NCBI RefSeq assembly: GCF_000429525.1
Contig: NZ_AUCA01000008.1
Coordinates: 1-64,000 of the forward strand
Length of the DNA stretch: 64,000 bases
Source: Alicyclobacillus contaminans DSM 17975
Lineage (GTDB): Bacteria; Bacillota; Bacilli; Alicyclobacillales; Alicyclobacillaceae
Direction: 5' to 3'
Shown: positions 1 to 64,000 of the stretch, one piece after another
How the letters are laid out: every line of letters begins with the position of its first letter
How positions within the stretch are numbered: position 1 is the stretch's first letter
Notes under the pieces: model-generated
What the model saw: only the letters and a program-made list of their open reading frames with translations
Databases searched by the model: none
Told to the model about the DNA's origin: nothing
Translations under genes and position numbers: made by a program

Positions 1-205
1 TGATCTCGGGTCTGGTGAAGTACAGGTAGTGCATCCGGAAATAGGCCACTGGGGATGTGGGCTTGCGGCCGGTCTTCTCATACAGAGGACCAATCAGATG
101 CTCCAGGAACGAATCATCAATGTGGACCACGTAATCAATCAGTGCAGGATCGAAGCCGAGCGTGTTATACTCGGCATATGGAAGCAGGTCCAACTGCAAT
201 TCCAT
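1..205 (-). CDS. IS transposase, N-terminal fragment cut by the window edge
   Basis: The minus strand reads an open frame from an ATG at 205 to the left edge (about 68 residues, starting MELQLDLLPYAEY). A GGAGGT site lies about 9 nt upstream of the ATG. The stretch with G-R-K-P-T-S-P-V-A-Y-F-R-M resembles the N-terminal DUF772-type region of IS4/IS5/IS1182-like transposases, which precedes a DDE catalytic domain. That domain would lie outside the window, so I cannot tell whether the element is intact. Family assignment rests on this short region only. Confidence 0.6.
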   Translation of the reverse strand, partial: MELQLDLLPYAEYNTLGFDPALIDYVVHIDDSFLEHLIGPLYEKTGRKPTSPVAYFRMHYLYFTRPEI

Positions 206-441
206 GGGAAACGCACCTCCGGAACTGGTAAATTGTTTGTTTTGGTCAGCTACAATTTTACCAATTCTACGGTTAGGTGCGTTTTGCTATTCACCCAAAA
301 TCAACGGCTTTTCGGACACGCTCTTGTACAAATGTCCGGATCGTCGTTTTACGATAGTGAAAATGGCAGTTCCCAATATCCGTCCACGCCACGCAGCCGC
401 GTGATGACCAACACGTGGTGCCCAGGAATTCCAATCGGCGG
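206..441. other. Intergenic stretch between the IS transposase and pxpA
   Basis: No gene is seen. Next to the transposase start there is an imperfect inverted repeat (GGTAAATTG at about 226, CAATTTTACC at about 252). This AT-rich segment probably contains the transposase promoter and the right end of the IS. I could not place a terminal inverted repeat or target duplication, because the left half of the element is missing. Base composition returns to the GC-rich background by about 380. Confidence 0.4.
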
Positions 442-1212
442 TCAGCCCCCCGCCCGTTCGGGTGCCCGCACCGCAATCCCCGCCGCCTCCAGCGACTGGC
501 GAATGAGCCGAGCGAACGCCAGCGCATGCGGGCCGTCGCCGTGGATGCAGATGGTGTCCGCCACCACCGGTACATCCGTCCCCTGTTGCGAGGTCACCTT
601 GCCCTCCATGACCATGCGGATGGCCTGCTGTACGGATTGCTGACTGTCGGTGACCAGGGCGTCAGGCCGAGATCGCGGAGTCAGCCGCCCGTCCGCCTGG
701 TAGGTCCTATCCGCAAACACCTCACTGGCCGTACGCAGGCCCAACCTGCGCCCCGCATGCACCAGTTCGCTGCCACTCGGACCAAACAGGATGAGCTCCG
801 CGTCCGTGTCGTACACGGCGTTGGCTATCGCCTCCGCCAACCGCGCGTCTTTGGCCGCCATGTTGTACAGCGCGCCGTGCGGCTTCACGTGCTGAATCTT
901 GGCGCCGAGCGCCCGCGCGAAGCCGTGGAGCGCCCCGATTTGATAGACCACCAGGTCGTACGCGTCCGCCGGGGCAATGTCCATCGCTCGCCGCCCGAAT
1001 CCCAACCGATCCGGCAACCCGGGATGTGCGCCGATGGCGACGCCTCTGTCCAGGGCCAGCGCCACGGTTTTGTGCATCGTGGCCGGATCGCCCGCATGAA
1101 ACCCGCAGGCGATGTTGGCGGAGGTCACCACCTCCAACAGCTCGGCGTCCGCTCCCAATGTGTAGACCCCGAAGCCTTCACCCATATCGGCGTTGATATC
1201 CACACTGCGCAT
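442..1212 (-). CDS. pxpA: 5-oxoprolinase subunit A (LamB/YcsF family)
   Basis: 256 residues, the usual family length. Family signatures are visible: [10 protein letters not shown] at residues 5-14, A-C-G-F-H-A-G-D-P at 35-43, K-P-H-G-A-L-Y-N at 110-117 and H-G-D-G-P-H-A at 224-230. In the characterised bacterial enzyme PxpA works with PxpB and PxpC in ATP-dependent opening of 5-oxoproline (pyroglutamate) to L-glutamate in the cytosol. The ATG at 1212 follows a GGAGGAG site. The longer frame from 1389 only overlaps pxpC and lacks family similarity. It is the last gene of the pxpB-pxpC-pxpA run, 16 nt after pxpC. Confidence 0.93.
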
Positions 1213-1228
1213 CGGTTCTCCTCCATTC

Positions 1229-2287
1229 TCAGAACGCCTGCTGAATCGCCGCGGTGAGACACCGCAGCCACTGCACCTGCTGCCTCCACAGACGCTGCGC
1301 CTCCCGCACGCCAATTGGCGCAAACCGCATCGTTTGTCCCGGCCGCAACTGGGCCAACCGGGGTAAATCCACACTCGCCACCTGGGCAATTTGCGGATAG
1401 CCGCCGGTGGTCTGGCTGTCGGCCATCAGCACAATCGGCCGACCATCGGGCGGAACCTGGATGGTGCCTGCGGTCACCGCCTCGGACAGCATCTCGAGCG
1501 GCCGCGACAGCGACAGCGCGGGTCCGTCCAACCGATACCCCATCCGATCCGACTGCGGTGTCACCCGAAACGGTGAGGTAAAGAACGCCCTCTGGCTGTC
1601 CACGGTGAACGCGTTCGCCTGGGGGCCTTCCATCACGCGAATCACCGGATTGATCTCGTAGCGCGGCAGCGCATTCCAGCTGACGCGCCACAGCGGCGCG
1701 GCGAACGGTGCCCTGGTGCGCTTGCTTTTGAGCGCGGCGAGGATGCGCAGTCCGCGCTCTGAAGCACAGCCGATGGGCAATGCGTCCCCCGCCCGCAGCG
1801 GACGGCCCGCCAGGCCGCCGAAGCCGGCCCGGATGTCGGTGCTGGCGCTGCCGAGCCACAATGGAACCATCCATCCACCGGCCACCGCCAGATAGGTTCG
1901 GCACCCCTGGGGCAGCGGATGAAACGATACGGTCGATCCGGCCGCGACATACAACGGCCGCCAACACGGCGCCGGCTCACCGTCCACGAAGGTCGCCAAA
2001 CCAAGGCCGGTGACTGCAATCAGCGCCTCCTGTTCAAAGTGGAGCGCGGCGCCCGTCAATGTCATCTCAAGCACCGCGGCGGCTGGATGATTCCCGACCA
2101 GGAGATTGGCCACCTGCGCAGCCACGCGGTCCATCGCGCCGCTGTGAATTACGCCAAACCGCCGATACCCGGTGCGTCCCAGGTCTTGCACGGTGGACAG
2201 CAATCCGGGCGCGCGCACCCGCGCCACCGCAGGTGCATCGCGGGTGCATGACGGCGCGATCTGTGCCCCGTCACGTCGGCCCATCAT
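1229..2287 (-). CDS. pxpC: 5-oxoprolinase subunit C (KipA/biotin-dependent carboxyltransferase-like)
   Basis: 352 residues from the ATG at 2287, which overlaps the pxpB stop as ATGA, suggesting translational coupling. The opening [15 protein letters not shown] and the later N-L-L-V-G-N segment are hallmarks of the KipA/PxpC family. The C-terminal part has [10 protein letters not shown] and the T-T-G-G-Y-P segment seen in related allophanate hydrolase and urea carboxylase domains. It pairs with PxpB to phosphorylate and open 5-oxoproline. A Bacillus homologue, KipA, is linked to the sporulation kinase inhibitor KipI, but the gene set here fits the oxoprolinase role. A second ATG at 2284 is a possible start. 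Confidence 0.92.
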
Positions 2288-2979
2288 GATGTCCTCCCGC
2301 CTTCCGCCCATGCGTCGAACGCCTCGCTTGGAATGGCGCGGAAACGCACCGTGTCCCCTGGCGCCAGCAGCGTCGGCGGGTGTTCCCACGGCCGGAACAA
2401 GGCGAGCGGCGTGCGTCCAATAATCTGCCAGCCCCCCGGCGTCTCCACGGGGTAGACGCCCGTCTGCACGCCGGCAATGCCGACCGATCCTGCGGGCACC
2501 GCCAAACGCGGCGTAGCGCGCCGCGGTGTGGCGAGCGCCGTGGGAAGTCCGCCCAGGTAGGGGAATCCCGGCGAGAATCCGAGCGCATAGACGCGATACG
2601 CCGCGGCGGTGTGCATGGCGATGACTTCCTCCACCGTAAATCCATGGTGGAGCGCCACGAACTCGATGTCCGGGCCGTACGCGCCGCCGTAGCAGACCGG
2701 TATCTCCACCGTCCGTCCGGGTTGGACCGGCGCGTCTGACATCTGCTGCAGCACCTCGGTCAACCGCTGCTCGACGTCCGCGTAGTCCATGTGAACGGGA
2801 TTGTAAAACACCGTGAGCGTGGTGTACGCGGGTACGCATTCCTCCATGCCTTCGAACGGGTGCTGCCGGAGTTGGTCGGCGATGGTCAACAGCCTGCGAT
2901 GCACAGTCTCGTCCAGTTGATCACCGAACTGAATCCGTACGGCCGAATCGCCCAGGGGGCAAAGCTGCCACCCGTTCAC
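2284..2979 (-). CDS. pxpB: 5-oxoprolinase subunit B (KipI family)
   Basis: 231 residues from a GTG at 2979 with GGGGAG 8 nt upstream. The protein then begins N-G-W-Q-L-C-P-L-G-D-S-A-V, which is where KipI/PxpB proteins normally begin. An ATG at 3177 would add about 66 Gly- and Arg-rich residues with no family likeness, so I reject it. The conserved core A-L-G-F-S-P-G-F-P-Y-L-G-G and the T-P-G-G-W-Q-I-I-G-R-T segment are present. First gene of the pxpBCA operon; its stop overlaps the pxpC start. The partner enzyme reaction is 5-oxoproline + ATP to glutamate. Confidence 0.9.
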   Translation of the reverse strand: MNGWQLCPLGDSAVRIQFGDQLDETVHRRLLTIADQLRQHPFEGMEECVPAYTTLTVFYNPVHMDYADVEQRLTEVLQQMSDAPVQPGRTVEIPVCYGGAYGPDIEFVALHHGFTVEEVIAMHTAAAYRVYALGFSPGFPYLGGLPTALATPRRATPRLAVPAGSVGIAGVQTGVYPVETPGGWQIIGRTPLALFRPWEHPPTLLAPGDTVRFRAIPSEAFDAWAEGGRTS

Positions 2980-3175
2980 TGCCGACTGCTCCCCACCCCC
3001 GCCACATCCTGGCCACAGTGGCTGAGCGCCGCCGCCCCAGCCACCGCCAATCCGCGCACGGGGGTCGACAACGCCATTCTTGGATGCCCGGGGTGGCGTG
3101 CCATGGGTTCGGATGGAGATCCCCTCCTCGCCGGCCCTCATCCGCCCCTGTCCGGAGCGAATGGGCGGCAATGAC

Positions 3176-3203
3176 ATTGTAATTTCATTCTATCCATTCC
3201 CAA
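3176..3203 (-). promoter_or_regulatory. Candidate sigma-A promoter for pxpBCA
   Basis: On the minus strand TTGGGA (3198-3203) and TACAAT (3176-3181) are separated by 16 nt, about 190 nt ahead of the pxpB start. It would let pxpBCA be transcribed apart from the permease. The rest of the 2980-3263 gap shows no gene. Support is a hexamer match only. Confidence 0.35.
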
Positions 3204-3263
3204 TCGACAGAGGGATTGAACACAATAAAATCGCCCGCCGGCGCCTCCGGTGGGCAGACAGGA

Positions 3264-4553
3264 TCAGGGGTGGCTCAGGGGTTCAGCGGTTGGACGCCGC
3301 TTGCGGGATTGCCAGCGCAAGACACTCCACAGGCTGCCCGCAATCACCAGCGGGTAGAGCGCTGCCAGGCCCACGAAGGGAAAGATGACGGCGGTCATTA
3401 CCAACGACAGCCAACTGACGAAGGCGCCTCCAAACGTCCCTCGGAGCAGGCGCACCCCAGCGGCGCAACCGCCCAGGTAGGTGAGAATGAAGGTGGCGTT
3501 GGGCAGTTGAATCAGCGTGGTGAGCGACACCATCCCAGCGCCGTACAACGTGAGCACACCCATGAAGCAGAGGGTCAGGAATCCAATGCCGCCTATGGGC
3601 GTGCCGAACCGTTGGGAGGTCCATGCGAGCGGCTTTGGCGCGTGGCCGCCGCGAGCGAGGGCCTGGGCGAGCCGGGAAGCAGCGCCAACATACGCGATGA
3701 CGGTGGCCGTGCAGATGAAGACAGCCGTGAACCCGGCGAGAATGGCCCCGGCGCGGCCGAACAGGTGCTGGATGACAAGCACCAGGGAGGCGCTCGACGC
3801 GGCGGATCCATAACTGTGCGTCCCCACGGCGGCCAACGCGGTGAGAAAGTACAGCACGCCCACCAACATGGCGGCGATGGTCACCCCGCGGATGGCTTCG
3901 CGCGCCGGGTTGACGAACTCCTCAGACAGGTGGGAGACGGCTTCCCAACCGATGAAACACCAGAACAGTATCGCCGCGGCGCGGCCGACACTCACCCAGC
4001 CGTGCGGCGCGAACGGCGTAAAGTTGTCCGCGTGAATGCTGGGTGCAGAGCCGGCAATGGCCAGCAGCAACACGGCGATGATGGCGGCCACCACCGCCAC
4101 CTGAACCTGCCCGGCCAGTTTCATGCCAACGGTGTTCAGGACAATGCCGATAAGCAGAATCACTGCGGCAATGGCGACGCGGGCGCCAAGTCCCCAATCC
4201 AGCGCGGCGGTCAGGTAGCCCGCCCCGGTGATGGCTGCCACGGGCGCCCCAATGGGAACGGACATTAAGAAAAACCAACCGACCGTGGCCCCGGCGCGCT
4301 CGCCGAACGCGCGGGTTACGAAGTGGGACACGCCGCCCGCGTTGGGAAACCGCGCGGACAGCAGGCCCATCACCAGCGCCATTGGCAGCACGAGCAGTGC
4401 CATCATGCCCCAGGCCAGAAGGGATGCAGGCCCCGCAATCTCGGCCGCAAGCCCAGGCACCAGCAGTACGCCGGAGCCCAGCACCGCGCCGATGTATAGC
4501 GCAACGGCCTGTGGAAGGCCGATGGTCGCATGCGCATTCCTTTGTGATTGCAT
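3264..4553 (-). CDS. APC-superfamily amino acid permease (YjeH-like)
   Basis: 429 residues with about 12 hydrophobic segments. The N-terminal signature G-A-V-L-G-S-G-V-L-L-V-P-G-L-A (about residues 22-36) is the unwound TM1 substrate site of APC transporters. F-P-N-A-G-G-V-S-H-F and F-G-E-R-A-G follow the pattern of the YjeH L-methionine/branched-chain exporter group. The substrate is not shown by sequence. Its position between a divergent LysR gene and pxpBCA suggests an amino acid such as 5-oxoproline or a related compound, but this is inference. The ATG at 4553 has a purine-rich GAGGAGAG about 11 nt upstream. Confidence 0.85.
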   Translation of the reverse strand: MQSQRNAHATIGLPQAVALYIGAVLGSGVLLVPGLAAEIAGPASLLAWGMMALLVLPMALVMGLLSARFPNAGGVSHFVTRAFGERAGATVGWFFLMSVPIGAPVAAITGAGYLTAALDWGLGARVAIAAVILLIGIVLNTVGMKLAGQVQVAVVAAIIAVLLLAIAGSAPSIHADNFTPFAPHGWVSVGRAAAILFWCFIGWEAVSHLSEEFVNPAREAIRGVTIAAMLVGVLYFLTALAAVGTHSYGSAASSASLVLVIQHLFGRAGAILAGFTAVFICTATVIAYVGAASRLAQALARGGHAPKPLAWTSQRFGTPIGGIGFLTLCFMGVLTLYGAGMVSLTTLIQLPNATFILTYLGGCAAGVRLLRGTFGGAFVSWLSLVMTAVIFPFVGLAALYPLVIAGSLWSVLRWQSRKRRPTAEPLSHP

Positions 4554-4627
4554 GAATGTTGTCTCTCCTCTTCCACTTGTTGTGGAGAAAGCGTATCATG
4601 CAATCAATACATCGGTAAAATGAATGC

Positions 4628-4656
4628 TTTCGATTTTGTCCATCGAAATGTTCGAT
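4628..4656. promoter_or_regulatory. LysR-type operator in the divergent intergenic region
   Basis: A perfect inverted repeat TTTCGAT (4628-4634), 7-nt spacer, ATCGAAA (4642-4648) contains the T-N11-A pattern of LysR binding boxes. A further half-site TTCGAT sits at 4651-4656. It lies between the permease start (4553) and the LysR start (4688), where such regulators usually bind. Confidence 0.65.
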
Positions 4657-4687
4657 TGAAGCGCCAAGGGGTGAGCGGAGGTGCGCC

Positions 4688-5620
4688 ATGGAACTGAAGC
4701 ACTTGCGAACGTTTGTTGTGGCAGCGGAACTCAGCGGATTCACAAAGGCAGCGGAACAACTGGGCTATGTCCAGTCCAGCGTGACCGCCCAAATTCAGGC
4801 GTTGGAGGAGGAACTGGGCGTCCCGCTGTTTGATAGACTCGGCAAGACGGTGGTGCTGACGGAGAACGGCCGGCGCTTGCTGCCCTATGCCAAACAGATG
4901 CTGCAGTGGGAAGGCGAGGCGAAGGCGCTGTTCCAGCCGGACGGCCCGCCCTCGGGCACCATCACCATCGGTGCACCGGAATCGTTGGCCGCTTATCGGC
5001 TGCCGCAGGTGGTGATGGAATACCGTTCACTGTTCCCGCAGGTCAAAGTCATTCTCAAACCCGGCCAGTGCTGGGAACTGCGGACGCAGGTCCGCAGCGG
5101 GCAGGCGGATCTGGCCCTGCTGTTGGAACCGGAGGCGGAGGCGCCGGATTTGGAGATTGAGTCGCTCGTCCGGGAGCCGATGGTGCTGATTGCGCCCCTC
5201 TCTCATCCACTGGTGAAACAGGCTCGTGTGGAACCCGTCCACCTGCAGCACGAAACCCTGCTGCACACGGAGCCGGGGTGCAGTTACCGGGGACTGTTTG
5301 ACAGCTACCTCCAATCCCACGGCATCCAACCCGCAGCCACCATGGAATTCTGGAACATCGAGGCCATCAAGAATTGCGTCATGAGCGGCCTTGGCGTGGC
5401 GCTCCTGCCCCGGATTGCCGTGGCCTCGGAACTCCGGGCCGGCCGCCTGGCGGCCCTGCGGTGGGATAACCAGGCGGTGCAGGTGTCCACACAGCTGGTG
5501 TATCACCGAGCGCGATGGATGTCTCCCGCGGTGCGCGAATTTCTTTCGCTGCTGCGCAAGCACGCGGCGGCCTGGCGGCAGGAACGCGCGGTGCCGGTGA
5601 CAGCGGGGCAACCGGATTGA
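4688..5620 (+). CDS. LysR-family transcriptional regulator
   Basis: 310 residues, standard for the family. The N-terminal winged helix is clear: M-E-L-K-H-L-R-T-F-V at 1-10, then A-A-E-Q-L-G-Y-V-Q-S-S-V-T-A-Q-I around 20-35 and L-E-E-E-L-G-V-P-L-F-D-R. The C-terminal part is a two-lobed effector domain. The gene is divergent from the permease, with 134 nt between start codons that hold a LysR-type operator. The likely job is control of the permease and perhaps pxpBCA. The start ATG follows GGAGGTGCGCC. The effector is unknown. Confidence 0.92.
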   Translation: MELKHLRTFVVAAELSGFTKAAEQLGYVQSSVTAQIQALEEELGVPLFDRLGKTVVLTENGRRLLPYAKQMLQWEGEAKALFQPDGPPSGTITIGAPESLAAYRLPQVVMEYRSLFPQVKVILKPGQCWELRTQVRSGQADLALLLEPEAEAPDLEIESLVREPMVLIAPLSHPLVKQARVEPVHLQHETLLHTEPGCSYRGLFDSYLQSHGIQPAATMEFWNIEAIKNCVMSGLGVALLPRIAVASELRAGRLAALRWDNQAVQVSTQLVYHRARWMSPAVREFLSLLRKHAAAWRQERAVPVTAGQPD

Positions 5621-5714
5621 GGAATGGGGACAGCGCCGTCGCGACGCCCGGCACCTGGTCCGCGTTGGTCGATGGCGAGGCGTTGATCTTGGTGTGCCGC
5701 GACGCGAGGCGGCG

Positions 5715-5748
5715 CAAAAATCCCCTTGGCCCGGGCGGCCAAGGGGAT
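5715..5748 (-). terminator. Intrinsic terminator of the ywmB-murA unit
   Basis: A perfect 12-bp stem (ATCCCCTTGGCC, 5720-5731, with 5737-5748) and 5-nt loop. On the minus strand it is followed directly by TTTTT (5715-5719). It lies about 49 nt after the murA stop and also separates murA from the convergent LysR gene. Confidence 0.92.
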
Positions 5749-5796
5749 CTCCATGCCCACTAGAATTCTCTGTTTCCGTTCGTCCAGCGGCAGACG

Positions 5797-7065
5797 TTAG
5801 TCTTCAATGCGGCGGATCTTTGCGCCGAGTGCCTGGAACTTGCCGACCAGGTTGTCATACCCCCGGTCGATGTGGTGCAATCCGCTCACCGTGGTTGTCC
5901 CCTCCGCCATCAGACCGGCAATCACCAGGGCCGCGCCGGCGCGGAGATCTGTGGCAGTGACGTCGGCACCGGACAGCTTCTCGATGCCTTCAATGACCGC
6001 CGTGCGTCCCTCGATGTGGATCTCCGCCCCCATCCGCTGCAACTCCGCGACGTGCATGAACCGATTCTCAAACACAGTCTCCGTGATCATGCTGGTGCCG
6101 ATACCGGTGGTCAGCGCTGCGACAATCTGCGCCTGCATGTCGGTGGGATACGCTGGATAGTAGTGGGTCTTGACGTCCAGCGCCTTCAACCGACCGTTCT
6201 CCACGGGCCAAACGCGAATGCCCTGGACGTCATCCTCGAAGCGGGCCCCCGCTTCCTCCAGTTTTGCAATGATGGAGGTCAGGTGCTGAGAGAGGGCGTT
6301 CTCAACGTACACGCCGTTGCCCATGACTGCACCGGCAATGAGGAATGTACCGGCCTCGATGCGATCTGGAATCACGCTGTGATTGGCGCCGTGCAGCGCA
6401 TCCACCCCGTCAATGCGAATGGTGTCCGTGCCCGCGCCGCGCACCCGCGCGCCCATCGCATTGAGGTAGTTGGCCAGATCCACGTTTTCCGGCTCCTTGG
6501 CCGCATTCTCAATAATGGTCTGTCCCTTCGCGAGCGTGGCGGCCATCATGATGTTCTGCGTGGCGCCGACACTGGCGATGTCCAGATAGATGCGGGCGCC
6601 TTTGAGCCCGTCCTTGGGTGCGATGAAATGCACATAGCCGTTCTCCATCCGCGTCTGCACACCCATCGCTTCAAACCCTTTGATGTGCAGATCCACGGGT
6701 CGCGGCCCGATGTTGCAGCCTCCGGGCATGGCGATGATGGCCTCGCCAAAGCGGGCCAAAAGCGGTCCCGCAACGACAAACGAGGCCCGCATGCTGCGCA
6801 CGAGATCATAGGGTGGATCCACCCGGTTCACCGGTGCCGCATTGATGCGGAGCGTGTTTCCTTCCCGTTGGATCTCTGCACCCAGCGCGGATATGGTATG
6901 GATCATATGTTCAACGTCGAGCAACGACGGAACTTCGTCAATCATACTGGTCCCCGAAGATGCGAGAAGACTGGCTGCGAGAATGGGAAGTACAGCGTTC
7001 TTCGCGCCGCCAATGCGCACATGCCCTTCCAGACGGTGGCCCCCGTCAATTACAATCTTTGCCAT
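5797..7065 (-). CDS. murA: UDP-N-acetylglucosamine 1-carboxyvinyltransferase
   Basis: 422 residues from the ATG at 7065 (AGGAG 9 nt upstream). It transfers enolpyruvate from PEP to UDP-GlcNAc, the first committed step of peptidoglycan synthesis, in the cytosol. G-G-A-K-N-A (Lys22) and the catalytic Cys117 in P-G-G-C-N-I-G-P-R-P-V-D-L-H are present. An ATG-less extension upstream (to 7101) is dropped. The gene follows ywmB by 44 nt, as murAA does in Bacillus, so this is most likely the MurAA orthologue. It ends at a strong intrinsic terminator. Confidence 0.97.
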   Translation of the reverse strand: MAKIVIDGGHRLEGHVRIGGAKNAVLPILAASLLASSGTSMIDEVPSLLDVEHMIHTISALGAEIQREGNTLRINAAPVNRVDPPYDLVRSMRASFVVAGPLLARFGEAIIAMPGGCNIGPRPVDLHIKGFEAMGVQTRMENGYVHFIAPKDGLKGARIYLDIASVGATQNIMMAATLAKGQTIIENAAKEPENVDLANYLNAMGARVRGAGTDTIRIDGVDALHGANHSVIPDRIEAGTFLIAGAVMGNGVYVENALSQHLTSIIAKLEEAGARFEDDVQGIRVWPVENGRLKALDVKTHYYPAYPTDMQAQIVAALTTGIGTSMITETVFENRFMHVAELQRMGAEIHIEGRTAVIEGIEKLSGADVTATDLRAGAALVIAGLMAEGTTTVSGLHHIDRGYDNLVGKFQALGAKIRRIED

Positions 7066-7109
7066 TAATTCCACTCCTGTGCCCCCACCGCTCCGCGCCA
7101 CAGTCCGAA

Positions 7110-7922
7110 TCAGTACGTTTCCGTGAGGATGGGCGTACCGACGAGGACATTCGTTCGCTGGTGGTAGGCGTCATAATGAACGGCCACTTGTAGGTTCATT
7201 TTCTGCCCATTGGTCAATATGTATCCTGGGGCTGCCGATGAATACGCGGATATGCTCGTCACGAGGTCGGTGTTAATCCCTTCCACGCGCTTCGCACCCA
7301 CCGCTGCGAGTGCCTTTTGCACGAATTTCTCCGCTTGAACGCCCCCCATTCTAGCACTGGTAAAACCGTCTATACAAGTGCTAATTTGTGGGCTCGGTGC
7401 AATCTTTGCGACGGTGTTCGCCAACTGCTGCCACGTATCGGACAGCGTGTCCAATCCGCGGTTGGAAGTCGCCTCGCGAACGGCCAACAGCGTCTGCCCC
7501 GCAGTGCCGGAGGCCTGCAGCGAGCTCGCCGTAATTGTCACATCCGCCCCGTTGGCGGCAGTTCCCTCCAGTGCCGCGTAATGTTCCGTAGCACCATCCT
7601 GTGTAACCCACTTCGCGTTTTGCACCCGCAAGTCCTGCTGAACGCGTTCAACCAACTGTCGCAAGGCAGGAATTGACGAGAATTTGTCATTGACCTGGCT
7701 CCAGCTGTGCACCGTGTAGCCGGTCGCCGTGGCGCCCGTCGCTAGGAAACTTTTCTGCACATATTCACATTCGATCCGCACGGTATCGTTTATGTCCGTC
7801 GCCGTGACAGGTTCGCGGCTGACCTGCGCCGCCGCAGCACGGGCCCACGGCATCGGCGCACCCAGCGTCATCCATCCCGCCGCAACGACCGCCATGCCCA
7901 TCCATAACCACCGTTTCCTCAT
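7110..7922 (-). CDS. ywmB: YwmB-family secreted protein (TATA-box-binding-like fold)
   Basis: 270 residues from the ATG at 7922, which has GGGGGAG about 8 nt upstream; the GTG at 7931 would sit directly on the ribosome site. The N-terminus (M-R-K-R-W then a hydrophobic stretch ending A-R-A-A-A) is a Sec signal or anchor. The mature part has the repeated alpha/beta pattern of YwmB proteins, with T-V-H-S-W near residue 70. Its function is unknown. Its place just upstream of murA is conserved in Bacillaceae, which supports the call. Confidence 0.85.
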   Translation of the reverse strand: MRKRWLWMGMAVVAAGWMTLGAPMPWARAAAAQVSREPVTATDINDTVRIECEYVQKSFLATGATATGYTVHSWSQVNDKFSSIPALRQLVERVQQDLRVQNAKWVTQDGATEHYAALEGTAANGADVTITASSLQASGTAGQTLLAVREATSNRGLDTLSDTWQQLANTVAKIAPSPQISTCIDGFTSARMGGVQAEKFVQKALAAVGAKRVEGINTDLVTSISAYSSAAPGYILTNGQKMNLQVAVHYDAYHQRTNVLVGTPILTETY

Positions 7923-7990
7923 CCCAGACACTCCCCCGTCCGCACCGCAGATTTTCCTGACAGCAGACAGTCTGGGCAGGTGGTCTATGA

Positions 7991-7999
7991 TTTATACCA
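7991..7999 (-). promoter_or_regulatory. Extended -10 promoter for ywmB-murA
   Basis: The minus strand has TGGTATAAA (TGn plus TATAAA), 69 nt ahead of the ywmB start. The -35 region (TTCAAT at the right distance) is weak, as is usual with an extended -10. Confidence 0.45.
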
Positions 8000-8038
8000 G
8001 CCGCATCGAGAGATTGAAAGAATTTCAGACGCCAATGG

Positions 8039-8446
8039 TCAGGGTACGCGCTCGCAACGCACCCGCAGGAGCGCCTCGGTTTGCACATTGAACTGCAACC
8101 GCACCACGACGCCCCACTCCTGTTTGCCTTCGCGCAGCCAGAGTCGGAACGCTTCTTCGGCACGGCCATGGCCCTGCTCACTGCGACCCAGGTGCAGGTA
8201 ATCCACCACCTGCGCGCGCGGATAGCAGCGCTGGGCCTGCTGGACAGCCAGCTTGCCCCATTTGGCGTAGGGGGGTATTGGCTTGCTGTACGGAGCCGTC
8301 GGCGGTGTGGCCGCCTGGGTGCCGGCCCACGCGGAACCGGGACATGCCGCCAGCGCGGCGGCGGCGGCGAGGCAAAAGAACCAGCGCGCCAGTTTCGGCG
8401 GCCGATATGCGTGGCGGTGGGATGTGTGGTTTGACCGAATCTCCAT
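8039..8446 (-). CDS. DUF3889 (YqzG/YhdC-like) secreted protein, possible lipoprotein
   Basis: 135 residues from the ATG at 8446 with AGGAGG upstream. After a hydrophobic N-terminus there is a lipobox L32-A-A-C35, followed at once by an alternative signal-peptidase I site A-W-A. Either processing is possible. The C-terminal 80 residues (Y-A-K-W-G-K-L-A near 65, V-V-D-Y-L-H-L-G-R, F-R-L-W-L-R, F-N-V-Q-T) match the DUF3889 pattern of small secreted Bacillus proteins YqzG and YhdC. Role unknown; lies between ywmB and a DUF1146 gene. Confidence 0.75.
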   Translation of the reverse strand: MEIRSNHTSHRHAYRPPKLARWFFCLAAAAALAACPGSAWAGTQAATPPTAPYSKPIPPYAKWGKLAVQQAQRCYPRAQVVDYLHLGRSEQGHGRAEEAFRLWLREGKQEWGVVVRLQFNVQTEALLRVRCERVP

Positions 8447-8518
8447 CCTGTTCGCGCCTCCTGTCGGCAACGTCCCTTTAGCGTTTGCTGACGGCGGCGA
8501 TTTATACCCGCGATGGGT

Positions 8519-8758
8519 TCAGAGTTGTCGGAGCGCCTCCCATGCCAGGGAGTAGGCCGCCGCGGTCGCGCCAACAAAGAAGCCGCCCATCAGGGAGAGG
8601 AGAAAGCGGAGGACGCGGGTTGGGTGGCCGTCCGGATCGAACACGAACTTGTCCCATTTGAGCACGCCGAGCGCCTGCCAGGTGACGTACGTGCCGATGA
8701 GGAAGGCCAGCATAAAAAACGCACCGGCCACCGCCAAGGCTACAGTCCATACACTCAT
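8519..8758 (-). CDS. ywzB: DUF1146 (YwzB) small membrane protein
   Basis: 79 residues with two hydrophobic segments (about 5-30 and 50-72). The linker carries the K-W-D-K-F motif near residue 35 that marks the DUF1146 family. YwzB lies between the atp operon and ywmB/murAA in Bacillus, and the relative position is the same here, with the nuo operon inserted. The start ATG follows GGAGGGG. No function is established for the family. Confidence 0.85.
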   Translation of the reverse strand: MSVWTVALAVAGAFFMLAFLIGTYVTWQALGVLKWDKFVFDPDGHPTRVLRFLLSLMGGFFVGATAAAYSLAWEALRQL

Positions 8759-8823
8759 GTCACAATCCCCTCCAACAACAGCGGGCCGCCCCGCAGAGCG
8801 ACCCGCCGGTGGTTGTCTTCAGT

Positions 8824-10302
8824 TTACGTCAACGCGGCCAGGACGTGCAGCCAGCTGGCCGGCACAATCCCAAGCACGATGGTGCCGAGCACACACAACC
8901 CCACGAGTGCGCTCATCGCGGCGGTCGGCTGGACGCGCGCGGGTTGAACGGAGATGCTGGGTTGATACAGCTTGCGAATCAGACCGAAGTAGTAATAGAA
9001 CGAAACGACGCTGGTCAGGAACAGCAGCACACCGAGCCAGGCGTGATGCAGGTGCAGTGTATCGGCAAAAATGTAGAACTTCCCGATGAAACCTGCGGTC
9101 AGCGGCATGCCGGCCAGGCCAAGCAGAAACACGGTGAGGCTGCCCGCCAACCAGGGCGACTGCTGGTACAGCCCGGTGAGGGCATCCGCCGTGCGACTGC
9201 CGCGCGCATCCTGAACCACATGGACAATGGCGAAAGCGCCGACGGTCATGAACGTGTAGGCCAACAGGTAGAATCCGATGCTGTCCACGAGCGATCCCCA
9301 GTCCACGACGGTGGCGTTGGTCAACATGGTGAACGGGACCAGAACATATCCGGCCTGTGCCACGCTGGAATAGGCGAGCAGACGCTTCATGTCCTGCTGA
9401 GGCAGGGCGATGAGGTTGCCCACCACCATGGTGACGGCGGCCAACAGGCTGATGAGGTAGAACAGGTTGTCCCCGGACACGGCGAACACGTACAGGACGA
9501 TGCGAAGCAGCATCCCGAAGGCGGCCGTTTTAGCCAAGGTCGACAACATGGCGCTGACCGGACTCGGCGCTCCGGCGTAGGTGTCCGGCGTCCACATGTG
9601 AAAGGGAACGAGCGACAGCTTGATACCGAGCCCGGCGAGGATGAGCACGAACGCCAGCGCGGTGATGGCCGGATACTGCTGGAAGATGGCCGCCCCGGCC
9701 GTGAACGTCTGGTTGGCGAACAGTTCGCCCAGATTGGTGGTCCCGGACAATCCGTAGACGAACGACAGTCCATACAGCAACAGGGCGCTGCTGACGCCGC
9801 CCATCACCAGATACTTGATGCCTCCTTCCACGGAGGAGAGCTTCCGGGTCCGCAGCCCCGCCAACACGTAGCTGCTCACGGACAGCACCTCCAACCCAAC
9901 GTACAGCGCCACCATGTCGACGGCGGACACCATGGTCAACGCGCCAACGACCGCGAACAGAATCAAGTACGTATGCTCCGGGGCCAAGGGCACGCGTTGG
10001 GTGTAGTCCCATGCAAACAGCAGCACCAGAAAGGTGGTGCACAACAGAATCACGGTGAACAGGTTGGCGAGAATGTCGTTCTGCAAGGTGGCCAACACAG
10101 CCTGCGGTTTGGCGTACAGATGCAGAATGGCATCCGCCAGTGCCGCGGCGGTGCCGAACAGCGCAACGCCGTGAAGCCACCGCTTGCCCCTGCCGGAAAC
10201 GGAAAATTCCAGCACCATCACCACGAATGCCGTCACGCTGAGAATGAGAATGGGGCCCATGGTCGACCAGTACGGTTGGTGCAGCACATCCAGATTCGGC
10301 AT
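8824..10302 (-). CDS. nuoN: NADH-quinone oxidoreductase subunit N
   Basis: 492 residues, about 14 membrane helices. It is an antiporter-like proton-pumping subunit of the complex I membrane arm. Family features include L-F-A-M-type helices, the T-P-D-T-Y-A-G-A-P-S-P-V segment near residue 235 and Y-S-S-V-A-Q-A-G-Y near 315, which carry the broken-helix lysine and glutamate positions of the proton channel. It is the last gene of the nuo operon, 4 nt after nuoM. Confidence 0.95.
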   Translation of the reverse strand: MPNLDVLHQPYWSTMGPILILSVTAFVVMVLEFSVSGRGKRWLHGVALFGTAAALADAILHLYAKPQAVLATLQNDILANLFTVILLCTTFLVLLFAWDYTQRVPLAPEHTYLILFAVVGALTMVSAVDMVALYVGLEVLSVSSYVLAGLRTRKLSSVEGGIKYLVMGGVSSALLLYGLSFVYGLSGTTNLGELFANQTFTAGAAIFQQYPAITALAFVLILAGLGIKLSLVPFHMWTPDTYAGAPSPVSAMLSTLAKTAAFGMLLRIVLYVFAVSGDNLFYLISLLAAVTMVVGNLIALPQQDMKRLLAYSSVAQAGYVLVPFTMLTNATVVDWGSLVDSIGFYLLAYTFMTVGAFAIVHVVQDARGSRTADALTGLYQQSPWLAGSLTVFLLGLAGMPLTAGFIGKFYIFADTLHLHHAWLGVLLFLTSVVSFYYYFGLIRKLYQPSISVQPARVQPTAAMSALVGLCVLGTIVLGIVPASWLHVLAALT

Positions 10303-10306
10303 CGAC

Positions 10307-11860
10307 TTATCCCCCCATCCCCAGCAGAGCGTTGACGGTCAACCCGAACAGATCGCCAATGACCTTTGGGTAAATCCCGATGAACAAGACCATCGCCACA
10401 AGCAGCCCGGCCAGGATGGACTCGCCGGGCGAGGCGTCGTAGAGCCTGCCGTAGGCGGGCAACAGCGGGCCAAACGTGGTTCGCTGCATCGCCTGCAGCA
10501 GATAAACGGCGGACAGTATCACGCCGAGCAGCGCCACGAACGACACGGCCGGAAAACTGCCGAAGCTACCAATGAACGCCTGGACTTCGCTGACAAAGCC
10601 ACTGGTCAGCGGCAGGCCGAGGCTGCCGAGGGCGGCCACCAAGAGCAGGCCGGAGAGCACCGGCATGCGCCGGGACAGGCCGCCGAGCTCCGCAATCCGG
10701 CTGGTGGAAGTTCTCTCCGCAATGGCGCCGACCAGAAAGAACAGGAGCGCGGTCAGCAAGCCGGACGACACGAGCAGGAACATGGCCCCCTGCAGCCCTG
10801 CGGCGTTGAACGCCGCGATGCCAAGCAGCACCAATCCCATGTGGCTGATGCTGGAGAAGGCGATGAGGCGCCGCCAGTCGGCCTGTGCCCAGGCGGCAAA
10901 CGCTCCGTACAGAATGTTGATGACCCCGAATACCGCGAGCAGCGTGCCAAAATGCCGAACCTCACCGGGCATCATTCCAACCCCGAAGCGCAGCAGCGCG
11001 TAAGCGCCGGTCTTGGTCAGCAGACCGCCGAGCAGCATGCTGGTCGCGGGATCCGCCGCTTCGTGCGCGGTCGGCAGCCAGGTGTGGAACGGCACAAACG
11101 CTTCTTCCACAAACACGGCCAACAACAGGCACAGAAACAACACGTGCCGGATGGATGCGGGAAGCATCTGAGCCGACGCGCTGGGCAGCACGTGCAGCAG
11201 CGTGGGCACATCGAGCGTCAGACTGTGGTCGGTGATGGCCCCCGCCGTGGCGGCATAACCGCCGACCGCCCCGTACGCCAGTCCAACGAAGGCCGCCAGC
11301 AGCGGCACCGTCGCCAGTCCGCGGTACAACAGAAATTGCATCGCGGCAAATTGGCGCCGTCCTTGCCCGAATAGATAAAGGAGGAAGAACATCGCGAACA
11401 GCGTCAGCTCCAAGGCCACGGCGAACGTGAACACATTCAGGGCCGAGAACACGCCGTAGAGGCCGGCGACAACGCACGACTGCCAGAAGAAGTACTCGCG
11501 GGTGCGCTCCGCGGGCCGCGCCGCCAGGACAGCGAGCAGGCCAATGACGCCGGTCAACAGCACGAGTCCCAGCGACAGACCGTCCACGCCAAACGCGAGC
11601 CCAATCTCAAGACCACCGAGACCACTGCCGCTTGCGCCGTGCCAGAGGCTCGGCAACGTGAACCAATGCAGCGAAGACACCTGCTGAAAGCCGGTTGCGT
11701 GGTAGTCGAACCGCGCCCACGCCACGCAGGCAAGCACCAGTGCCGCGAGCGCACCGAGCAGCGCGAGCAGACGGTGCGCCACCTCTCCGGTGCGAGGTAT
11801 CAACAACACCAACAGCCCGGCAAGGATGGGCATCAAAACCATCCAGAATGTGATCCCCAC
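10307..11860 (-). CDS. nuoM: NADH-quinone oxidoreductase subunit M
   Basis: 517 residues from a GTG at 11860 that begins 1 nt past the nuoL stop and has GGGGGGT 8 nt upstream; the longer frame to 11905 lies inside nuoL. It is an antiporter-like proton channel with about 14 helices. Characteristic segments are F-H-T-W-L-P-T-A-H, L-L-G-G-L-L-T-K-T-G-A-Y-A and S-S-I-S-H-M-G. With NuoL and NuoN it forms the three-pump module of complex I. Confidence 0.95.
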   Translation of the reverse strand: MGITFWMVLMPILAGLLVLLIPRTGEVAHRLLALLGALAALVLACVAWARFDYHATGFQQVSSLHWFTLPSLWHGASGSGLGGLEIGLAFGVDGLSLGLVLLTGVIGLLAVLAARPAERTREYFFWQSCVVAGLYGVFSALNVFTFAVALELTLFAMFFLLYLFGQGRRQFAAMQFLLYRGLATVPLLAAFVGLAYGAVGGYAATAGAITDHSLTLDVPTLLHVLPSASAQMLPASIRHVLFLCLLLAVFVEEAFVPFHTWLPTAHEAADPATSMLLGGLLTKTGAYALLRFGVGMMPGEVRHFGTLLAVFGVINILYGAFAAWAQADWRRLIAFSSISHMGLVLLGIAAFNAAGLQGAMFLLVSSGLLTALLFFLVGAIAERTSTSRIAELGGLSRRMPVLSGLLLVAALGSLGLPLTSGFVSEVQAFIGSFGSFPAVSFVALLGVILSAVYLLQAMQRTTFGPLLPAYGRLYDASPGESILAGLLVAMVLFIGIYPKVIGDLFGLTVNALLGMGG

Positions 11861-11861
11861 G

Positions 11862-13787
11862 CTACAGCACCCCCCCTGCGCGGAAGATGGCGATGACAAC
11901 CACAATCAACAGTCCACAGCCGGCCACCACGCCGTACGTCTGAATTTGGCCGGTCTGCGTGTACTTCAGGAACAGCCCGGCGGCGTAGAAGATCCGCCCG
12001 ACCGCGCGAACAATGACCGCAATCACGTAGCGGTCCACCGCGTTCACCAGCGCCGCGAGGAACCTGCCGGTGCCGACAACGGCCGCGCCGTAGATTTCGT
12101 CCAAGAAAAACTTCCGGTAAGAGACCACGTACAGGAGACGAAGGCCATTGGCCAACGACGCCGGCCGGATCACCGGCCGCCAGTACATGGCCGCGGCCAG
12201 TCCAATGCCGAGCAGGCTGACGACCACGCTCACAGCCATCAAGCCGACATTTTCCGGAAATGTCCGCCCCAGTACGCCCGCGCCGGTCGGCGCATCCGCA
12301 AACAGGTAACGCTCCAGCCCGTAGCCGTTGAGCGGGCTGTTAAAGAAGCCCGCCACCGTCGCCAGCACCGCCAGAACCACCAACGGCACCTGCATCACCG
12401 GACCGCCTTCCCCGGCCTCGGACCATTCCGTGTGCTGCAGCTGCGCGGCCGGTCGCGGCTCGCCCGTGAAGGTCAGGAAAAACACCCGGAAAATGTAGAA
12501 CGCTGTGCAGAACGCAGCCACCAGTGCGAAGACGAACAGCACCGGATGTCCCGTCTGCAGGGTTGCGTTCAAAATATCATCCTTGGACCAAAACCCGGCG
12601 AACGGAACCACGCCCGCCAACGCCAGCGCTCCGGCCAAGAACGTCCACATGGTTATCGGCATCCGGCGGCCCAGCCCACCCATCTCAAACAGATCCTGTG
12701 TATGCACTGCGTGGATTACACTGCCTGCCGCCAGGAACAACAATGCCTTGAAGAACGCGTGCGTCATCAGGTGGAACACCCCGTAGGCGTAGGCGCCGAC
12801 GCCGAGCGCAAGCATCATGTACCCCAGTTGAGAGATGGTGGAGTACGCAATCACGCGCTTGATGTCCCGCTGCGTGAGGGCAATCAGCGCCGCCAGCAGG
12901 GCCGTGACACCGCCAATCCAGGCGACCGTGGTGAGGGCCGCCGGGCTGGCCGCGAACAGCGGAAACAGGCGGGCGACCAGGTACACCCCGGCTGCCACCA
13001 TGGTCGCGGCGTGAATCAACGCAGACACGGGGGTGGGGCCCTCCATCGCATCCGGCAACCAGACATGCAGCGGGAACTGCGCCGATTTGCCGATGGCACC
13101 GACGAATACCAGGATGGCGGCCAACGTGGTCAGCGCCTGTCCGGAGATCCACCCGAGGGAGAGCGAATGACCCGCCACCTTTGCGAAAATGGTGGAATCA
13201 TCGAACGATCCCGAGGCCAAGAACAAGAGAATGATGCCCGCCAACAGCCCGGCGTCGCCGATGCGCGTGACGACGAACGATTTTTTCGCCGCAGCCGCGG
13301 CTTCGGGTTTGAAGTACCAGAAGCCGACCAAGAGGTACGAGCAGAGCCCAACCATCTCCCAAAAGATGTACAACTGCAGGAGATTGGGTGAAATGACCAA
13401 GGCCAGCATCGAAAACACGAACAGGTTCAGATATTGATAAAATACCGCAAACCGCTCATCTCCCCGCATGTACTCTCGGGAAAACAGCAGTACCAGCGTG
13501 CTCACCAGCGTGACCACCAGCAACATCAGAGCGTTGAGATGGGTGACCGAGAAGCCGACGTCCAGGCTTCGCGATCCCAGGGTCAGCCAGTGGAACACAT
13601 ACGATGTCGCCGCCTCCGGATGACTGCCCACTGCGACAAACACCGCCGCGCTCAACAGAAACGAGACGAATGTCAGGGCGACGGAAACGCTGCTGACGAC
13701 GCCCTCCGGCGCTCGCCGTCCGAGCGCGAGCAGAAATATGTACGCCACCAGCGGCAGCAACGGGACCAGCCATGCGTACGCAATCAC
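11862..13787 (-). CDS. nuoL: NADH-quinone oxidoreductase subunit L
   Basis: 641 residues, the distal antiporter-like subunit with about 16 helices. It has a GTG start at 13787 with GGAGGTGATTCC upstream. W-E-M-V-G-L-C-S-Y-L-L-V-G-F (near 145), A-Q-F-P-L-H-V-W-L-P-D-A-M-E-G-P-T-P and A-Y-S-T-I-S-Q-L-G-Y are typical. The C-terminal extension after about 500 should form the lateral helix that ties the pumps together. It follows nuoK by 13 nt. Confidence 0.96.
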   Translation of the reverse strand: MIAYAWLVPLLPLVAYIFLLALGRRAPEGVVSSVSVALTFVSFLLSAAVFVAVGSHPEAATSYVFHWLTLGSRSLDVGFSVTHLNALMLLVVTLVSTLVLLFSREYMRGDERFAVFYQYLNLFVFSMLALVISPNLLQLYIFWEMVGLCSYLLVGFWYFKPEAAAAAKKSFVVTRIGDAGLLAGIILLFLASGSFDDSTIFAKVAGHSLSLGWISGQALTTLAAILVFVGAIGKSAQFPLHVWLPDAMEGPTPVSALIHAATMVAAGVYLVARLFPLFAASPAALTTVAWIGGVTALLAALIALTQRDIKRVIAYSTISQLGYMMLALGVGAYAYGVFHLMTHAFFKALLFLAAGSVIHAVHTQDLFEMGGLGRRMPITMWTFLAGALALAGVVPFAGFWSKDDILNATLQTGHPVLFVFALVAAFCTAFYIFRVFFLTFTGEPRPAAQLQHTEWSEAGEGGPVMQVPLVVLAVLATVAGFFNSPLNGYGLERYLFADAPTGAGVLGRTFPENVGLMAVSVVVSLLGIGLAAAMYWRPVIRPASLANGLRLLYVVSYRKFFLDEIYGAAVVGTGRFLAALVNAVDRYVIAVIVRAVGRIFYAAGLFLKYTQTGQIQTYGVVAGCGLLIVVVIAIFRAGGVL

Positions 13788-13800
13788 GGAATCACCTCCA

Positions 13801-14127
13801 CTACCACCTGTGACTGTCCAAGTCCTTCACTTCGCTCGATTGCCGCAGCCGGAAAAAGGCCAGCAACAGCGCGAGGCCAACCGCAATTTCCGCAGCGGCG
13901 ATGGTGATGGTGAACAGGGAGAATACCTGACCGGACAGATTCGGTTTGCTCTGAATCCGCGAAAACGCCACGAGGTTGATGTTCGCCGCGTTCAGCATCA
14001 ACTCCATCGACACCAGCACCATAATCAGGTTGCGCTTCGTCAACACGCCAAACAGCCCGATGCAGAACAGGATGGCGGCAAGCGCCAACACGGAGCCGAT
14101 GGGAATGGGAAAGCCACTGTTCGCCAT
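13801..14127 (-). CDS. nuoK: NADH-quinone oxidoreductase subunit K
   Basis: 108 residues with three membrane helices. The conserved glutamates lie in L-V-S-M-E-L-M-L-N-A-A-N and in A-A-A-E-I-A-V-G-L-A. I chose the ATG at 14127, 7 nt after AGGAGG; a GTG one codon earlier is only 4 nt from it. The start overlaps the nuoJ stop. It is part of the central quinone-to-pump coupling module of complex I. Confidence 0.95.
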   Translation of the reverse strand: MANSGFPIPIGSVLALAAILFCIGLFGVLTKRNLIMVLVSMELMLNAANINLVAFSRIQSKPNLSGQVFSLFTITIAAAEIAVGLALLLAFFRLRQSSEVKDLDSHRW

Positions 14128-14642
14128 CACTCATCCTCCTTTCGCGACCGAGCCAGCAGCACGGCGCCCACCAGTGCGACAATCAAGAGCAGAGAAACCA
14201 GCTCAAACGGAATGGCATATTGTTTGAACAACGCCATCCCAATGGCGACAGGATTGCTGTTGCCCCCGTTGATGTCCACAGACGCGTCGGGCACCGGCCA
14301 GGCAGTCCGGCGAATGGAGAGCAGAATCACCGCGCAGAGCAGCAGACATCCGAGCGCCGAGAGGACGTTCCGGACATTCCAGCGAAATGGCGGCTCCTGC
14401 GCCTCGTGATTGGTCAGCATGATGGCGAACAGAATCAGAATGGTGATGGCACCAGCATAGATGAGAATCTGCGCCACCCCCACGAATTCCGCATCAAGCA
14501 GCAGGTACAACGCCGCACACCCGATAAACACCCCGCCGACCGACAACGCCATGTGAATGACCCGGCGGGCACTCAGCAGCAACACCGCGCAGGACAGCAC
14601 GCAGAGGGCGATGACATAGAACGCAATCAACGGACCGCTCAC
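14127..14642 (-). CDS. nuoJ: NADH-quinone oxidoreductase subunit J
   Basis: 171 residues, about five helices. A-Q-I-L-I-Y-A-G-A-I-T-I-L-I-L-F-A-I-M-L near residues 56-75 is the pi-bulge helix TM3 that rotates in complex I coupling. It starts at a GTG (14642) overlapping the nuoI stop as GTGA, and its stop overlaps nuoK, so translation is probably coupled. Confidence 0.94.
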   Translation of the reverse strand: MSGPLIAFYVIALCVLSCAVLLLSARRVIHMALSVGGVFIGCAALYLLLDAEFVGVAQILIYAGAITILILFAIMLTNHEAQEPPFRWNVRNVLSALGCLLLCAVILLSIRRTAWPVPDASVDINGGNSNPVAIGMALFKQYAIPFELVSLLLIVALVGAVLLARSRKEDE

Positions 14643-15079
14643 TCGGCACGCCCCGCTTTCTCAGCCACCCGTTCCGGATGCGCCTCTTCGTACCGCTGTT
14701 CATTCTCATAGAGCCAGTGCATGTCTAAATACAGATCGTCCCGCGAATAACGGGCCATCTCAAACGTGTCCGACATCAATATTGCCTCCGTCGGGCACAC
14801 CTCCGTGCAGAGGTCGCAGAGAATGCAAATGTCAAAATTGATGTCAAACGTGGTGATTTTCATCTTCTTGTTCTCATCGCGCTCCCCGGCCAGCGAGATA
14901 CAGCTCGTGGGACAGATGCGCGCGCACTGGTTGCACGCGATGCACAGTTCCGGAATGAAACGGTGCACGCCGCGGAACCGTTCCGGCCACTCCGGTTTCA
15001 CGTCCGGGTACTGCAGCGTCACCTTCTTCTTCGGCAACTGGCGAAGCGTGACACGCATTCCCTTCAAAAAACCTATCAC
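14639..15079 (-). CDS. nuoI: NADH-quinone oxidoreductase subunit I (two 4Fe-4S clusters)
   Basis: 146 residues. Two ferredoxin motifs are complete: C46-C49-C52-C56-P and C85-C88-C91-C95-P. They hold clusters N6a and N6b that pass electrons to NuoB. P-E-W-P-E-R-F-R-G-V-H near 29-39 is typical. GTG start with GGGAGGG 6 nt upstream. As nuoE, F and G are absent, NuoI is probably the electron entry face of this complex, where a ferredoxin or other donor may dock. Confidence 0.95.
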   Translation of the reverse strand: MIGFLKGMRVTLRQLPKKKVTLQYPDVKPEWPERFRGVHRFIPELCIACNQCARICPTSCISLAGERDENKKMKITTFDINFDICILCDLCTEVCPTEAILMSDTFEMARYSRDDLYLDMHWLYENEQRYEEAHPERVAEKAGRAE

Positions 15080-15157
15080 AGCGAACCCTCCCTTCGCGCG
15101 CTCAGCAGCCCTCCACCGCCGCCACGGACGGTTTGGGCCTCCGCGCCTTCCACCGCG

Positions 15158-16147
15158 TCACCAAAACGCCTTGATAAACCCGGTCAGCACCAGGTTCACC
15201 AGGGAAACCGGCAGCAACACCTTCCAACTGAACGTCATCAACTGGTCCACGCGCATGCGGGGCAGCGTGGCCTGCAGCCAAAATTGAAAGAAGATGAAGA
15301 GCACAACTTTGATGGCGAACCAGAGCCATCCCGGCAGCCACGGACCGCTCCATCCGCCGAGGAACAGTGTCGCACACAGGCCCGCCATCGCGAACAGATA
15401 CACGTACTCCGTGAGCATGAAGAAGGCGAAGCGAAAGCCCGAGTACTCGACGTGGTAGCCGGCGACCAATTCCGATTCGGCCTCCGGCAAGTCAAACGGC
15501 GTCCGGTTCAATTCCGCCGTCGAAGCCACCAGGAAGACCAGAAAGCCGAGAATTTGCGGAATGACGTTCCACCAGCCCGAGTGCTGCTGCGCGAGCACAA
15601 TGTCGTTCAAATTGAGCGATCCGGCCATCAGCACCACCCCGACCAAGGACAGGCCGAGCGGAATCTCATACGACAGCATCTGCGCCGCGCTGCGCATGCC
15701 GCCAATCAGTGCGTACTTGTTGTTGGACGCCCAACCGGCCAACATCACGCCGTGAATCGTGATGGCCGACACTGCCAGGTAGAACAACACGCCAATGCTC
15801 AGGTTGGCGGTGAATACGTGGTGCGCGCTGAACGGCACCACCGCCAGGACCAGGAACGACGGCACAAACGCCAACACCGGCGCCAACAGAAACAGCGGCC
15901 GGTCCGCGCTGGCTGGTACCACATCTTCTTTGATCAACAATTTGATGATATCAGCAATCGTTTGAAACAGGCCCAGCGGCCCCACGCGATTCGGCCCAAT
16001 CCGCAGCTGCATCCAGCCGAGCAGCTTGCGCTGCACGTAAATCGTGTAGGTCACCACGCCCAGGGCCAGCACCAACACAATCACAGCCCCGAGCACCATG
16101 GCCAGGACGGAGGGCAGCGTCAACGGCTGCGTCTGCCAGTTGCCCAT
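15158..16147 (-). CDS. nuoH: NADH-quinone oxidoreductase subunit H
   Basis: 329 residues and about eight helices. It forms the quinone-binding channel entrance with NuoB and NuoD. R-I-G-P-N-R-V-G-P-L-G near residue 42, E-L-N-R-T-P-F-D-L-P-E-A-E-S-E-L-V-A-G-Y near 210 and R-M-R-V-D-Q-L-M near the end are signatures. The start ATG overlaps the nuoD stop as ATGA. 78 nt separate its stop from nuoI. Confidence 0.96.
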   Translation of the reverse strand: MGNWQTQPLTLPSVLAMVLGAVIVLVLALGVVTYTIYVQRKLLGWMQLRIGPNRVGPLGLFQTIADIIKLLIKEDVVPASADRPLFLLAPVLAFVPSFLVLAVVPFSAHHVFTANLSIGVLFYLAVSAITIHGVMLAGWASNNKYALIGGMRSAAQMLSYEIPLGLSLVGVVLMAGSLNLNDIVLAQQHSGWWNVIPQILGFLVFLVASTAELNRTPFDLPEAESELVAGYHVEYSGFRFAFFMLTEYVYLFAMAGLCATLFLGGWSGPWLPGWLWFAIKVVLFIFFQFWLQATLPRMRVDQLMTFSWKVLLPVSLVNLVLTGFIKAFW

Positions 16148-17292
16148 CAGGCGTCCACCTCCCCGAGCACGATGTCGACCGCGCCGAGAATGGCAATCAG
16201 ATTGGCCATGTTCTGTCCGCGCAGCAACTTCGGCAGCAGCTGGAGGTTCAGGAACGACGGCTTGCGGATTTTCATGCGATACGGTTTGTCCTTCCCATCG
16301 CTGACAATATAGAATCCGAGTTCGCCGCGCGCCCCTTCGATGCCACTGTAATACTCGCCCGCCGGCACCCGAATCAGCTTGGGCACCTTGCCGAGCACGG
16401 GACCGTCCGGCACCTGCTGCAATGCCTGCGCGACAATCTTCAGCGATTCATTCATTTCCAGCAGGTGGAGGTAGTAGCGGTCAAAACAGTCCCCGTTTTG
16501 CCCCACCGGAATCTCGAAGTCGAAGCGGTCGTAGATGCTGTACGGTTTGTTGCGCCGCAAGTCCCAGCGAAATCCGGTGGATCGTAAATTGATGCCGCTC
16601 ATCCCGTGCGCCAGGGCGGTGTCCGTGTCAAACACCCCAATCCCGCGCGTGCGCGCGAGAAAGATTTCGTTGCCTGTGATGAGCTCGTCGTACATGCTGA
16701 GCCGCTCCTGCATATACCGGACGAACGCCTCCACCTTGTCCAGCCATCCGGGCGGCGCATCCCACTTGACGCCGCCTACCCGCAGGTAGTTGTAGGTGAG
16801 ACGCGCGCCGCAGATTTCGTTGAACAGCTGGACAATCTGCTCGCGGTCCGCAAACACGTACAGGAACGGACTCATCGCCCCCAAATCCAGCAGGTACGTA
16901 CCGATGAACAACAGATGCGACGCCACCCGCTGCAGTTCCATCACGATGATCCGCAGGTACTCCGCACGCTCCGGAATTTCCAGTTCCAATGCCTGTTCCA
17001 CCGTGTGACAGAACGCGTAGTTGTTCAGCATGGCCGCCAGGTAATCGAGGCGGTCCGTGTACGGGATGATTTGTGTGTACTGCAGGTCTTCCGCCAGTTT
17101 CTCAGTGCCGCGATGCAGGTAGCCAATCACGGGCTCCGCGTCGAGAATGGTCTCCCCGCTGATTTTGACCACCAACCGAAAGACGCCGTGCGTACTCGGG
17201 TGTTGGGGCCCCACATTGAGCAGCATCTCTTCTGTGCGAATCTGGTTTTGCTCATCGATGAGCGACACGTCGTTCCCCCGCTTTCCTCCCAT
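16147..17292 (-). CDS. nuoD: NADH-quinone oxidoreductase subunit D (49-kDa)
   Basis: 381 residues. N-V-G-P-Q-H-P-S-T-H-G near residue 27 supplies the quinone-site histidine. D-R-L-D-Y, G-V-F-D-T and the closing G-A-V-D-I-V-L-G-E-V-D complete the family pattern derived from hydrogenase large subunits; the nickel-binding cysteines of hydrogenases are absent, as expected. ATG at 17292 has AGGA 5 nt upstream; a GTG at residue 9 (V-S-L-I-D-E) is an alternative start. nuoC is separate, not fused. Confidence 0.95.
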   Translation of the reverse strand: MGGKRGNDVSLIDEQNQIRTEEMLLNVGPQHPSTHGVFRLVVKISGETILDAEPVIGYLHRGTEKLAEDLQYTQIIPYTDRLDYLAAMLNNYAFCHTVEQALELEIPERAEYLRIIVMELQRVASHLLFIGTYLLDLGAMSPFLYVFADREQIVQLFNEICGARLTYNYLRVGGVKWDAPPGWLDKVEAFVRYMQERLSMYDELITGNEIFLARTRGIGVFDTDTALAHGMSGINLRSTGFRWDLRRNKPYSIYDRFDFEIPVGQNGDCFDRYYLHLLEMNESLKIVAQALQQVPDGPVLGKVPKLIRVPAGEYYSGIEGARGELGFYIVSDGKDKPYRMKIRKPSFLNLQLLPKLLRGQNMANLIAILGAVDIVLGEVDA

Positions 17293-17322
17293 ACCAATCC
17301 TGTGTGCCGCGTCGCGGTTCGG

Positions 17323-17850
17323 TCATGTCTCCCACGCGCTGTAATCCTTGCGCAGCGGATGGCCGACAAAGTCGGCGTCCAACATAATTCGGCGCAGGTC
17401 GGGATGTCCCGTGAACGTCACACCGAGCAGGTCGTAGATTTCACGTTCCTCCCAGTTCACGCCGGGGTGCACGCCGCACAGCGATGGAACTTCGGCCGGA
17501 TTGCGCGGCGTGCGCGTCTTCAGACAGACGAAATGCCCGAGGTCCGTGGACTGCACGTAAAGGACAATCTCGATATAATCGGAATAATCGGTCCCAGCCA
17601 TGCATTCCACGTAGTTCAGGTGGTACTCGGTGCTCTCCTTGAGGAGTGAAACCACCTCGACCCAATCCTCGCGTCGAATGCGAAGCATCGGATGCACATG
17701 GGCCGCGCCGCATTCCTCCACCGCCTTGGGCGACAACAGCGCCGAGATGTAGGCGCGGATTTCCTCGGCCGCGGCCTTCGCGGCTTCCACCCTGGGGTTT
17801 GGCGGCGGCGGAGCTTTCTTCTTGACCGTAGGCTTGGCATCTTCGCTCAT
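17323..17850 (-). CDS. nuoC: NADH-quinone oxidoreductase subunit C (30-kDa)
   Basis: 175 residues from the ATG at 17850, whose ATGA overlaps the nuoB stop. The open frame upstream lies inside nuoB. A Lys/Pro/Ala-rich N-terminal tail of about 40 residues precedes the conserved domain; [24 protein letters not shown] and [10 protein letters not shown] are family marks. It is a peripheral-arm subunit that stabilises NuoD. Confidence 0.94.
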
Positions 17851-18395
17851 GCCTCGCTCACCCGCTTCCCTCGCGCTTCTCGACGAATTTTGTCCTGCAA
17901 CAGATTGATTCCGTAAATCAGCGCTGGCGGAGACGGCGGACAACCCGGAATGTACACGTCCACCGGCACCACTTGATCCACACCCTTGAGGACCGAGTAG
18001 CTGTTCACGTAGGGACCGCCGGCGGTGGCGCACACCCCCATGGCGATGACCCACTTGGGCTCCGCCATCTGGTCGTACAGCCGACGAAGCAGCGGCGCCA
18101 TTTTCTTGGTCACCGTGCCCGCCACAATCATGACGTCCGCCTGGCGCGGCGAGGCCCGGAAGATGACGCCAAACCGGTCCAAATCATAATGCGCGGCGCC
18201 AGCGCCCATCATTTCAATGGCGCAGCAGGCGAGGCCGAACGTCAGCGGCCACAGGCTGTTGCTGCGCGCCCAGCCTTTGAGCGTTTCAAGGGATTGCAAC
18301 AGGACGCCCGCCTGCCGCAATTCCGCGTTCTCCTCGGGCGTCAACCCTTCGTACTCCAACACCGGCAGCTTGGAGGCGGGATTCATTCGTTCCAT
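17847..18395 (-). CDS. nuoB: NADH-quinone oxidoreductase subunit B (cluster N2)
   Basis: 182 residues. The tandem cysteines C57-C58 ([10 protein letters not shown]) with cysteines in G-V-C-A-T-A-G-G and P-G-C-P-P-S-P ligate cluster N2, which reduces quinone. The ATG at 18395 has AAGGTG 5 nt away and overlaps nuoA by 13 nt; an in-frame ATG at 18386 overlaps the nuoA stop as ATGA and is an alternative. Confidence 0.96.
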
Positions 18396-18763
18396 TCCAA
18401 CACCTTCTTTCTCCAGGCGTACACCAACCCAATCACGAGAAGAAAGAGGAAGATGATCATTTCAACAAACGCGAACCGGCCGAGTTGATGAAAACTGGCC
18501 GCCCACGGGTAGAGAAACAAGGTTTCGACATCAAACACGACAAACAGGAGTGCAAATAGGTAGTAACGGGCATGATAGCGGACGTGTGCGTCGCCAAACG
18601 GCTGGACACCGCTTTCATAGGTCGTCCGTTTGGCGTCGTTGGGCCGCGCCGGACGCAGCATCGGGCCAAGCACCCACAGAGCGCCGACCGGCAAGAGGAT
18701 GCCGAGGATGAGGAAAATGACAAGAAACAGTTCGTTGTTCCACGCTTGGAACAGATGTGCCAT
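18383..18763 (-). CDS. nuoA: NADH-quinone oxidoreductase subunit A
   Basis: 126 residues from the ATG at 18763 (GGAGGG 6 nt upstream); codons before it lack family likeness. There are three helices, with the loop [12 protein letters not shown] and [11 protein letters not shown] typical of NuoA. It is the first gene of the nuo operon; two candidate promoters and a leader hairpin lie upstream. Confidence 0.95.
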
Positions 18764-18812
18764 GGCTGTCCCTCCAGGCAGAATCTCGCGCTTGTACCTG
18801 ACCTGTACCTCC

Positions 18813-18840
18813 ATTGTACTTCATGGGCGCGGGCCTTCAA
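18813..18840 (-). promoter_or_regulatory. Second (proximal) candidate nuo promoter
   Basis: Minus strand TTGAAG (18835-18840), 16-nt spacer, TACAAT (18813-18818), about 50 nt upstream of nuoA. Its -35 box lies in and beside a GC-rich hairpin (arms 18827-18833 and 18842-18848). Confidence 0.45.
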
Positions 18841-18858
18841 TCCCGCGCAGATAAGAAA

Positions 18859-18879
18859 CCGCAGAACGGTGATCTGCGG
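18859..18879 (-). promoter_or_regulatory. Terminator-like hairpin in the nuo leader
   Basis: On the minus strand a perfect 7-bp stem (CCGCAGA / TCTGCGG, 7-nt loop) is followed by TTTCTTATC. It lies between the distal promoter and nuoA, so it could attenuate read-through. The stem is short and the U-run interrupted, so activity is uncertain. Confidence 0.4.
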
Positions 18880-18947
18880 CCACGCGACGCAATGCCGCAT
18901 TGAAAGATTTGACTTTTTCGCTCTGTTCTGATGAAAGGTCCTTCCCA

Positions 18948-18976
18948 AGTATAGCAAAGGTCATTTTGCCTGTAAA
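18948..18976 (-). promoter_or_regulatory. Main candidate nuo operon promoter
   Basis: Minus strand TTTACA (18971-18976), 17-nt spacer and TATACT (18948-18953), the latter preceded by TGC (extended -10). It gives a leader of about 178 nt before nuoA. The -35 box overlaps the U-tract of the atp terminator. Confidence 0.75.
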
Positions 18977-19015
18977 ACCAAAAGCTGGACAGGCACCGTT
19001 CGGTACCTGTCCAGC
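18974..19015 (-). terminator. Intrinsic terminator of the atp operon
   Basis: A long stem (GCTGGACAGG at 18984-18993 with its complement ending at 19015, continued inward by ACCG/CGGT with one mismatch) is followed on the minus strand by TTTTGGTTTTA. It lies 63 nt past the atpC stop. The rest of the 18764-19078 gap holds the nuo promoters and leader. Confidence 0.85.
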
Positions 19016-19078
19016 GTTGTTTCCGCCCGCCGACCACCAGCGGCCGCTCGGCGGAGAATGACGGTATGCACGAGCGAT

Positions 19079-19516
19079 TCACTTCTGATTTCCAGATCCC
19101 AACACATTGCCGGCCTTTCCGGACAGCTCAACGACTTCCAACCGCCGCAGCGCTCGCTGCAGCGCGAGTTCCGCCCGCAGCACATCAACGCCTTCGCGCT
19201 GTGCCAGGCGACGTTCCGCGCGCTCCTTGGCGGCCTGCGCGCGCGCCACATCAATCATCGATGCCAATTCTGCGGCATCCGCGAGAATGGTCACCTTGTC
19301 CGGCTGGATTTCCAAAAATCCGCCGTTGACGTTGATGTAGTCCTCTCCCGCGTCGGTCCGCACCTTGACGATGCACGGCTTGACGGTCGCCGCAAGCGGA
19401 GCGTGGTGCGGCAGGATGCCCAATTCGCCGCCGCCGGTGAGCACGGTAATGAAGTTGACCTGTTCAGACACAACCAGGCGCTCTGGTGTGACTACTTCCA
19501 GCAGTACGCTACTCAT
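19079..19516 (-). CDS. atpC: ATP synthase F1 subunit epsilon
   Basis: 145 residues. N-terminal beta sandwich (V-L-T-G-G-G-E-L-G-I-L-P-H-H-A-P-L, about 26-42; G-F-L-E-I-Q-P-D-K-V-T-I-L-A-D-A-A-E, about 66-83) followed by a two-helix C-terminal domain, which in related species acts as a brake on ATP hydrolysis. ATG follows AGGAGG by 6 nt. Last gene of the atp operon. Confidence 0.96.
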   Translation of the reverse strand: MSSVLLEVVTPERLVVSEQVNFITVLTGGGELGILPHHAPLAATVKPCIVKVRTDAGEDYINVNGGFLEIQPDKVTILADAAELASMIDVARAQAAKERAERRLAQREGVDVLRAELALQRALRRLEVVELSGKAGNVLGSGNQK

Positions 19517-19645
19517 GTCAACCTCCTGTCTGCCGTTAGGGAGGAGCCGTCGGCGCGGTCGGTCACGCGCGCGGATCCACCGCTGACGGCGTCAAACTGC
19601 GCGGCGCGCCCGGATGAACCAGGCGTTCGCGCGACCGTGATCCCG

Positions 19646-21115
<1,470 letters not shown>

Positions 21116-21144
21116 TCATCCGTTCAAACGGGGCGCCAAAAGTG

Positions 21145-22002
21145 TTACTTCAGCGCTTCGGCACCGCCTACGATTTCGACAATCTGTGTGGTAATCGCCG
21201 CTTGCCGCGCGCGGTTCAGCTGCAAGGTCAGCGACTCAATCATTTCCTTCGCCGCGTCGGTCGCGTTGCCCATCGCGGTCATCTGCGCGCCGTGGAAGCT
21301 CGCCTTGGCGTCGAGCACCGCCTGGTACACGAGGGTCTCGGCATAGCGCGGCAACAGCGACGCAAACACAGTCTCGGCGTCCGGCTCGAACAGGTACTGC
21401 GCGGAGCTCGCCGGCGCCTCGCCGACGTCGGACAGCGGCAGCACCTTTTTCACCACCGGCCGCTGCGTGACCGGATTGATGAACTCGTTGTAGATGAAAT
21501 ACAGTTCATCAAACTGTTCATCGGCGTACGCTTGGACCACCTGCGTCGCCAAATCCCGAACACTGTCATAGGTCGGCACATCCGGCACACCGACGACCTC
21601 GCCGCCGACCGGATAGCCGTGCTTGCGGAAAAAGTCTCTGCCGCGGCGACCGATGGCGTAGATCACGTACGTGTCCTTGTCGCGGCGGCGAAACTCCTGC
21701 AGCGCGGTGCGGATGATCTGCGAATTATAGGGTCCAGCCAATCCGCGATCGCCCGTGATCACCAGATACCCGGTGCGACGAATGGGGCGTTCGGCCAACA
21801 GCGGATGCTTCACCCAACGCGCCGACTTCGAAATTCCCGCCAGCATGCTCTGCATCTTGGCGAGATACGGCTTCGACTGCTGCACCGCCTCCTGCACCCG
21901 GCGGAGTTTGGCAGCCGCCACCATCTCCATCGCCTTGGTGATTTGCGCGGTGTTCTTTGTACTTTGAATCCGCCGCTTGATATCCCGCTGGTTCTGTGGC
22001 AC
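21145..22002 (-). CDS. atpG: ATP synthase F1 subunit gamma
   Basis: 285 residues. I take the GTG at 22002 (protein begins P-Q-N-Q-R-D-I-K-R-R-I), 8 nt after AGGTGG; two further in-frame GTG codons at 22014 and 22011 are possible. N- and C-terminal helices form the rotor coiled coil: T-K-A-M-E-M-V-A-A-A-K-L-R-R near 22-35 and the end segment E-S-L-T-L-Q-L-N-R-A-R-Q-A-A-I-T. It couples proton flow to catalysis. Confidence 0.95.
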   Translation of the reverse strand: MPQNQRDIKRRIQSTKNTAQITKAMEMVAAAKLRRVQEAVQQSKPYLAKMQSMLAGISKSARWVKHPLLAERPIRRTGYLVITGDRGLAGPYNSQIIRTALQEFRRRDKDTYVIYAIGRRGRDFFRKHGYPVGGEVVGVPDVPTYDSVRDLATQVVQAYADEQFDELYFIYNEFINPVTQRPVVKKVLPLSDVGEAPASSAQYLFEPDAETVFASLLPRYAETLVYQAVLDAKASFHGAQMTAMGNATDAAKEMIESLTLQLNRARQAAITTQIVEIVGGAEALK

Positions 22003-22091
22003 TCTGCTCACCACCTTTTTCCGGGTTCGGGGTCCCGTCGCGTCAGAGCGCCGCAGACCCCGTCACCCAACCCTGTATTCCGATGTCGGCA

Positions 22092-23702
<1,611 letters not shown>

Positions 23703-23705
23703 CTA

Positions 23706-24257
23706 TCACGCTTGCACTGCGCCGTGGCGCAGGAGTCTTCCTCGAAATTGCCGCAGCGCGCCCTGGACCGATGCGTCCAACATCCGATGGCCCATCTGCA
23801 CCCGGCAGCCCGCCACCAGTTCGGGCCGCACCGCGACCTGGACGTGGACCGTTTTGCCGAGCGCCTGACTCAGTTGCCGCGTCAGCTCGTCCACCTGCGC
23901 CTCGGTCATTGGGAACGCCGACTCCACCGTGACGTCCACAATGCCACGCGCCGCCTGCGCCTGCGCGTGGAAAGCCGCTTGCACCGCCAGCAATTCACTG
24001 CCGCGGCCGCGTCGAATCAACAGCTGGACGAAGCGAACCACGACCGGATCGACCAAGTTGGCAAACACCTGGCGGAACAGCGCCTGTTTCCGATCCGCGC
24101 GAATGACCGGATGTTCGAGCAGCGCGGTCAATTCCGGATGCTCACGCAGGCTGTCCGCAATCAGCTGCAAGCCCTGGTCCACCGCATCGACGAGGCCATG
24201 CGCCTCTGCGTACGCAAACAACCCTGCCGTATAGCGACGTGCGACAGCCCCACTCAT
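23706..24257 (-). CDS. atpH: ATP synthase F1 subunit delta
   Basis: 183 residues. A-R-R-Y-T-A-G-L-F-A-Y-A near the start and the later V-D-V-T-V-E-S-A-F-P-M-T-E segment follow the delta/OSCP pattern; this subunit joins F1 to the b-stalk. ATG at 24257 overlaps the atpF stop as ATGA. Confidence 0.94.
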   Translation of the reverse strand: MSGAVARRYTAGLFAYAEAHGLVDAVDQGLQLIADSLREHPELTALLEHPVIRADRKQALFRQVFANLVDPVVVRFVQLLIRRGRGSELLAVQAAFHAQAQAARGIVDVTVESAFPMTEAQVDELTRQLSQALGKTVHVQVAVRPELVAGCRVQMGHRMLDASVQGALRQFRGRLLRHGAVQA

Positions 24258-24745
24258 GACACGAGCTCTCCCAAATTCTTCTGTGCTTCCTTCAGCATTT
24301 CTTCATGCACGGGTTCAGAGACGTGGTTGCGCAGCAGTTTCGTGGTGAGTTCCACGGACAGGGCCGCAACCTGCTCCAGCACCTCGTTCAGCGCTTCGGC
24401 GCGTTCACGTTCAATCAACTGGCGCCCTTCTTCGAGCAGCCGAGCCGCTTCAGCCTGTGCGGCCTCCACGATGTCCTGCGCCTGCTTCTCCGCGCGAGCG
24501 CGGGCTGTTTCCATGATTTCATTGGCCGTCCGGCGCGCTTCCTCGAGCAGTTTCCGTTGCTCCGCCAGAATCCGCTCCGCCTCGGCCCGTCCTTGTTCCG
24601 CGGTCGTAATTTCGTTTTCAATATGCTGACGGCGTTGTTCCATCATGTTCGAAAGCGGCTTGTACGACACTTTGTAAATGATGAAAAACACAATCAGAAA
24701 GGCAACCAACGAGACAATCATCGTACCTGGTTCAACAATGGTCAC
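24254..24745 (-). CDS. atpF: ATP synthase Fo subunit b
   Basis: 163 residues from the GTG at 24745, 6 nt after GAGGGG; an earlier GTG at 24754 overlaps that site. One N-terminal membrane helix (about 8-25) is followed by a long charged Ala/Glu/Arg-rich coiled coil that forms the peripheral stalk. Its stop overlaps atpH. Confidence 0.94.
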   Translation of the reverse strand: MTIVEPGTMIVSLVAFLIVFFIIYKVSYKPLSNMMEQRRQHIENEITTAEQGRAEAERILAEQRKLLEEARRTANEIMETARARAEKQAQDIVEAAQAEAARLLEEGRQLIERERAEALNEVLEQVAALSVELTTKLLRNHVSEPVHEEMLKEAQKNLGELVS

Positions 24746-24807
24746 ACGCGTCACCCCTCTCGTTTGCTCATCGGTTCACCGCGCCACACCCGGCGCGACC
24801 ACCCGCA

Positions 24808-25119
<312 letters not shown>

Positions 25120-25857
25120 TCAGTGATGGTCCACGTTGAAATCCTTGTGGCCCACATACAGCGTGAGCAGCAGCGCGAAGATGTACGCCTGAATCGTGCT
25201 CACAAACGCGCTGTACAACAGCCAGATGATGAGCAGCGGCAGACCTGTCGGCACCCAGCCAAACAGCATCGGCATCCGCAGCAGCGCTTCAATCAGCACC
25301 TCGCCGGCCAGGATGTTCCCAAACAACCGCATCCCGTGCGTGAGAGGATTTGTGATTTCATCGATGATGGCCATTGGATTGCGGTACTGTTTCAGCCACT
25401 TCAGCGGGTGGCGAAGCCCGTACGCGTGGCTCACCAACCAGACCAGGATGGCCAGCGCCAACGCCATGTTCATGTTCTCCGTGGGCGAGTTCAGCAGCGA
25501 ATACTTCACGTGCGCCTTCAGGCCCAGCGACGGAATGTCGCTCCCCGGCTCAAACTCCCACGTGAAAATCAGTCCCAGCCAGTTTGCGACGAAGAGGTAG
25601 GCCATGGTGATGAACGCAAACGGCAGGACGAACCGCGCCCCGGCCGCCGAGGGCATCATGTCGCGGGACATCTTCTGTGTGAACTCGATGGCCCACTCCA
25701 GCCAGTTCTGCAACCCCCTGGGACTGCGCATATCCAGCTTGCGCACCACCACCGCGGAGACGATGATGAGAATCAACCCCGCAATGAGCGTCCAGGCGAC
25801 GGTGACCAGGTCAACCCGATACCAGTGACCACTGAACAAAAATGGATGTTGAGGCAC
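25120..25857 (-). CDS. atpB: ATP synthase Fo subunit a
   Basis: 245 residues with five or six helices. The stator arginine lies in T-H-G-M-R-L-F-G-N-I-L-A-G-E (about residues 175-188), facing the c-ring glutamate. W-L-E-W near 55 and the C-terminal Q-A-Y-I-F-A-L-L-L-T-L-Y are typical. GTG start at 25857 with AGGTGA just upstream. Confidence 0.96.
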   Translation of the reverse strand: MPQHPFLFSGHWYRVDLVTVAWTLIAGLILIIVSAVVVRKLDMRSPRGLQNWLEWAIEFTQKMSRDMMPSAAGARFVLPFAFITMAYLFVANWLGLIFTWEFEPGSDIPSLGLKAHVKYSLLNSPTENMNMALALAILVWLVSHAYGLRHPLKWLKQYRNPMAIIDEITNPLTHGMRLFGNILAGEVLIEALLRMPMLFGWVPTGLPLLIIWLLYSAFVSTIQAYIFALLLTLYVGHKDFNVDHH

Positions 25858-25901
25858 CTTCTCACCTACTTTCGCTGCAAGATTTGCGTGCTCAGGATGG
25901 T

Positions 25902-26273
25902 TCAGGCAGACTTCGACAGACCCGCGACAACGAAGACAAACCCCAGCAAGTAGCCAGCAAGCGCCGCAATGACGTTGGCATGCGGCAATTTGATGGCAAT
26001 GATGATAACGGCAACCAGAAGGACCATTCGCGTCGCGTACCCAATGGCACCAGAGAGCATCAGGGCCGTTCCCTGCAGGTTATCCCGAAGGTGCCCCTCA
26101 CGCGTCATACTCCAAACCACGCCCAGTCCACCGACTTCCCCAATCAGCAAGCCATTCAGCACATCCGACCAGGGCGCGACAAGACGCACCAGGGCCGTGA
26201 GTCCCAGGCATCCCATCGCCATCCACCGAATCATTCGCAGCCGACGCCGCAATTTCTCAGTGTCTGTATTCAC
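25902..26273 (-). CDS. atpI: ATP synthase subunit I family protein
   Basis: 123 residues from a GTG at 26273 (GGAGAGAAGCC upstream); the GTG overlaps the preceding stop as GTGA. Four hydrophobic segments with few charged residues match AtpI, a non-structural membrane protein that helps c-ring assembly or Mg2+ supply. Sequence conservation is low, so the call leans on topology and position just before atpB. Confidence 0.75.
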   Translation of the reverse strand: MNTDTEKLRRRLRMIRWMAMGCLGLTALVRLVAPWSDVLNGLLIGEVGGLGVVWSMTREGHLRDNLQGTALMLSGAIGYATRMVLLVAVIIIAIKLPHANVIAALAGYLLGFVFVVAGLSKSA

Positions 26274-26524
26274 GGCTTCTCTCCCAAAAAATGTTTTGCA
26301 AGATACGCAAAACCCGACATCCCGACAATCAATCCAAGCAGGATTCCAACGATGGTCAGGAACGGGTAATGCCACTTGCCCGCCAGGAGGTAGCCCAGAA
26401 CCCCGAAAACAACCGTACAGGTTGCCAGCTGCAGCACCAGGCTACCCAGTACAACCAACGCCCGGATGGTGCTTGGCCCAGAATTCTGCTGTTGATTTCG
26501 GCCGTTGTTCGCGACTTTCTTCAC
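26270..26524 (-). CDS. atpZ: AtpZ-type small membrane protein of the ATP synthase operon
   Basis: 84 residues if started at the GTG (26524). Two helices (about 15-40 and 48-70) with G-V-L-G-Y-L-L-A-G-K-W and a final G-x-x-x-G-M-S-G-F-A-Y-L pattern typical of AtpZ/AtpR proteins, which assist ATP synthase assembly and Mg2+/Ca2+ transport. No strong ribosome site precedes the GTG; an ATG at 26602 (110 residues, weak GGA) is the alternative. First gene of the atp operon. Confidence 0.7.
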   Translation of the reverse strand: MKKVANNGRNQQQNSGPSTIRALVVLGSLVLQLATCTVVFGVLGYLLAGKWHYPFLTIVGILLGLIVGMSGFAYLAKHFLGEKP

Positions 26525-26674
26525 CGCCTGACAACGTTTTGAAAATGGGAAGTCACAGATGTGGAGCGGTACAAAGCATAGGTTCGGCGCATCAGCTACC
26601 ATTAGGGTTTCCGAACGCAAACCTTCTCAACCGTGAGAGAATTGTCTTCCAATCGGCCGAGGATCTTTGTTTCG

Positions 26675-26702
26675 CACTGTGAAACAGCAGTTCCTCACAG
26701 TG
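26675..26702. promoter_or_regulatory. Inverted repeat in the atp leader, possible operator
   Basis: CACTGTGA (26675-26682), 12-nt spacer, TCACAGTG (26695-26702): a perfect 8-bp inverted repeat starting about 14 nt downstream of the likely transcription start. It could bind a dimeric regulator or fold in RNA. The TGTGA/TCACA halves recall Crp/Fnr sites but the spacer is twice too long. Confidence 0.45.
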
Positions 26703-26722
26703 AAATGCCGTAACCCTCGCCT

Positions 26723-26752
26723 ATAGTACCGAATGTTCGTCCCCCTTGTCAA
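26723..26752 (-). promoter_or_regulatory. Sigma-A promoter of the atp operon
   Basis: Minus strand TTGACA (26747-26752, perfect), 18-nt spacer, TACTAT (26723-26728). It is the only strong promoter match ahead of atpZ, giving a leader of about 190 nt if atpZ begins at 26524. Confidence 0.85.
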
Positions 26753-27161
26753 CGAAAAAACCGCATTACGGCGCGATTTTCGCGATATTCTCGTAGATGT
26801 TCATAAAACTGCCGACATTTCTCCCGTTTGCTCCGGCTAGATACTTCAAGTACTAAAAGAAAGCGCTGTCAGATAGTTGCTTTTTTCCATTCTATACGGT
26901 TTTCCGCACCGGGGTCAGTTCACGCGGGATTTAACATAAATTCGCATTTACCGTGCGCTGTTGGATGCAGCGACGACAAGGGTTGGTTCCTGCACACCAT
27001 CGCCCGGTGGCTGCGGGAACCAACCCATCGTCTGTCATCCTTGCGCAGTCAACGCTTGCGCGCGGATTGGATGCCTGAGAACACCAGGTTGCGCAGCGAT
27101 ACCAGCGCGCACCCGGCGGCCGCCGCTGCATTTCACGCACCGCATCGCCGCTTCAGCAGTT
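26753..27161. other. Intergenic stretch between the atp promoter and thiolase end
   Basis: No gene is seen in these 409 nt. The half near the atp promoter is AT-richer. The main structure is a long imperfect palindrome at 26980-27026: 11-bp arms GGGTTGGTTCC / GGAACCAACCC, with a smaller CACC/GGTG pairing inside. It has no U-run on either side, so if it ends the thiolase message it is not a classical intrinsic terminator. Confidence 0.5.
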
Positions 27162-28346
27162 TCACAACCGCTCCACAACCATCGCCACGCCTTGGCCGCC
27201 GCCGATGCACAGCGTCGCCAGACCGTAGCGGCCCTGCCGCTTTTGCAGCTCATGGAGCAGCGTCACCAGCACACGCGCGCCACTGGCGCCAATTGGGTGC
27301 CCCAGGGCAATGGCGCCGCCGTTCACGTTCAGCTTCTCCGCCGGAAACTCCAGCGCTCGGCCGACTGCCAACGACTGGGCGGCAAACGCCTCATTCGCCT
27401 CAATCAAGTCCATATCCGCCACCGTCAGGCCCGCCTTCGACAGCGCCCGCTTGGTCGCGTCAATCGGCCCGAGCCCCATCACCGACGGGTCCACGCCCGC
27501 GCTGCCGTAGCTGACAATCCGCGCCAGCGGCTGCAGCCCCAGCTTCTCCGCTCGCTCCGCGCTCATCACCACGAGCGCAGCGGCACCATCGTTGATGCCG
27601 GACGCGTTCCCCGCCGTCACCGTTCCGTCCTTCTTGAACGCCGGACGCAGTTTCGAGAGCGCTTCTACGGTCGTGCCGGCCCGCGGAAACTCGTCCGTGT
27701 CAAACACCACGGGATCTCCCTTGCGCTGCGGAATGGTCACAGGAACAATTTCGTCCCTAAACCTGCCGGACGCAATTGCGGCCACCGCCTTTTGCTGGCT
27801 GTCCGCCGCGAACTGATCCTGCTCCTCGCGCGTCAACCCGTACTGAGCCGCGATGTTCTCTGCGGTAATCCCCATATGCACATCGCAGAACGCGCACCAC
27901 AGCCCGTCCTGGATCATGCTGTCCACCACCTGCTGATGCCCCATGCGGTAGCCGCCGCGGGCCCCCGGCAGCAGGTACGGCGCGTTGGTCATACTCTCCA
28001 TACCGCCTGCGACCAGCACGTCCGCGTCGCCCGCGCGAATGGCCTGCGCTGCCAGCATCACCGCTTTCAAGCCCGATCCGCACACCTTGTTGACAGTCAT
28101 CGCCGGCACATGGTCGCCGAGCCCCGCTTTGATGGACGCCTGGCGCGCGGGATTCTGCCCGAGACCTGCCTGAAGCACATTGCCGAGGATGACTTCTTCC
28201 ACCTGTTCCTTGTCCACACCCGCTCTCGTCAGGGCCGCCTCCACCACAACCGCCCCGAGATCGGTCGCCTGAAGCGGAGCCAGTGTACCCTGAAAACTCC
28301 CGATTGCGGTGCGCACCGCGCTGACAATCACCGCTTCCCTCGTCAT
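27162..28346 (-). CDS. Acetyl-CoA C-acetyltransferase (thiolase)
   Basis: 394 residues from the ATG at 28346 (GAGGAGGG upstream). The thiolase triad is present: Cys89 in N-K-V-C-G-S-G-L-K, His350 in [10 protein letters not shown] and Cys380 in C-I-G-G-G-Q-G. It condenses two acetyl-CoA or cleaves acetoacetyl-CoA; length and motifs favour the biosynthetic-type acetyltransferase, but 3-ketoacyl-CoA thiolase activity cannot be excluded. It stands alone between wecB and atp, an order not seen in Bacillus subtilis. Confidence 0.93.
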
Positions 28347-28447
28347 GGAAAGCCCTCCTCTTCCCCGTGGAATCTGTCCAATTCCGCGTTGCTCGCCGGA
28401 GGATCGCTCCCTCCGCCGCAGCGCGCGGACGCTGGAACGCTCACCAT

Positions 28448-28458
28448 CACTGTCAGTG
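28448..28458. promoter_or_regulatory. Short palindrome ahead of the thiolase
   Basis: CACTGTCAGTG is an 11-bp palindrome about 100 nt upstream of the thiolase start, beside TTTACA on the minus strand, which could be a -35 box. It may be an operator; the length is too short for certainty. Confidence 0.3.
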
Positions 28459-28518
28459 TAAACCGAACCGCCGCCATTTTGAAAGCGCATTCCATCGCCG
28501 CAGCCGCCACGAAACCAT

Positions 28519-28556
28519 AAAAAATACGGGGCGGCCGCAAGCACCGGCTCGCCCCG
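28519..28556 (-). terminator. Intrinsic terminator after wecB
   Basis: An 11-bp GC-rich stem (arms 28527-28537 and 28545-28556, one bulged base) is followed on the minus strand by TATTTTTT. It starts 7 nt past the wecB stop. Confidence 0.9.
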
Positions 28557-28562
28557 CCCAAT

Positions 28563-29711
28563 TTACGGTCGATACGTGAACGGCTCCGGCCGCGGACCGC
28601 GTCCAAAGTGATGCAGAATGGCCTGCACAATGCGCTCCGATGCGTTCCCGTCGCCGTATGGGTTCTTGCGCCCCGCCATATCCTGATAGGCCGCCTCATC
28701 GGTCAACAGCCGCAGCCCTTCGCGAAAAATGTCCGCCTCATCCGTCCCCACCAGTTTCAGCGTACCGGCCGAGATCCCTTCCGGCCGCTCCGTGGTATCC
28801 CGCAGCACCAACACGGGAACACCGAGCGATGGCGCCTCCTCCTGAATCCCGCCGGAATCAGTGAGAATCAGCGTCGCCCGCGCCAGGAAGTTGTGATTGT
28901 CCACCACCCCGAGCGGATCTATCAGGTGAATGCGCGGATGGTTCCCCAACACCGCGAACGCCACCTCGCGCACACTCGGGTTCAGGTGCACCGGGTAGAC
29001 CAGATGCACGTCCGGCAGTTCGTCCACCAGTCTGCGCGCCGCCTGGCAAATATGTTGCAGCTTTTCGCCTAAATTTTCCCGCCGATGCGACGTCATGTAG
29101 ACCATTCGGCTTCCTTGCGGAATCGCGTCCAACACCGGGTGGTGGTACGTCTCCTGCACCGTCGTCTTCATCGCGTCCACCACCGTGTTCCCGGTCACGA
29201 ACACCCGGTCCGGCGCCTTGCCTTCCCGCCACAGGTTGTCCGCCGCCCACGCGGTCGGCGCAAAGTACAGATCGCACAGCACGTCCGCCAGCTGCCGGTT
29301 CATCTCTTCTGGGAACGGACTGTACTTTTCATATGTACGCAATCCGGCCTCCACATGACCGATGGCAATTTGCTGATAAAATGCGGCCAACGCCGCCGCG
29401 AACGTCGTGGTGGTGTCCCCGTGCACCAGGACGATGTCCGGTTTGCGCGCCTCCATCACCGACTCCAGTCCCGACAGCGCCTTGCGCGTGATGGTGCCGA
29501 GCGTCTGCTTGGGCTCCATGATGTCGAGGTCGTCATCCGGCTCAATGCCAAACACCTCCAACACCTGATCCAACATCTCGCGGTGCTGGGCGGTCACGCA
29601 GACCAGGGACTCAATGCCCTCCGTTTGCTTGAGCGCGCTCACCAGCGGCGCCATTTTCACCGCTTCCGGCCGCGTGCCGAAGACCGTCATAACCTTGATG
29701 GGCCTATCCAC
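28563..29711 (-). CDS. mnaA: Non-hydrolysing UDP-N-acetylglucosamine 2-epimerase
   Basis: 382 residues, GTG start with GGAGG 7 nt upstream. It interconverts UDP-GlcNAc and UDP-ManNAc, supplying ManNAc for teichoic-acid linkage units or other surface glycans. V-F-G-T-R-P-E-A-V-K-M (9-19), V-H-G-D-T-T-T-T, H-V-E-A-G-L-R-T and T-S-H-R-R-E-N are the known active-site segments, and L-T-D-S-G-G-I-Q-E-E-A binds the UDP part. It follows upp by 32 nt and is probably cotranscribed. Confidence 0.96.
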   Translation of the reverse strand: MDRPIKVMTVFGTRPEAVKMAPLVSALKQTEGIESLVCVTAQHREMLDQVLEVFGIEPDDDLDIMEPKQTLGTITRKALSGLESVMEARKPDIVLVHGDTTTTFAAALAAFYQQIAIGHVEAGLRTYEKYSPFPEEMNRQLADVLCDLYFAPTAWAADNLWREGKAPDRVFVTGNTVVDAMKTTVQETYHHPVLDAIPQGSRMVYMTSHRRENLGEKLQHICQAARRLVDELPDVHLVYPVHLNPSVREVAFAVLGNHPRIHLIDPLGVVDNHNFLARATLILTDSGGIQEEAPSLGVPVLVLRDTTERPEGISAGTLKLVGTDEADIFREGLRLLTDEAAYQDMAGRKNPYGDGNASERIVQAILHHFGRGPRPEPFTYRP

Positions 29712-29743
29712 TTCAGGACCTCCTTGTTGTCTTCCAATCCCAT

Positions 29744-30373
29744 TCAGCGCGTTCCAAACAGTCGGTCACCCGCGTCGCCCAGGCCCGGAACGATGTATCC
29801 ATGGTCGTTCAGCGCTTCGTCGACCGCCGCCACGTAGATGTCCACATCCGGATGGGCGGACTGCACGCGCTCCACGCCCACCGGCGCCGCCACCAAGCAC
29901 ATGAGTTTGATGTTGGTCGCTCCGCGCTGCTTCACCGCATCGATGGCTGCAACGGCCGATCCGCCGGTGGCCAACATCGGATCCACCACAATCACTTCTC
30001 GTTCTTCGAGGTGCTGCGGCAGTTTGCAGTAGTATTCCACGGGCTGGAGCGTGTCAGGATTCCGGTACAGGCCCACGTGTCCCACCTTCGCGTTCGGAAT
30101 CATCGCCAGGATGCCGTCCACCATACCGAGTCCCGCGCGCAGCACGGGCACCAGCGCGAGCGTTTTCCCCTCAATCACCTTGGTCTTGGCCCGCGCAACG
30201 GGAGTTTCCACCTCCGTCTCCACCAGCGGCAGCGACCGGGTGATTTCATACGCCATCAGCATGGCCACTTCTTGGACCAACTGGCGAAACTCTTTCGTTC
30301 CGGTCTCCTTGGACCGAATGTACGTCAATTTGTGTTGAATCAATGGATGGTCTAATACGTGGACCTGCCCCAC
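29744..30373 (-). CDS. upp: Uracil phosphoribosyltransferase
   Basis: 209 residues from a GTG at 30373 (AGGAG 9 nt upstream), the same length as the Bacillus enzyme. It makes UMP from uracil and PRPP for pyrimidine salvage. [11 protein letters not shown] at the start, [10 protein letters not shown] near 75, D-P-M-L-A-T-G-G-S (PRPP loop) near 130 and the C-terminal [13 protein letters not shown] are typical. A longer frame to 30427 adds an unconserved lysine-rich stretch. Confidence 0.97.
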
Positions 30374-30464
30374 GAGTGGCCACTCCTTCTCTTTAGGTTG
30401 GTTCAGGCATTTCGTTTTGCCCGGCATCCGTCATATACTATCCAAAGGGTTGTCCGTCGTTGCA

Positions 30465-30473
30465 ATTATACCA
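30465..30473 (-). promoter_or_regulatory. Extended -10 promoter for upp-mnaA
   Basis: The minus strand has TGGTATAAT (TGn plus perfect TATAAT), with a poor -35. The leader to upp would be about 85 nt. Confidence 0.6.
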
Positions 30474-30510
30474 GAACCCGGCGCGGCATCGCAGAATCGC
30501 CGGATCGATA

Positions 30511-30519
30511 TGGTATAAT
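30511..30519 (+). promoter_or_regulatory. Extended -10 promoter for the glycosyltransferase cassette
   Basis: TGGTATAAT on the plus strand, 38 nt from the divergent upp box and identical in sequence. The leader to the ATG at 30751 would be about 225 nt. The 30374-30750 gap otherwise holds only the repeat described at 30594. Confidence 0.6.
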
Positions 30520-30593
30520 GTGGACACGTTTTTTACGGCGCATGTTGTTGCAAAATGAAAAGGATATTCCCGGACGATTCGCTCATGCGGTGG

Positions 30594-30733
30594 GCGTTTT
30601 GCAGGATTTGAAGCTGGTGTTCAAATCGGTCAGCCATCGAGTCCGGTGGACATCCCGGACAACGTATGTCGGACGCGAGTGTTTGACGAACACGGAAGAT
30701 AGGGCATCCGCCGCAGATGCCGTGCAAAACGCT
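30594..30733. repeat. GCGTTTTGCA inverted-repeat element, copy 1
   Basis: A 10-bp inverted repeat GCGTTTTGCA (30594-30603) / TGCAAAACGC (30723-30732) flanks 119 nt. The right end carries CCGCCGCAGATGC, two bases, then TGCAAAACGCTG; the same 27-nt motif with only the two middle bases changed occurs at 37773-37799. Trinucleotide TGG abuts both outer ends. It lies in the leader of the glycosyltransferase gene, 17 nt before its ATG. Confidence 0.5.
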
Positions 30734-30750
30734 GGAGAGGAAGTGCCCAT

Positions 30751-31917
30751 ATGTCTTCATTGCGAAGACTTCTGATTCTGTCCGCCTCGTATGGCGAAGG
30801 CCATCAACAGGCTGCGAACGCGGTGCGCGACGCACTGAAAATGATGCACCCGGAGACACATATTGAAATTATCGACTATATGCGAAGCGTGCATCCCATG
30901 CTCGATTCCGTGGCCAAGTACTGCTATCTGCAGAGCATTCGCTTCGCACCCGCGCTGTACGGCTGGTTTTACAAAGGCACCAGCCAAATCCCTCCATCGT
31001 CGCTGATTCAGCGTCAGCTGAACTCGCTGGGCATCCGCGAGATGGAGGATGTGCTGCAGGCATACAACCCGGATGTGGTGTTTGCAACATTTCCGCAGCC
31101 GGCCGGCGTAGTGTCCTACCTCAAGCAGAAGGGGTTGACCGACGTCCCGCTGGCCACGGTCATCACCGACCACGCGATTCACAGCCAGTGGATTCATCCG
31201 CTGACCGACGCGTACTTCGTCGGGTCTGAATACGTGCGCCGCGGCATGTTGGCGCGCGGCATCCCGGCGCGAACCATTCACGTCACCGGCATTCCGATTC
31301 GCCCGGCGTTCAGGCAGACGTTTGACAAAGCGGCGCTGCGCGCCAAGTACGGACTTCGGGAGGACATCCCAACCGTCCTGGTGATGGGCGGCGCGTACGG
31401 TGTGATGGCAGACATCAACCTGATTTGCGAAGAACTGTTCAACTACCCCCATCCGGTGCAGGTGGTGGTGGTCACAGGCCGCAACAAGCGAATGAAGCAA
31501 CAGCTGGACGAGTCGGTGCAATCGGCGACACAGCCGTCCCGGGTGTACGGCTTCGTGTCGGAAGTGTACGAGCTGATGGCGGTGGCGGATCTGATGCTGA
31601 CCAAGGCCGGCGGACTGACCATTTCGGAAGCGTTGGCCATGCAGCTCCCCATGCTCCTGTACCGCCCCATTCCGGGACAAGAAGTGCAAAACGCCAAGTT
31701 CCTGGTGAGATCCGGTGTGGCTGTGCTGGCGCGAAGCCGCAAACAGGTCAGCGAGCACCTGTATGATCTCCTGGTCGCAAATCCGAAAAAGCGAGAGACG
31801 ATGAAACAGCGGGCGCTCAAAGTCCGGCGCCTGAACGCCGCAGAAGAAATCGCAAGAACGTTGATTGACCTCGCAAGTCAACGCCAATCCGGGGCAAACT
31901 ACTCTTACCAGCATTAG
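30751..31917 (+). CDS. UgtP/MGDG-synthase-like glycosyltransferase
   Basis: 388 residues, GT-B fold of family GT28. The N-terminal S-A-S-Y-G-E-G-H-Q-Q-A-A (about 12-23) is the acceptor-domain signature of MGDG synthases and Bacillus UgtP. C-terminal part has T-K-A-G-G-L-T-I-S-E-A near 290 and R-P-I-P-G-Q-E-V-Q-N-A near 310, the nucleotide-sugar site. Likely product is a glycosyl-diacylglycerol or related glycolipid on the inner membrane face; donor and acceptor are not shown. ATG with GAGAGGAA upstream. First gene of a three-gene plus-strand cassette. Confidence 0.85.
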   Translation: MSSLRRLLILSASYGEGHQQAANAVRDALKMMHPETHIEIIDYMRSVHPMLDSVAKYCYLQSIRFAPALYGWFYKGTSQIPPSSLIQRQLNSLGIREMEDVLQAYNPDVVFATFPQPAGVVSYLKQKGLTDVPLATVITDHAIHSQWIHPLTDAYFVGSEYVRRGMLARGIPARTIHVTGIPIRPAFRQTFDKAALRAKYGLREDIPTVLVMGGAYGVMADINLICEELFNYPHPVQVVVVTGRNKRMKQQLDESVQSATQPSRVYGFVSEVYELMAVADLMLTKAGGLTISEALAMQLPMLLYRPIPGQEVQNAKFLVRSGVAVLARSRKQVSEHLYDLLVANPKKRETMKQRALKVRRLNAAEEIARTLIDLASQRQSGANYSYQH

Positions 31918-31952
31918 GACGGGCACTGCTCGTCCCGGCGAGGAGTGGTTCT

Positions 31953-33287
31953 GTGAACAATCGACGGGGGCTGTCCCGACTTTCGCAATGGCTGGAACCT
32001 GAATTGTTTCAGCCATTTGTTTTTGGCGTCCTGTTCTCCCTCACACTGTCGGAATTCGTTCGCGGGGCCCTGACCCTGTCGCTGATTCCCACCTACGGCC
32101 GGAGCGTCCTCGGCTTTGCCGTAGAATGGACCTCCCTTGCCCTGTCGATGCACTATTTGGCGGACAACCTGATGCGCTCCCCCGCCGGCTGGATGGCGGA
32201 TAGGTTCGGGCAACGGACGATGCTGCTGGCCGGGTTTGCACTGTCCTTCTCGGCGGTGTTCTGGATGATGAACGCCCATTCCATACTGAGTCTCATCGGC
32301 AGTCTGGCCCTGTACGGCATCGGCGTGACGCCGATGTGGCCCGCGGCCATCTCGGGCATTGGCCTCGCCACGCCGGAACAGAGCCGCGCCCGATTCATGA
32401 GCTACCTGTACATATTCTGGATGGCGGGGACCGGGCTGGGCCCTGTTACCATCAACTTCCTGATTGGCCGCACGTATACGTTGGCGTTCACCGTTCTGCT
32501 GGCGATAGATTGCGCCGGCTTCGCCGTCGCCTGGTTTCTGGTGCGCCGTCCGCGCGATGTGGGAGTTCGGAACCCCGCAGAGGGGGCATCGTCACCCCAC
32601 CGGTCGGTCAGACGCCGCCGCGCTTATTGGCAGTCCCTGTGGCGCAATGTGAAGGAAGTGGCATTCCTCTTTCCCGGCATGTTTGCCCAAACTTTCGCGG
32701 TGGCCTCGCTGCTGCCGATTCTGTCGCTGTACGCGAAAATCGTCCTGCGCCTGAGCGGCGCCATGTACAGTTTTCTGCTGATATTCGGCGGCGCGTTCGC
32801 GGTGGTGCTGCTCATCCCGGCCGGCCACCTGGTGGACCGCTTCGGCCCCCGGCGATTCCTCGTCCCCGCCTTCCTCATCGCCGGGACGGCACTTGGCACG
32901 TACCCCATCTTTCATACGCTGATCAGCACCTTCGTGGTCGTCGCGGTCCTCGGCTGTTGCTATGGATTCATCCTGCCGGCCTGGAACTCGGTTCTGGACA
33001 AGTCCATCGATCCGGACAAAAAAGGGATCCTGTGGGGCGTGTTCATGACGGTGGAGGGATTCGGATCCGCCATCGGCCCGTACCTGGGCGGACTCGTGTG
33101 GGACACCATCAGCCCGCGCGCACCCTTTGTCGTCAGCGCCGTGGTGATTTTCGTCATGGGCCTCTTGTACCTGGTGCTCCCCATCGAACGGCGCAATCGC
33201 GCACCATCGCGGACACGCGGGGAACCGCGCAAGGCCTCGCCGATGCCCCCAAGACGCATGGCCCGGAGCCGCAGACAGCGCACGTGA
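31953..33287 (+). CDS. MFS transporter
   Basis: 444 residues, about 12 helices in two halves with a charged central loop (about 205-225). G-W-M-A-D-R-F-G-Q-R-T near 72 and G-H-L-V-D-R-F-G-P-R-R near 290 are the MFS loop 2-3 and 8-9 motifs. GTG start 7 nt after GAGGAG. The C-terminal 30 residues are very rich in Arg and Pro and are cytoplasmic. It is 35 nt after the glycosyltransferase. Substrate unknown; export of a lipid or sugar would fit the neighbours, but this is inference. Confidence 0.85.
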   Translation: MNNRRGLSRLSQWLEPELFQPFVFGVLFSLTLSEFVRGALTLSLIPTYGRSVLGFAVEWTSLALSMHYLADNLMRSPAGWMADRFGQRTMLLAGFALSFSAVFWMMNAHSILSLIGSLALYGIGVTPMWPAAISGIGLATPEQSRARFMSYLYIFWMAGTGLGPVTINFLIGRTYTLAFTVLLAIDCAGFAVAWFLVRRPRDVGVRNPAEGASSPHRSVRRRRAYWQSLWRNVKEVAFLFPGMFAQTFAVASLLPILSLYAKIVLRLSGAMYSFLLIFGGAFAVVLLIPAGHLVDRFGPRRFLVPAFLIAGTALGTYPIFHTLISTFVVVAVLGCCYGFILPAWNSVLDKSIDPDKKGILWGVFMTVEGFGSAIGPYLGGLVWDTISPRAPFVVSAVVIFVMGLLYLVLPIERRNRAPSRTRGEPRKASPMPPRRMARSRRQRT

Positions 33288-33359
33288 TGGACGCTTTCTG
33301 CATCGCCGTCCTCCTCATGGTATGATTCCAAGAGAAGTCTGACAGGGGAGGATACGAGC

Positions 33360-34658
33360 TTGGTTTGGCGGATTTTGCTCCTGGTCATCATCGCCTATCT
33401 CATATACGCGCCCATTCCGGAGATTCTCTTCAAGCTCCTGCACATCCGGACATTGTACAAGGGCCCCAACACCACGCGCGCCATCGCCCTGACCTTTGAC
33501 GACGGGCCCGATCCGCGCTATACCCCGAAAGTCCTGCAAATTCTCCGTGAACACGGCGCCAAAGCGACGTTCTTCCTCGTTGGCCGGCGCGCCGCAGAGC
33601 ACCCGGATCTCGTCCGGGCCATCCTGGCGGACGGACACGAGATTGCCTCTCACGGTCACCTGCATCGACACGCATGGCTGATGACGCCCTGGTCCACCTG
33701 GCGGGACATCCGCGAAGGCAAACGACAGGTGGAACGCATCACCGGGCAACCCATTCGCTACTACCGGCCGCCCTGGGGCGCGTTCAACTGGTTTACGCGC
33801 ATCGCCTGTGCGCGCCTGCACCTCCAGCCTGTGCTGTGGTCGGTTCGGGCCATCGACTGGCTCCCAGGCGAGTACGCCGACGACGTGGTGAAGCGCGTGA
33901 TCCAGGGCGCGCACACCGGCGCCATTGTGCTCTGCCACGACGCGGGCGGCGCCGAAGGCGCGCCGCGCAACACCATCGCGGCATTGCCTGAAATCTTGAC
34001 GACGCTTGGCCAACGCCGCTTCACGTTCACCACCGTCGGCGCGCTGGCAGAGGCGCGCCGCGAACAGGCGACGGCGGTGCAATCGCTCTACAGCCACTAT
34101 CCAACGGCGCGCCGGGCACTCATCCGGCTCTGGACAATTGTCGAATTCGCCTTCCGCACCCTTTACCGCATAGAGCCGGTCAACCGGATTTTCCGCGTGT
34201 CTCCCACCGTCTGGACGCACGGAACCCGAACCGACGCCAACGGCGAAGTCATTGTGCAGGACGGCGACGCGGCACTGGAACTGCATTTCCAGAACGAAAC
34301 CTTAATCACGATTTCAGGCGCGCGCGACAACCGCGCGCTCATCCGCGGACTGCGTGGCGCCAAGGAAGGTTTTCGCGACATCGCCCAGTTGCTCCGGCAC
34401 GATCCGCGCTATCAAAACGTCCGCGCCATCGTCGCGCCAACCCTGATGAACCGCGGGGTGGATTTGCTCGGCTTCCACATCGAGGAACTGCCCGACAACC
34501 GGGGCAATCGATGGGTTCAGGGATACATGCGCTTTCTGTTGGGCTTGTACCACCCGGACGGATTCGCGAGATTAAAGGAAGGCCGACAATCGCTGGAGAT
34601 GAAGCTCATTTGGATGTCCCGCGAGGAAGTGCTGAACCTGTACGGAAGAGATGATTGA
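33360..34658 (+). CDS. Polysaccharide deacetylase (CE4) with YkoP-like C-terminal domain
   Basis: 432 residues from TTG at 33360 (GGGGAGG upstream). One N-terminal helix (about 4-22) anchors it outside the membrane. The CE4 domain (about 40-230) has all motifs: T-F-D-D-G-P-D, S-H-G-H-L-H-R-H, R-P-P-W-G, D-W-L-P-G and L-C-H-D. It should remove N- or O-acetyl groups from a cell-surface glycan. The last 180 residues form a separate domain resembling Bacillus YkoP (from memory; unverified). A TATGAT box at 33321 may be an internal promoter. Confidence 0.85.
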   Translation: MVWRILLLVIIAYLIYAPIPEILFKLLHIRTLYKGPNTTRAIALTFDDGPDPRYTPKVLQILREHGAKATFFLVGRRAAEHPDLVRAILADGHEIASHGHLHRHAWLMTPWSTWRDIREGKRQVERITGQPIRYYRPPWGAFNWFTRIACARLHLQPVLWSVRAIDWLPGEYADDVVKRVIQGAHTGAIVLCHDAGGAEGAPRNTIAALPEILTTLGQRRFTFTTVGALAEARREQATAVQSLYSHYPTARRALIRLWTIVEFAFRTLYRIEPVNRIFRVSPTVWTHGTRTDANGEVIVQDGDAALELHFQNETLITISGARDNRALIRGLRGAKEGFRDIAQLLRHDPRYQNVRAIVAPTLMNRGVDLLGFHIEELPDNRGNRWVQGYMRFLLGLYHPDGFARLKEGRQSLEMKLIWMSREEVLNLYGRDD

Positions 34659-34665
34659 GCGACGA

Positions 34666-34710
34666 AAGGCCGCCCGCTCCGTGCCAGGGCACGGAAGGGG
34701 CGGCCTTTTT
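34666..34710 (+). terminator. Intrinsic terminator of the plus-strand cassette
   Basis: Long GC-rich stem (AAGGCCGCCC with GGGGCGGCCTT, continued by TCCGTGCC/GGCACGGA) followed by TTTTT at 34706-34710. It lies 8 nt past the deacetylase stop, in front of the convergent glyA. Confidence 0.93.
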
Positions 34711-34764
34711 GCATATGGAATCCCGTCTGTCAGCGCCTGTGGAAGCAAGATCTGCGCTTGTGCA

Positions 34765-36018
<1,254 letters not shown>

Positions 36019-36045
36019 CTTCAATCTCCTCTCCCACTCCTCGTT

Positions 36046-36714
36046 TTATCGCCCGATGCGGCGACGCGCTTCCGCCACATCGTACACGGCCCGCTCGCCG
36101 CCAATCCGCGGCGGCCGCGTCCGCGCCATGGTCACGTGCGCGGCCCCCACCGTGTTCCGGCGGCCGCGCACGGGTACTGCAACTGGCTTTAAGTGCATGC
36201 CAATCAGTGTGTCGCCGATATCAATGCCGGCATCCGCCCGAACCGCGGACACCAAGCACGGCTGGCGCATGGAAAAGTAGGCATGCGCGGCAACGGCGCC
36301 GCCGGCCCCGGGCACGGGAATCGCGTATACCTCCTCGAGGCCGTATCGCACCGCTGTTTCCCGCTCAACCACCAGCGCCCGATTCAAATGCTCACAGCAC
36401 TGAACGGCGACGGAACAGCCACACTGCTCTGCAAATTCAAAGACCGACGCGACAATGGCAGCACCCACGGCCTCCGAGGTGGCGGTCCCGATGCGCTGCC
36501 CCATGACTTCGCTGCTCGACGCACCCACCACGAGCAGACTCCCGCTGCCAAGTCCGGCCGCTTGGCGGAGGTCCTCCAGGCATTCGCGGAGTTCCACCTG
36601 AATCCGGGCCAAATCGCCTGACGCAGCGTGTTCCAGATTGGATCCGGTCGGGGTGGCCGCAGCCTCATCCGGACAGCTCAAAGCCAGCCCCCTGTCGTTC
36701 TCACGCTTGCTCAT
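36046..36714 (-). CDS. ywlG: TIGR01440/UPF0340 family protein (YwlG)
   Basis: 222 residues. After a variable 30-residue start, the conserved parts are V-V-G-A-S-S-S-E-V-M-G (about 62-72), C-C-E-H-L-N-R-A-L (about 105-113), and D-A-G-I-D-I-G-D-T-L-I-G-M-H-L near 165. Family of unknown function, always near rpiB and glyA in Bacilli. ATG overlaps the rpiB stop as ATGA; 27 nt to glyA. Confidence 0.9.
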   Translation of the reverse strand: MSKRENDRGLALSCPDEAAATPTGSNLEHAASGDLARIQVELRECLEDLRQAAGLGSGSLLVVGASSSEVMGQRIGTATSEAVGAAIVASVFEFAEQCGCSVAVQCCEHLNRALVVERETAVRYGLEEVYAIPVPGAGGAVAAHAYFSMRQPCLVSAVRADAGIDIGDTLIGMHLKPVAVPVRGRRNTVGAAHVTMARTRPPRIGGERAVYDVAEARRRIGR

Positions 36715-37160
36715 TGCAACGACTCCCGTTCGAGGTCGGCCACCTTGGCGAGGCGCTGGGCATGCCGCCCCCCTTCAAATTCCGTGGTTAACCACGCCTT
36801 CAACACCTCCGCCGCAGCACCTTGACCAATCACTCGTTCGCCCATGGTCAGCACGTTGGCGTCGTTGTGCATGCGCGACATTTTCGCCGAAAACACATCG
36901 TGCGCCGTCACCGCGCGAACGCCCTTGACCTTATTGGCCGTGATGGCCATACCAAGGCCGGTGCCGCAAACGAGCACACCTCTGTCGTACAAGCCATCCG
37001 CCACGCCTTTGGCGACCTTTGCGCCATAGTCCGGGTAATCAACCGACGTTTCATCGAATGTGCCCAGATCCTCGTAGTCGAGCTGCAGTTCCTCCAGTGT
37101 CTGTTTCAACAGTTCCTTGAGCCGGTAACCCGCGTGGTCACTGGCAATGGCCACCTTCAT
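36711..37160 (-). CDS. rpiB: Ribose-5-phosphate isomerase B
   Basis: 149 residues from the ATG at 37160, overlapping the ywlE stop. A-S-D-H-A-G-Y at 6-12, D-Y-P-D-Y, V-C-G-T-G-L-G-M near 66 (catalytic Cys) and R-M-H-N-D-A-N-V-L near 100 define RpiB/LacAB enzymes; the lone copy and context favour RpiB, which interconverts ribose- and ribulose-5-phosphate. Confidence 0.94.
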   Translation of the reverse strand: MKVAIASDHAGYRLKELLKQTLEELQLDYEDLGTFDETSVDYPDYGAKVAKGVADGLYDRGVLVCGTGLGMAITANKVKGVRAVTAHDVFSAKMSRMHNDANVLTMGERVIGQGAAAEVLKAWLTTEFEGGRHAQRLAKVADLERESLQ

Positions 37161-37636
37161 TCCAGACTCCCCTTTGTCGCCAAATGTTCTATCAGTCCAC
37201 GGACGGCTTTGCTCAAGTCGTCTGCGCACGCTTCGTACTCCGCGTCCGCTCCTCCGAACGGATCTACAATATCACAGATTACGGCGGCCGCGGGCGGCGC
37301 GTCGGCAAGAAACCGTCCCAACCGCGCCGTCTTGCCGGCCGCTTCCGGAAAGCGTCGCAGCAGATCCCATTCATGGGCTGCGGTCATGACCAGGATGGCA
37401 TCAGCCCACGCCACCAGCTCCGCCGTCACCGGCTGGGCCTGGTGGGCCTGGAGCGGTACGCCGCGGCGGGTGAGGGCATCGGCAGCCAGCGATGACAGCG
37501 GCTGCCCGGGCATCGCATACAGCCCCGCCGATTGAATGACCCAGTCGAGGCCGCGTTCGCTCACTTCGCGCTGCGCCAGAAACGCTGCCATCGGACTGCG
37601 GCAGGTGTTCCCTGTGCAGACAAACAACAAATGCAC
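37157..37636 (-). CDS. ywlE: Low-molecular-weight phosphatase, likely protein-arginine phosphatase YwlE
   Basis: 159 residues from GTG at 37636 (GGAGGG 7 nt upstream). The P-loop is C7-T-G-N-T11-C-R13-S and the general-acid region D-P-F-G-G occurs near residue 123. The threonine at 11 is the residue reported to select phospho-arginine in Bacillus YwlE, where tyrosine phosphatases carry a hydrophobic residue. It would reverse McsB arginine phosphorylation that marks proteins for ClpCP. Context (mntP-ywlE-rpiB) agrees. Confidence 0.9.
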   Translation of the reverse strand: MHLLFVCTGNTCRSPMAAFLAQREVSERGLDWVIQSAGLYAMPGQPLSSLAADALTRRGVPLQAHQAQPVTAELVAWADAILVMTAAHEWDLLRRFPEAAGKTARLGRFLADAPPAAAVICDIVDPFGGADAEYEACADDLSKAVRGLIEHLATKGSLE

Positions 37637-37750
37637 GTGATCACCCTCCCAATCACGAATGGACGGCAGCCCCGCGCATGTGACGGGCCGCCTGCTGCGT
37701 GAAGCCCCCGTTTCGGTGGACGCCGCACGTCGACTTCCCGCACATAATCG

Positions 37751-37800
37751 GCAGCGTTTTGCAACACACCTGCCGCCGCAGATGCACTGCAAAACGCTGC
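37751..37800. repeat. GCGTTTTGCA inverted-repeat element, copy 2
   Basis: A 13-bp perfect inverted repeat GCAGCGTTTTGCA (37751-37763) / TGCAAAACGCTGC (37788-37800) with a 24-nt loop. The right half holds the 27-nt motif shared with copy 1 (30594-30733). It lies in the leader of the ywlE-rpiB-ywlG-glyA operon, in antisense orientation to that transcript. Confidence 0.5.
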
Positions 37801-37862
37801 AATCGTTCGCCGTATTGACCCAGCCAGCCACATCGCGCAAGACGGCAGCCGTCCATGGATTC

Positions 37863-37892
37863 AGTATATCCCCCGGCGAAACCGGCATGCAA
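37863..37892 (-). promoter_or_regulatory. Candidate promoter of the ywlE-rpiB-ywlG-glyA operon
   Basis: Minus strand TTGCAT (37887-37892), 18-nt spacer, TATACT (37863-37868). The leader to ywlE would be about 220 nt and contains repeat copy 2. Confidence 0.5.
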
Positions 37893-37926
37893 CCGCCGCC
37901 CCTGCTCTGAGCCAGGTCGGCCGAGC

Positions 37927-38481
37927 TCACTGCGCCATGAACAGTATGCCGTACACCATGAGAATCCCCGCGCCGAGGAGCTCCCCGTACACCCCCAGCG
38001 TCCGGGTGGCTTTGGCGCCAATCACCAACCCCACGGCGCACAGACCCGCCGCCACAAATCCGAACGCCAGCGCACAGGCGATGCCGTACGTGGTGCTGGA
38101 CAGCCCCAGGCTCAATCCCACGGACAGCGCATCGATGGATACGCCGATGGAAAACAGCCCGAGCGCCGCCACCGTCGTGCCCACCGCCACCGGCTCCTCC
38201 CGTTGAAACAGGCTCGTGTACGCCATGTGCAATCCCAATCCCAACAGTAATAACGCGCCGAACCATTTAGCAATCTGCCCCATTATCCCCTGCATGAGCA
38301 TCCCCATGGAAATGCCAATCAGCGTCATCAAAACATGCGCAACTCCGATGGACACAGAGAGCTGTACAACGCGATTGCGCGGCAGGCCCTGCAGCCCCAC
38401 GCCCAAGGCCAGGGAGAACGCGTCCATCCCCAGCGCCACCGCCATGATGCCGACTTCCAGGACGTCGTACAGGTGTTTCAA
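37927..38481 (-). CDS. mntP: Manganese efflux pump MntP
   Basis: 184 residues from a TTG at 38481 (GGGGGAG 8 nt upstream), six helices in two repeats. The paired acidic motifs M-D-A-F-S-L-A-L near 20 and S-I-D-A-L-S-V-G near 115 are the family marks. It exports Mn2+ from the cell. In Bacillus the homologue (ywlD) also precedes ywlE. The ribosome site lies in the 3' arm of a strong hairpin (38490-38538). Confidence 0.9.
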   Translation of the reverse strand: MKHLYDVLEVGIMAVALGMDAFSLALGVGLQGLPRNRVVQLSVSIGVAHVLMTLIGISMGMLMQGIMGQIAKWFGALLLLGLGLHMAYTSLFQREEPVAVGTTVAALGLFSIGVSIDALSVGLSLGLSSTTYGIACALAFGFVAAGLCAVGLVIGAKATRTLGVYGELLGAGILMVYGILFMAQ

Positions 38482-38489
38482 CGCGAACG

Positions 38490-38538
38490 CTCCCCCTCTG
38501 TCCAAGCTAGTCCAGTCTATGCTTGGCGCGAGGGGGAG
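38490..38538 (-). promoter_or_regulatory. Hairpin sequestering the mntP ribosome-binding site
   Basis: Arms CTCCCCCTC/GAGGGGGAG (9 bp) and CCAAGC/GCTTGG (6 bp), separated by a 3x3 internal loop and closed by a 13-nt loop. On the minus strand the 3' arm GAGGGGGAG is the Shine-Dalgarno site, 8 nt before the TTG. It also lies just after araD. No U-run follows, so it is more likely a translational control or RNA-end structure than a terminator. Confidence 0.6.
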
Positions 38539-38555
38539 ATTCGCCGAATCATCCG

Positions 38556-39245
38556 TCAGACTTGACCGTAGTAAGCGTGTTTGCCGTGTTTGCGAAGGTA
38601 GTGTTTATCCAAGAGCGACGATGAAATTCGGGGGAGCGCGGGTTTCAACTGCAGAGATTGATACGCGAGTTTCGCCACCTCTTCCAAGATGACCGCGTGC
38701 TGCACCGCCTCCTCCGCGTCCTTCCCCCAGCAGAAGGGAGCATGACCACGAACCAGGACGGCCGGCATCGCGTTGACATCCATGTTCGCAAACGTCTCGA
38801 CAATCACCCTGCCAGTCGCCTCTTCGTACGCACCCTCAATCTCCGCCGTGGTGAGCGGCCGCGTACAGGGCACATCGCCGTAAAAGTAATCGGCGTGCGT
38901 CGTCCCCAGAGCGGGTATAGGAATCCCCGCCTGGGCAAACGTGGTCGCCCACGGCGAGTGGGTGTGGACAATCCCACCGATATCAGGGAAGCTTTTGTAT
39001 AACCACAGATGGGTTGGCGTGTCGGATGACGGGCGCAGTGCGCCCTCCACCACGTTTCCATCCAGATCCACCACCACCAGCGTGTCCACAGTCAACGCTT
39101 CGTACGGGACACCGCTTGGCTTGATGACCACGCGTCCCAACTGTCGGTCAATCCCGCTGACATTTCCCCACGTGAAAGTAACCATGCGATATTGCGGCAA
39201 CATTAAATTGGCCTTCAACACCTGCTCTTTCAGAGCTTCCAGCAT
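38556..39245 (-). CDS. araD: L-ribulose-5-phosphate 4-epimerase
   Basis: 229 residues of the class II aldolase fold. Zn2+ histidines are in I-V-H-T-H-S (about 95-99) and the third in R-G-H-A-P-F near 170; G-N-V-S-G near 27-31 and K-P-S-G-V binds phosphate. It converts L-ribulose-5-phosphate to D-xylulose-5-phosphate, last step of arabinose entry into the pentose pathway. ATG with GGGAGGGG upstream; 30 nt after araA. Confidence 0.95.
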
Positions 39246-39275
39246 ATCGGTCCCCTCCCGGTTGGCGAACTTTCG

Positions 39276-40775
39276 TCATCGCAACCGCCACGCAGCGTCG
39301 TTCCAAGCCAGGGCCTGCCGCAACCCAAGCAGCGAGGTGTGCCGATCTATCACGACACACTCCACGCCCGTCATCGCGGCCCAGTCGGCCAGCTGCTCCG
39401 CGGTGACGGCATACGAAAATACCGTGTGATGCGCGCCGCCCGCGTACAACCAACCCTCTGTCGCAACGGACCATGAGGGTTGCGGCTTCCAAAGAACTCT
39501 GGCCACTGGCAGACTGGACATCGCTTCCGGAGGAAAGACCGCCTCCACTTCGTTCACAATGAGTCGGAACCGATCCCCGAGGTCCACCAACGACGCGACC
39601 ACCGCAGCCCCTGGTTTGCCTGTAAACACGAGCCTCGCCGGCGGTTCCTTCCCCCCAATGGACAACGGATGGACCTCCAGACGCGGGGTATCCGCCGCAA
39701 TGGTGGGACAGACTTCGAGCATGTGCGCACCGAGGGTACTTTCCTCTCCCGGTACCAAATGATAGGTGTAATCCTCCATGAACGAGGTGCCTTCAAACCC
39801 CGCCATGCGTTTGACAACGCGCACCAGCGCAGCCGTTTTCCAATCGCCTTCGCCGCCGAATCCGAATCCATCCGCCATCAATCTCTGCACGGCCAGGCCA
39901 GGCAGCTGGCGCAAGCCGTGCAAGTCCTCGAAATTTGTGGTGAAAGCGGTGAACCCTCCTTGGTACAGGAATCGCCGCAGTCCCAGCTCCATCCGCGCCT
40001 GTTCCCGGACGGCGGACCAATACGGCGCATCTTCAAGGGTTCCCTTCGCAATTTCGTACATGTCCCGGTAGGTTTGAACGAGAGATTCCACTTCCGCCTC
40101 GGACACGTACGCCATGCAGTCCACCAAGTCGCCTACGCCGTACGCGTGCACCGCCCAACCGAATTGCGCCTGGGCGGCCACCTTGTCCCCCTCCGTGACC
40201 GCCACCTGACGCATGTTGTCGCCGAAGCGAGCCACTTTCAGCGAATGGCCTTCGTTGACCGCGACGGCGGTGCACATCCATTCCGCGAGCCGCCGGCGGA
40301 GCCCACGGTCTGCCCAATGGCCGGCCAGGACTTTACGACGAACCCCCAGGCGCGCGCCAATGAACGCAAACTCTCGGTCACCATGCGCTGCCTGATTGAG
40401 ATTCATGAAATTCATGTCCACAGTTTTCCAAGGAATCGCGTCATGGTACTGGGTGTGCAGGTGCAACAGTGGTTTTTTCAGCACCGTCAGACCGCCAATC
40501 CACATCTTTGCCGGCGAAAACGTGTGCATCCACGTCAACACCCCGGCGCAGGTGGGATCCGTATTTGCTTCCGCACACAGTTGCGCAATGGCTTCCGGCG
40601 TGGTCATCAACGGCTTCATATCCAATTTGTACGGCAGCGACGCATCGTCATTGAACGAACGCACAATGCGTCGCGCCTGCGACTCCACTCGCTCCAGCGT
40701 CTCCGGTCCGTACAGATGTTGGCTGCCAACGACAAACCAAAATACCGGAGTTGTCTCGCGACGAGCCTCACTCAT
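39276..40775 (-). CDS. araA: L-arabinose isomerase
   Basis: 499 residues, full length. F-W-F-V-V-G-S-Q-H-L-Y-G at the start, P-T-C-A-G-V-L-T-W-M-H-T-F-S-P-A-K-M-W near 75, the metal-site region F-E-G-T-S-F-M-E-D-Y-T-Y near 335 and A-G-G-A-H-H-T near 450 are signatures. It isomerises L-arabinose to L-ribulose with Mn2+. 30 nt after araB. Confidence 0.97.
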   Translation of the reverse strand: MSEARRETTPVFWFVVGSQHLYGPETLERVESQARRIVRSFNDDASLPYKLDMKPLMTTPEAIAQLCAEANTDPTCAGVLTWMHTFSPAKMWIGGLTVLKKPLLHLHTQYHDAIPWKTVDMNFMNLNQAAHGDREFAFIGARLGVRRKVLAGHWADRGLRRRLAEWMCTAVAVNEGHSLKVARFGDNMRQVAVTEGDKVAAQAQFGWAVHAYGVGDLVDCMAYVSEAEVESLVQTYRDMYEIAKGTLEDAPYWSAVREQARMELGLRRFLYQGGFTAFTTNFEDLHGLRQLPGLAVQRLMADGFGFGGEGDWKTAALVRVVKRMAGFEGTSFMEDYTYHLVPGEESTLGAHMLEVCPTIAADTPRLEVHPLSIGGKEPPARLVFTGKPGAAVVASLVDLGDRFRLIVNEVEAVFPPEAMSSLPVARVLWKPQPSWSVATEGWLYAGGAHHTVFSYAVTAEQLADWAAMTGVECVVIDRHTSLLGLRQALAWNDAAWRLR

Positions 40776-40805
40776 GATCTCTCCACTCCTTCTGCGGAAT
40801 CCGCC

Positions 40806-42458
40806 TCAGCGCGGTACGGTGTCCAGCCGTATCTGCTTCGCCTCGTGCATCAATGCCCTGTGGGTATCACCTAGCAAATGGTACAAGCGATGGTAGAGTT
40901 GATAGACGCGGTCGTACACCTGCTGTGCCTCCGCGTGGGGGTAATACACACGCTCCACGGGGGACGCCAACCTGCGCGCGGCATCCTGTATCGTTGGAAA
41001 GACGCCTGCAGCGACGGCGCCAAACATGGCGGCTCCGCGAGCGGGAACCTCCTTGGAGGCGAACACTTCTACGGGTACGCCACAGACATCCGCGTAAATC
41101 TGCATCAACAGAGGATTTTTGTGTGAAATGCCGCCGCACGCCGCAATCTTCTGCATCGGAAGGTGATGTTGTTCAAAGTTCTCGAGAATTCGACGGGTGC
41201 CAAATGCCACGGATTCCAAGAGTGCGCGGTACATCTCCGCGTAGGTTGTGGAAAGCGTCAGTCCCATGATCACGCCGGACAAATCCGCGTCGCCCAGAAT
41301 GCTTCGGTTTCCGTTCCACCAATCGAGGACCACCAGACCGTGCGAGCCGGGCGGAATCTCCGCCGCCAGTTGTTGCAAATCATCGTGAACCGAACGTCCC
41401 AGTCGCTCCGCAGACTGTTGAATGTCCGTCTGGCTGAGGGTGGACACAAACCATTGGAACATATCGCCCACCGCGGCCTGCCCCGTCTCGTACCCGAACA
41501 TGCCGGGCAGCACCCCGTCACGAACCACGCCCGTGATTCCGGGCAATCGAACCTCGTCCTGCGAGACGGCCACATGACATATTGAGGTGCCAATGACCAT
41601 CACCAGCGTGCCCGGCCCTGTCACGCCAACGCTCGGTACGCAGACCATCGCGTCCACGTTGCCAACGGCCACCGCCACCGATGGCCGCAACCCAAGCCGC
41701 GCAGCCACCTCGGCCCGCAATGCGCCCGCGCGGGTGCCTAGCGGATGGAACTGATTGCCGAGTTTCTCCGCAGGATTTTCAAACTGCGGATGGACGGCGC
41801 GAAAATAGTCCGCGGATGGCAGTCCCTCGTCCTGGGACCACATGGCCTTGAAACCGGCTGTGCAGGAATTTCGACACTCTCGACCGGTCAGGTGCCAAAC
41901 AATCCAGTCCGCCGCCTCAAGAAATCGGTCAGACGCGTGATACACCTCCCGGTCCTCCTCAAAAATTTGCAGCAACTTCGGGAAGTACCATTCCGAGGAG
42001 ATGGCCCCGCCGTACCTGGACAGAAATGACTCGCTGCGCGCCCGCGCCACTTGATTCATGCGGTCTGCCAAGGGCTGTGCCGAATGATGCTTCCACAATT
42101 TTGGCCACGCGTGCGGGCGGTGCTCCCAGCCCTCAACCAGACAAAGCGGAGTACCGTCCCGGAGCGTCGGTAGGACCGTGCAGGAGGTGAAGTCAACACC
42201 AATGCCCACCACCTCATCCGGATCCACGCCCCCCTTCGAAATCACCGACGGAATCCCCCGATAAATGACTTCCAGATAATCCTTCGGATGTTGCAGCGCC
42301 CAGTCGGGCGGCAGAGGCTCTCCCGTGGGTAGTTCTCTATCGAGCACCCCATGTTCGTAAGGAACGACGTCCACGGCCACCTCCTGCCCATCTTCCACAT
42401 TCAGGAGCATCACGCGCCCCGACAGAGTGCCGAAATCTATGCCAATGGTGTATGCCAC
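40806..42458 (-). CDS. araB: Ribulokinase
   Basis: 550 residues of the FGGY family from a GTG at 42458 (GAGGAGGT upstream). I-G-I-D-F-G-T-L-S-G-R near 5-15 is the phosphate loop; G-V-D-F-T-S-C-T near 97, G-N-V-D-A-M-V-C near 275 and A-A-C-G-G-I-S-H-K-N near 440 follow. It phosphorylates L-ribulose with ATP. An upstream extension to 42497 is not conserved. Confidence 0.96.
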   Translation of the reverse strand: MAYTIGIDFGTLSGRVMLLNVEDGQEVAVDVVPYEHGVLDRELPTGEPLPPDWALQHPKDYLEVIYRGIPSVISKGGVDPDEVVGIGVDFTSCTVLPTLRDGTPLCLVEGWEHRPHAWPKLWKHHSAQPLADRMNQVARARSESFLSRYGGAISSEWYFPKLLQIFEEDREVYHASDRFLEAADWIVWHLTGRECRNSCTAGFKAMWSQDEGLPSADYFRAVHPQFENPAEKLGNQFHPLGTRAGALRAEVAARLGLRPSVAVAVGNVDAMVCVPSVGVTGPGTLVMVIGTSICHVAVSQDEVRLPGITGVVRDGVLPGMFGYETGQAAVGDMFQWFVSTLSQTDIQQSAERLGRSVHDDLQQLAAEIPPGSHGLVVLDWWNGNRSILGDADLSGVIMGLTLSTTYAEMYRALLESVAFGTRRILENFEQHHLPMQKIAACGGISHKNPLLMQIYADVCGVPVEVFASKEVPARGAAMFGAVAAGVFPTIQDAARRLASPVERVYYPHAEAQQVYDRVYQLYHRLYHLLGDTHRALMHEAKQIRLDTVPR

Positions 42459-42473
42459 CCCGGACACCTCCTC

Positions 42474-42514
42474 AGGGCAACCGAAGGGGATTTGCATCCT
42501 CCCTTCGGCTGCCT
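42474..42514 (-). promoter_or_regulatory. Stem-loop between the binding-protein gene and araB
   Basis: Interrupted stem (AGGGCA..CCGAAGGG at 42474-42488 with CCCTTCGG..TGCCT at 42501-42514) and 12-nt loop; no U-run. It lies after the binding-protein stop and just before the araB ribosome site. Such stems commonly protect an abundant upstream binding-protein mRNA from 3' decay. Confidence 0.5.
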
Positions 42515-42553
42515 AGTGTGCATTTCTGAATCGCCATGCTCTGAAGATGTGTG

Positions 42554-43576
42554 CTACTGGTTCAGATACGATGCCACGTTCTGTTTCGTAATCACAGTCA
42601 CTCCGGTATCCACCGATGAAGGGACAGGATCCACATTGGCTGTCTTCCAGTTTTTCACCGGATTGACCAGGTCGTGATGGACGGTGTACGCGAACATCAA
42701 TCCCCAAAAGCCCATGTTCCAGGTGCCCTGCGCGATGGTCGCCGTGATTTCGCCATTTTGAATGGCTTTCAGCGTCGCCTGGTCTGTGTCAAAGCTCACA
42801 ATCTGCACCTGACCTGTCTTGTGGGCTTCCTTCACTGCCGTCGAGACGCCAATCCCTTCGTCCGCTTCGGTGGCAAACACGCCGTTCAAATCGGGATGGT
42901 TTTGCAGGAGCGCGGAGGTTACCTGTGCGGTCTTGATTTGGTCCGAATTTCCGTTTTCCACCGCGACCACCTGAATTCCGGGATACTTTTGTGCCATCTC
43001 CTGCTTGAATCCCTGCTCCCGCTGATCGAGGTTGAGCTCTCCAGGCGTGCTGACGATGGCCACCTTGCCGTGCCCCCCTAGTTTTTGCCCCAGGTAATCC
43101 GCGGCCGTCTGCCCGGCCTCGACGTTGCTGGTGCCAAGGTAGGAGTACCGTTGGCTGGACGGTGCGTCCGAGTCGAACGCAATCACCGGAATGCCCGCCT
43201 GAATCGCTTGGTTGATATACGGTGTCAGCGCTTTCTCGTTAATGGAAGTGATGAGAATGCCCGCCGGTTTCTTCGCAATCACCTGCTGCAGCGTGGTCGC
43301 TTCCTGGTTGATGTCATACTGCGGCGCCCCGGTGTACACCACGTTCACATGCAGGTCTTTCGCGGCTTCCTTAGCTCCGGCGAGTACGCCTTTCCAGTAC
43401 TCAATCCCGGACAGGAACGTGATCATGTAATACGTCTCTCCCGATTGCCCCGTGAACGCGGCCGATGATGATGACGACGCCGGGGACGTCGTCCCCGTAG
43501 TTGTGCTGCACCCCGCGAGGCCTGCTGCTAACGTGGCCACAGCGGCGGCTGCGGCAAATCCTTTCCATTTCTTCAT
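42554..43576 (-). CDS. Sugar ABC transporter substrate-binding lipoprotein
   Basis: 340 residues from the ATG at 43576 (an ATG two codons earlier is too close to GGGGG). Lipobox L-A-G-C23 after a hydrophobic signal, then a Ser/Thr linker. The rest is a type-I periplasmic-binding fold of the ribose/galactose group (P-A-G-I-L-I-T-S-I-N, P-V-I-A-F-D-S-D, V-F-A-T-E-A-D-E-G-I-G). It should bind L-arabinose or an arabinose-like pentose, judging from araBAD and AraR next to it. Confidence 0.9.
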   Translation of the reverse strand: MKKWKGFAAAAAVATLAAGLAGCSTTTGTTSPASSSSSAAFTGQSGETYYMITFLSGIEYWKGVLAGAKEAAKDLHVNVVYTGAPQYDINQEATTLQQVIAKKPAGILITSINEKALTPYINQAIQAGIPVIAFDSDAPSSQRYSYLGTSNVEAGQTAADYLGQKLGGHGKVAIVSTPGELNLDQREQGFKQEMAQKYPGIQVVAVENGNSDQIKTAQVTSALLQNHPDLNGVFATEADEGIGVSTAVKEAHKTGQVQIVSFDTDQATLKAIQNGEITATIAQGTWNMGFWGLMFAYTVHHDLVNPVKNWKTANVDPVPSSVDTGVTVITKQNVASYLNQ

Positions 43577-43623
43577 GAACATGAACCCCCTTCATTTCTC
43601 CTCAAAATTGGATTCGTGATGGA

Positions 43624-44640
43624 TTAAGAAACCTGTTTGTCTCGGTGCGTCAGCACATCCAACGTCACCGCGGCAATCAGGACAAAACCGGTCACCAGGC
43701 TCTGCCAGTACACCGAGACGTTCAGCAGCACGAGCGCGTCATTGACAATCCCGACGAGTACGCTGCCGAGCAATGCGCCCAACACTGTGCCTTCGCCCCC
43801 ACTCAGGCTGGCTCCACCGATGATGCACGCCGCGATTGCCTGCAACTCCATCCCCACGCCGGCAGTTGGCGCAGCCACGCTGAATCGAGACAGCGTTAGA
43901 ATACCGGCCAACCCCGCCAATAGCGCCGTGAACACGTAAATCCAAACCTTCGCTTTACCAACCTGAATCCCCGACAAAAAGGCGGCGCTTTCATTGCTGC
44001 CGATGTAATACACTTTGCGGGCCACCACCGACCGCCGCATCAGATAGTCGGAGATGGCGACAATCACCGCCAAAATCCAGATCAACACCGGGATGCCGAG
44101 CAAACTGCCCTGCCCCAGGAACAGGAACGACGGAGAGATACCGGCGACTGAGAGCGGAGCGCCCTGCGTCACCACGTAGGCAATCCCTTGGACGACTCCC
44201 TGCATACCGAGCGTCATAATGAACGGGTTGATCCGTATGCGACCGATGAAGATCCCGGTGATGAGTCCGGAGGCCAGCGCCGCCGTGAGCCCGAGAAGGG
44301 CCGCAACCCAAACGTTGAGCCCGTCGAGCGCCAGACTCCCCGCCACCACGCCGGACATGCTCATCACGGAACCCACCGACAGGTCAAATCCGCCGGATAC
44401 CAGCGCCACTGTCATGCCAACCGCAACAATGGCCATCATGACAATGCTCAAAATTGTACTCAAAATGTTATCCATGTTCAGGAAATTTTCATTGAGTAAA
44501 GAGAGCAGGACGATCAAAACAACGATGACCATCCCAATGGTAAACTCTCGAACTTTCGTCAACCTCCGAAGCCAAGAAGTTGGTTGCTCCATCGCCAAAT
44601 TCGTCTGCGGACTGGCCGTATTGGTTGTTTGTTGACTCAT
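43624..44640 (-). CDS. Sugar ABC transporter permease (RbsC/AraH type)
   Basis: 338 residues with about ten helices. G-G-F-D-L-S-V-G-S-V-M near residue 83 and the C-terminal I-G-G-A-S-L-S-G-G-E-G-T near 270 (contact with the ATPase) mark the BPD_transp_2 family. ATG overlaps the ATPase stop as ATGA; the binding-protein gene follows after 47 nt. One permease gene implies a homodimer. Confidence 0.93.
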   Translation of the reverse strand: MSQQTTNTASPQTNLAMEQPTSWLRRLTKVREFTIGMVIVVLIVLLSLLNENFLNMDNILSTILSIVMMAIVAVGMTVALVSGGFDLSVGSVMSMSGVVAGSLALDGLNVWVAALLGLTAALASGLITGIFIGRIRINPFIMTLGMQGVVQGIAYVVTQGAPLSVAGISPSFLFLGQGSLLGIPVLIWILAVIVAISDYLMRRSVVARKVYYIGSNESAAFLSGIQVGKAKVWIYVFTALLAGLAGILTLSRFSVAAPTAGVGMELQAIAACIIGGASLSGGEGTVLGALLGSVLVGIVNDALVLLNVSVYWQSLVTGFVLIAAVTLDVLTHRDKQVS

Positions 44641-46154
44641 ACCGCTCCCCCCGTGACAGGCGTCCTGCGCAAACCAGACGCATATTCCATGATGATGTCG
44701 TCGCGGATGTCCTCTCCGGACAACACCCCGGTGATGGATCCTTCATGGACGACCGCAACCCGGTCACTCAATCCCACCACCTCCGGCAGTTCGGATGAAA
44801 TCACGATGATGCCAATCCCCTCGCTGGCCAGCCGGCGCAGCAACTGGTGGATTTCCGCCTTCGCGCCGACGTCAATGCCGCGGGTGGGTTCGTCAAGAAT
44901 CAGAATCTTTGGATTCCTGGCTAGCCACTTGCCAATCATGACCTTTTGTTGATTTCCGCCGCTCAGACTGCCCACAGCTTGTCGCTCCGAGTGCGCCTTG
45001 ACCCGCAAATCCGACATCACTCGCTGAGCCAGTTGCGCGGCGGCCGACTCATTCACCACCCCGCGCCTTGAGAGCGCTTCCAAATGCACCGCCGATACGT
45101 TGTCCTGAATCGACATCTGCAAGAACAGCCCCTGTCCTTTGCGATCCTCCGTTAGGTAGTACATCCCTGCCGACATGGCATCGCGAAAGGACCGGACCTG
45201 CACCGGCTTGCCGTTCAGAAAGATTTCCCCGCGCTGTCGCGGCGCAATGCCGGTGAGCGCGTGCATCATCTCTGTCCGACCGGAACCAACCAAGCCAAAC
45301 AGGCCCAAAATTTCTCCTCTGCGCAGGGTGAACGACACGTCACGGCATTTCCGTCCGGCGGTCAGGTGCTCCACCCGCAGCAACTCCGTGGCTTCCGACA
45401 CCCCTTTGTCCGGGTAGATCTGCTCAATCGTACGCCCCACCATCATTCGAATCACATCGTCCGGCGTCAATGTTGACGTGGTGCCGCAACCCGCGAGACT
45501 GCCATCCCTGAGAACGGAAATGGTATCGCACAGAGAAAAAATTTCATCGAATTTATGACTGACGTAGATGATGGCTTTGCCGTGGGCTTTCAGTTCGCGC
45601 AGCACTGTGAACAGTTGTTCCGCCTCGCTGACGCTGAGCGCAGACGTCGGCTCGTCGAAGATGTAGAGATCAGCGTCTTGCATCAACGCTTTTGCAATCT
45701 CCACAAGCTGTTGTTGCGAAACGCTCAGATGCTTGACTCGTTCGTTCGGATCGATAGACGCTTGAAGTCGCTGCAGCTGCTTGTAACAGGCATCCAGCAT
45801 CTGGCGCTTCCGCATCAGGCCGAAGCGGGTCGGCGCCAAACTACCCAAAATGTTCTCCATGACGGACACATCCGGAAACAGACTGAGCTCCTGATGTACG
45901 ATGGCAATGCGTTCTGCGCGCGCCTCCGCCGGAGAGCGAAAGTGGACCGGACGACCGCGAATCAGGATGTCTCCGCCATCCCGCGGGAGGGCGCCGGTGA
46001 GAATTTTCAGAAGAGTTGATTTCCCAGCGCCATTTTCCCCCATCAGTGCGTGGATTTCACCGGGTTGAACGACCAAGTCCACACCGTCCAACGCCACCGT
46101 GCCAGGAAAACGCTTACGAATACCTCGTACTTCCAAGATTGGAGTCGGCGGCAT
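44637..46154 (-). CDS. Sugar ABC transporter ATP-binding protein (RbsA/AraG type)
   Basis: 505 residues, two fused nucleotide-binding domains. The first has Walker A G-E-N-G-A-G-K-S-T, signature L-S-V-S-Q-Q-Q and Walker B Y-I-F-D-E-P-T-S; the second has a degenerate Walker A G-L-V-G-S-G-R-T and L-S-G-G-N-Q-Q-K, as usual for RbsA/AraG. I chose the ATG at 46154 (AGGTGA 5 nt upstream); a GTG at 46163 is possible. First structural gene of the arabinose operon, behind an AraR box. Confidence 0.93.
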   Translation of the reverse strand: MPPTPILEVRGIRKRFPGTVALDGVDLVVQPGEIHALMGENGAGKSTLLKILTGALPRDGGDILIRGRPVHFRSPAEARAERIAIVHQELSLFPDVSVMENILGSLAPTRFGLMRKRQMLDACYKQLQRLQASIDPNERVKHLSVSQQQLVEIAKALMQDADLYIFDEPTSALSVSEAEQLFTVLRELKAHGKAIIYVSHKFDEIFSLCDTISVLRDGSLAGCGTTSTLTPDDVIRMMVGRTIEQIYPDKGVSEATELLRVEHLTAGRKCRDVSFTLRRGEILGLFGLVGSGRTEMMHALTGIAPRQRGEIFLNGKPVQVRSFRDAMSAGMYYLTEDRKGQGLFLQMSIQDNVSAVHLEALSRRGVVNESAAAQLAQRVMSDLRVKAHSERQAVGSLSGGNQQKVMIGKWLARNPKILILDEPTRGIDVGAKAEIHQLLRRLASEGIGIIVISSELPEVVGLSDRVAVVHEGSITGVLSGEDIRDDIIMEYASGLRRTPVTGGAV

Positions 46155-46179
46155 CTCCGTCACCTCACCCTATTTGTAT

Positions 46180-46195
46180 GGATGTACGTACAAGT
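46180..46195. promoter_or_regulatory. AraR operator ahead of the ABC transporter-araBAD operon
   Basis: GGATGTACGTACAAGT contains the perfect palindrome TGTACGTACA (46183-46192), the core of the Bacillus AraR box ATTTGTACGTACAAAT. It lies 26 nt upstream of the ATPase start. A TTGCTT at 46198-46203 on the minus strand is a possible -35 box, which would put the operator inside the promoter. Confidence 0.85.
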
Positions 46196-46215
46196 TAAAG
46201 CAAGTGAATGACCAC

Positions 46216-47343
46216 TTATCGCGGAACGGTGGTCGATTGACGCACGATGAGTTCCGGCTGAAACACGTGTTCCCTCGGAATCCACATGTTTTCTGGCTGA
46301 TTCATCATATCGAGCAGCATCCTGGCGGCCGCTTCCCCCATCTCGGCTTTGGGATGCCGGATTGTGGTCAACGGCACAGACCCGTTGACAGCCAGCGTGG
46401 AATCGTCAAATCCTGTCACGGATACATCGCCCGGCACGTCCATCCCCTCGGCATTCAACGCCTGAATCAAACGAATCGCCACCTCGTCGTTGTAACACAC
46501 CACAGCGGTCGGAGCATCCGCCAATTGTTTGAAGTACTGGTCCACAAAAGCGTCAATCGCTGAATCCCTGTCTTCGGTGGTGAACGTCTTTACATACTGC
46601 CCCTGAATCGGAACGCGCGCATTGTGATGCGCCTTTACGAAGCCTTTAAAGCGGGCGCGCCCCTGTAGGTCGTCAGACTTGAACAGGCCGGCCACCCAGG
46701 TGTGGCCCAAATCCAAGAGGTGCTTGGTGGCCAGATACGCTCCCTCCGCGTCGTCCAAAGACACCATGCTGGCATTGAGTTCAACGTAGGAACTGTGCAG
46801 CATGACAAACGGAATGTTGCGCTGCTCCATCAACAGGTACAGGTCAATATTCGGGTTGGGATGCGTACTTTTTGTCGGCTCCACAATCAGACCGTCCACA
46901 GCCTGAGCCAATACGGTCTCCAGCGCCCGCCGCTCCGTTTGGACATTGTTCCCCGTACTGAACAGAGACAGGGTGTGGCCGTGTGCTGACAGATGCGACT
47001 CAATTCCACTGATGATGAACGGAAAAATATAATCCGCCAGATAGGTAGTGATCACCGCAATCCGAGCGTGCTGGACCGCGCCACGCGTCGAGGATGACCC
47101 CATGTCGCCCGACCGTTTTGCGAACGTTCCCCGTCCTTGTTCTCGATACAACCACCCCTCATTCACCAGCTCTCCTATCGCCTGTCGCACGGTGTGCCGG
47201 CTGATGCCGAACCCTTCCGCAATCTGGTTCTCAGAAGGAATTCTCCCGTCTTCCCCGATTTGACCCGAAAGAATCCAATTCTTAATGCTGTTTTTCACCT
47301 GCTGATACTTCGTGCCATCCTCTCGAAGACGCATGCCGGACAT
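46216..47343 (-). CDS. araR: Arabinose operon repressor AraR
   Basis: 375 residues. N-terminal GntR winged helix (Y-Q-Q-V-K-N about 13-18; I-P-S-E-N-Q-I-A-E-G-F-G-I-S-R-H-T-V-R-Q-A near 35-55; G-R-G-T-F near 70) fused to a LacI/PurR-like sugar-binding domain (V-T-G-F-D-D-S-T-L near 320). This hybrid layout is that of Bacillus AraR, which is released from DNA by L-arabinose. Two matching operators lie at its own promoter and before the transport operon. Confidence 0.95.
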   Translation of the reverse strand: MSGMRLREDGTKYQQVKNSIKNWILSGQIGEDGRIPSENQIAEGFGISRHTVRQAIGELVNEGWLYREQGRGTFAKRSGDMGSSSTRGAVQHARIAVITTYLADYIFPFIISGIESHLSAHGHTLSLFSTGNNVQTERRALETVLAQAVDGLIVEPTKSTHPNPNIDLYLLMEQRNIPFVMLHSSYVELNASMVSLDDAEGAYLATKHLLDLGHTWVAGLFKSDDLQGRARFKGFVKAHHNARVPIQGQYVKTFTTEDRDSAIDAFVDQYFKQLADAPTAVVCYNDEVAIRLIQALNAEGMDVPGDVSVTGFDDSTLAVNGSVPLTTIRHPKAEMGEAAARMLLDMMNQPENMWIPREHVFQPELIVRQSTTVPR

Positions 47344-47437
47344 TTCGTGGACAGACCTCCCGACAATTGTTTTGCTCCCAGTTTAATATACTCAGATGTT
47401 GGCACTCCACTTTGCGCGAGAGACCTGACATATCTGA

Positions 47438-47467
47438 ATGATAACATTTGTACGTACATCCGAACAA
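47438..47467 (-). promoter_or_regulatory. araR promoter with AraR box in the spacer
   Basis: Minus strand TTGTTC (47462-47467), 18-nt spacer, TATCAT (47438-47443). The spacer is almost wholly the AraR box ATTTGTACGTACATCC (47446-47461, palindrome 47449-47458). Binding would block RNA polymerase, giving autoregulation. The leader is about 88 nt. The 47468-47596 part of this gap shows no other feature except an AT-rich TACAAT near 47545 that may serve the next gene. Confidence 0.75.
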
Positions 47468-47596
47468 GATGCTTTATCAAAATTTCTGCACATTTCCCCA
47501 TGCCGATGCCTGTCCCCGACCGTACCCAGCGCTGCTTTCGCAATGTACAATATAGAAATACACACGAGAGTACACGATGGTGGGGAGGAATACCGG

Positions 47597-49291
47597 ATGA
47601 TGCAACCAAGCCTGCGGAAACTTCGTCAGTTGTGGATACGGCAATCATCCTGGTTCCACCGGCCCTGGCTGTCCGTCGTGCTGATTCCTCTATTGACCGT
47701 CGCGCTGGGCACGGCGGGTTGGTACCTGTGGGGGCCAAAGCCGTCCATTCCGGTTGATCTCAATCAACCGGACACGCTCTCCCAAAAGGTCCGCGTACAC
47801 AGTTCATCGGCGAAAGCGGTATCCAATCTGGTGGCAACTCCGTCGGGTAACTCGGCGAGCACGGCCACATCCGCAGCAGCCAATGCCGGACACACCAGCG
47901 ACAGCCGGTCTCTGCCCGCGCTGCCCACGGGGAAACAGACATTGGTCGCGCTGGGCGACTCCATCACGTTTGGGTACAATCTGCCGGGCGCATCCGCAAC
48001 CACGGCGTCACCGTACGCATATCCATATATTGTAGGGCGTGATAAACACATGCAGGTTGACAATCTGGGGGTCCCCGGATGGGAGTCCGCCGATGTCCTG
48101 CACGCCCTGCAAACAACCAAGTTTCGCAAAGCGATTGCCGCCGCGAACGTGGTCACACTGGACATCGGCAGCAACGACCTGCTGCACACCAGCTATGATC
48201 TGGCCGCGATGGCCAACACCACGCCGCCGGCCAAAAACCAGGTCATGTCCGATCCGCTCTTTCAGCAGTCCCTGGCGCAGTACTCGAAAAACCTGCCGGC
48301 CATTCTCACGCAGCTGCGAACGTTAACAAAGGCACCCATTGTACTGTTGAATCTGTACAACCCGTTCCCGGACGGCAGTGATCTGCACGCGGTCGCGGAA
48401 CAGGTGGTGGCGGCGGCCAACCAGGTGATCTACGCCACGGCGGCACGCTTCGACGTCCCGGTCGCGGACATCCACAGCGTCTTCAACCACCAGCAGGCGA
48501 CCGACGTCCGCATTGAAGCGCTGGACATCCACCCCACCGTCACCGGCCAACAGGCCATCGCCGACGCGGTGGAGGACGTCCTCTCACGCCCACTCTGGCA
48601 TCAACCGCTCCTGTTTGCGGTCTCGACCAAGGGCACCCTGGTGTACTCCACCACGCGCCCCGGTCCCTTCGCCATCTACTGGCTCAGCCCGGACGACGGA
48701 TTGCCCGTCACCGGAGAACAGAACGGATGGGTGACGGTGACCACGCCAAACGGCCAGAAAGGTTATGTACCCGCCGACAAGGTGACGGTGCTCTTGCGCG
48801 CAGATCCGGATGTGCAGTTTGACACTGAGGTGAACGAGGTGGCGGGCGGATTGATTGTGGATTCGGTGTCCGAACGCGCCAGCAGCGTGTGGCTGTGGAA
48901 AAATACGCTGTACGCGCCCGTCACGTACTTGGCGAAAAACGCCAACGCCACGGTGACGTACAATGCGGCGGAGCACGAGGTGGACATTGACACACCGCAG
49001 CACAGCGGGCTGGTGCAGACGGGTCTGCTGAACCCGCTGCCGGTGGACGCTCCATACCCGGTGCCGCATGTGGTGATGCAGATTCAATTGGATGGAAAGA
49101 CCCACCGCGTCACCGCAGAGGAAGCCGGCATTGAAGTGGTGATAGACGGCAATCCGGTCAATCTGCAGGCGCCCGCCCTGTGGATTCAGGGGCAAGTTTA
49201 CGTGCCCATCCTGACTTTCTGGTCCGACCTCGGCGGAACCATCACCCACGACGCAAAAGGACTGCCCATCCTGTCGGCCGGCGCGTCGTAA
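47597..49291 (+). CDS. Membrane-anchored SGNH/GDSL hydrolase with stalk-type C-terminal domain
   Basis: 564 residues from the ATG at 47597 (GGAGG 8 nt upstream). One N-terminal helix (about 24-45), then a Ser/Ala/Thr linker to residue 110. The SGNH domain has Ser122 in L-G-D-S-I-T-F-G, G-V-P-G near 158, Asn193 in I-G-S-N-D and Asp310/His312 in D-I-H-P-T. After residue 330 comes an SH3-like segment (G-W-V-T-V-T-T-P-N-G-Q-K-G-Y-V-P) and a beta-rich part like the copper-amine-oxidase-N stalk repeats. It is an outside-facing esterase or lipase; substrate unknown. Confidence 0.85.
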   Translation: MMQPSLRKLRQLWIRQSSWFHRPWLSVVLIPLLTVALGTAGWYLWGPKPSIPVDLNQPDTLSQKVRVHSSSAKAVSNLVATPSGNSASTATSAAANAGHTSDSRSLPALPTGKQTLVALGDSITFGYNLPGASATTASPYAYPYIVGRDKHMQVDNLGVPGWESADVLHALQTTKFRKAIAAANVVTLDIGSNDLLHTSYDLAAMANTTPPAKNQVMSDPLFQQSLAQYSKNLPAILTQLRTLTKAPIVLLNLYNPFPDGSDLHAVAEQVVAAANQVIYATAARFDVPVADIHSVFNHQQATDVRIEALDIHPTVTGQQAIADAVEDVLSRPLWHQPLLFAVSTKGTLVYSTTRPGPFAIYWLSPDDGLPVTGEQNGWVTVTTPNGQKGYVPADKVTVLLRADPDVQFDTEVNEVAGGLIVDSVSERASSVWLWKNTLYAPVTYLAKNANATVTYNAAEHEVDIDTPQHSGLVQTGLLNPLPVDAPYPVPHVVMQIQLDGKTHRVTAEEAGIEVVIDGNPVNLQAPALWIQGQVYVPILTFWSDLGGTITHDAKGLPILSAGAS

Positions 49292-49331
49292 GCGGCGGCG
49301 GCGCGTACGACGCTGTCTGGGGACCGGTCGC

Positions 49332-50393
49332 TCACACGCGATACAACCGTCCCTCCGACGCTTTTTGCAGGCGGTTCATCACCGCGGCGCCGAGCCCTTC
49401 CGGAGGGACGCCCACCACCAGAATATGGTGGACTCCTTCGTGATCAAACGCGCGCAGTTGATGGTAGAGCCGCCGACTGAGTGCAGCGGCGTACGGTTCC
49501 GTGGCCGGCGCTTCCCATACCAGCGGGTGCAGCGGCTCCACAACCTCGCGCCACCCGTGTGGAACCAACGCGGCCAGCCGCTGCCCGGCGTGTTGGCGAA
49601 TGAATGCGGACACGGCGGACCGAATCGCTTCGACATCTCCCCACCACACGTGCACCTGCGCCGCCGGCGCGTAGTGGCGATACTTCATGCCGGGAGCCAT
49701 CGGTGCATCGGTGGGCTGGGTGAGGTGCGGATCGAGCACGACCGGTTGGCGCAGCACGGCGGACAACTGCTCGGGAGTGATGCCGCCCGGACGGTAGATG
49801 ACGGCGCGCTCATCCGTAATCGCGACGACCGTGGATTCAACGCCAATCGGACACGCGCCACCGTCCACCACCCCGTCAATCTGCTGGTTTAAATCCTCGA
49901 GAACATCGCCAGCGGTGGTGGGGCTGGGTTTCCCGGAGGTATTGGCGCTCGGCGCGGCGACCGGACAGTTGGCCAAGCGAATCAGGGTCCGGGCCACCGG
50001 ATGGTTCGGCATTCGGACACCCACGGTGGTCATGCCCGGCCGAACGGCTGGCGCCAAGCGCGGGTGTGCGGGGAGGATGAAGGTCAGCGGCCCGGGCCAG
50101 AAGGCGGCCATGGCTCGCTCAACACCATCGGGCAACTTGTCCGGATGGAGGATCACGCCGTCCAGCATGTCCAAATCCGCGATATGTACAATCAATGGGT
50201 TGTCGGCCGGACGGCCCTTGGCGCGGAAAATTCGCCGGGCGGCGGTGTCATCCCATGCGTTGGCGCCAAGTCCGTACACGGTTTCCGTAGGAAACGCAAT
50301 CAGGCCGCCTGCGTGAAGCCGGGCGGCCGGTTCTGCCAAAATCACTTCCAGTTGCGACGGATCGTGAATCTCGCGTACATCCCAGACGTTCAT
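49332..50393 (-). CDS. ywlC: L-threonylcarbamoyladenylate synthase (Sua5/YrdC/YwlC)
   Basis: 353 residues from the ATG at 50393 (GAGGAG 6 nt upstream). The YrdC domain (about 20-210) has A-F-P-T-E-T-V-Y-G-L-G-A-N, K-G-R-P-A-D-N-P-L-I-V-H and S-A-N-T-S-G-K-P-S-P-T-T; S-T-V-V-A-I near 205 completes the site. The C-terminal Sua5 domain begins P-G-M-K-Y-R-H-Y-A-P. It makes the TC-AMP precursor of tRNA t6A37. 10 nt after spoIIR, as in Bacillus gene order. Confidence 0.95.
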   Translation of the reverse strand: MNVWDVREIHDPSQLEVILAEPAARLHAGGLIAFPTETVYGLGANAWDDTAARRIFRAKGRPADNPLIVHIADLDMLDGVILHPDKLPDGVERAMAAFWPGPLTFILPAHPRLAPAVRPGMTTVGVRMPNHPVARTLIRLANCPVAAPSANTSGKPSPTTAGDVLEDLNQQIDGVVDGGACPIGVESTVVAITDERAVIYRPGGITPEQLSAVLRQPVVLDPHLTQPTDAPMAPGMKYRHYAPAAQVHVWWGDVEAIRSAVSAFIRQHAGQRLAALVPHGWREVVEPLHPLVWEAPATEPYAAALSRRLYHQLRAFDHEGVHHILVVGVPPEGLGAAVMNRLQKASEGRLYRV

Positions 50394-50403
50394 GACATTC
50401 TCC

Positions 50404-51102
50404 TCAGTGGTGGTTCCACAGATGTTGAATCGCCTTCCAGGCCGTCTCTCCATAGTCGACGGCGGCCAGGCGGACTTGCACATTGGTCTTCTGCCCTTCC
50501 GCATTGGTCACCTGGATGGTCTCCAGCGGCGGCAAGTCCGGAAATTGGCCGGTATTCGGTACAGCGTCACCGTCCGCGATATCGACAAAGCATAGCGGCG
50601 GAAACAGCACGCACCACCAATTCTGCCCCCGACCGGCGCCGAGCGTGATGCGCAGCGCCTCATAGTTTCCAGCCGGATACACCTGGTTTCCATACACTTT
50701 GGTAGGAAACGGCACCTTGCCGACATCGGCCGTGACAGGATAATCATACCCCCGCCGGCGTGTCACTTCCAGCGCTGTCTGACGCAGCTCCGGCAGGGCC
50801 GCCTCCACCCGGGCTTTCGCTTCCGCGGCAGTTTTGGCGCCTTTGACCAGTTCGCCAACCTGCACCACCACCGCGTCCCGAACCTCTCGCTTCACCTCTT
50901 GGTCTTGCGCGCTGTCGCTGTTGGCGATGATACGGAGTCGCAATGCATCACTCGGAATGGTGCTGCCGTGTGGCTCAGCCACGTCGAAGGGCGCGGCGTC
51001 CTCAGAGGGTGCGGCGGTCACCTGCTGATGCATCACCATTCTCCCCGCCGCAACCACGCACACCATCGCACACAGAAACAGCATCATTCGCTTGACAGCC
51101 AT
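50404..51102 (-). CDS. spoIIR: Stage II sporulation protein R
   Basis: 232 residues from the ATG at 51102 (GGAGGG 7 nt upstream). One N-terminal signal/anchor helix, then L-R-L-R-I-I-A-N-S-D-S-A-Q-D-Q near 60-74, V-T-A-D-V-G near 130 and F-P-T-K-V-Y-G, then W-W-C-V-L-F-P-P-L-C-F near 175. These are SpoIIR family marks. It is made in the forespore under sigma-F and signals across the septum to activate SpoIIGA and pro-sigma-E. A fitting sigma-F promoter lies upstream. Confidence 0.95.
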   Translation of the reverse strand: MAVKRMMLFLCAMVCVVAAGRMVMHQQVTAAPSEDAAPFDVAEPHGSTIPSDALRLRIIANSDSAQDQEVKREVRDAVVVQVGELVKGAKTAAEAKARVEAALPELRQTALEVTRRRGYDYPVTADVGKVPFPTKVYGNQVYPAGNYEALRITLGAGRGQNWWCVLFPPLCFVDIADGDAVPNTGQFPDLPPLETIQVTNAEGQKTNVQVRLAAVDYGETAWKAIQHLWNHH

Positions 51103-51178
51103 CCGTATCCCCTCCAACGGTGCATTCCGTTTCTCCACCTGGTTGGTTTCATCTCCGGAATCTAGGTCATCTAGCAAT

Positions 51179-51208
51179 CATTCTGTCCGACGGATGATAG
51201 GTTTATAC
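51179..51208 (-). promoter_or_regulatory. Sigma-F-type promoter of spoIIR
   Basis: Minus strand GTATA (51204-51208), exactly 15 nt, then GGACAGAATG (51179-51188), close to the Bacillus sigma-F consensus. It lies 77 nt from the spoIIR start. The rest of the 51103-51417 gap shows only the -10 of the divergent coiled-coil gene. Confidence 0.7.
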
Positions 51209-51377
51209 GTGGGCGCTGGCCAGACGGAGAGCGGGTTCAGTGCTGCGAACGGCGGAAGCAATGCATGGGCGCGAGGCTGTGGACATTCTCTCCTCTGCGC
51301 GGAAATAGCAGCTGCTCATTGATGATGCCATCGCAGAAAATTCCACACAAAATCTGTCAGATCTTTGGTCCACGAGA

Positions 51378-51386
51378 TGGTATACT
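51378..51386 (+). promoter_or_regulatory. Extended -10 promoter for the coiled-coil gene
   Basis: TGGTATACT, 31 nt before the ATG at 51418, with no good -35. The gene would have a short leader. Confidence 0.5.
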
Positions 51387-51417
51387 GAATGCACTCGGAT
51401 GCGATGGAGGTCAGACA

Positions 51418-51951
51418 ATGGATTCCGAACTCAGAGCGTTTCTGGAACGACTGGATGGGCGGTTCGACCGTGTGGATCTGCGTCTGGAGCATTTGGAAGG
51501 CCGCATGGAGGCGTTGGAAAGTCAGGTAGACCAGCGCTTCGACCAGGTGAACGAGCGGTTCGCTCAACTGGACCAACGCCTTCACCAGGTGGACGAGCGG
51601 TTCGTTCAACTGGATCAGCGCCTCCACCAAGTGGACGAGCGGTTCGCTCAACTGGACCAACGCCTCCACCGGGTGGACGAGCGGTTCGCTCAACTGGACC
51701 AACGCCTCCACCGGGTGGACGAGCGGTTCGCTCAGCTGGATCACCGCCTCGACCAGGTGAACGAGCGGTTCGCCGTGATGGAACAGCACCTTGAGCAGGT
51801 GGCTCACAAACTGGACATCACGTACGAACAGGTCGAAAGGCTGACGGAAAACATGACGGAAGTCAAAAAATCCATCGAGTACGTGGAGTACAAGACGGCT
51901 GAGCACGACAAAGACATTTACTTCTTGAGCAAGGTCCGAGAAACCCTTTAA
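51418..51951 (+). CDS. Repetitive heptad coiled-coil protein, unknown function
   Basis: 177 residues, ATG with GGAGG 7 nt upstream. Residues 44-127 are six tandem 14-residue units of the type V-D-E-R-F-A-Q-L-D-Q-R-L-H-Q, i.e. two heptads each with hydrophobic V, F, L, L at core positions. The flanks continue the heptads (L-E-R-L-D-G-R-F-D-R-V-D; V-E-R-L-T-E-N-M). There is no signal or membrane segment. It probably forms a long intracellular coiled-coil oligomer. I do not recognise a characterised family; partners unknown. Confidence 0.75.
   Translation: MDSELRAFLERLDGRFDRVDLRLEHLEGRMEALESQVDQRFDQVNERFAQLDQRLHQVDERFVQLDQRLHQVDERFAQLDQRLHRVDERFAQLDQRLHRVDERFAQLDHRLDQVNERFAVMEQHLEQVAHKLDITYEQVERLTENMTEVKKSIEYVEYKTAEHDKDIYFLSKVRETL
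51547..51798 (+). repeat. Six tandem 42-bp coding repeats
   Basis: Units start at 51547, 51589, 51631, 51673, 51715 and 51757. The middle units differ by only a few bases, and the first and last are more diverged, a pattern expected from recent unit duplication. Unit number is likely to vary between strains. Confidence 0.9.
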
Positions 51952-52340
51952 CATCGCCATTCCCGCGTCGGGTTCCATAAACCGAACGACACAGGACCTG
52001 CAGCGCTTGTCAGTGGAAATCAAGCAATCTTCATCGCCTGGTTTTGGGACCCCTCCTTCATTTTGTTCAGAACGGTTACGGACACCTGAGCGGCTCCCAC
52101 GCCCCCGTGGAAGCCACAACCTCATTCCTTCTGCGAACGTTCAATCCACCCCGAAGCCGTGTTTTACACACCCTTAACCGATTCTCCCATCGAAATTTAC
52201 ACAGCGCGTATAGAGTGGACTCGAATCGCCCAATCTCTTGGAAATGCCGCACGTTGATGGCCAAACCGGCAAATCATACAGAAGGCGATGGCGCGTGCTT
52301 GGCAAACCGTCCATGCAGAGATTCGAAGGAGGACAACAGC
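51952..52340. other. Intergenic stretch before the glycerophosphodiesterase gene
   Basis: No gene is seen in this 389-nt gap. A small stem (GGCT-CCACG with CGTGG-AGCC, about 52093-52116) with no U-run is the only structure noted. Composition is AT-richer than the flanking genes near 52140-52220, where a promoter may lie. Confidence 0.45.
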
Positions 52341-53117
52341 ATGGAAATCTGGGCTCATCGCGGGTGGTCCGCCCGTTATCCGGAAAACACAATGGCCAGC
52401 TTTCAAGCCGCTTTGGAACTGGGCGTCCGAGGCATTGAACTGGATGTTCAACTGTCGAAAGACGGCATCCCCGTTGTACTGCACGACGACACCGTCCAGC
52501 GCACCACCGATGGACAGGGCAGAGTCCGGGATTTCACGTGGTCCCATCTGCGCCAATTGGATGCGGGGAGTTGGTTTCATCCGCGTTTTTCCGGCGAGAC
52601 CATTCCCACATTGGGAGAGGTTCTCGCCTTGGTCCAGACCCGCGGACACCTGACCCATGTCAACGTCGAACTGAAAGCCACTTCTGTTGGAGCCCAGGAC
52701 CTGGTGGACGCGGTGTGGCGCACCGTTCACGCCACCGATATCGCGTCGCTGGTCCTGTTCTCATCCTTTGATCCCAATCTGTTGCACGCCCTGCGGCGAT
52801 ACAGCCGTCGCATCCGGTTGGCTCTGCTGACCCCCGCGTGGAACGCGGACGCGGCACATGCGGCAAAGGAAATCGCGGCACAGGATATTCATCTGGACGC
52901 AGCGCATTTCTGCACGGCGGTGTTGGATGATGTTCGGCGGAATCACCATCAAGCACTGCGCGTATACACCGTGAACCAGCCGGATGCGGCTGTCCACCTG
53001 TGGCGAAGCGGAGTCAGCGGCATTTTCACCGATTGCCCGGATCTGATGCTGGAGACGCTGGTCCGTCAAGGCCAAGCTGAGCTCCACACGACTCCTCCAC
53101 ATCCGGCTTCGATGTGA
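52341..53117 (+). CDS. Glycerophosphodiester phosphodiesterase
   Basis: 258 residues from the ATG at 52341 (AGGAGG 8 nt upstream). The GDPD signature is complete: H6-R7-G, P-E-N-T at 14-17, E33-L-D35, H48-D-D and R-T-T-D-G. Metal-dependent TIM barrel that splits glycerophosphodiesters to glycerol-3-phosphate and an alcohol. There is no signal peptide, so it acts inside the cell. The near-C-terminal V-N-Q-P-D and G-I-F-T-D-C-P-D are also typical. Upstream frame to 52044 is leader. Confidence 0.93.
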   Translation: MEIWAHRGWSARYPENTMASFQAALELGVRGIELDVQLSKDGIPVVLHDDTVQRTTDGQGRVRDFTWSHLRQLDAGSWFHPRFSGETIPTLGEVLALVQTRGHLTHVNVELKATSVGAQDLVDAVWRTVHATDIASLVLFSSFDPNLLHALRRYSRRIRLALLTPAWNADAAHAAKEIAAQDIHLDAAHFCTAVLDDVRRNHHQALRVYTVNQPDAAVHLWRSGVSGIFTDCPDLMLETLVRQGQAELHTTPPHPASM

Positions 53118-53132
53118 CCGCCTCGGACCGTT

Positions 53133-53232
53133 GACTCACAGCGAGTCACCGACTCGAAGGGAAGCGCTGTGGATCCCATCTCACCTCTCAGGGGAGGAGC
53201 CCGTCCGAACGCCCGGTTGGGGCCTCCTCCCC
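53133..53232. other. Structured intergenic region between gdpD and the PilZ gene
   Basis: Three 5-nt words GACTC (53133-53137), GAGTC (53143-53147) and GACTC (53151-53155) let the middle one pair with either neighbour. Downstream is a 9-bp stem GGGGAGGAG (53191-53199) / CTCCTCCCC (53224-53232), extended inward by CCC/GGG. There is no U-run, so it may be a processing or regulatory structure rather than a terminator. The whole 53118-53425 gap otherwise has no gene. Confidence 0.4.
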
Positions 53233-53425
53233 CTGTTGCGCCTCCTCCCCACCCGTGATGCTTCGTGAAATGCGTTACACTTCCTGATGGACAGTGTTAT
53301 GATAGAAAAAAGTGAAAACCGAGGAAATCAACAAAGTTTTCCGAACAAGTTCCTCGGTGTCGCCTATAGAGAAAGAGAACGAGTGCCAAATTGTTGACAG
53401 AGGCATCCGGCCAGGGGTAAAGGTG

Positions 53426-53818
53426 ATGTTCGTGAAAAAGCCGCACAGCCCAACAACACCCAGACCCACGCCGACCGTGGTGGAACGGCGCGTGCAGATC
53501 CGCATCGCGGTGAGCATTCCCGCTCAGGTGACGGATCCGCAACACGTGTGCCATCGCGGCGTGATTCGTGACATTTCCACCGGCGGCGCCCAAATCGTCA
53601 CCGAATTTGCCCCGTTCCAGGACGCCACACCGCTCACCGTGACGTTTCGCTTGGGCATGCAATACCATCTGCCCGCAAACGTGGTTTGGCAACAGCCGGT
53701 GTCCGGCCACCGATGCCACCTGGGCGTTCGGTGGACCCATCTTCCCGCCGAAGTGCAGGAGCGGCTGACATGGGAGCTGCTGCGAATTGCCGTGAATCGC
53801 AGGCGCCTGAAGAAATGA
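53426..53818 (+). CDS. PilZ-domain protein, predicted c-di-GMP receptor
   Basis: 130 residues from the ATG at 53426; a GTG two codons on (53432) sits at a better distance from AAGGTGAT and is an alternative. The c-di-GMP motifs are present: R22-V-Q-I-R26 (RxxxR) and D49-I-S51-T-G-G54 ([D/N]xSxxG). The single domain with a Pro-rich N-terminal tail resembles YcgR/MotI-like or stand-alone PilZ adaptors. The output partner is not encoded next to it. The gene is convergent with prmC. Confidence 0.85.
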   Translation: MFVKKPHSPTTPRPTPTVVERRVQIRIAVSIPAQVTDPQHVCHRGVIRDISTGGAQIVTEFAPFQDATPLTVTFRLGMQYHLPANVVWQQPVSGHRCHLGVRWTHLPAEVQERLTWELLRIAVNRRRLKK

Positions 53819-53854
53819 GCAGGACTCTTTCAGCACACGGTCGACAGCGTCTGC

Positions 53855-54781
53855 TCATCGCCGCTCTCCCCATACCACCCTTTCCACACCGCGGAGATCA
53901 GGGATGATGCCGAAACGCCAGCCCTGCCATCGATGGCCGTGGACTTCCGCGAAAAGACGCCGCACATCCGACGCTTGTCCCCGTCCCACCTCGAGGAACA
54001 GCGCCGCTGGCCCGTCTCCGAACTTGTCCGCGCCCGTCTCGGCCAATCCACGATAGAAATCCAGCCCGTCCGCACCGCCATCCAACGCCAGGCGGGGTTC
54101 CCAATGCCGAACCTCTTCGTCCAACCCGTCTACGTCCACGCTCGGAATGTACGGCGGATTGCTCAACCACACGTGAATCGCATGTGATTCCGGTGTGGTG
54201 CGAAGCCACATGAGTCCATCCGCGTGAACAAATTGCACCGACGCCCCGTGCGCCTGCGCGTTCTCCTTCGCAACCGCCAACGCGTCTTCCGACATATCCA
54301 CCGCGAACACCGTGGCTCGAGGACATGCCAGGGCCATCGTCACGGCGATGCAGCCGCTGCCCGTTCCCACATCCACAATGCGGGCGTCCGGTCTCACGTC
54401 GTTCACCCAATCCATCGCCCGTTCCACCAAAATCTCGGTTTCAGGCCTGGGGATGAGACAGCCCGGGCGCACGGTGAAGGGACGCCCATAGAACCACGCC
54501 TCTCCCACAATGTACTGCAAGGGTTCTCCACGCACGCGCCGTTCCACATAGGATTGATACACCGTGGCAGCATTCTCCGGCACCGTGTCGCCGCTCGACA
54601 CCAAAAGTTTCGTCCGCGTCCACCCCGTTGCGTATTCCAGCAGGAGCAGCGCCTCATGACGAACCCAATCAGCGCGTTCCTCCTCCGGCGCTGCGGCAAA
54701 CGTCCTCGATGTTTCCATGAAACCCTCATGCAAACGGGAGGCCGCCCACTGTTCGGCCTCCCGAATCGTCCACGCGGTCAT
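53855..54781 (-). CDS. prmC: Peptide chain release factor N5-glutamine methyltransferase
   Basis: 308 residues from the ATG at 54781 (GGAGG 8 nt upstream). SAM site V-D-V-G-T-G-S-G-C-I-A near 130 and the substrate motif S-N-P-P-Y-I-P near 200 mark PrmC/HemK. It methylates the glutamine of the GGQ loop of release factors, and follows prfA by 28 nt, the usual arrangement. Confidence 0.95.
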   Translation of the reverse strand: MTAWTIREAEQWAASRLHEGFMETSRTFAAAPEEERADWVRHEALLLLEYATGWTRTKLLVSSGDTVPENAATVYQSYVERRVRGEPLQYIVGEAWFYGRPFTVRPGCLIPRPETEILVERAMDWVNDVRPDARIVDVGTGSGCIAVTMALACPRATVFAVDMSEDALAVAKENAQAHGASVQFVHADGLMWLRTTPESHAIHVWLSNPPYIPSVDVDGLDEEVRHWEPRLALDGGADGLDFYRGLAETGADKFGDGPAALFLEVGRGQASDVRRLFAEVHGHRWQGWRFGIIPDLRGVERVVWGERR

Positions 54782-54809
54782 CCCGTGCGCCTCCCGTTGC
54801 ATCATGCCG

Positions 54810-55880
54810 TCACGCTTCTGCCGCAGCCAGCATCTCCGCTTGATCCGCCACAATCAGAGCCTGGATGATTTCGTCCAATTCCCCGTCCAGAACCGCATCC
54901 AGTCGATGAATGGTCAGGCCAATTCGGTGATCGGTCACGCGACTCTGCGGAAAATTGTAGGTACGGATCCGCTCGCTGCGGTCTCCCGTCCCCACCTGAC
55001 TCTTGCGGTTGGCGGCCAGCTCCTCCTGCTGCTCGGACTGGTACTTCTCGTACAACCGAGCGCGCAGCACGCGCATCGCCTTCTCCCGGTTTTTAATCTG
55101 CGACTTCTCGTCTTGGCAGGACACCACAATTCCGGTTGGAAGGTGCGTGATGCGCACGGCCGACTGGGTGGTGTTCACACTCTGTCCTCCAGGCCCGGTC
55201 GAGCAGAAGGTGTCAATGCGGATATCTTTCTCATGAATCTCCACCTGGATGTCTTCCACTTCCGGCAAAACGGCCACCGTGGCGGTGGACGTGTGGATCC
55301 GTCCGCCCGACTCGGTCACCGGCACGCGCTGCACGCGATGGGTGCCGCTTTCAAACTTGAGTTTGCTGTACGCCCCCTTGCCCTGAATGGACAGTGTCAC
55401 CTGGCGAAATCCATGGATATCCGTGTAGTTGGCGTCAATCATTTCCGTTTTCCAACCGTTGCGCTCCGCGTAGCGGGTGTACATGCGGAGCAGGTCCGCC
55501 GCGAACAGCGCGGCCTCATCGCCTCCCGCCGCCGCGCGAATTTCGAGGAACACGTTCTTGTCGTCGTTCGGATCTTTCGGCAGCAACAGCACCTGCAGGC
55601 GTTTCTCGAGCGACGCCAGTTCCTGCTCCTGCTCTTCAATCTCCAGCTTGACCAGTTCGCGCATTTCATCATCCAGCTTCTCCGCGAGCATCTCCTTTGC
55701 ATCGCGCAGCTGTTGGCGGGCCCGTTTGTACGCCCGGTACGTCTCCACCGTATCGGCCAGATCCGATTGTTCCTTGGAGTACTCCCGGAGCTTGGCCGGA
55801 TTGTTGAGCACATCCGGGCTGCACAACCACTCGCCAAGCAGCGTGTACCGTTGTTCCATGGCCTCCAATTTGTCAAACAT
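54810..55880 (-). CDS. prfA: Peptide chain release factor 1
   Basis: 356 residues from the ATG at 55880; the frame to 56006 upstream is not conserved. G231-G232-Q233 in [10 protein letters not shown] is the catalytic loop, and [14 protein letters not shown] near 187-200 includes the stop-codon recognition region. It reads UAA and UAG. AGGTG lies 5 nt upstream of the start. Confidence 0.97.
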
Positions 55881-56026
55881 CGTCGCACCTCTATCGCACC
55901 CCGACTCGGGGAGATTGTCCAGGGGTCTCTGTCCACGCCGCGCCCCGAACTGCGTACGGGTCTCGCGGCTAGGCCCATCCGGGTCACAGAACGGGCCTGC
56001 AATCATTATACACTGTCGCCAATGAC

Positions 56027-56066
56027 CAAAAACGGGCCAGCATCCGAAGCGGGACGCTGACCCGTT
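56027..56066 (-). terminator. Intrinsic terminator of rpmE
   Basis: Stem AACGGG-CAGC (56031-56040) with GCTG-CCCGTT (56056-56066), one mismatch and an inner extension, followed on the minus strand by TTTTTGG. It is 28 nt past the rpmE stop and separates it from prfA. Confidence 0.85.
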
Positions 56067-56093
56067 GCCACATGCGCGCCGAGCGCGCTCTGA

Positions 56094-56306
56094 TTACGCT
56101 TGAGGAGACTTCAGGCCGTACTTCTTGTTGAACTTATCCACGCGGCCGCCGACATCGACGAGCTTCTGTTTGCCCGTGAAGAACGGATGGCACTTGGAGC
56201 AGATTTCAACACGAAGATTCTCTTTGACAGAGCCGGTTTCAAATGTCTCACCGCAAGCGCAGGTGACCGTCGTCACATGGTACTCCGGATGAATGCCGGT
56301 CTTCAT
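56094..56306 (-). CDS. rpmE: 50S ribosomal protein L31, zinc-binding type
   Basis: 70 residues from the ATG at 56306, 5 nt after AGGTGA; a GTG at 56315 overlaps that site. The paired C-A-C and C-S-K-C motifs (about residues 16-18 and 37-40) bind zinc, unlike the Cys-less Zur-controlled L31. C-terminal [18 protein letters not shown] is conserved. Confidence 0.96.
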
Positions 56307-56354
56307 GTCTTTCACCTCGCTTTGTATTCAAACAGCATAAACACACTAACAGCG

Positions 56355-56383
56355 ATTATAGCACGGTGATGCCCTTTTGTCAT
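56355..56383 (-). promoter_or_regulatory. Sigma-A promoter of rpmE
   Basis: Minus strand ATGACA (56378-56383), 17-nt spacer, TATAAT (56355-56360) preceded by TGC. It gives rpmE its own short leader of about 40 nt. Confidence 0.85.
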
Positions 56384-56446
56384 CCGTCGGCGATGTTGCC
56401 CATCGCGACAAACGGATGGTTATCCGGCAATGCGGATCAACAACAC

Positions 56447-57712
56447 TCACTTCCGGCGGACCGGTGGAACATGGGTGTAGGACCCCACATCCAATCCGGG
56501 ACATTCCGACCGAAAGATGTCCATGACCTGCTTCATGCCCAGCAATTCTCCACGCTGCGCCGGAATCCGTTCCATGTAGTACTCCGGATCAATGTTCAAA
56601 TTGCGCATTTGAACCAAGCGAACGCCGGTGTCCCGGAGAAACTCGACCATGGCCTCGACTTCTTCCTCGCGATCCGTCACGCCCGGAAACACCAGGTAAT
56701 TGATGGAGGTATACACACCTTGTTCCGCCGCGTAACGCAACGTGGCCGCCACATTCTCGACGCCGTAGCCACGAGGCTTGTAGTACGCATTGTAGTGGTC
56801 GGGCAGTGCACTGATGATGCTCACGCGCATCAGATCGAGACCGGCATCCACAATGGCCTGCAAGGGTCTCGTCAGTCCGCCATTGGTGTTGATGTTGATG
56901 TATCCGTCGCTCGTCTGTTCCCGCACGCGCCGAATCGACTGCACAATGTCCGGCCAACGCGTCGCCGGCTCTCCCTCACAGCCCTGGCCAAAACTGACGA
57001 TACCCTGAGGATTTCGCCGAATGTGGGTCATCATCACATCGACCAGTTCGTCCACCGTCGGTCGGAAGTTCAGTCGAACCTGCGGCGAAGGGAACGGCGC
57101 GTCGTCCGGCTGCTCCGAGATGCACCCCACACACGCCGCGTTGCACGTCGACGATATCGGCAAAGCGCCTTCCAGGCGGCCGAGGAATGTGTTTTTCGCG
57201 GTGAGGCACCCATAGCCGAGCGCACAGTGAGACAGGTGGGCATACAGACGGTTCTCGGGGTGCTCTGCCAAGATCCGCTCTACCGCCGCTTCCACTTCCC
57301 CGTCCGCAATCGCCGACGGATCCCACAGATCCGGATTGTCGGTGGCGTCTGCCGCCACCACGAACTCGCCGTCCAACCAGCCGACGGCGGTGTAGCCAAA
57401 CAGCGGCAGCGGCTCGGCATCGCGGCTTCGCTTGACGTATCCGGGCAGATACAACCGCGTGAACCCCTGCGGAAGCAACGCTCCAACCGCGTATGTGTCT
57501 CCTTCGAGTTGAACCATCTCGCCGGTGTCCGGTCGAACGCCAATCACGCGCGTTCCCGGCAACCACGCCAACGTGGCCCCTTTGGGGAGAGGAATCCACT
57601 CCGCAGGCTCAATATCCGTGAGATACGCGCCGGTTCGCCCTGTTGGAAGATAACGGTGGTGATTCATTACTTCTCCGCGCGCATTGGCGTAGACCAGCTT
57701 CGGTTGCTTCAC
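56447..57712 (-). CDS. Radical SAM protein of unknown function
   Basis: 421 residues. The cluster motif is C190-N-A-A-C194-V-G-C197. N-terminal 180 residues form a separate beta-rich domain with two more cysteines (C163, C169) just before the SAM domain. T-N-G-G-L-T near 285 and the M-R-V-S-I motif around 307 follow the SAM barrel pattern. There is no SPASM-type Cys tail. It lies between rho and rpmE on the same strand with 38 nt after rho. The substrate cannot be inferred from sequence. Confidence 0.82.
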   Translation of the reverse strand: MKQPKLVYANARGEVMNHHRYLPTGRTGAYLTDIEPAEWIPLPKGATLAWLPGTRVIGVRPDTGEMVQLEGDTYAVGALLPQGFTRLYLPGYVKRSRDAEPLPLFGYTAVGWLDGEFVVAADATDNPDLWDPSAIADGEVEAAVERILAEHPENRLYAHLSHCALGYGCLTAKNTFLGRLEGALPISSTCNAACVGCISEQPDDAPFPSPQVRLNFRPTVDELVDVMMTHIRRNPQGIVSFGQGCEGEPATRWPDIVQSIRRVREQTSDGYININTNGGLTRPLQAIVDAGLDLMRVSIISALPDHYNAYYKPRGYGVENVAATLRYAAEQGVYTSINYLVFPGVTDREEEVEAMVEFLRDTGVRLVQMRNLNIDPEYYMERIPAQRGELLGMKQVMDIFRSECPGLDVGSYTHVPPVRRK

Positions 57713-57750
57713 AGTGACATCCTTTCTTCACGCCGCAATGAACGGCGCTG

Positions 57751-59004
57751 TCAGGCCTTCTTCTCTTTTTGCAGTTCCAGCCCTTGCAGGAACTCTTCGT
57801 TCGTTTTGTAGTGCTTGAACTTGCGAATGAACAACTCGGTGAAATCTTGGTTGTCTCCCATCGACTTCCGGATGGCCCAGACCTTGTCCAGGACTTCCTT
57901 CGGCAGCAGCAGCTCCTCGCGCCGGGTCCCGGAGCGGCGAATATCCAACGCCGGAAACACCCGTTTTTCAGCCAGCCTGCGGTCCAGGTGCAACTCCAGA
58001 TTGCCCGTTCCCTTGAACTCCTCGTAAATCACGTCGTCCATCCGCGATCCCGTGTCGACCAGGGCCGTGGCCAAAATGGTCAGGCTCCCGCCCTCTTCCA
58101 CGTTGCGTGCCGCACCGAAGAAGCGCTTGGGGCGGTGGAACGCGGCGGGATCTATCCCACCAGACAAAGTCCTGCCGCTCGGCGGCACCACCAGGTTGTA
58201 AGCCCGAGCCAGACGCGTGATGCTATCCAACAGGATGACCACGTCCCGCTTGTGTTCAACAAGCCTGAGCGCCCGCTCCAACACGAGCTCTGCCACTTTG
58301 ATATGGTTCTCCGGCACTTCATCGAACGTGGATGCAATCACCTCACCGCGCACCGAACGCTGCATGTCCGTCACTTCCTCAGGCCGTTCATCAATCAACA
58401 GCACGAGCAGCGTCGCATCCGGATAATTGGTGGCCACACTGTGCGCAATTTCTTTGAGCAACAGCGTTTTCCCCGCTTTCGGCGGCGCCACAATCAATCC
58501 GCGTTGGCCGAAGCCAACCGGCGCGAACAAGTCAATGATTCGTGTGGCTATGCGATCCGGTGTGGTTTGCAATTCCATTCGTTTCTGAGGAAACAGTGGT
58601 GTGAGGGCTGGGAAGTGAAGTCGTTCCGCAGCGAGGTTCGGACTGACACCGTTCACCGCTTCAACATGCAGGAGACCGAAATACCGCTCGTTTTCCTTCG
58701 GCGGTCTCACTTTCCCGGAGACCAAATCCCCCGTTCGCAGGTCGAACCTTCGTATCTGGGAAGCTGCGACGTATATGTCTTCAGCGCTTGGCAGGTACCC
58801 GACCGGTCTGAGAAACCCGTATCCGTCCTGCATAATTTCCAGCACGCCTTCTGCGAACATCAACCCGTCTTTCTCGGCTTGCGCTTTCAGAATCGCGAAG
58901 ATAAGTTCTCGTTTCTTCATGTTCCCGTAGTACGGGATTTGGAACTCCTTCGCATACGCGTACAGTTCCGTCAACTTTTTCTGTTCCAGTTCATGAATGT
59001 CCAA
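57751..59004 (-). CDS. rho: Transcription termination factor Rho
   Basis: 417 residues from a TTG at 59004 (GGGGGA 6 nt upstream). N-terminal RNA-binding OSB fold ([15 protein letters not shown] near 52-66), Walker A A-P-P-K-A-G-K-T near 170, Walker B V-V-I-L-L-D-S near 255, Q-loop and R-loop S-G-G-I-D-P-A-A. It is a hexameric RNA-dependent ATPase. Confidence 0.97.
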
Positions 59005-59066
59005 TAGGCGTCCCCCGATTCTCCTATCCGCGGCGAATCCATGATCGGCCGCAATCAGCCGTATGC

Positions 59067-59072
59067 ATTATA
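59067..59072 (-). promoter_or_regulatory. Extended -10 promoter of rho
   Basis: TGATATAAT on the minus strand (-10 TATAAT at 59067-59072), 63 nt before the rho start, -35 weak. Confidence 0.5.
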
Positions 59073-59186
59073 TCATGTTTACCCACGCAATCCTATCTTA
59101 TGCTGTGAATCCCCTTTCACGCTGTGCAAGCGCACGAACCGGCGGTCGAATCCACCATTCGGCGCAGATTCGTCGCTCGAGAGGAT

Positions 59187-60158
59187 TCAAATCTGCAGTC
59201 CGTTCAATTGCTTGCGGGACAGATCATGGGTGGCATCCACAAACCGCACCGTCCCCGTTTGCGCTCGCATGACCACGGAATGGGTGCGCGCTCGCGATTG
59301 GCCAATGAACCGCACGCCCCGCAGCAGTTCTCCGTCTGTCACGCCGGTTGCCGCAAAGATGGCATCATCGCCGCGCACGAGGTCTTCCATCGTCAAAACT
59401 CGACGGATATCGCCAATCCCCATGGCTTCACACCGCGCCCGCTGTTCGTCCGTTTCCGGCAAAAGCCGCCCCTGCAATTCGCCGCCCATGCATTTGAGCG
59501 CCGCTGCCGCCAGCACCCCTTCCGGCGCCCCGCCGATACCGAACAGGATATCCACGCCCGTTTCGGGAAACGCCGTATTCAACGCTGCCGCTACGTCCCC
59601 GTCCGTGATCAACTTGATTCGCGCGCCGGCGGCCCGCACCTGTTGAATGATGTGTTCATGACGCGGCCGATCCAGAATCACCGCAACCACGTCCGAGATA
59701 TCCTTCTCCGCCGCTTCCGCAACCGCACGGAGATTTTCAGCCACCGACGCGTCGAGGTGCACTCTGCCTTTGGCCCGCGGCCCCACAGCGATTTTTTCCA
59801 TGTACATGTCCGGCGCGTGCAGCAGAGTCCCTTCGGGCGCCACCGCGACAACCGCCATCGCGTTCCATTGTCCCTTCGCCAGAATGTTGGTGCCCTCCAG
59901 TGGATCCACCGCCACATCCAGCTTTGGGGCAACGCCGGTGCCCAGGCGCTCCCCGATGTACAGCATGGGCGCCTCGTCCATTTCCCCCTCGCCAATGACC
60001 ACCGTGCCATCCATCTGAACGGTGTCGAACATCATCCGCATCGCGTTGGTGGCCGCGGCGTCGGCTTCGTTCTTTTGACCTCGTCCCATCCAACGCGCGC
60101 AATTCAGCGCTGCGACTTCCGTGACGCGCACAATTTCCAGGGCCAGTTCTCTATCCAT
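59187..60158 (-). CDS. glpX: Fructose-1,6-bisphosphatase, class II
   Basis: 323 residues. Metal sites: [13 protein letters not shown] (about 54-66) and V-D-P-L-E-G-T-N (about 83-90). It removes phosphate from fructose-1,6-bisphosphate in gluconeogenesis, Mn2+-dependent. It precedes rho in Bacillus as here. ATG at 60158 has a usable AGGAGATGAG site. Confidence 0.96.
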
Positions 60159-60231
60159 CGCGACTCATCTCCTGCCCACCAGATTGCCCACTCACACAGC
60201 TCGCCAAGAGCCTGTTCGGCATCCGGTATAA

Positions 60232-60237
60232 AGTATA
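60232..60237 (-). promoter_or_regulatory. -10 element of the glpX promoter
   Basis: TGATATACT (extended -10) on the minus strand, with TGTCAC 16 nt upstream as a possible -35; 74 nt before the glpX start. Confidence 0.5.
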
Positions 60238-60308
60238 TCATATTCGATGTATTGTGACATACTTTTGTTCCGGCAAACCGACACCTTCATTGTCTCCATG
60301 TGCATCCG

Positions 60309-60314
60309 TATAAT
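60309..60314 (+). promoter_or_regulatory. -10 element of the patA promoter
   Basis: Perfect TATAAT on the plus strand, 31 nt before the GTG start. TTCATT, 17 nt upstream, is a weak -35. It is divergent from the glpX box. Confidence 0.5.
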
Positions 60315-60344
60315 GGAGGAAAGTAAAACCTTGAAGGAAAGCGG

Positions 60345-61514
60345 GTGCCGTCCCTGGAACACCTTCTCAACCCACGCGTCAAAAACATCGAAATCTCTGG
60401 AATCCGCCAATTCTCCAATCTGGTCTCTCAAGTGCCGGGCGCCATTTCGCTCACGCTCGGTCAGCCGGATTTTCCCACTCCGGAACATATCAAGGAGGCC
60501 GCCGTCCGCGCCATTGCCGACAATCGAACGGGATACACGGCGAACGCGGGATTGGAAGAACTGCGAAAAGCCGCCTGCAACTACGTGGCGAGCCGCTATG
60601 ACCTGCATTATCAATCCAACGAAGTGATTGTGACCATCGGCGCCAGTGAGGCCATCGACATTGCCTTTCGATCCGTCCTCACCGAAGGCAGCGAAGTCAT
60701 ATTACCCGGCCCCGTGTATCCCGGCTATGAGCCGGCGGCGAGGCTGTGCGGCGCAAAAGTGCTGTTTGCCGACACCACGAAGACAGGATTCCGGTTGACG
60801 GCCAACGTGTTGAAACATTACCTGAGCCCGAAAACGCGCTGTGTCGTGTTGCCGTATCCGTCCAATCCGACCGGCGCGGTGCTGTCCGAATCGGAGTTGG
60901 CGGAATTGGCGGACCTCCTCAGCGGACTTGATGTCCTCGTCATCTCCGACGAAATATACAGCGAGCTGACCTTTACCGAACGACATCACTCCATCGCTGC
61001 GCAACCCGGCATGCGGGAACGGACGGTGGTCATCAACGGATTGTCCAAGTCGCACGCCATGACCGGATGGCGGATTGGACTGCTGTTTGCGCCAGAGCCG
61101 CTGGCGCGGCACATGCTGAAGGTGCATCAGTACAACGTGTCCTGTGCATCCTCCATTTCGCAGCATGCGGCCATCGCCGCGCTCACGGAAGGACAGGACG
61201 ACGCACTCCCGATGCGCGAGGAGTATCGCTGGCGAAGAGACTACGCCGTGGACCGGTTGCGGCAGATGGGCTTGCCGGTGGAACCGCCGGAAGGTGCTTT
61301 TTATGTGTTCCCGTCCGTCAGGGAATTCGGCATGAGCAGCTGGACGTTTGCGGAGCGGCTGCTGCGGGAGCACGGTGTGGCCGTGGTGCCAGGCAGCGCG
61401 TTTTCGCGCTTGGGTGAGGGATATGTGCGCATCTCCTACGCCTGCGGCCGCAGCCAATTGGCGGCCGGGCTGGACCGCCTGGAAGCCTTCGTGAATTCGC
61501 TCAGGCGATCCTAA
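60345..61514 (+). CDS. patA: Aminotransferase, likely N-acetyl-LL-diaminopimelate aminotransferase
   Basis: 389 residues, GTG start 6 nt after AAGGA. Class I/II PLP fold with Asn174 (P-S-N-P-T-G), Asp202, Tyr205 and the PLP lysine Lys235 in [14 protein letters not shown]. The name PatA rests on similarity to Bacillus PatA and the nearby dapD and dapL; aspartate aminotransferase is the main alternative. Its end overlaps the convergent dapL end by 14 nt. Confidence 0.85.
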
Positions 61515-62658
61515 TCCCGTGCAGGCGCTTGGACTTCCACGCCAGGTACCGGGTGACCACTCGCACGGCCACGGCCAGCGCGCCCTCATCCGGCGCCATC
61601 TTGGCGTGGTGCAGTCCATACGGGGTATTCACTCCCAGCCAAAACATAAAACCAGGGATGTGTTCGAGAAAGTAACCAAAATCCTCGCCGGTCATGGCTT
61701 CGCGGCACTCCACCAGATCCGCGCTGCCATCCGACGCAAGCCAATCCATGAACTCCCGGGTCAAGTCGGGATGATTGTCCACCTGCCGATAAGCGCATCC
61801 CCAGTCGATGGACGCCTGACACTGAAATCCGGTTTCAATGCCCCGGACCAGCGAGGTGATGCGAGCTTTGATATCGGCCATGGCGATCGGGGACAGCGTG
61901 CGGATGGTGCCTTCCAATCGAGCCGTCTCGGCGATGATGTTCTGCTTGGTGCCGCTACTGATTTTTCCCACCGTGACCACCGCTGCATCCAGCGGATTCA
62001 CGTTGCGCGAGACGATGGACTGCAGCTGCGTCACGAGGTGCGCGGCGGCCACCACCATATCGTTGGCCGCGTGCGGGAATGCGGCATGGCCGCCTTTACC
62101 CACGAGATCAATGAACAGTTCCGACGTGTTGGCGAACAGAATTCCGGGCCGCGTCGCGATGGTCCCGACCGGATATTCGGGGGCCACGTGCAGCGCAACG
62201 ATGAAATCGGGCCGCCAATGCTGAAACTCGTCGGATTGCAACATGGGCAAGGCGCCGCCCGGCCCTTCCTCCGCCGGTTGAAAGACCATCACCACATCGT
62301 CGGGAATCGGTTCCCGCACCAGCGCCTCCAATACGCCGAGCGCCACCGCCATGTGCATGTCGTGCCCGCAGGCGTGCATGAAGTTCGGATGTTCCGACGC
62401 GAACGGCAGTCCGGTCTGTTCTGCCATCGGCAAACCGTCCATGTCCGTGCGATACGCGAACGTCCACCGCGGTTGTGTACCTCGCACGCGGACCAGAATG
62501 CCCGTCCGCCAGGTGCGGATCTCCAGACGATCCTGCGGCAGCGCCTGAATATACGACAGCAGCGTTTGCTGGGTCTTGAACTCCGCAAACCCCGGTTCTG
62601 GAATGCGATGGAGCGCACGGCGGATTTGCACCAGATCCAACATGGTTCGATCCATCAT
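61501..62658 (-). CDS. dapL: N-acetyldiaminopimelate deacetylase
   Basis: 385 residues of the M20 peptidase group. Metal ligands Cys97-His99 in H-A-C-G-H-D-M-H-M, Glu130-Glu131 in P-A-E-E-G-P-G-G, His in G-K-G-G-H-A-A-F-P near 180 and the later G-E-D-F-G-Y-F. It removes acetate from N-acetyl-LL-DAP on the way to lysine and peptidoglycan. ATG overlaps the dapD stop. The pathway uses acetyl, not succinyl, intermediates. Confidence 0.92.
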
Positions 62659-63359
62659 AGTTGCCGCAGCTCTTGTTTGATCTCTATCTTGGATTGCGTC
62701 TTTTCGTCAATCTGTTTGATGATCCGCGCAGGAACACCGGCCACCACCACATGCGGCGGAACATCCTCAATGACCACGGCGCCAGCGGCCACCACGCTGC
62801 CTCGTCCGACCGTCACGCCTTCCAGAATCACCGCGTTGGCACCCACCAGGACGTCGTCCTCAATCACTACCGGTTTGGCGGAAGGCGGTTCAATGACCCC
62901 TGCAATCACGGCGCCTGCGCCGATGTGACAATTCTTTCCGATGGTGCCGCGTCCGCCGATGACCGCGTTCATGTCAATCATGGTTCCTTCGCCAATCACC
63001 GCACCAATGTTGATGACCGCGCCCATCATGATGACCGCTTGATTGCCAATCGTCACCTGGTCGCGAATGATGGCACCGGGTTCAATGCGGGCATGGACGT
63101 TCTTCGTATCGAGCAGCGGAATCGCCGAATTCCGGCGGTCGCTCTCCACCACCATGTCCTCAATCAGCGCCCGGTGCGCCGTCAGGACCGGCTCCAGGTC
63201 CTTCCACTCTCCGAATGCCACGCCGGCGTCCCCGGAGAAAAACGTATGTACGGTCTCCGGAAAGGGGATATCCTGAAGGCGTCCTTTCAGGTGCACCTTC
63301 ACCGGAGTCTTCTTTTCACTGGTGCGAATGAATTCAATCAATTGATTGGCGTCCATCAT
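62655..63359 (-). CDS. dapD: Tetrahydrodipicolinate N-acetyltransferase
   Basis: 234 residues. An N-terminal helical part (1-80) is followed by hexapeptide repeats forming a left-handed beta helix (about 85-200: [33 protein letters not shown]). It transfers acetyl from acetyl-CoA to tetrahydrodipicolinate. First gene of the dapD-dapL pair, cotranslated by overlap; the equivalent Bacillus gene is also called dapH. Confidence 0.93.
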
Positions 63360-63383
63360 GTGTTCGTCCTCTCCCCACCTGCG

Positions 63384-63421
63384 AAAAATGGACGTCAGGC
63401 CGCCAGCAACGGCCCAACGTC
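63384..63421 (-). terminator. Intrinsic terminator after the aldolase gene
   Basis: Stem GACGT..GGCCG with CGGCC..ACGTC (63391-63421, inner 2-base mismatch, 7-nt loop) followed on the minus strand by CATTTTT. It lies 20 nt past the aldolase stop and separates it from dapD. Confidence 0.8.
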
Positions 63422-63440
63422 AGCATCACGCCGGTTCGAA

Positions 63441-64000
63441 TTACTTTTTCGCCACCGTGCTCCAGTCCGCCAAAAACCGTTCAATGCCCTGATCGGTCAG
63501 CGGATGTTTGATCATTCTGTCCAACACGTTGTACGGGCAGGTCGCAATGTGCGCACCAGCTTTCGCAGCCTGGGTCACATGCATGGGATGACGAATGGAA
63601 GCAGCGATGATCTCCGTATCAATGCCATGGATATCAAAAATGGTCGCAATATCCTGAATGAGTTCCACGCCGTCGTAGCTGATGTCATCCAGCCGTCCAA
63701 TGAACGGACTGACAAACGTTGCGCCAGCGCGGGCTGCCAACAACGCTTGATTGGCGCTGAACACGAGGGTGACGTTCGTCTTGATGCCCTCTTTGGCGAA
63801 ACGATGCACCGCCTTCAGGCCTTCGGCGGTCAGCGGCACTTTGATGACGATGTTCTTATGCAACTCCGCCAGCGGCAGCCCTTCTTTCACCATGCTGTCC
63901 GCATCCAGGCTCACCACTTCGGCGCTGATGGGACCATCCACCAGGGTCGTAATTTCTTTGAGCACCTCGATGAAGTCCCGTCCCTCTTTCGCGACCAACG
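63441..64000 (-). CDS. Fructose-6-phosphate aldolase/transaldolase, N-terminus cut by the window edge
   Basis: About 186 residues to the right edge; the true start is outside. K-E-G-R-D-F near the beginning fits the family segment usually preceded by T-T-N-P-S-L. The Schiff-base lysine is in [21 protein letters not shown] and [11 protein letters not shown] complete the small-transaldolase pattern (Bacillus YwjH/Tal). The TTG near 63998 is an internal leucine codon, not the start. Confidence 0.93.

Follow-up and report, generated by a model that had tools for sequence, protein, structure and literature searches.

A conserved glycosyltransferase, MFS transporter and CE4-YkoP locus of Alicyclobacillus contaminans and its possible role in N-acyl-glucosaminyl glycolipid synthesis

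What might a glycosyltransferase, a transporter and a deacetylase make together when they lie in a row on one strand? The question is raised by a 64,000-nucleotide stretch of contig NZ_AUCA01000008.1 from Alicyclobacillus contaminans DSM 17975 (hereafter, the window). ORF calls and profile matches bore out the reading of three plus-strand genes in an earlier note: a UgtP/MGDG-like glycosyltransferase (GT; 30751-31917), an MFS transporter (31953-33287, GTG start) and a membrane-anchored CE4 deacetylase with an extra C-terminal domain (33360-34658, TTG start, 432 amino acids with an N-terminal membrane helix). Each gene has a plausible ribosome-binding site, and the gaps between them are 35 and 72 bp, respectively. 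The extra domain is real and belongs to a Pfam family that has a name but no characterised function, YkoP (PF22790; 34110-34643, plus strand, residues 251-428; 1e-33), scoring 119 bits against a gathering cut-off of 27; YkoP of B. subtilis is listed as being of unknown function (PMC6212828). The promoter and terminator attributed to the trio were both located. The extended -10 element, TGGTATAAT (30511-30519, plus strand), matches TGnTATAAT exactly and is kept in the A. pomorum alignment; a motif scan and the same alignment placed a divergent extended -10 facing upp at 30465-30473 on the minus strand. Exact TGnTATAAT occurs four times in the 64-kb window versus 0.15 expected, and a -35/-10 consensus scan returned no promoters. 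The intrinsic terminator of the trio is a hairpin (34665-34711, -41 kcal/mol, z = -5.7) with its U run on the plus strand; the convergent gene glyA may use it too.

The GT contains both domains expected of UgtP, MGDG_synth (PF06925, 9.9e-41) and the GT28 C-terminal domain (Glyco_tran_28_C, PF04101, 6.9e-14), and matches UgtP in PDB entry 9wde at 1e-54; because its score against the NCBIfam equivalog PRK13609 is 342 bits, under the cut-off of 500, we name it UgtP-like only. The MFS protein, which matches MFS_1, is likewise named LtaA-like only, since it scores 170 bits against NF047396, where the cut-off is 450. In the alignment with S. aureus LtaA (PDB 6s7v, 1.8e-37), however, its E34, R37, D71, W129 and W156 correspond to E32, R35, D68, W127 and W150, so that all five residues of the LtaA headgroup/proton cavity are identical. 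We propose the former as a candidate GlcNAc-diacylglycerol synthase, although its nearest named relatives use UDP-Glc, which counts against GlcNAc as donor, and the latter, from its retained residues, as a candidate glycolipid flippase.

As in S. aureus ugtP(ypfP)-ltaA, a putative DAG glycosyltransferase is followed by a putative MFS glycolipid flippase. With UgtP and LtaA as the closest characterised relatives, ugtP-ltaA as a known operon (PMC11237490) and one LtaS-like protein, bearing the GQGxTSD motif, as the single PF00884 match of the window's genome, the trio could be read as a classical LTA anchor pathway, in which the GT would make diglucosyl-DAG, the MFS protein would flip this anchor, and CE4 would act separately on peptidoglycan or LTA sugars. 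We consider this unlikely. The full trio is present without any PF00884 match in five genomes (G018, G027, G028, G032 and G036), all at least 90% complete, which rules out the LTA anchor as its general purpose. In addition, both proteins fall well below the equivalog cut-offs, and the coupling of CE4 to YkoP in a third gene, which the S. aureus pair lacks, would be left unexplained.

In 22 of 41 genomes from two families of the order, the three genes lie in an uninterrupted row, usually between upp/wecB and glyA. The locus is therefore not a cassette inserted into an upp-glyA backbone, as had been supposed; synteny across two families rules out a recent insertion, and the trio is ancestral in the order. 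The note had also held that its proposal would fail if the three genes were rarely adjacent in relatives, which is not the case given this conserved adjacency, and the idea of a single module handling one glycolipid gains support from it. The combination had been thought undescribed, but its make and move part matches the known ugtP-ltaA pair, and what is new is CE4-YkoP, the third gene. A second cluster, GT-CE4-YkoP-GT, was present in at least 10 relatives, two of which have the arrangement MFS-GT-CE4-YkoP-GT.

The CE4 (NodB-homology) de-N-acetylase domain (33462-34049, plus strand) matched PF01522 (Polysacc_deac_1) at 7.7e-34, and CE4 structures ranked top in a PDB fold search. Residues D47/D48, H98/H102, R136, D166 and H193 were invariant in an alignment of 17 orthologues, and the domain thus combines the PF01522 match with the metal-binding D, H and H and the catalytic residues of a CE4 de-N-acetylase. 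It is nearly equidistant from PdaB and NodB (139 versus 136 bits), a proximity to PdaB that would suit a PdaB/PgdA-like surface peptidoglycan deacetylase lying beside lipid genes by chance; linkage to GT and MFS genes and fusion to a domain that is elsewhere free of TM segments, both recurrent across the phylum, make such a coincidence very improbable. In CE4-linked loci where YkoP is encoded as a separate protein, it has neither a TM segment nor a signal peptide, which places YkoP and the CE4 fused to it in the cytosol, the site of acyl donors, and the deacetylase therefore probably faces the cytosol. The charges flanking the TM helix of CE4-YkoP are often weak, so that the argument from YkoP carries most of the weight for this topology. 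The sequence of make, move and modify suggested previously would accordingly keep its three roles but change its order to make, modify and move.

What the modification may be is suggested by the YkoP domain. A structure model of the CE4-YkoP fusion had a mean pLDDT of 89.9, and fold prediction of the C-terminal domain, proposed earlier as a check, gave GNAT enzymes as best matches. When YkoP was folded alone, the top five Foldseek matches in the whole PDB were to the teicoplanin long-chain acyltransferase Orf11*, followed almost only by GNATs; for this predicted model the agreement was moderate (Foldseek E 4e-3, TM-score ~0.33, VIA Z 7-8). By eye, the classical acetyl-CoA pyrophosphate-loop motif R/QxxGxG/A was not recognised in YkoP. 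A conserved RGLRxxR helix start lies near the expected acyl-CoA loop. A profile search of PDB sequences gave no match, and hhalign against two NodA sequences gave a probability of 0.1%, so that no homology of YkoP to NodA was seen at the sequence level. The idea of an N-acyltransferase predated the folding of the domain. From the predicted fold, YkoP is most likely an N-acyltransferase, possibly of GNAT-like architecture, in which case the modification would consist of de-N-acetylation and then N-acylation.

Within the order, 39 of 41 genomes carry YkoP, versus 67 of 398 in the phylum, about one-sixth of the sampled Bacillota. CE4 was coupled to YkoP in 31 of the 40 Bacillota loci examined (fused in 18, adjacent in 13); an MGDG-type GT was found in 16, an LtaA-like MFS in 9 and the full set in 5. 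In the remaining nine loci, YkoP has SPFH/NfeD/SppA or LytS-like neighbours or is found in a Bacillus context, indicating other or broader uses of the domain. The same logic appears with non-homologous partners in another phylum, in an operon of Thermomicrobium roseum encoding a DUF2334 deacetylase, two GT2 enzymes and YkoP, and YkoP was also found in a Thermus genome.

Taken together, we slightly favour N-acyl-glucosaminyl diacylglycerol, a membrane glycolipid, as the product of the operon. The UgtP-like GT would transfer GlcNAc from UDP-GlcNAc to diacylglycerol at the cytosolic face; CE4, whose catalytic residues are intact, would strip the N-acetyl group, as NodB does on chitooligosaccharides; YkoP, judging from the fold of its model, would acylate the exposed amine with a long chain taken from acyl-CoA or acyl-ACP, a step comparable to that of NodA in the making of Nod factors and of Orf11* in that of teicoplanin; and the LtaA-like MFS protein, with its key residues conserved, would flip the resulting glycolipid, now with three chains, to the outer leaflet. 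The second cluster of the relatives would add a second sugar.

Lipids of this class have been reported, although from organisms other than this strain. The title of a 1976 paper by Langworthy, as cited in PMC3587569, names 'novel glucosamidyl glycolipids' from Bacillus acidocaldarius, today placed in Alicyclobacillus, and N-acyl-hexosaminyl glycolipids occur throughout Thermus and Meiothermus (PMC3398001, PMC3035268). In Thermus, in contrast to the predicted product, GlcN is on glucose and not directly on DAG. The papers that we found on N-acylglucosamine glycolipids, for A. acidocaldarius and Thermus alike, describe structures and assign no genes. A lipid whose glucosamine is not acetylated occurs in Thermus as well (PMC9636437), and a free-amine GlcN-DAG, with YkoP binding or presenting the lipid or transferring a short acyl or other group, would agree with this, with the only moderate fold match and with the nine loci lacking CE4. 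It is nevertheless the less probable product, albeit the most serious competitor to an N-acylated one, because the top fold match is a long-chain N-acyltransferase that uses the glucosamine amine after a deacetylase, and because the lipids reported from Alicyclobacillus are glucosamidyl rather than free-amine ones. Still another N-acylglucosaminyl lipid, 1-(O-beta-N-acylglucosaminyl)-tetrahydroxypentane-hopane, is reported in A. acidocaldarius (PMC8537080), and the sugar might accordingly be placed on bacteriohopanetetrol. However, the GT family glycosylates diacylglycerol, and a squalene-hopene cyclase match is absent from the window's genome and from trio genomes G028, G030, G032, G033 and G036, which mostly refutes a hopanoid product for the window's genome and makes it highly improbable overall.

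Two known systems resemble the proposed N-acylation route. In teicoplanin tailoring, a GlcNAc transferase, a deacetylase and Orf11* convert GlcNAc to GlcN and then to N-acyl-GlcN, but the substrate is a soluble antibiotic, and Orf11*, the best fold match of YkoP, is ~320 amino acids long with an extra domain and has no detectable sequence similarity to it. In nodABC(IJ), a GT (NodC), CE4 de-N-acetylation (NodB, homologous to the CE4 of the trio), glucosamine N-acylation (NodA, lacking profile similarity to YkoP) and export (NodIJ) are likewise combined, although with a chitin-oligomer acceptor, a GT2 enzyme and an ABC exporter. It is about as likely as not that YkoP represents a previously unrecognised family of long-chain N-acyltransferases. 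Together with CE4 or another de-N-acetylase, it would add the third acyl chain to glucosamine membrane glycolipids of Bacillota, Thermomicrobia and Thermus, and the two would form a NodA/NodB-like pathway that arose independently and is joined in one protein in Alicyclobacillus.

N-acyl-glucosamine glycolipids with three chains have been reported from the membranes of thermophiles and acidophiles, and a 2022 paper describes the T. thermophilus enzyme that forms the third hydrophobic chain as not yet identified (PMC9636437). The trio locus provides a concrete candidate gene for such an enzyme, and fusion of the deacetylase to the putative acyltransferase would allow expression and assay in one step. 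If the proposal is correct, it would give the YkoP family its first function.

The plus-strand segment 30751-34658 was found to contain three genes, each with a plausible ribosome-binding site, which encode a glycosyltransferase (30751-31917; 388 aa) with MGDG-synthase and GT28 C-terminal domains, an MFS transporter (31953-33287; 444 aa) and a protein (33360-34658; 432 aa) in which an N-terminal membrane helix and a CE4 domain are combined with the Pfam domain YkoP (PF22790; residues 251-428). The three-gene set described in the earlier note, including a deacetylase with an extra C-terminal domain, was thus borne out, as were its own promoter and terminator: an extended -10 element, TGGTATAAT, is located at 30511-30519 upstream of the operon, and a hairpin with a U run (-41 kcal/mol, z -5.7) at its 3' end. 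A divergent copy of the element faces upp, the pair is kept in the alignment with A. pomorum, and the window has four such sites, compared with 0.15 expected. Within the first MFS codons, a hairpin of 12 bp precedes a T-rich run (31987-32017, plus strand; -17 kcal/mol, z -3.3); this may be an internal attenuator or a chance occurrence. The divergent neighbour of the trio, conserved across the order, is a wecB/mnaA-like UDP-GlcNAc 2-epimerase gene (28563-29711, minus strand), whose product acts on the sugar nucleotide proposed below as the trio's donor.

Regarding adjacency in relatives, a check suggested earlier, the trio is unbroken, with all its genes on the same strand, in 22 of the 41 genomes sampled from the order (two families, the window's genome counted). 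In others, it is divided among contigs (genome G034), has YkoP alone as third gene (G008), lacks the MFS gene (G016), or has the CE4-YkoP gene about 7 kb away (G011 and G022). In most of the 18 loci fetched (L031-L048), the trio lies between upp/wecB and glyA; this shared position across two families indicates that it is ancestral in the order, rules out a recent insertion and does not support the notion of a cassette inserted into the upp-glyA backbone.

The closest solved structure to the glycosyltransferase is UgtP (9wde, 1e-54), its score of 342 bits being below the equivalog cut-off of 500, and that to the MFS protein is S. aureus LtaA (6s7v, 1.8e-37). The headgroup/proton pocket of LtaA is lined by E32, R35, D68, W127 and W150 (PMC8866510), all identical in our alignment (E34, R37, D71, W129 and W156). 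Since ugtP and ltaA form a single operon in S. aureus (PMC11237490), these two genes represent a pair already described. The trio might then be thought to serve LTA synthesis, and the window's genome does encode one LtaS-like protein; however, no PF00884 protein was found in five genomes with the full trio, each at least 90% complete (G018, G027, G028, G032 and G036), suggesting that the role is not simply LTA and that, at least in those five, the glycolipid would itself be the end product. The second MGDG-family glycosyltransferase gene of genome G000 (contig 12, L163:5142-6953), adjoining a DedA-like membrane protein gene, is a candidate for adding a second sugar.

The catalytic and metal residues of CE4 were invariant in 17 orthologues. 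An N-acyltransferase role for YkoP had been hypothesised ahead of any folding. The predicted model of the full protein had a mean pLDDT of 89.9, and YkoP, the C-terminal domain whose fold the earlier note had wished to see predicted, also folded on its own. Its best five Foldseek matches in the PDB were all teicoplanin acyltransferase structures, four holding decanoyl- or octanoyl-CoA, and nearly all remaining matches were GNAT enzymes; VIA-align gave Z 8.2 with a GNAT toxin and Z 7.9 with teicoplanin acyltransferase (122-134 residues, 3.3-3.9 A). These scores, moderate and from predicted models, suggest that YkoP is GNAT-like. No sequence relation between YkoP and NodA was detected. Across 43 divergent YkoP sequences, the histidine of ELHxxN (H309 here) and a GF pair (residues 371-372) were invariant. 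Because separately encoded YkoP proteins in CE4-linked loci had neither a TM segment nor a signal peptide, a cytosolic orientation is most likely for YkoP and for the CE4 domain to which it is fused.

PF22790 was present in 39 of the 41 order genomes and 67 of 398 across the phylum, and one of the few control genomes carrying it was a Thermus. In 40 phylum loci, chosen for diversity rather than randomly, YkoP was fused (18) or adjacent (13) to CE4 or occurred without it (9), with an MGDG-type glycosyltransferase adjoining in 16 and an LtaA-like MFS gene in 9. Many Alicyclobacillaceae have a second cluster of separate genes, GT-CE4-YkoP-GT, two of these clusters starting with an MFS gene, and a Thermomicrobium roseum megaplasmid operon (L164:3786-6528) encodes a DUF2334 deacetylase, two GT2 glycosyltransferases and then YkoP. 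A second recurring context, in which CE4 is absent, is a separate YkoP gene adjoining SPFH-family, NfeD-like and SppA-like protease genes (loci L108, L109, L120, L122 and L123). Bacillus-type YkoP genes (L105 and L106) have MarR and Ku/ligase genes, or one for a phosphodiesterase-like protein, in their vicinity; as B. subtilis ykoN is listed as sigma-G dependent (PMC4703394), a role in the spore membrane is possible.

We propose that the glycosyltransferase would transfer GlcNAc to diacylglycerol; CE4, given its intact active site and NodB homology, would remove the acetyl group; YkoP, as its predicted fold and gene linkage suggest, may attach a long acyl chain to the amine; and the MFS protein, with its conserved LtaA residues, would probably flip the glycolipid. 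The nod operons of rhizobial plasmids have the makeup proposed here (glycosyltransferase, CE4, N-acyltransferase and exporter), so the trio would follow an established arrangement, as a new variation on it and not as something categorically new. The lipids described by Langworthy et al. in 1976 are reportedly N-acylglucosaminyl diglycerides. A hopanoid-related function (PMC8537080) is unlikely for the window's genome, in which no squalene-hopene cyclase was found. In Thermus thermophilus, the enzyme for the third hydrophobic chain had not been identified as of 2022 (PMC9636437). The proposed pathway matches two reported groups of lipids: glucosamidyl glycolipids, described from Bacillus acidocaldarius, a species now placed in Alicyclobacillus (Langworthy et al. 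1976, cited in PMC3587569), and N-acyl-hexosaminyl glycolipids, which Thermus and Meiothermus share (PMC3398001, PMC3035268).
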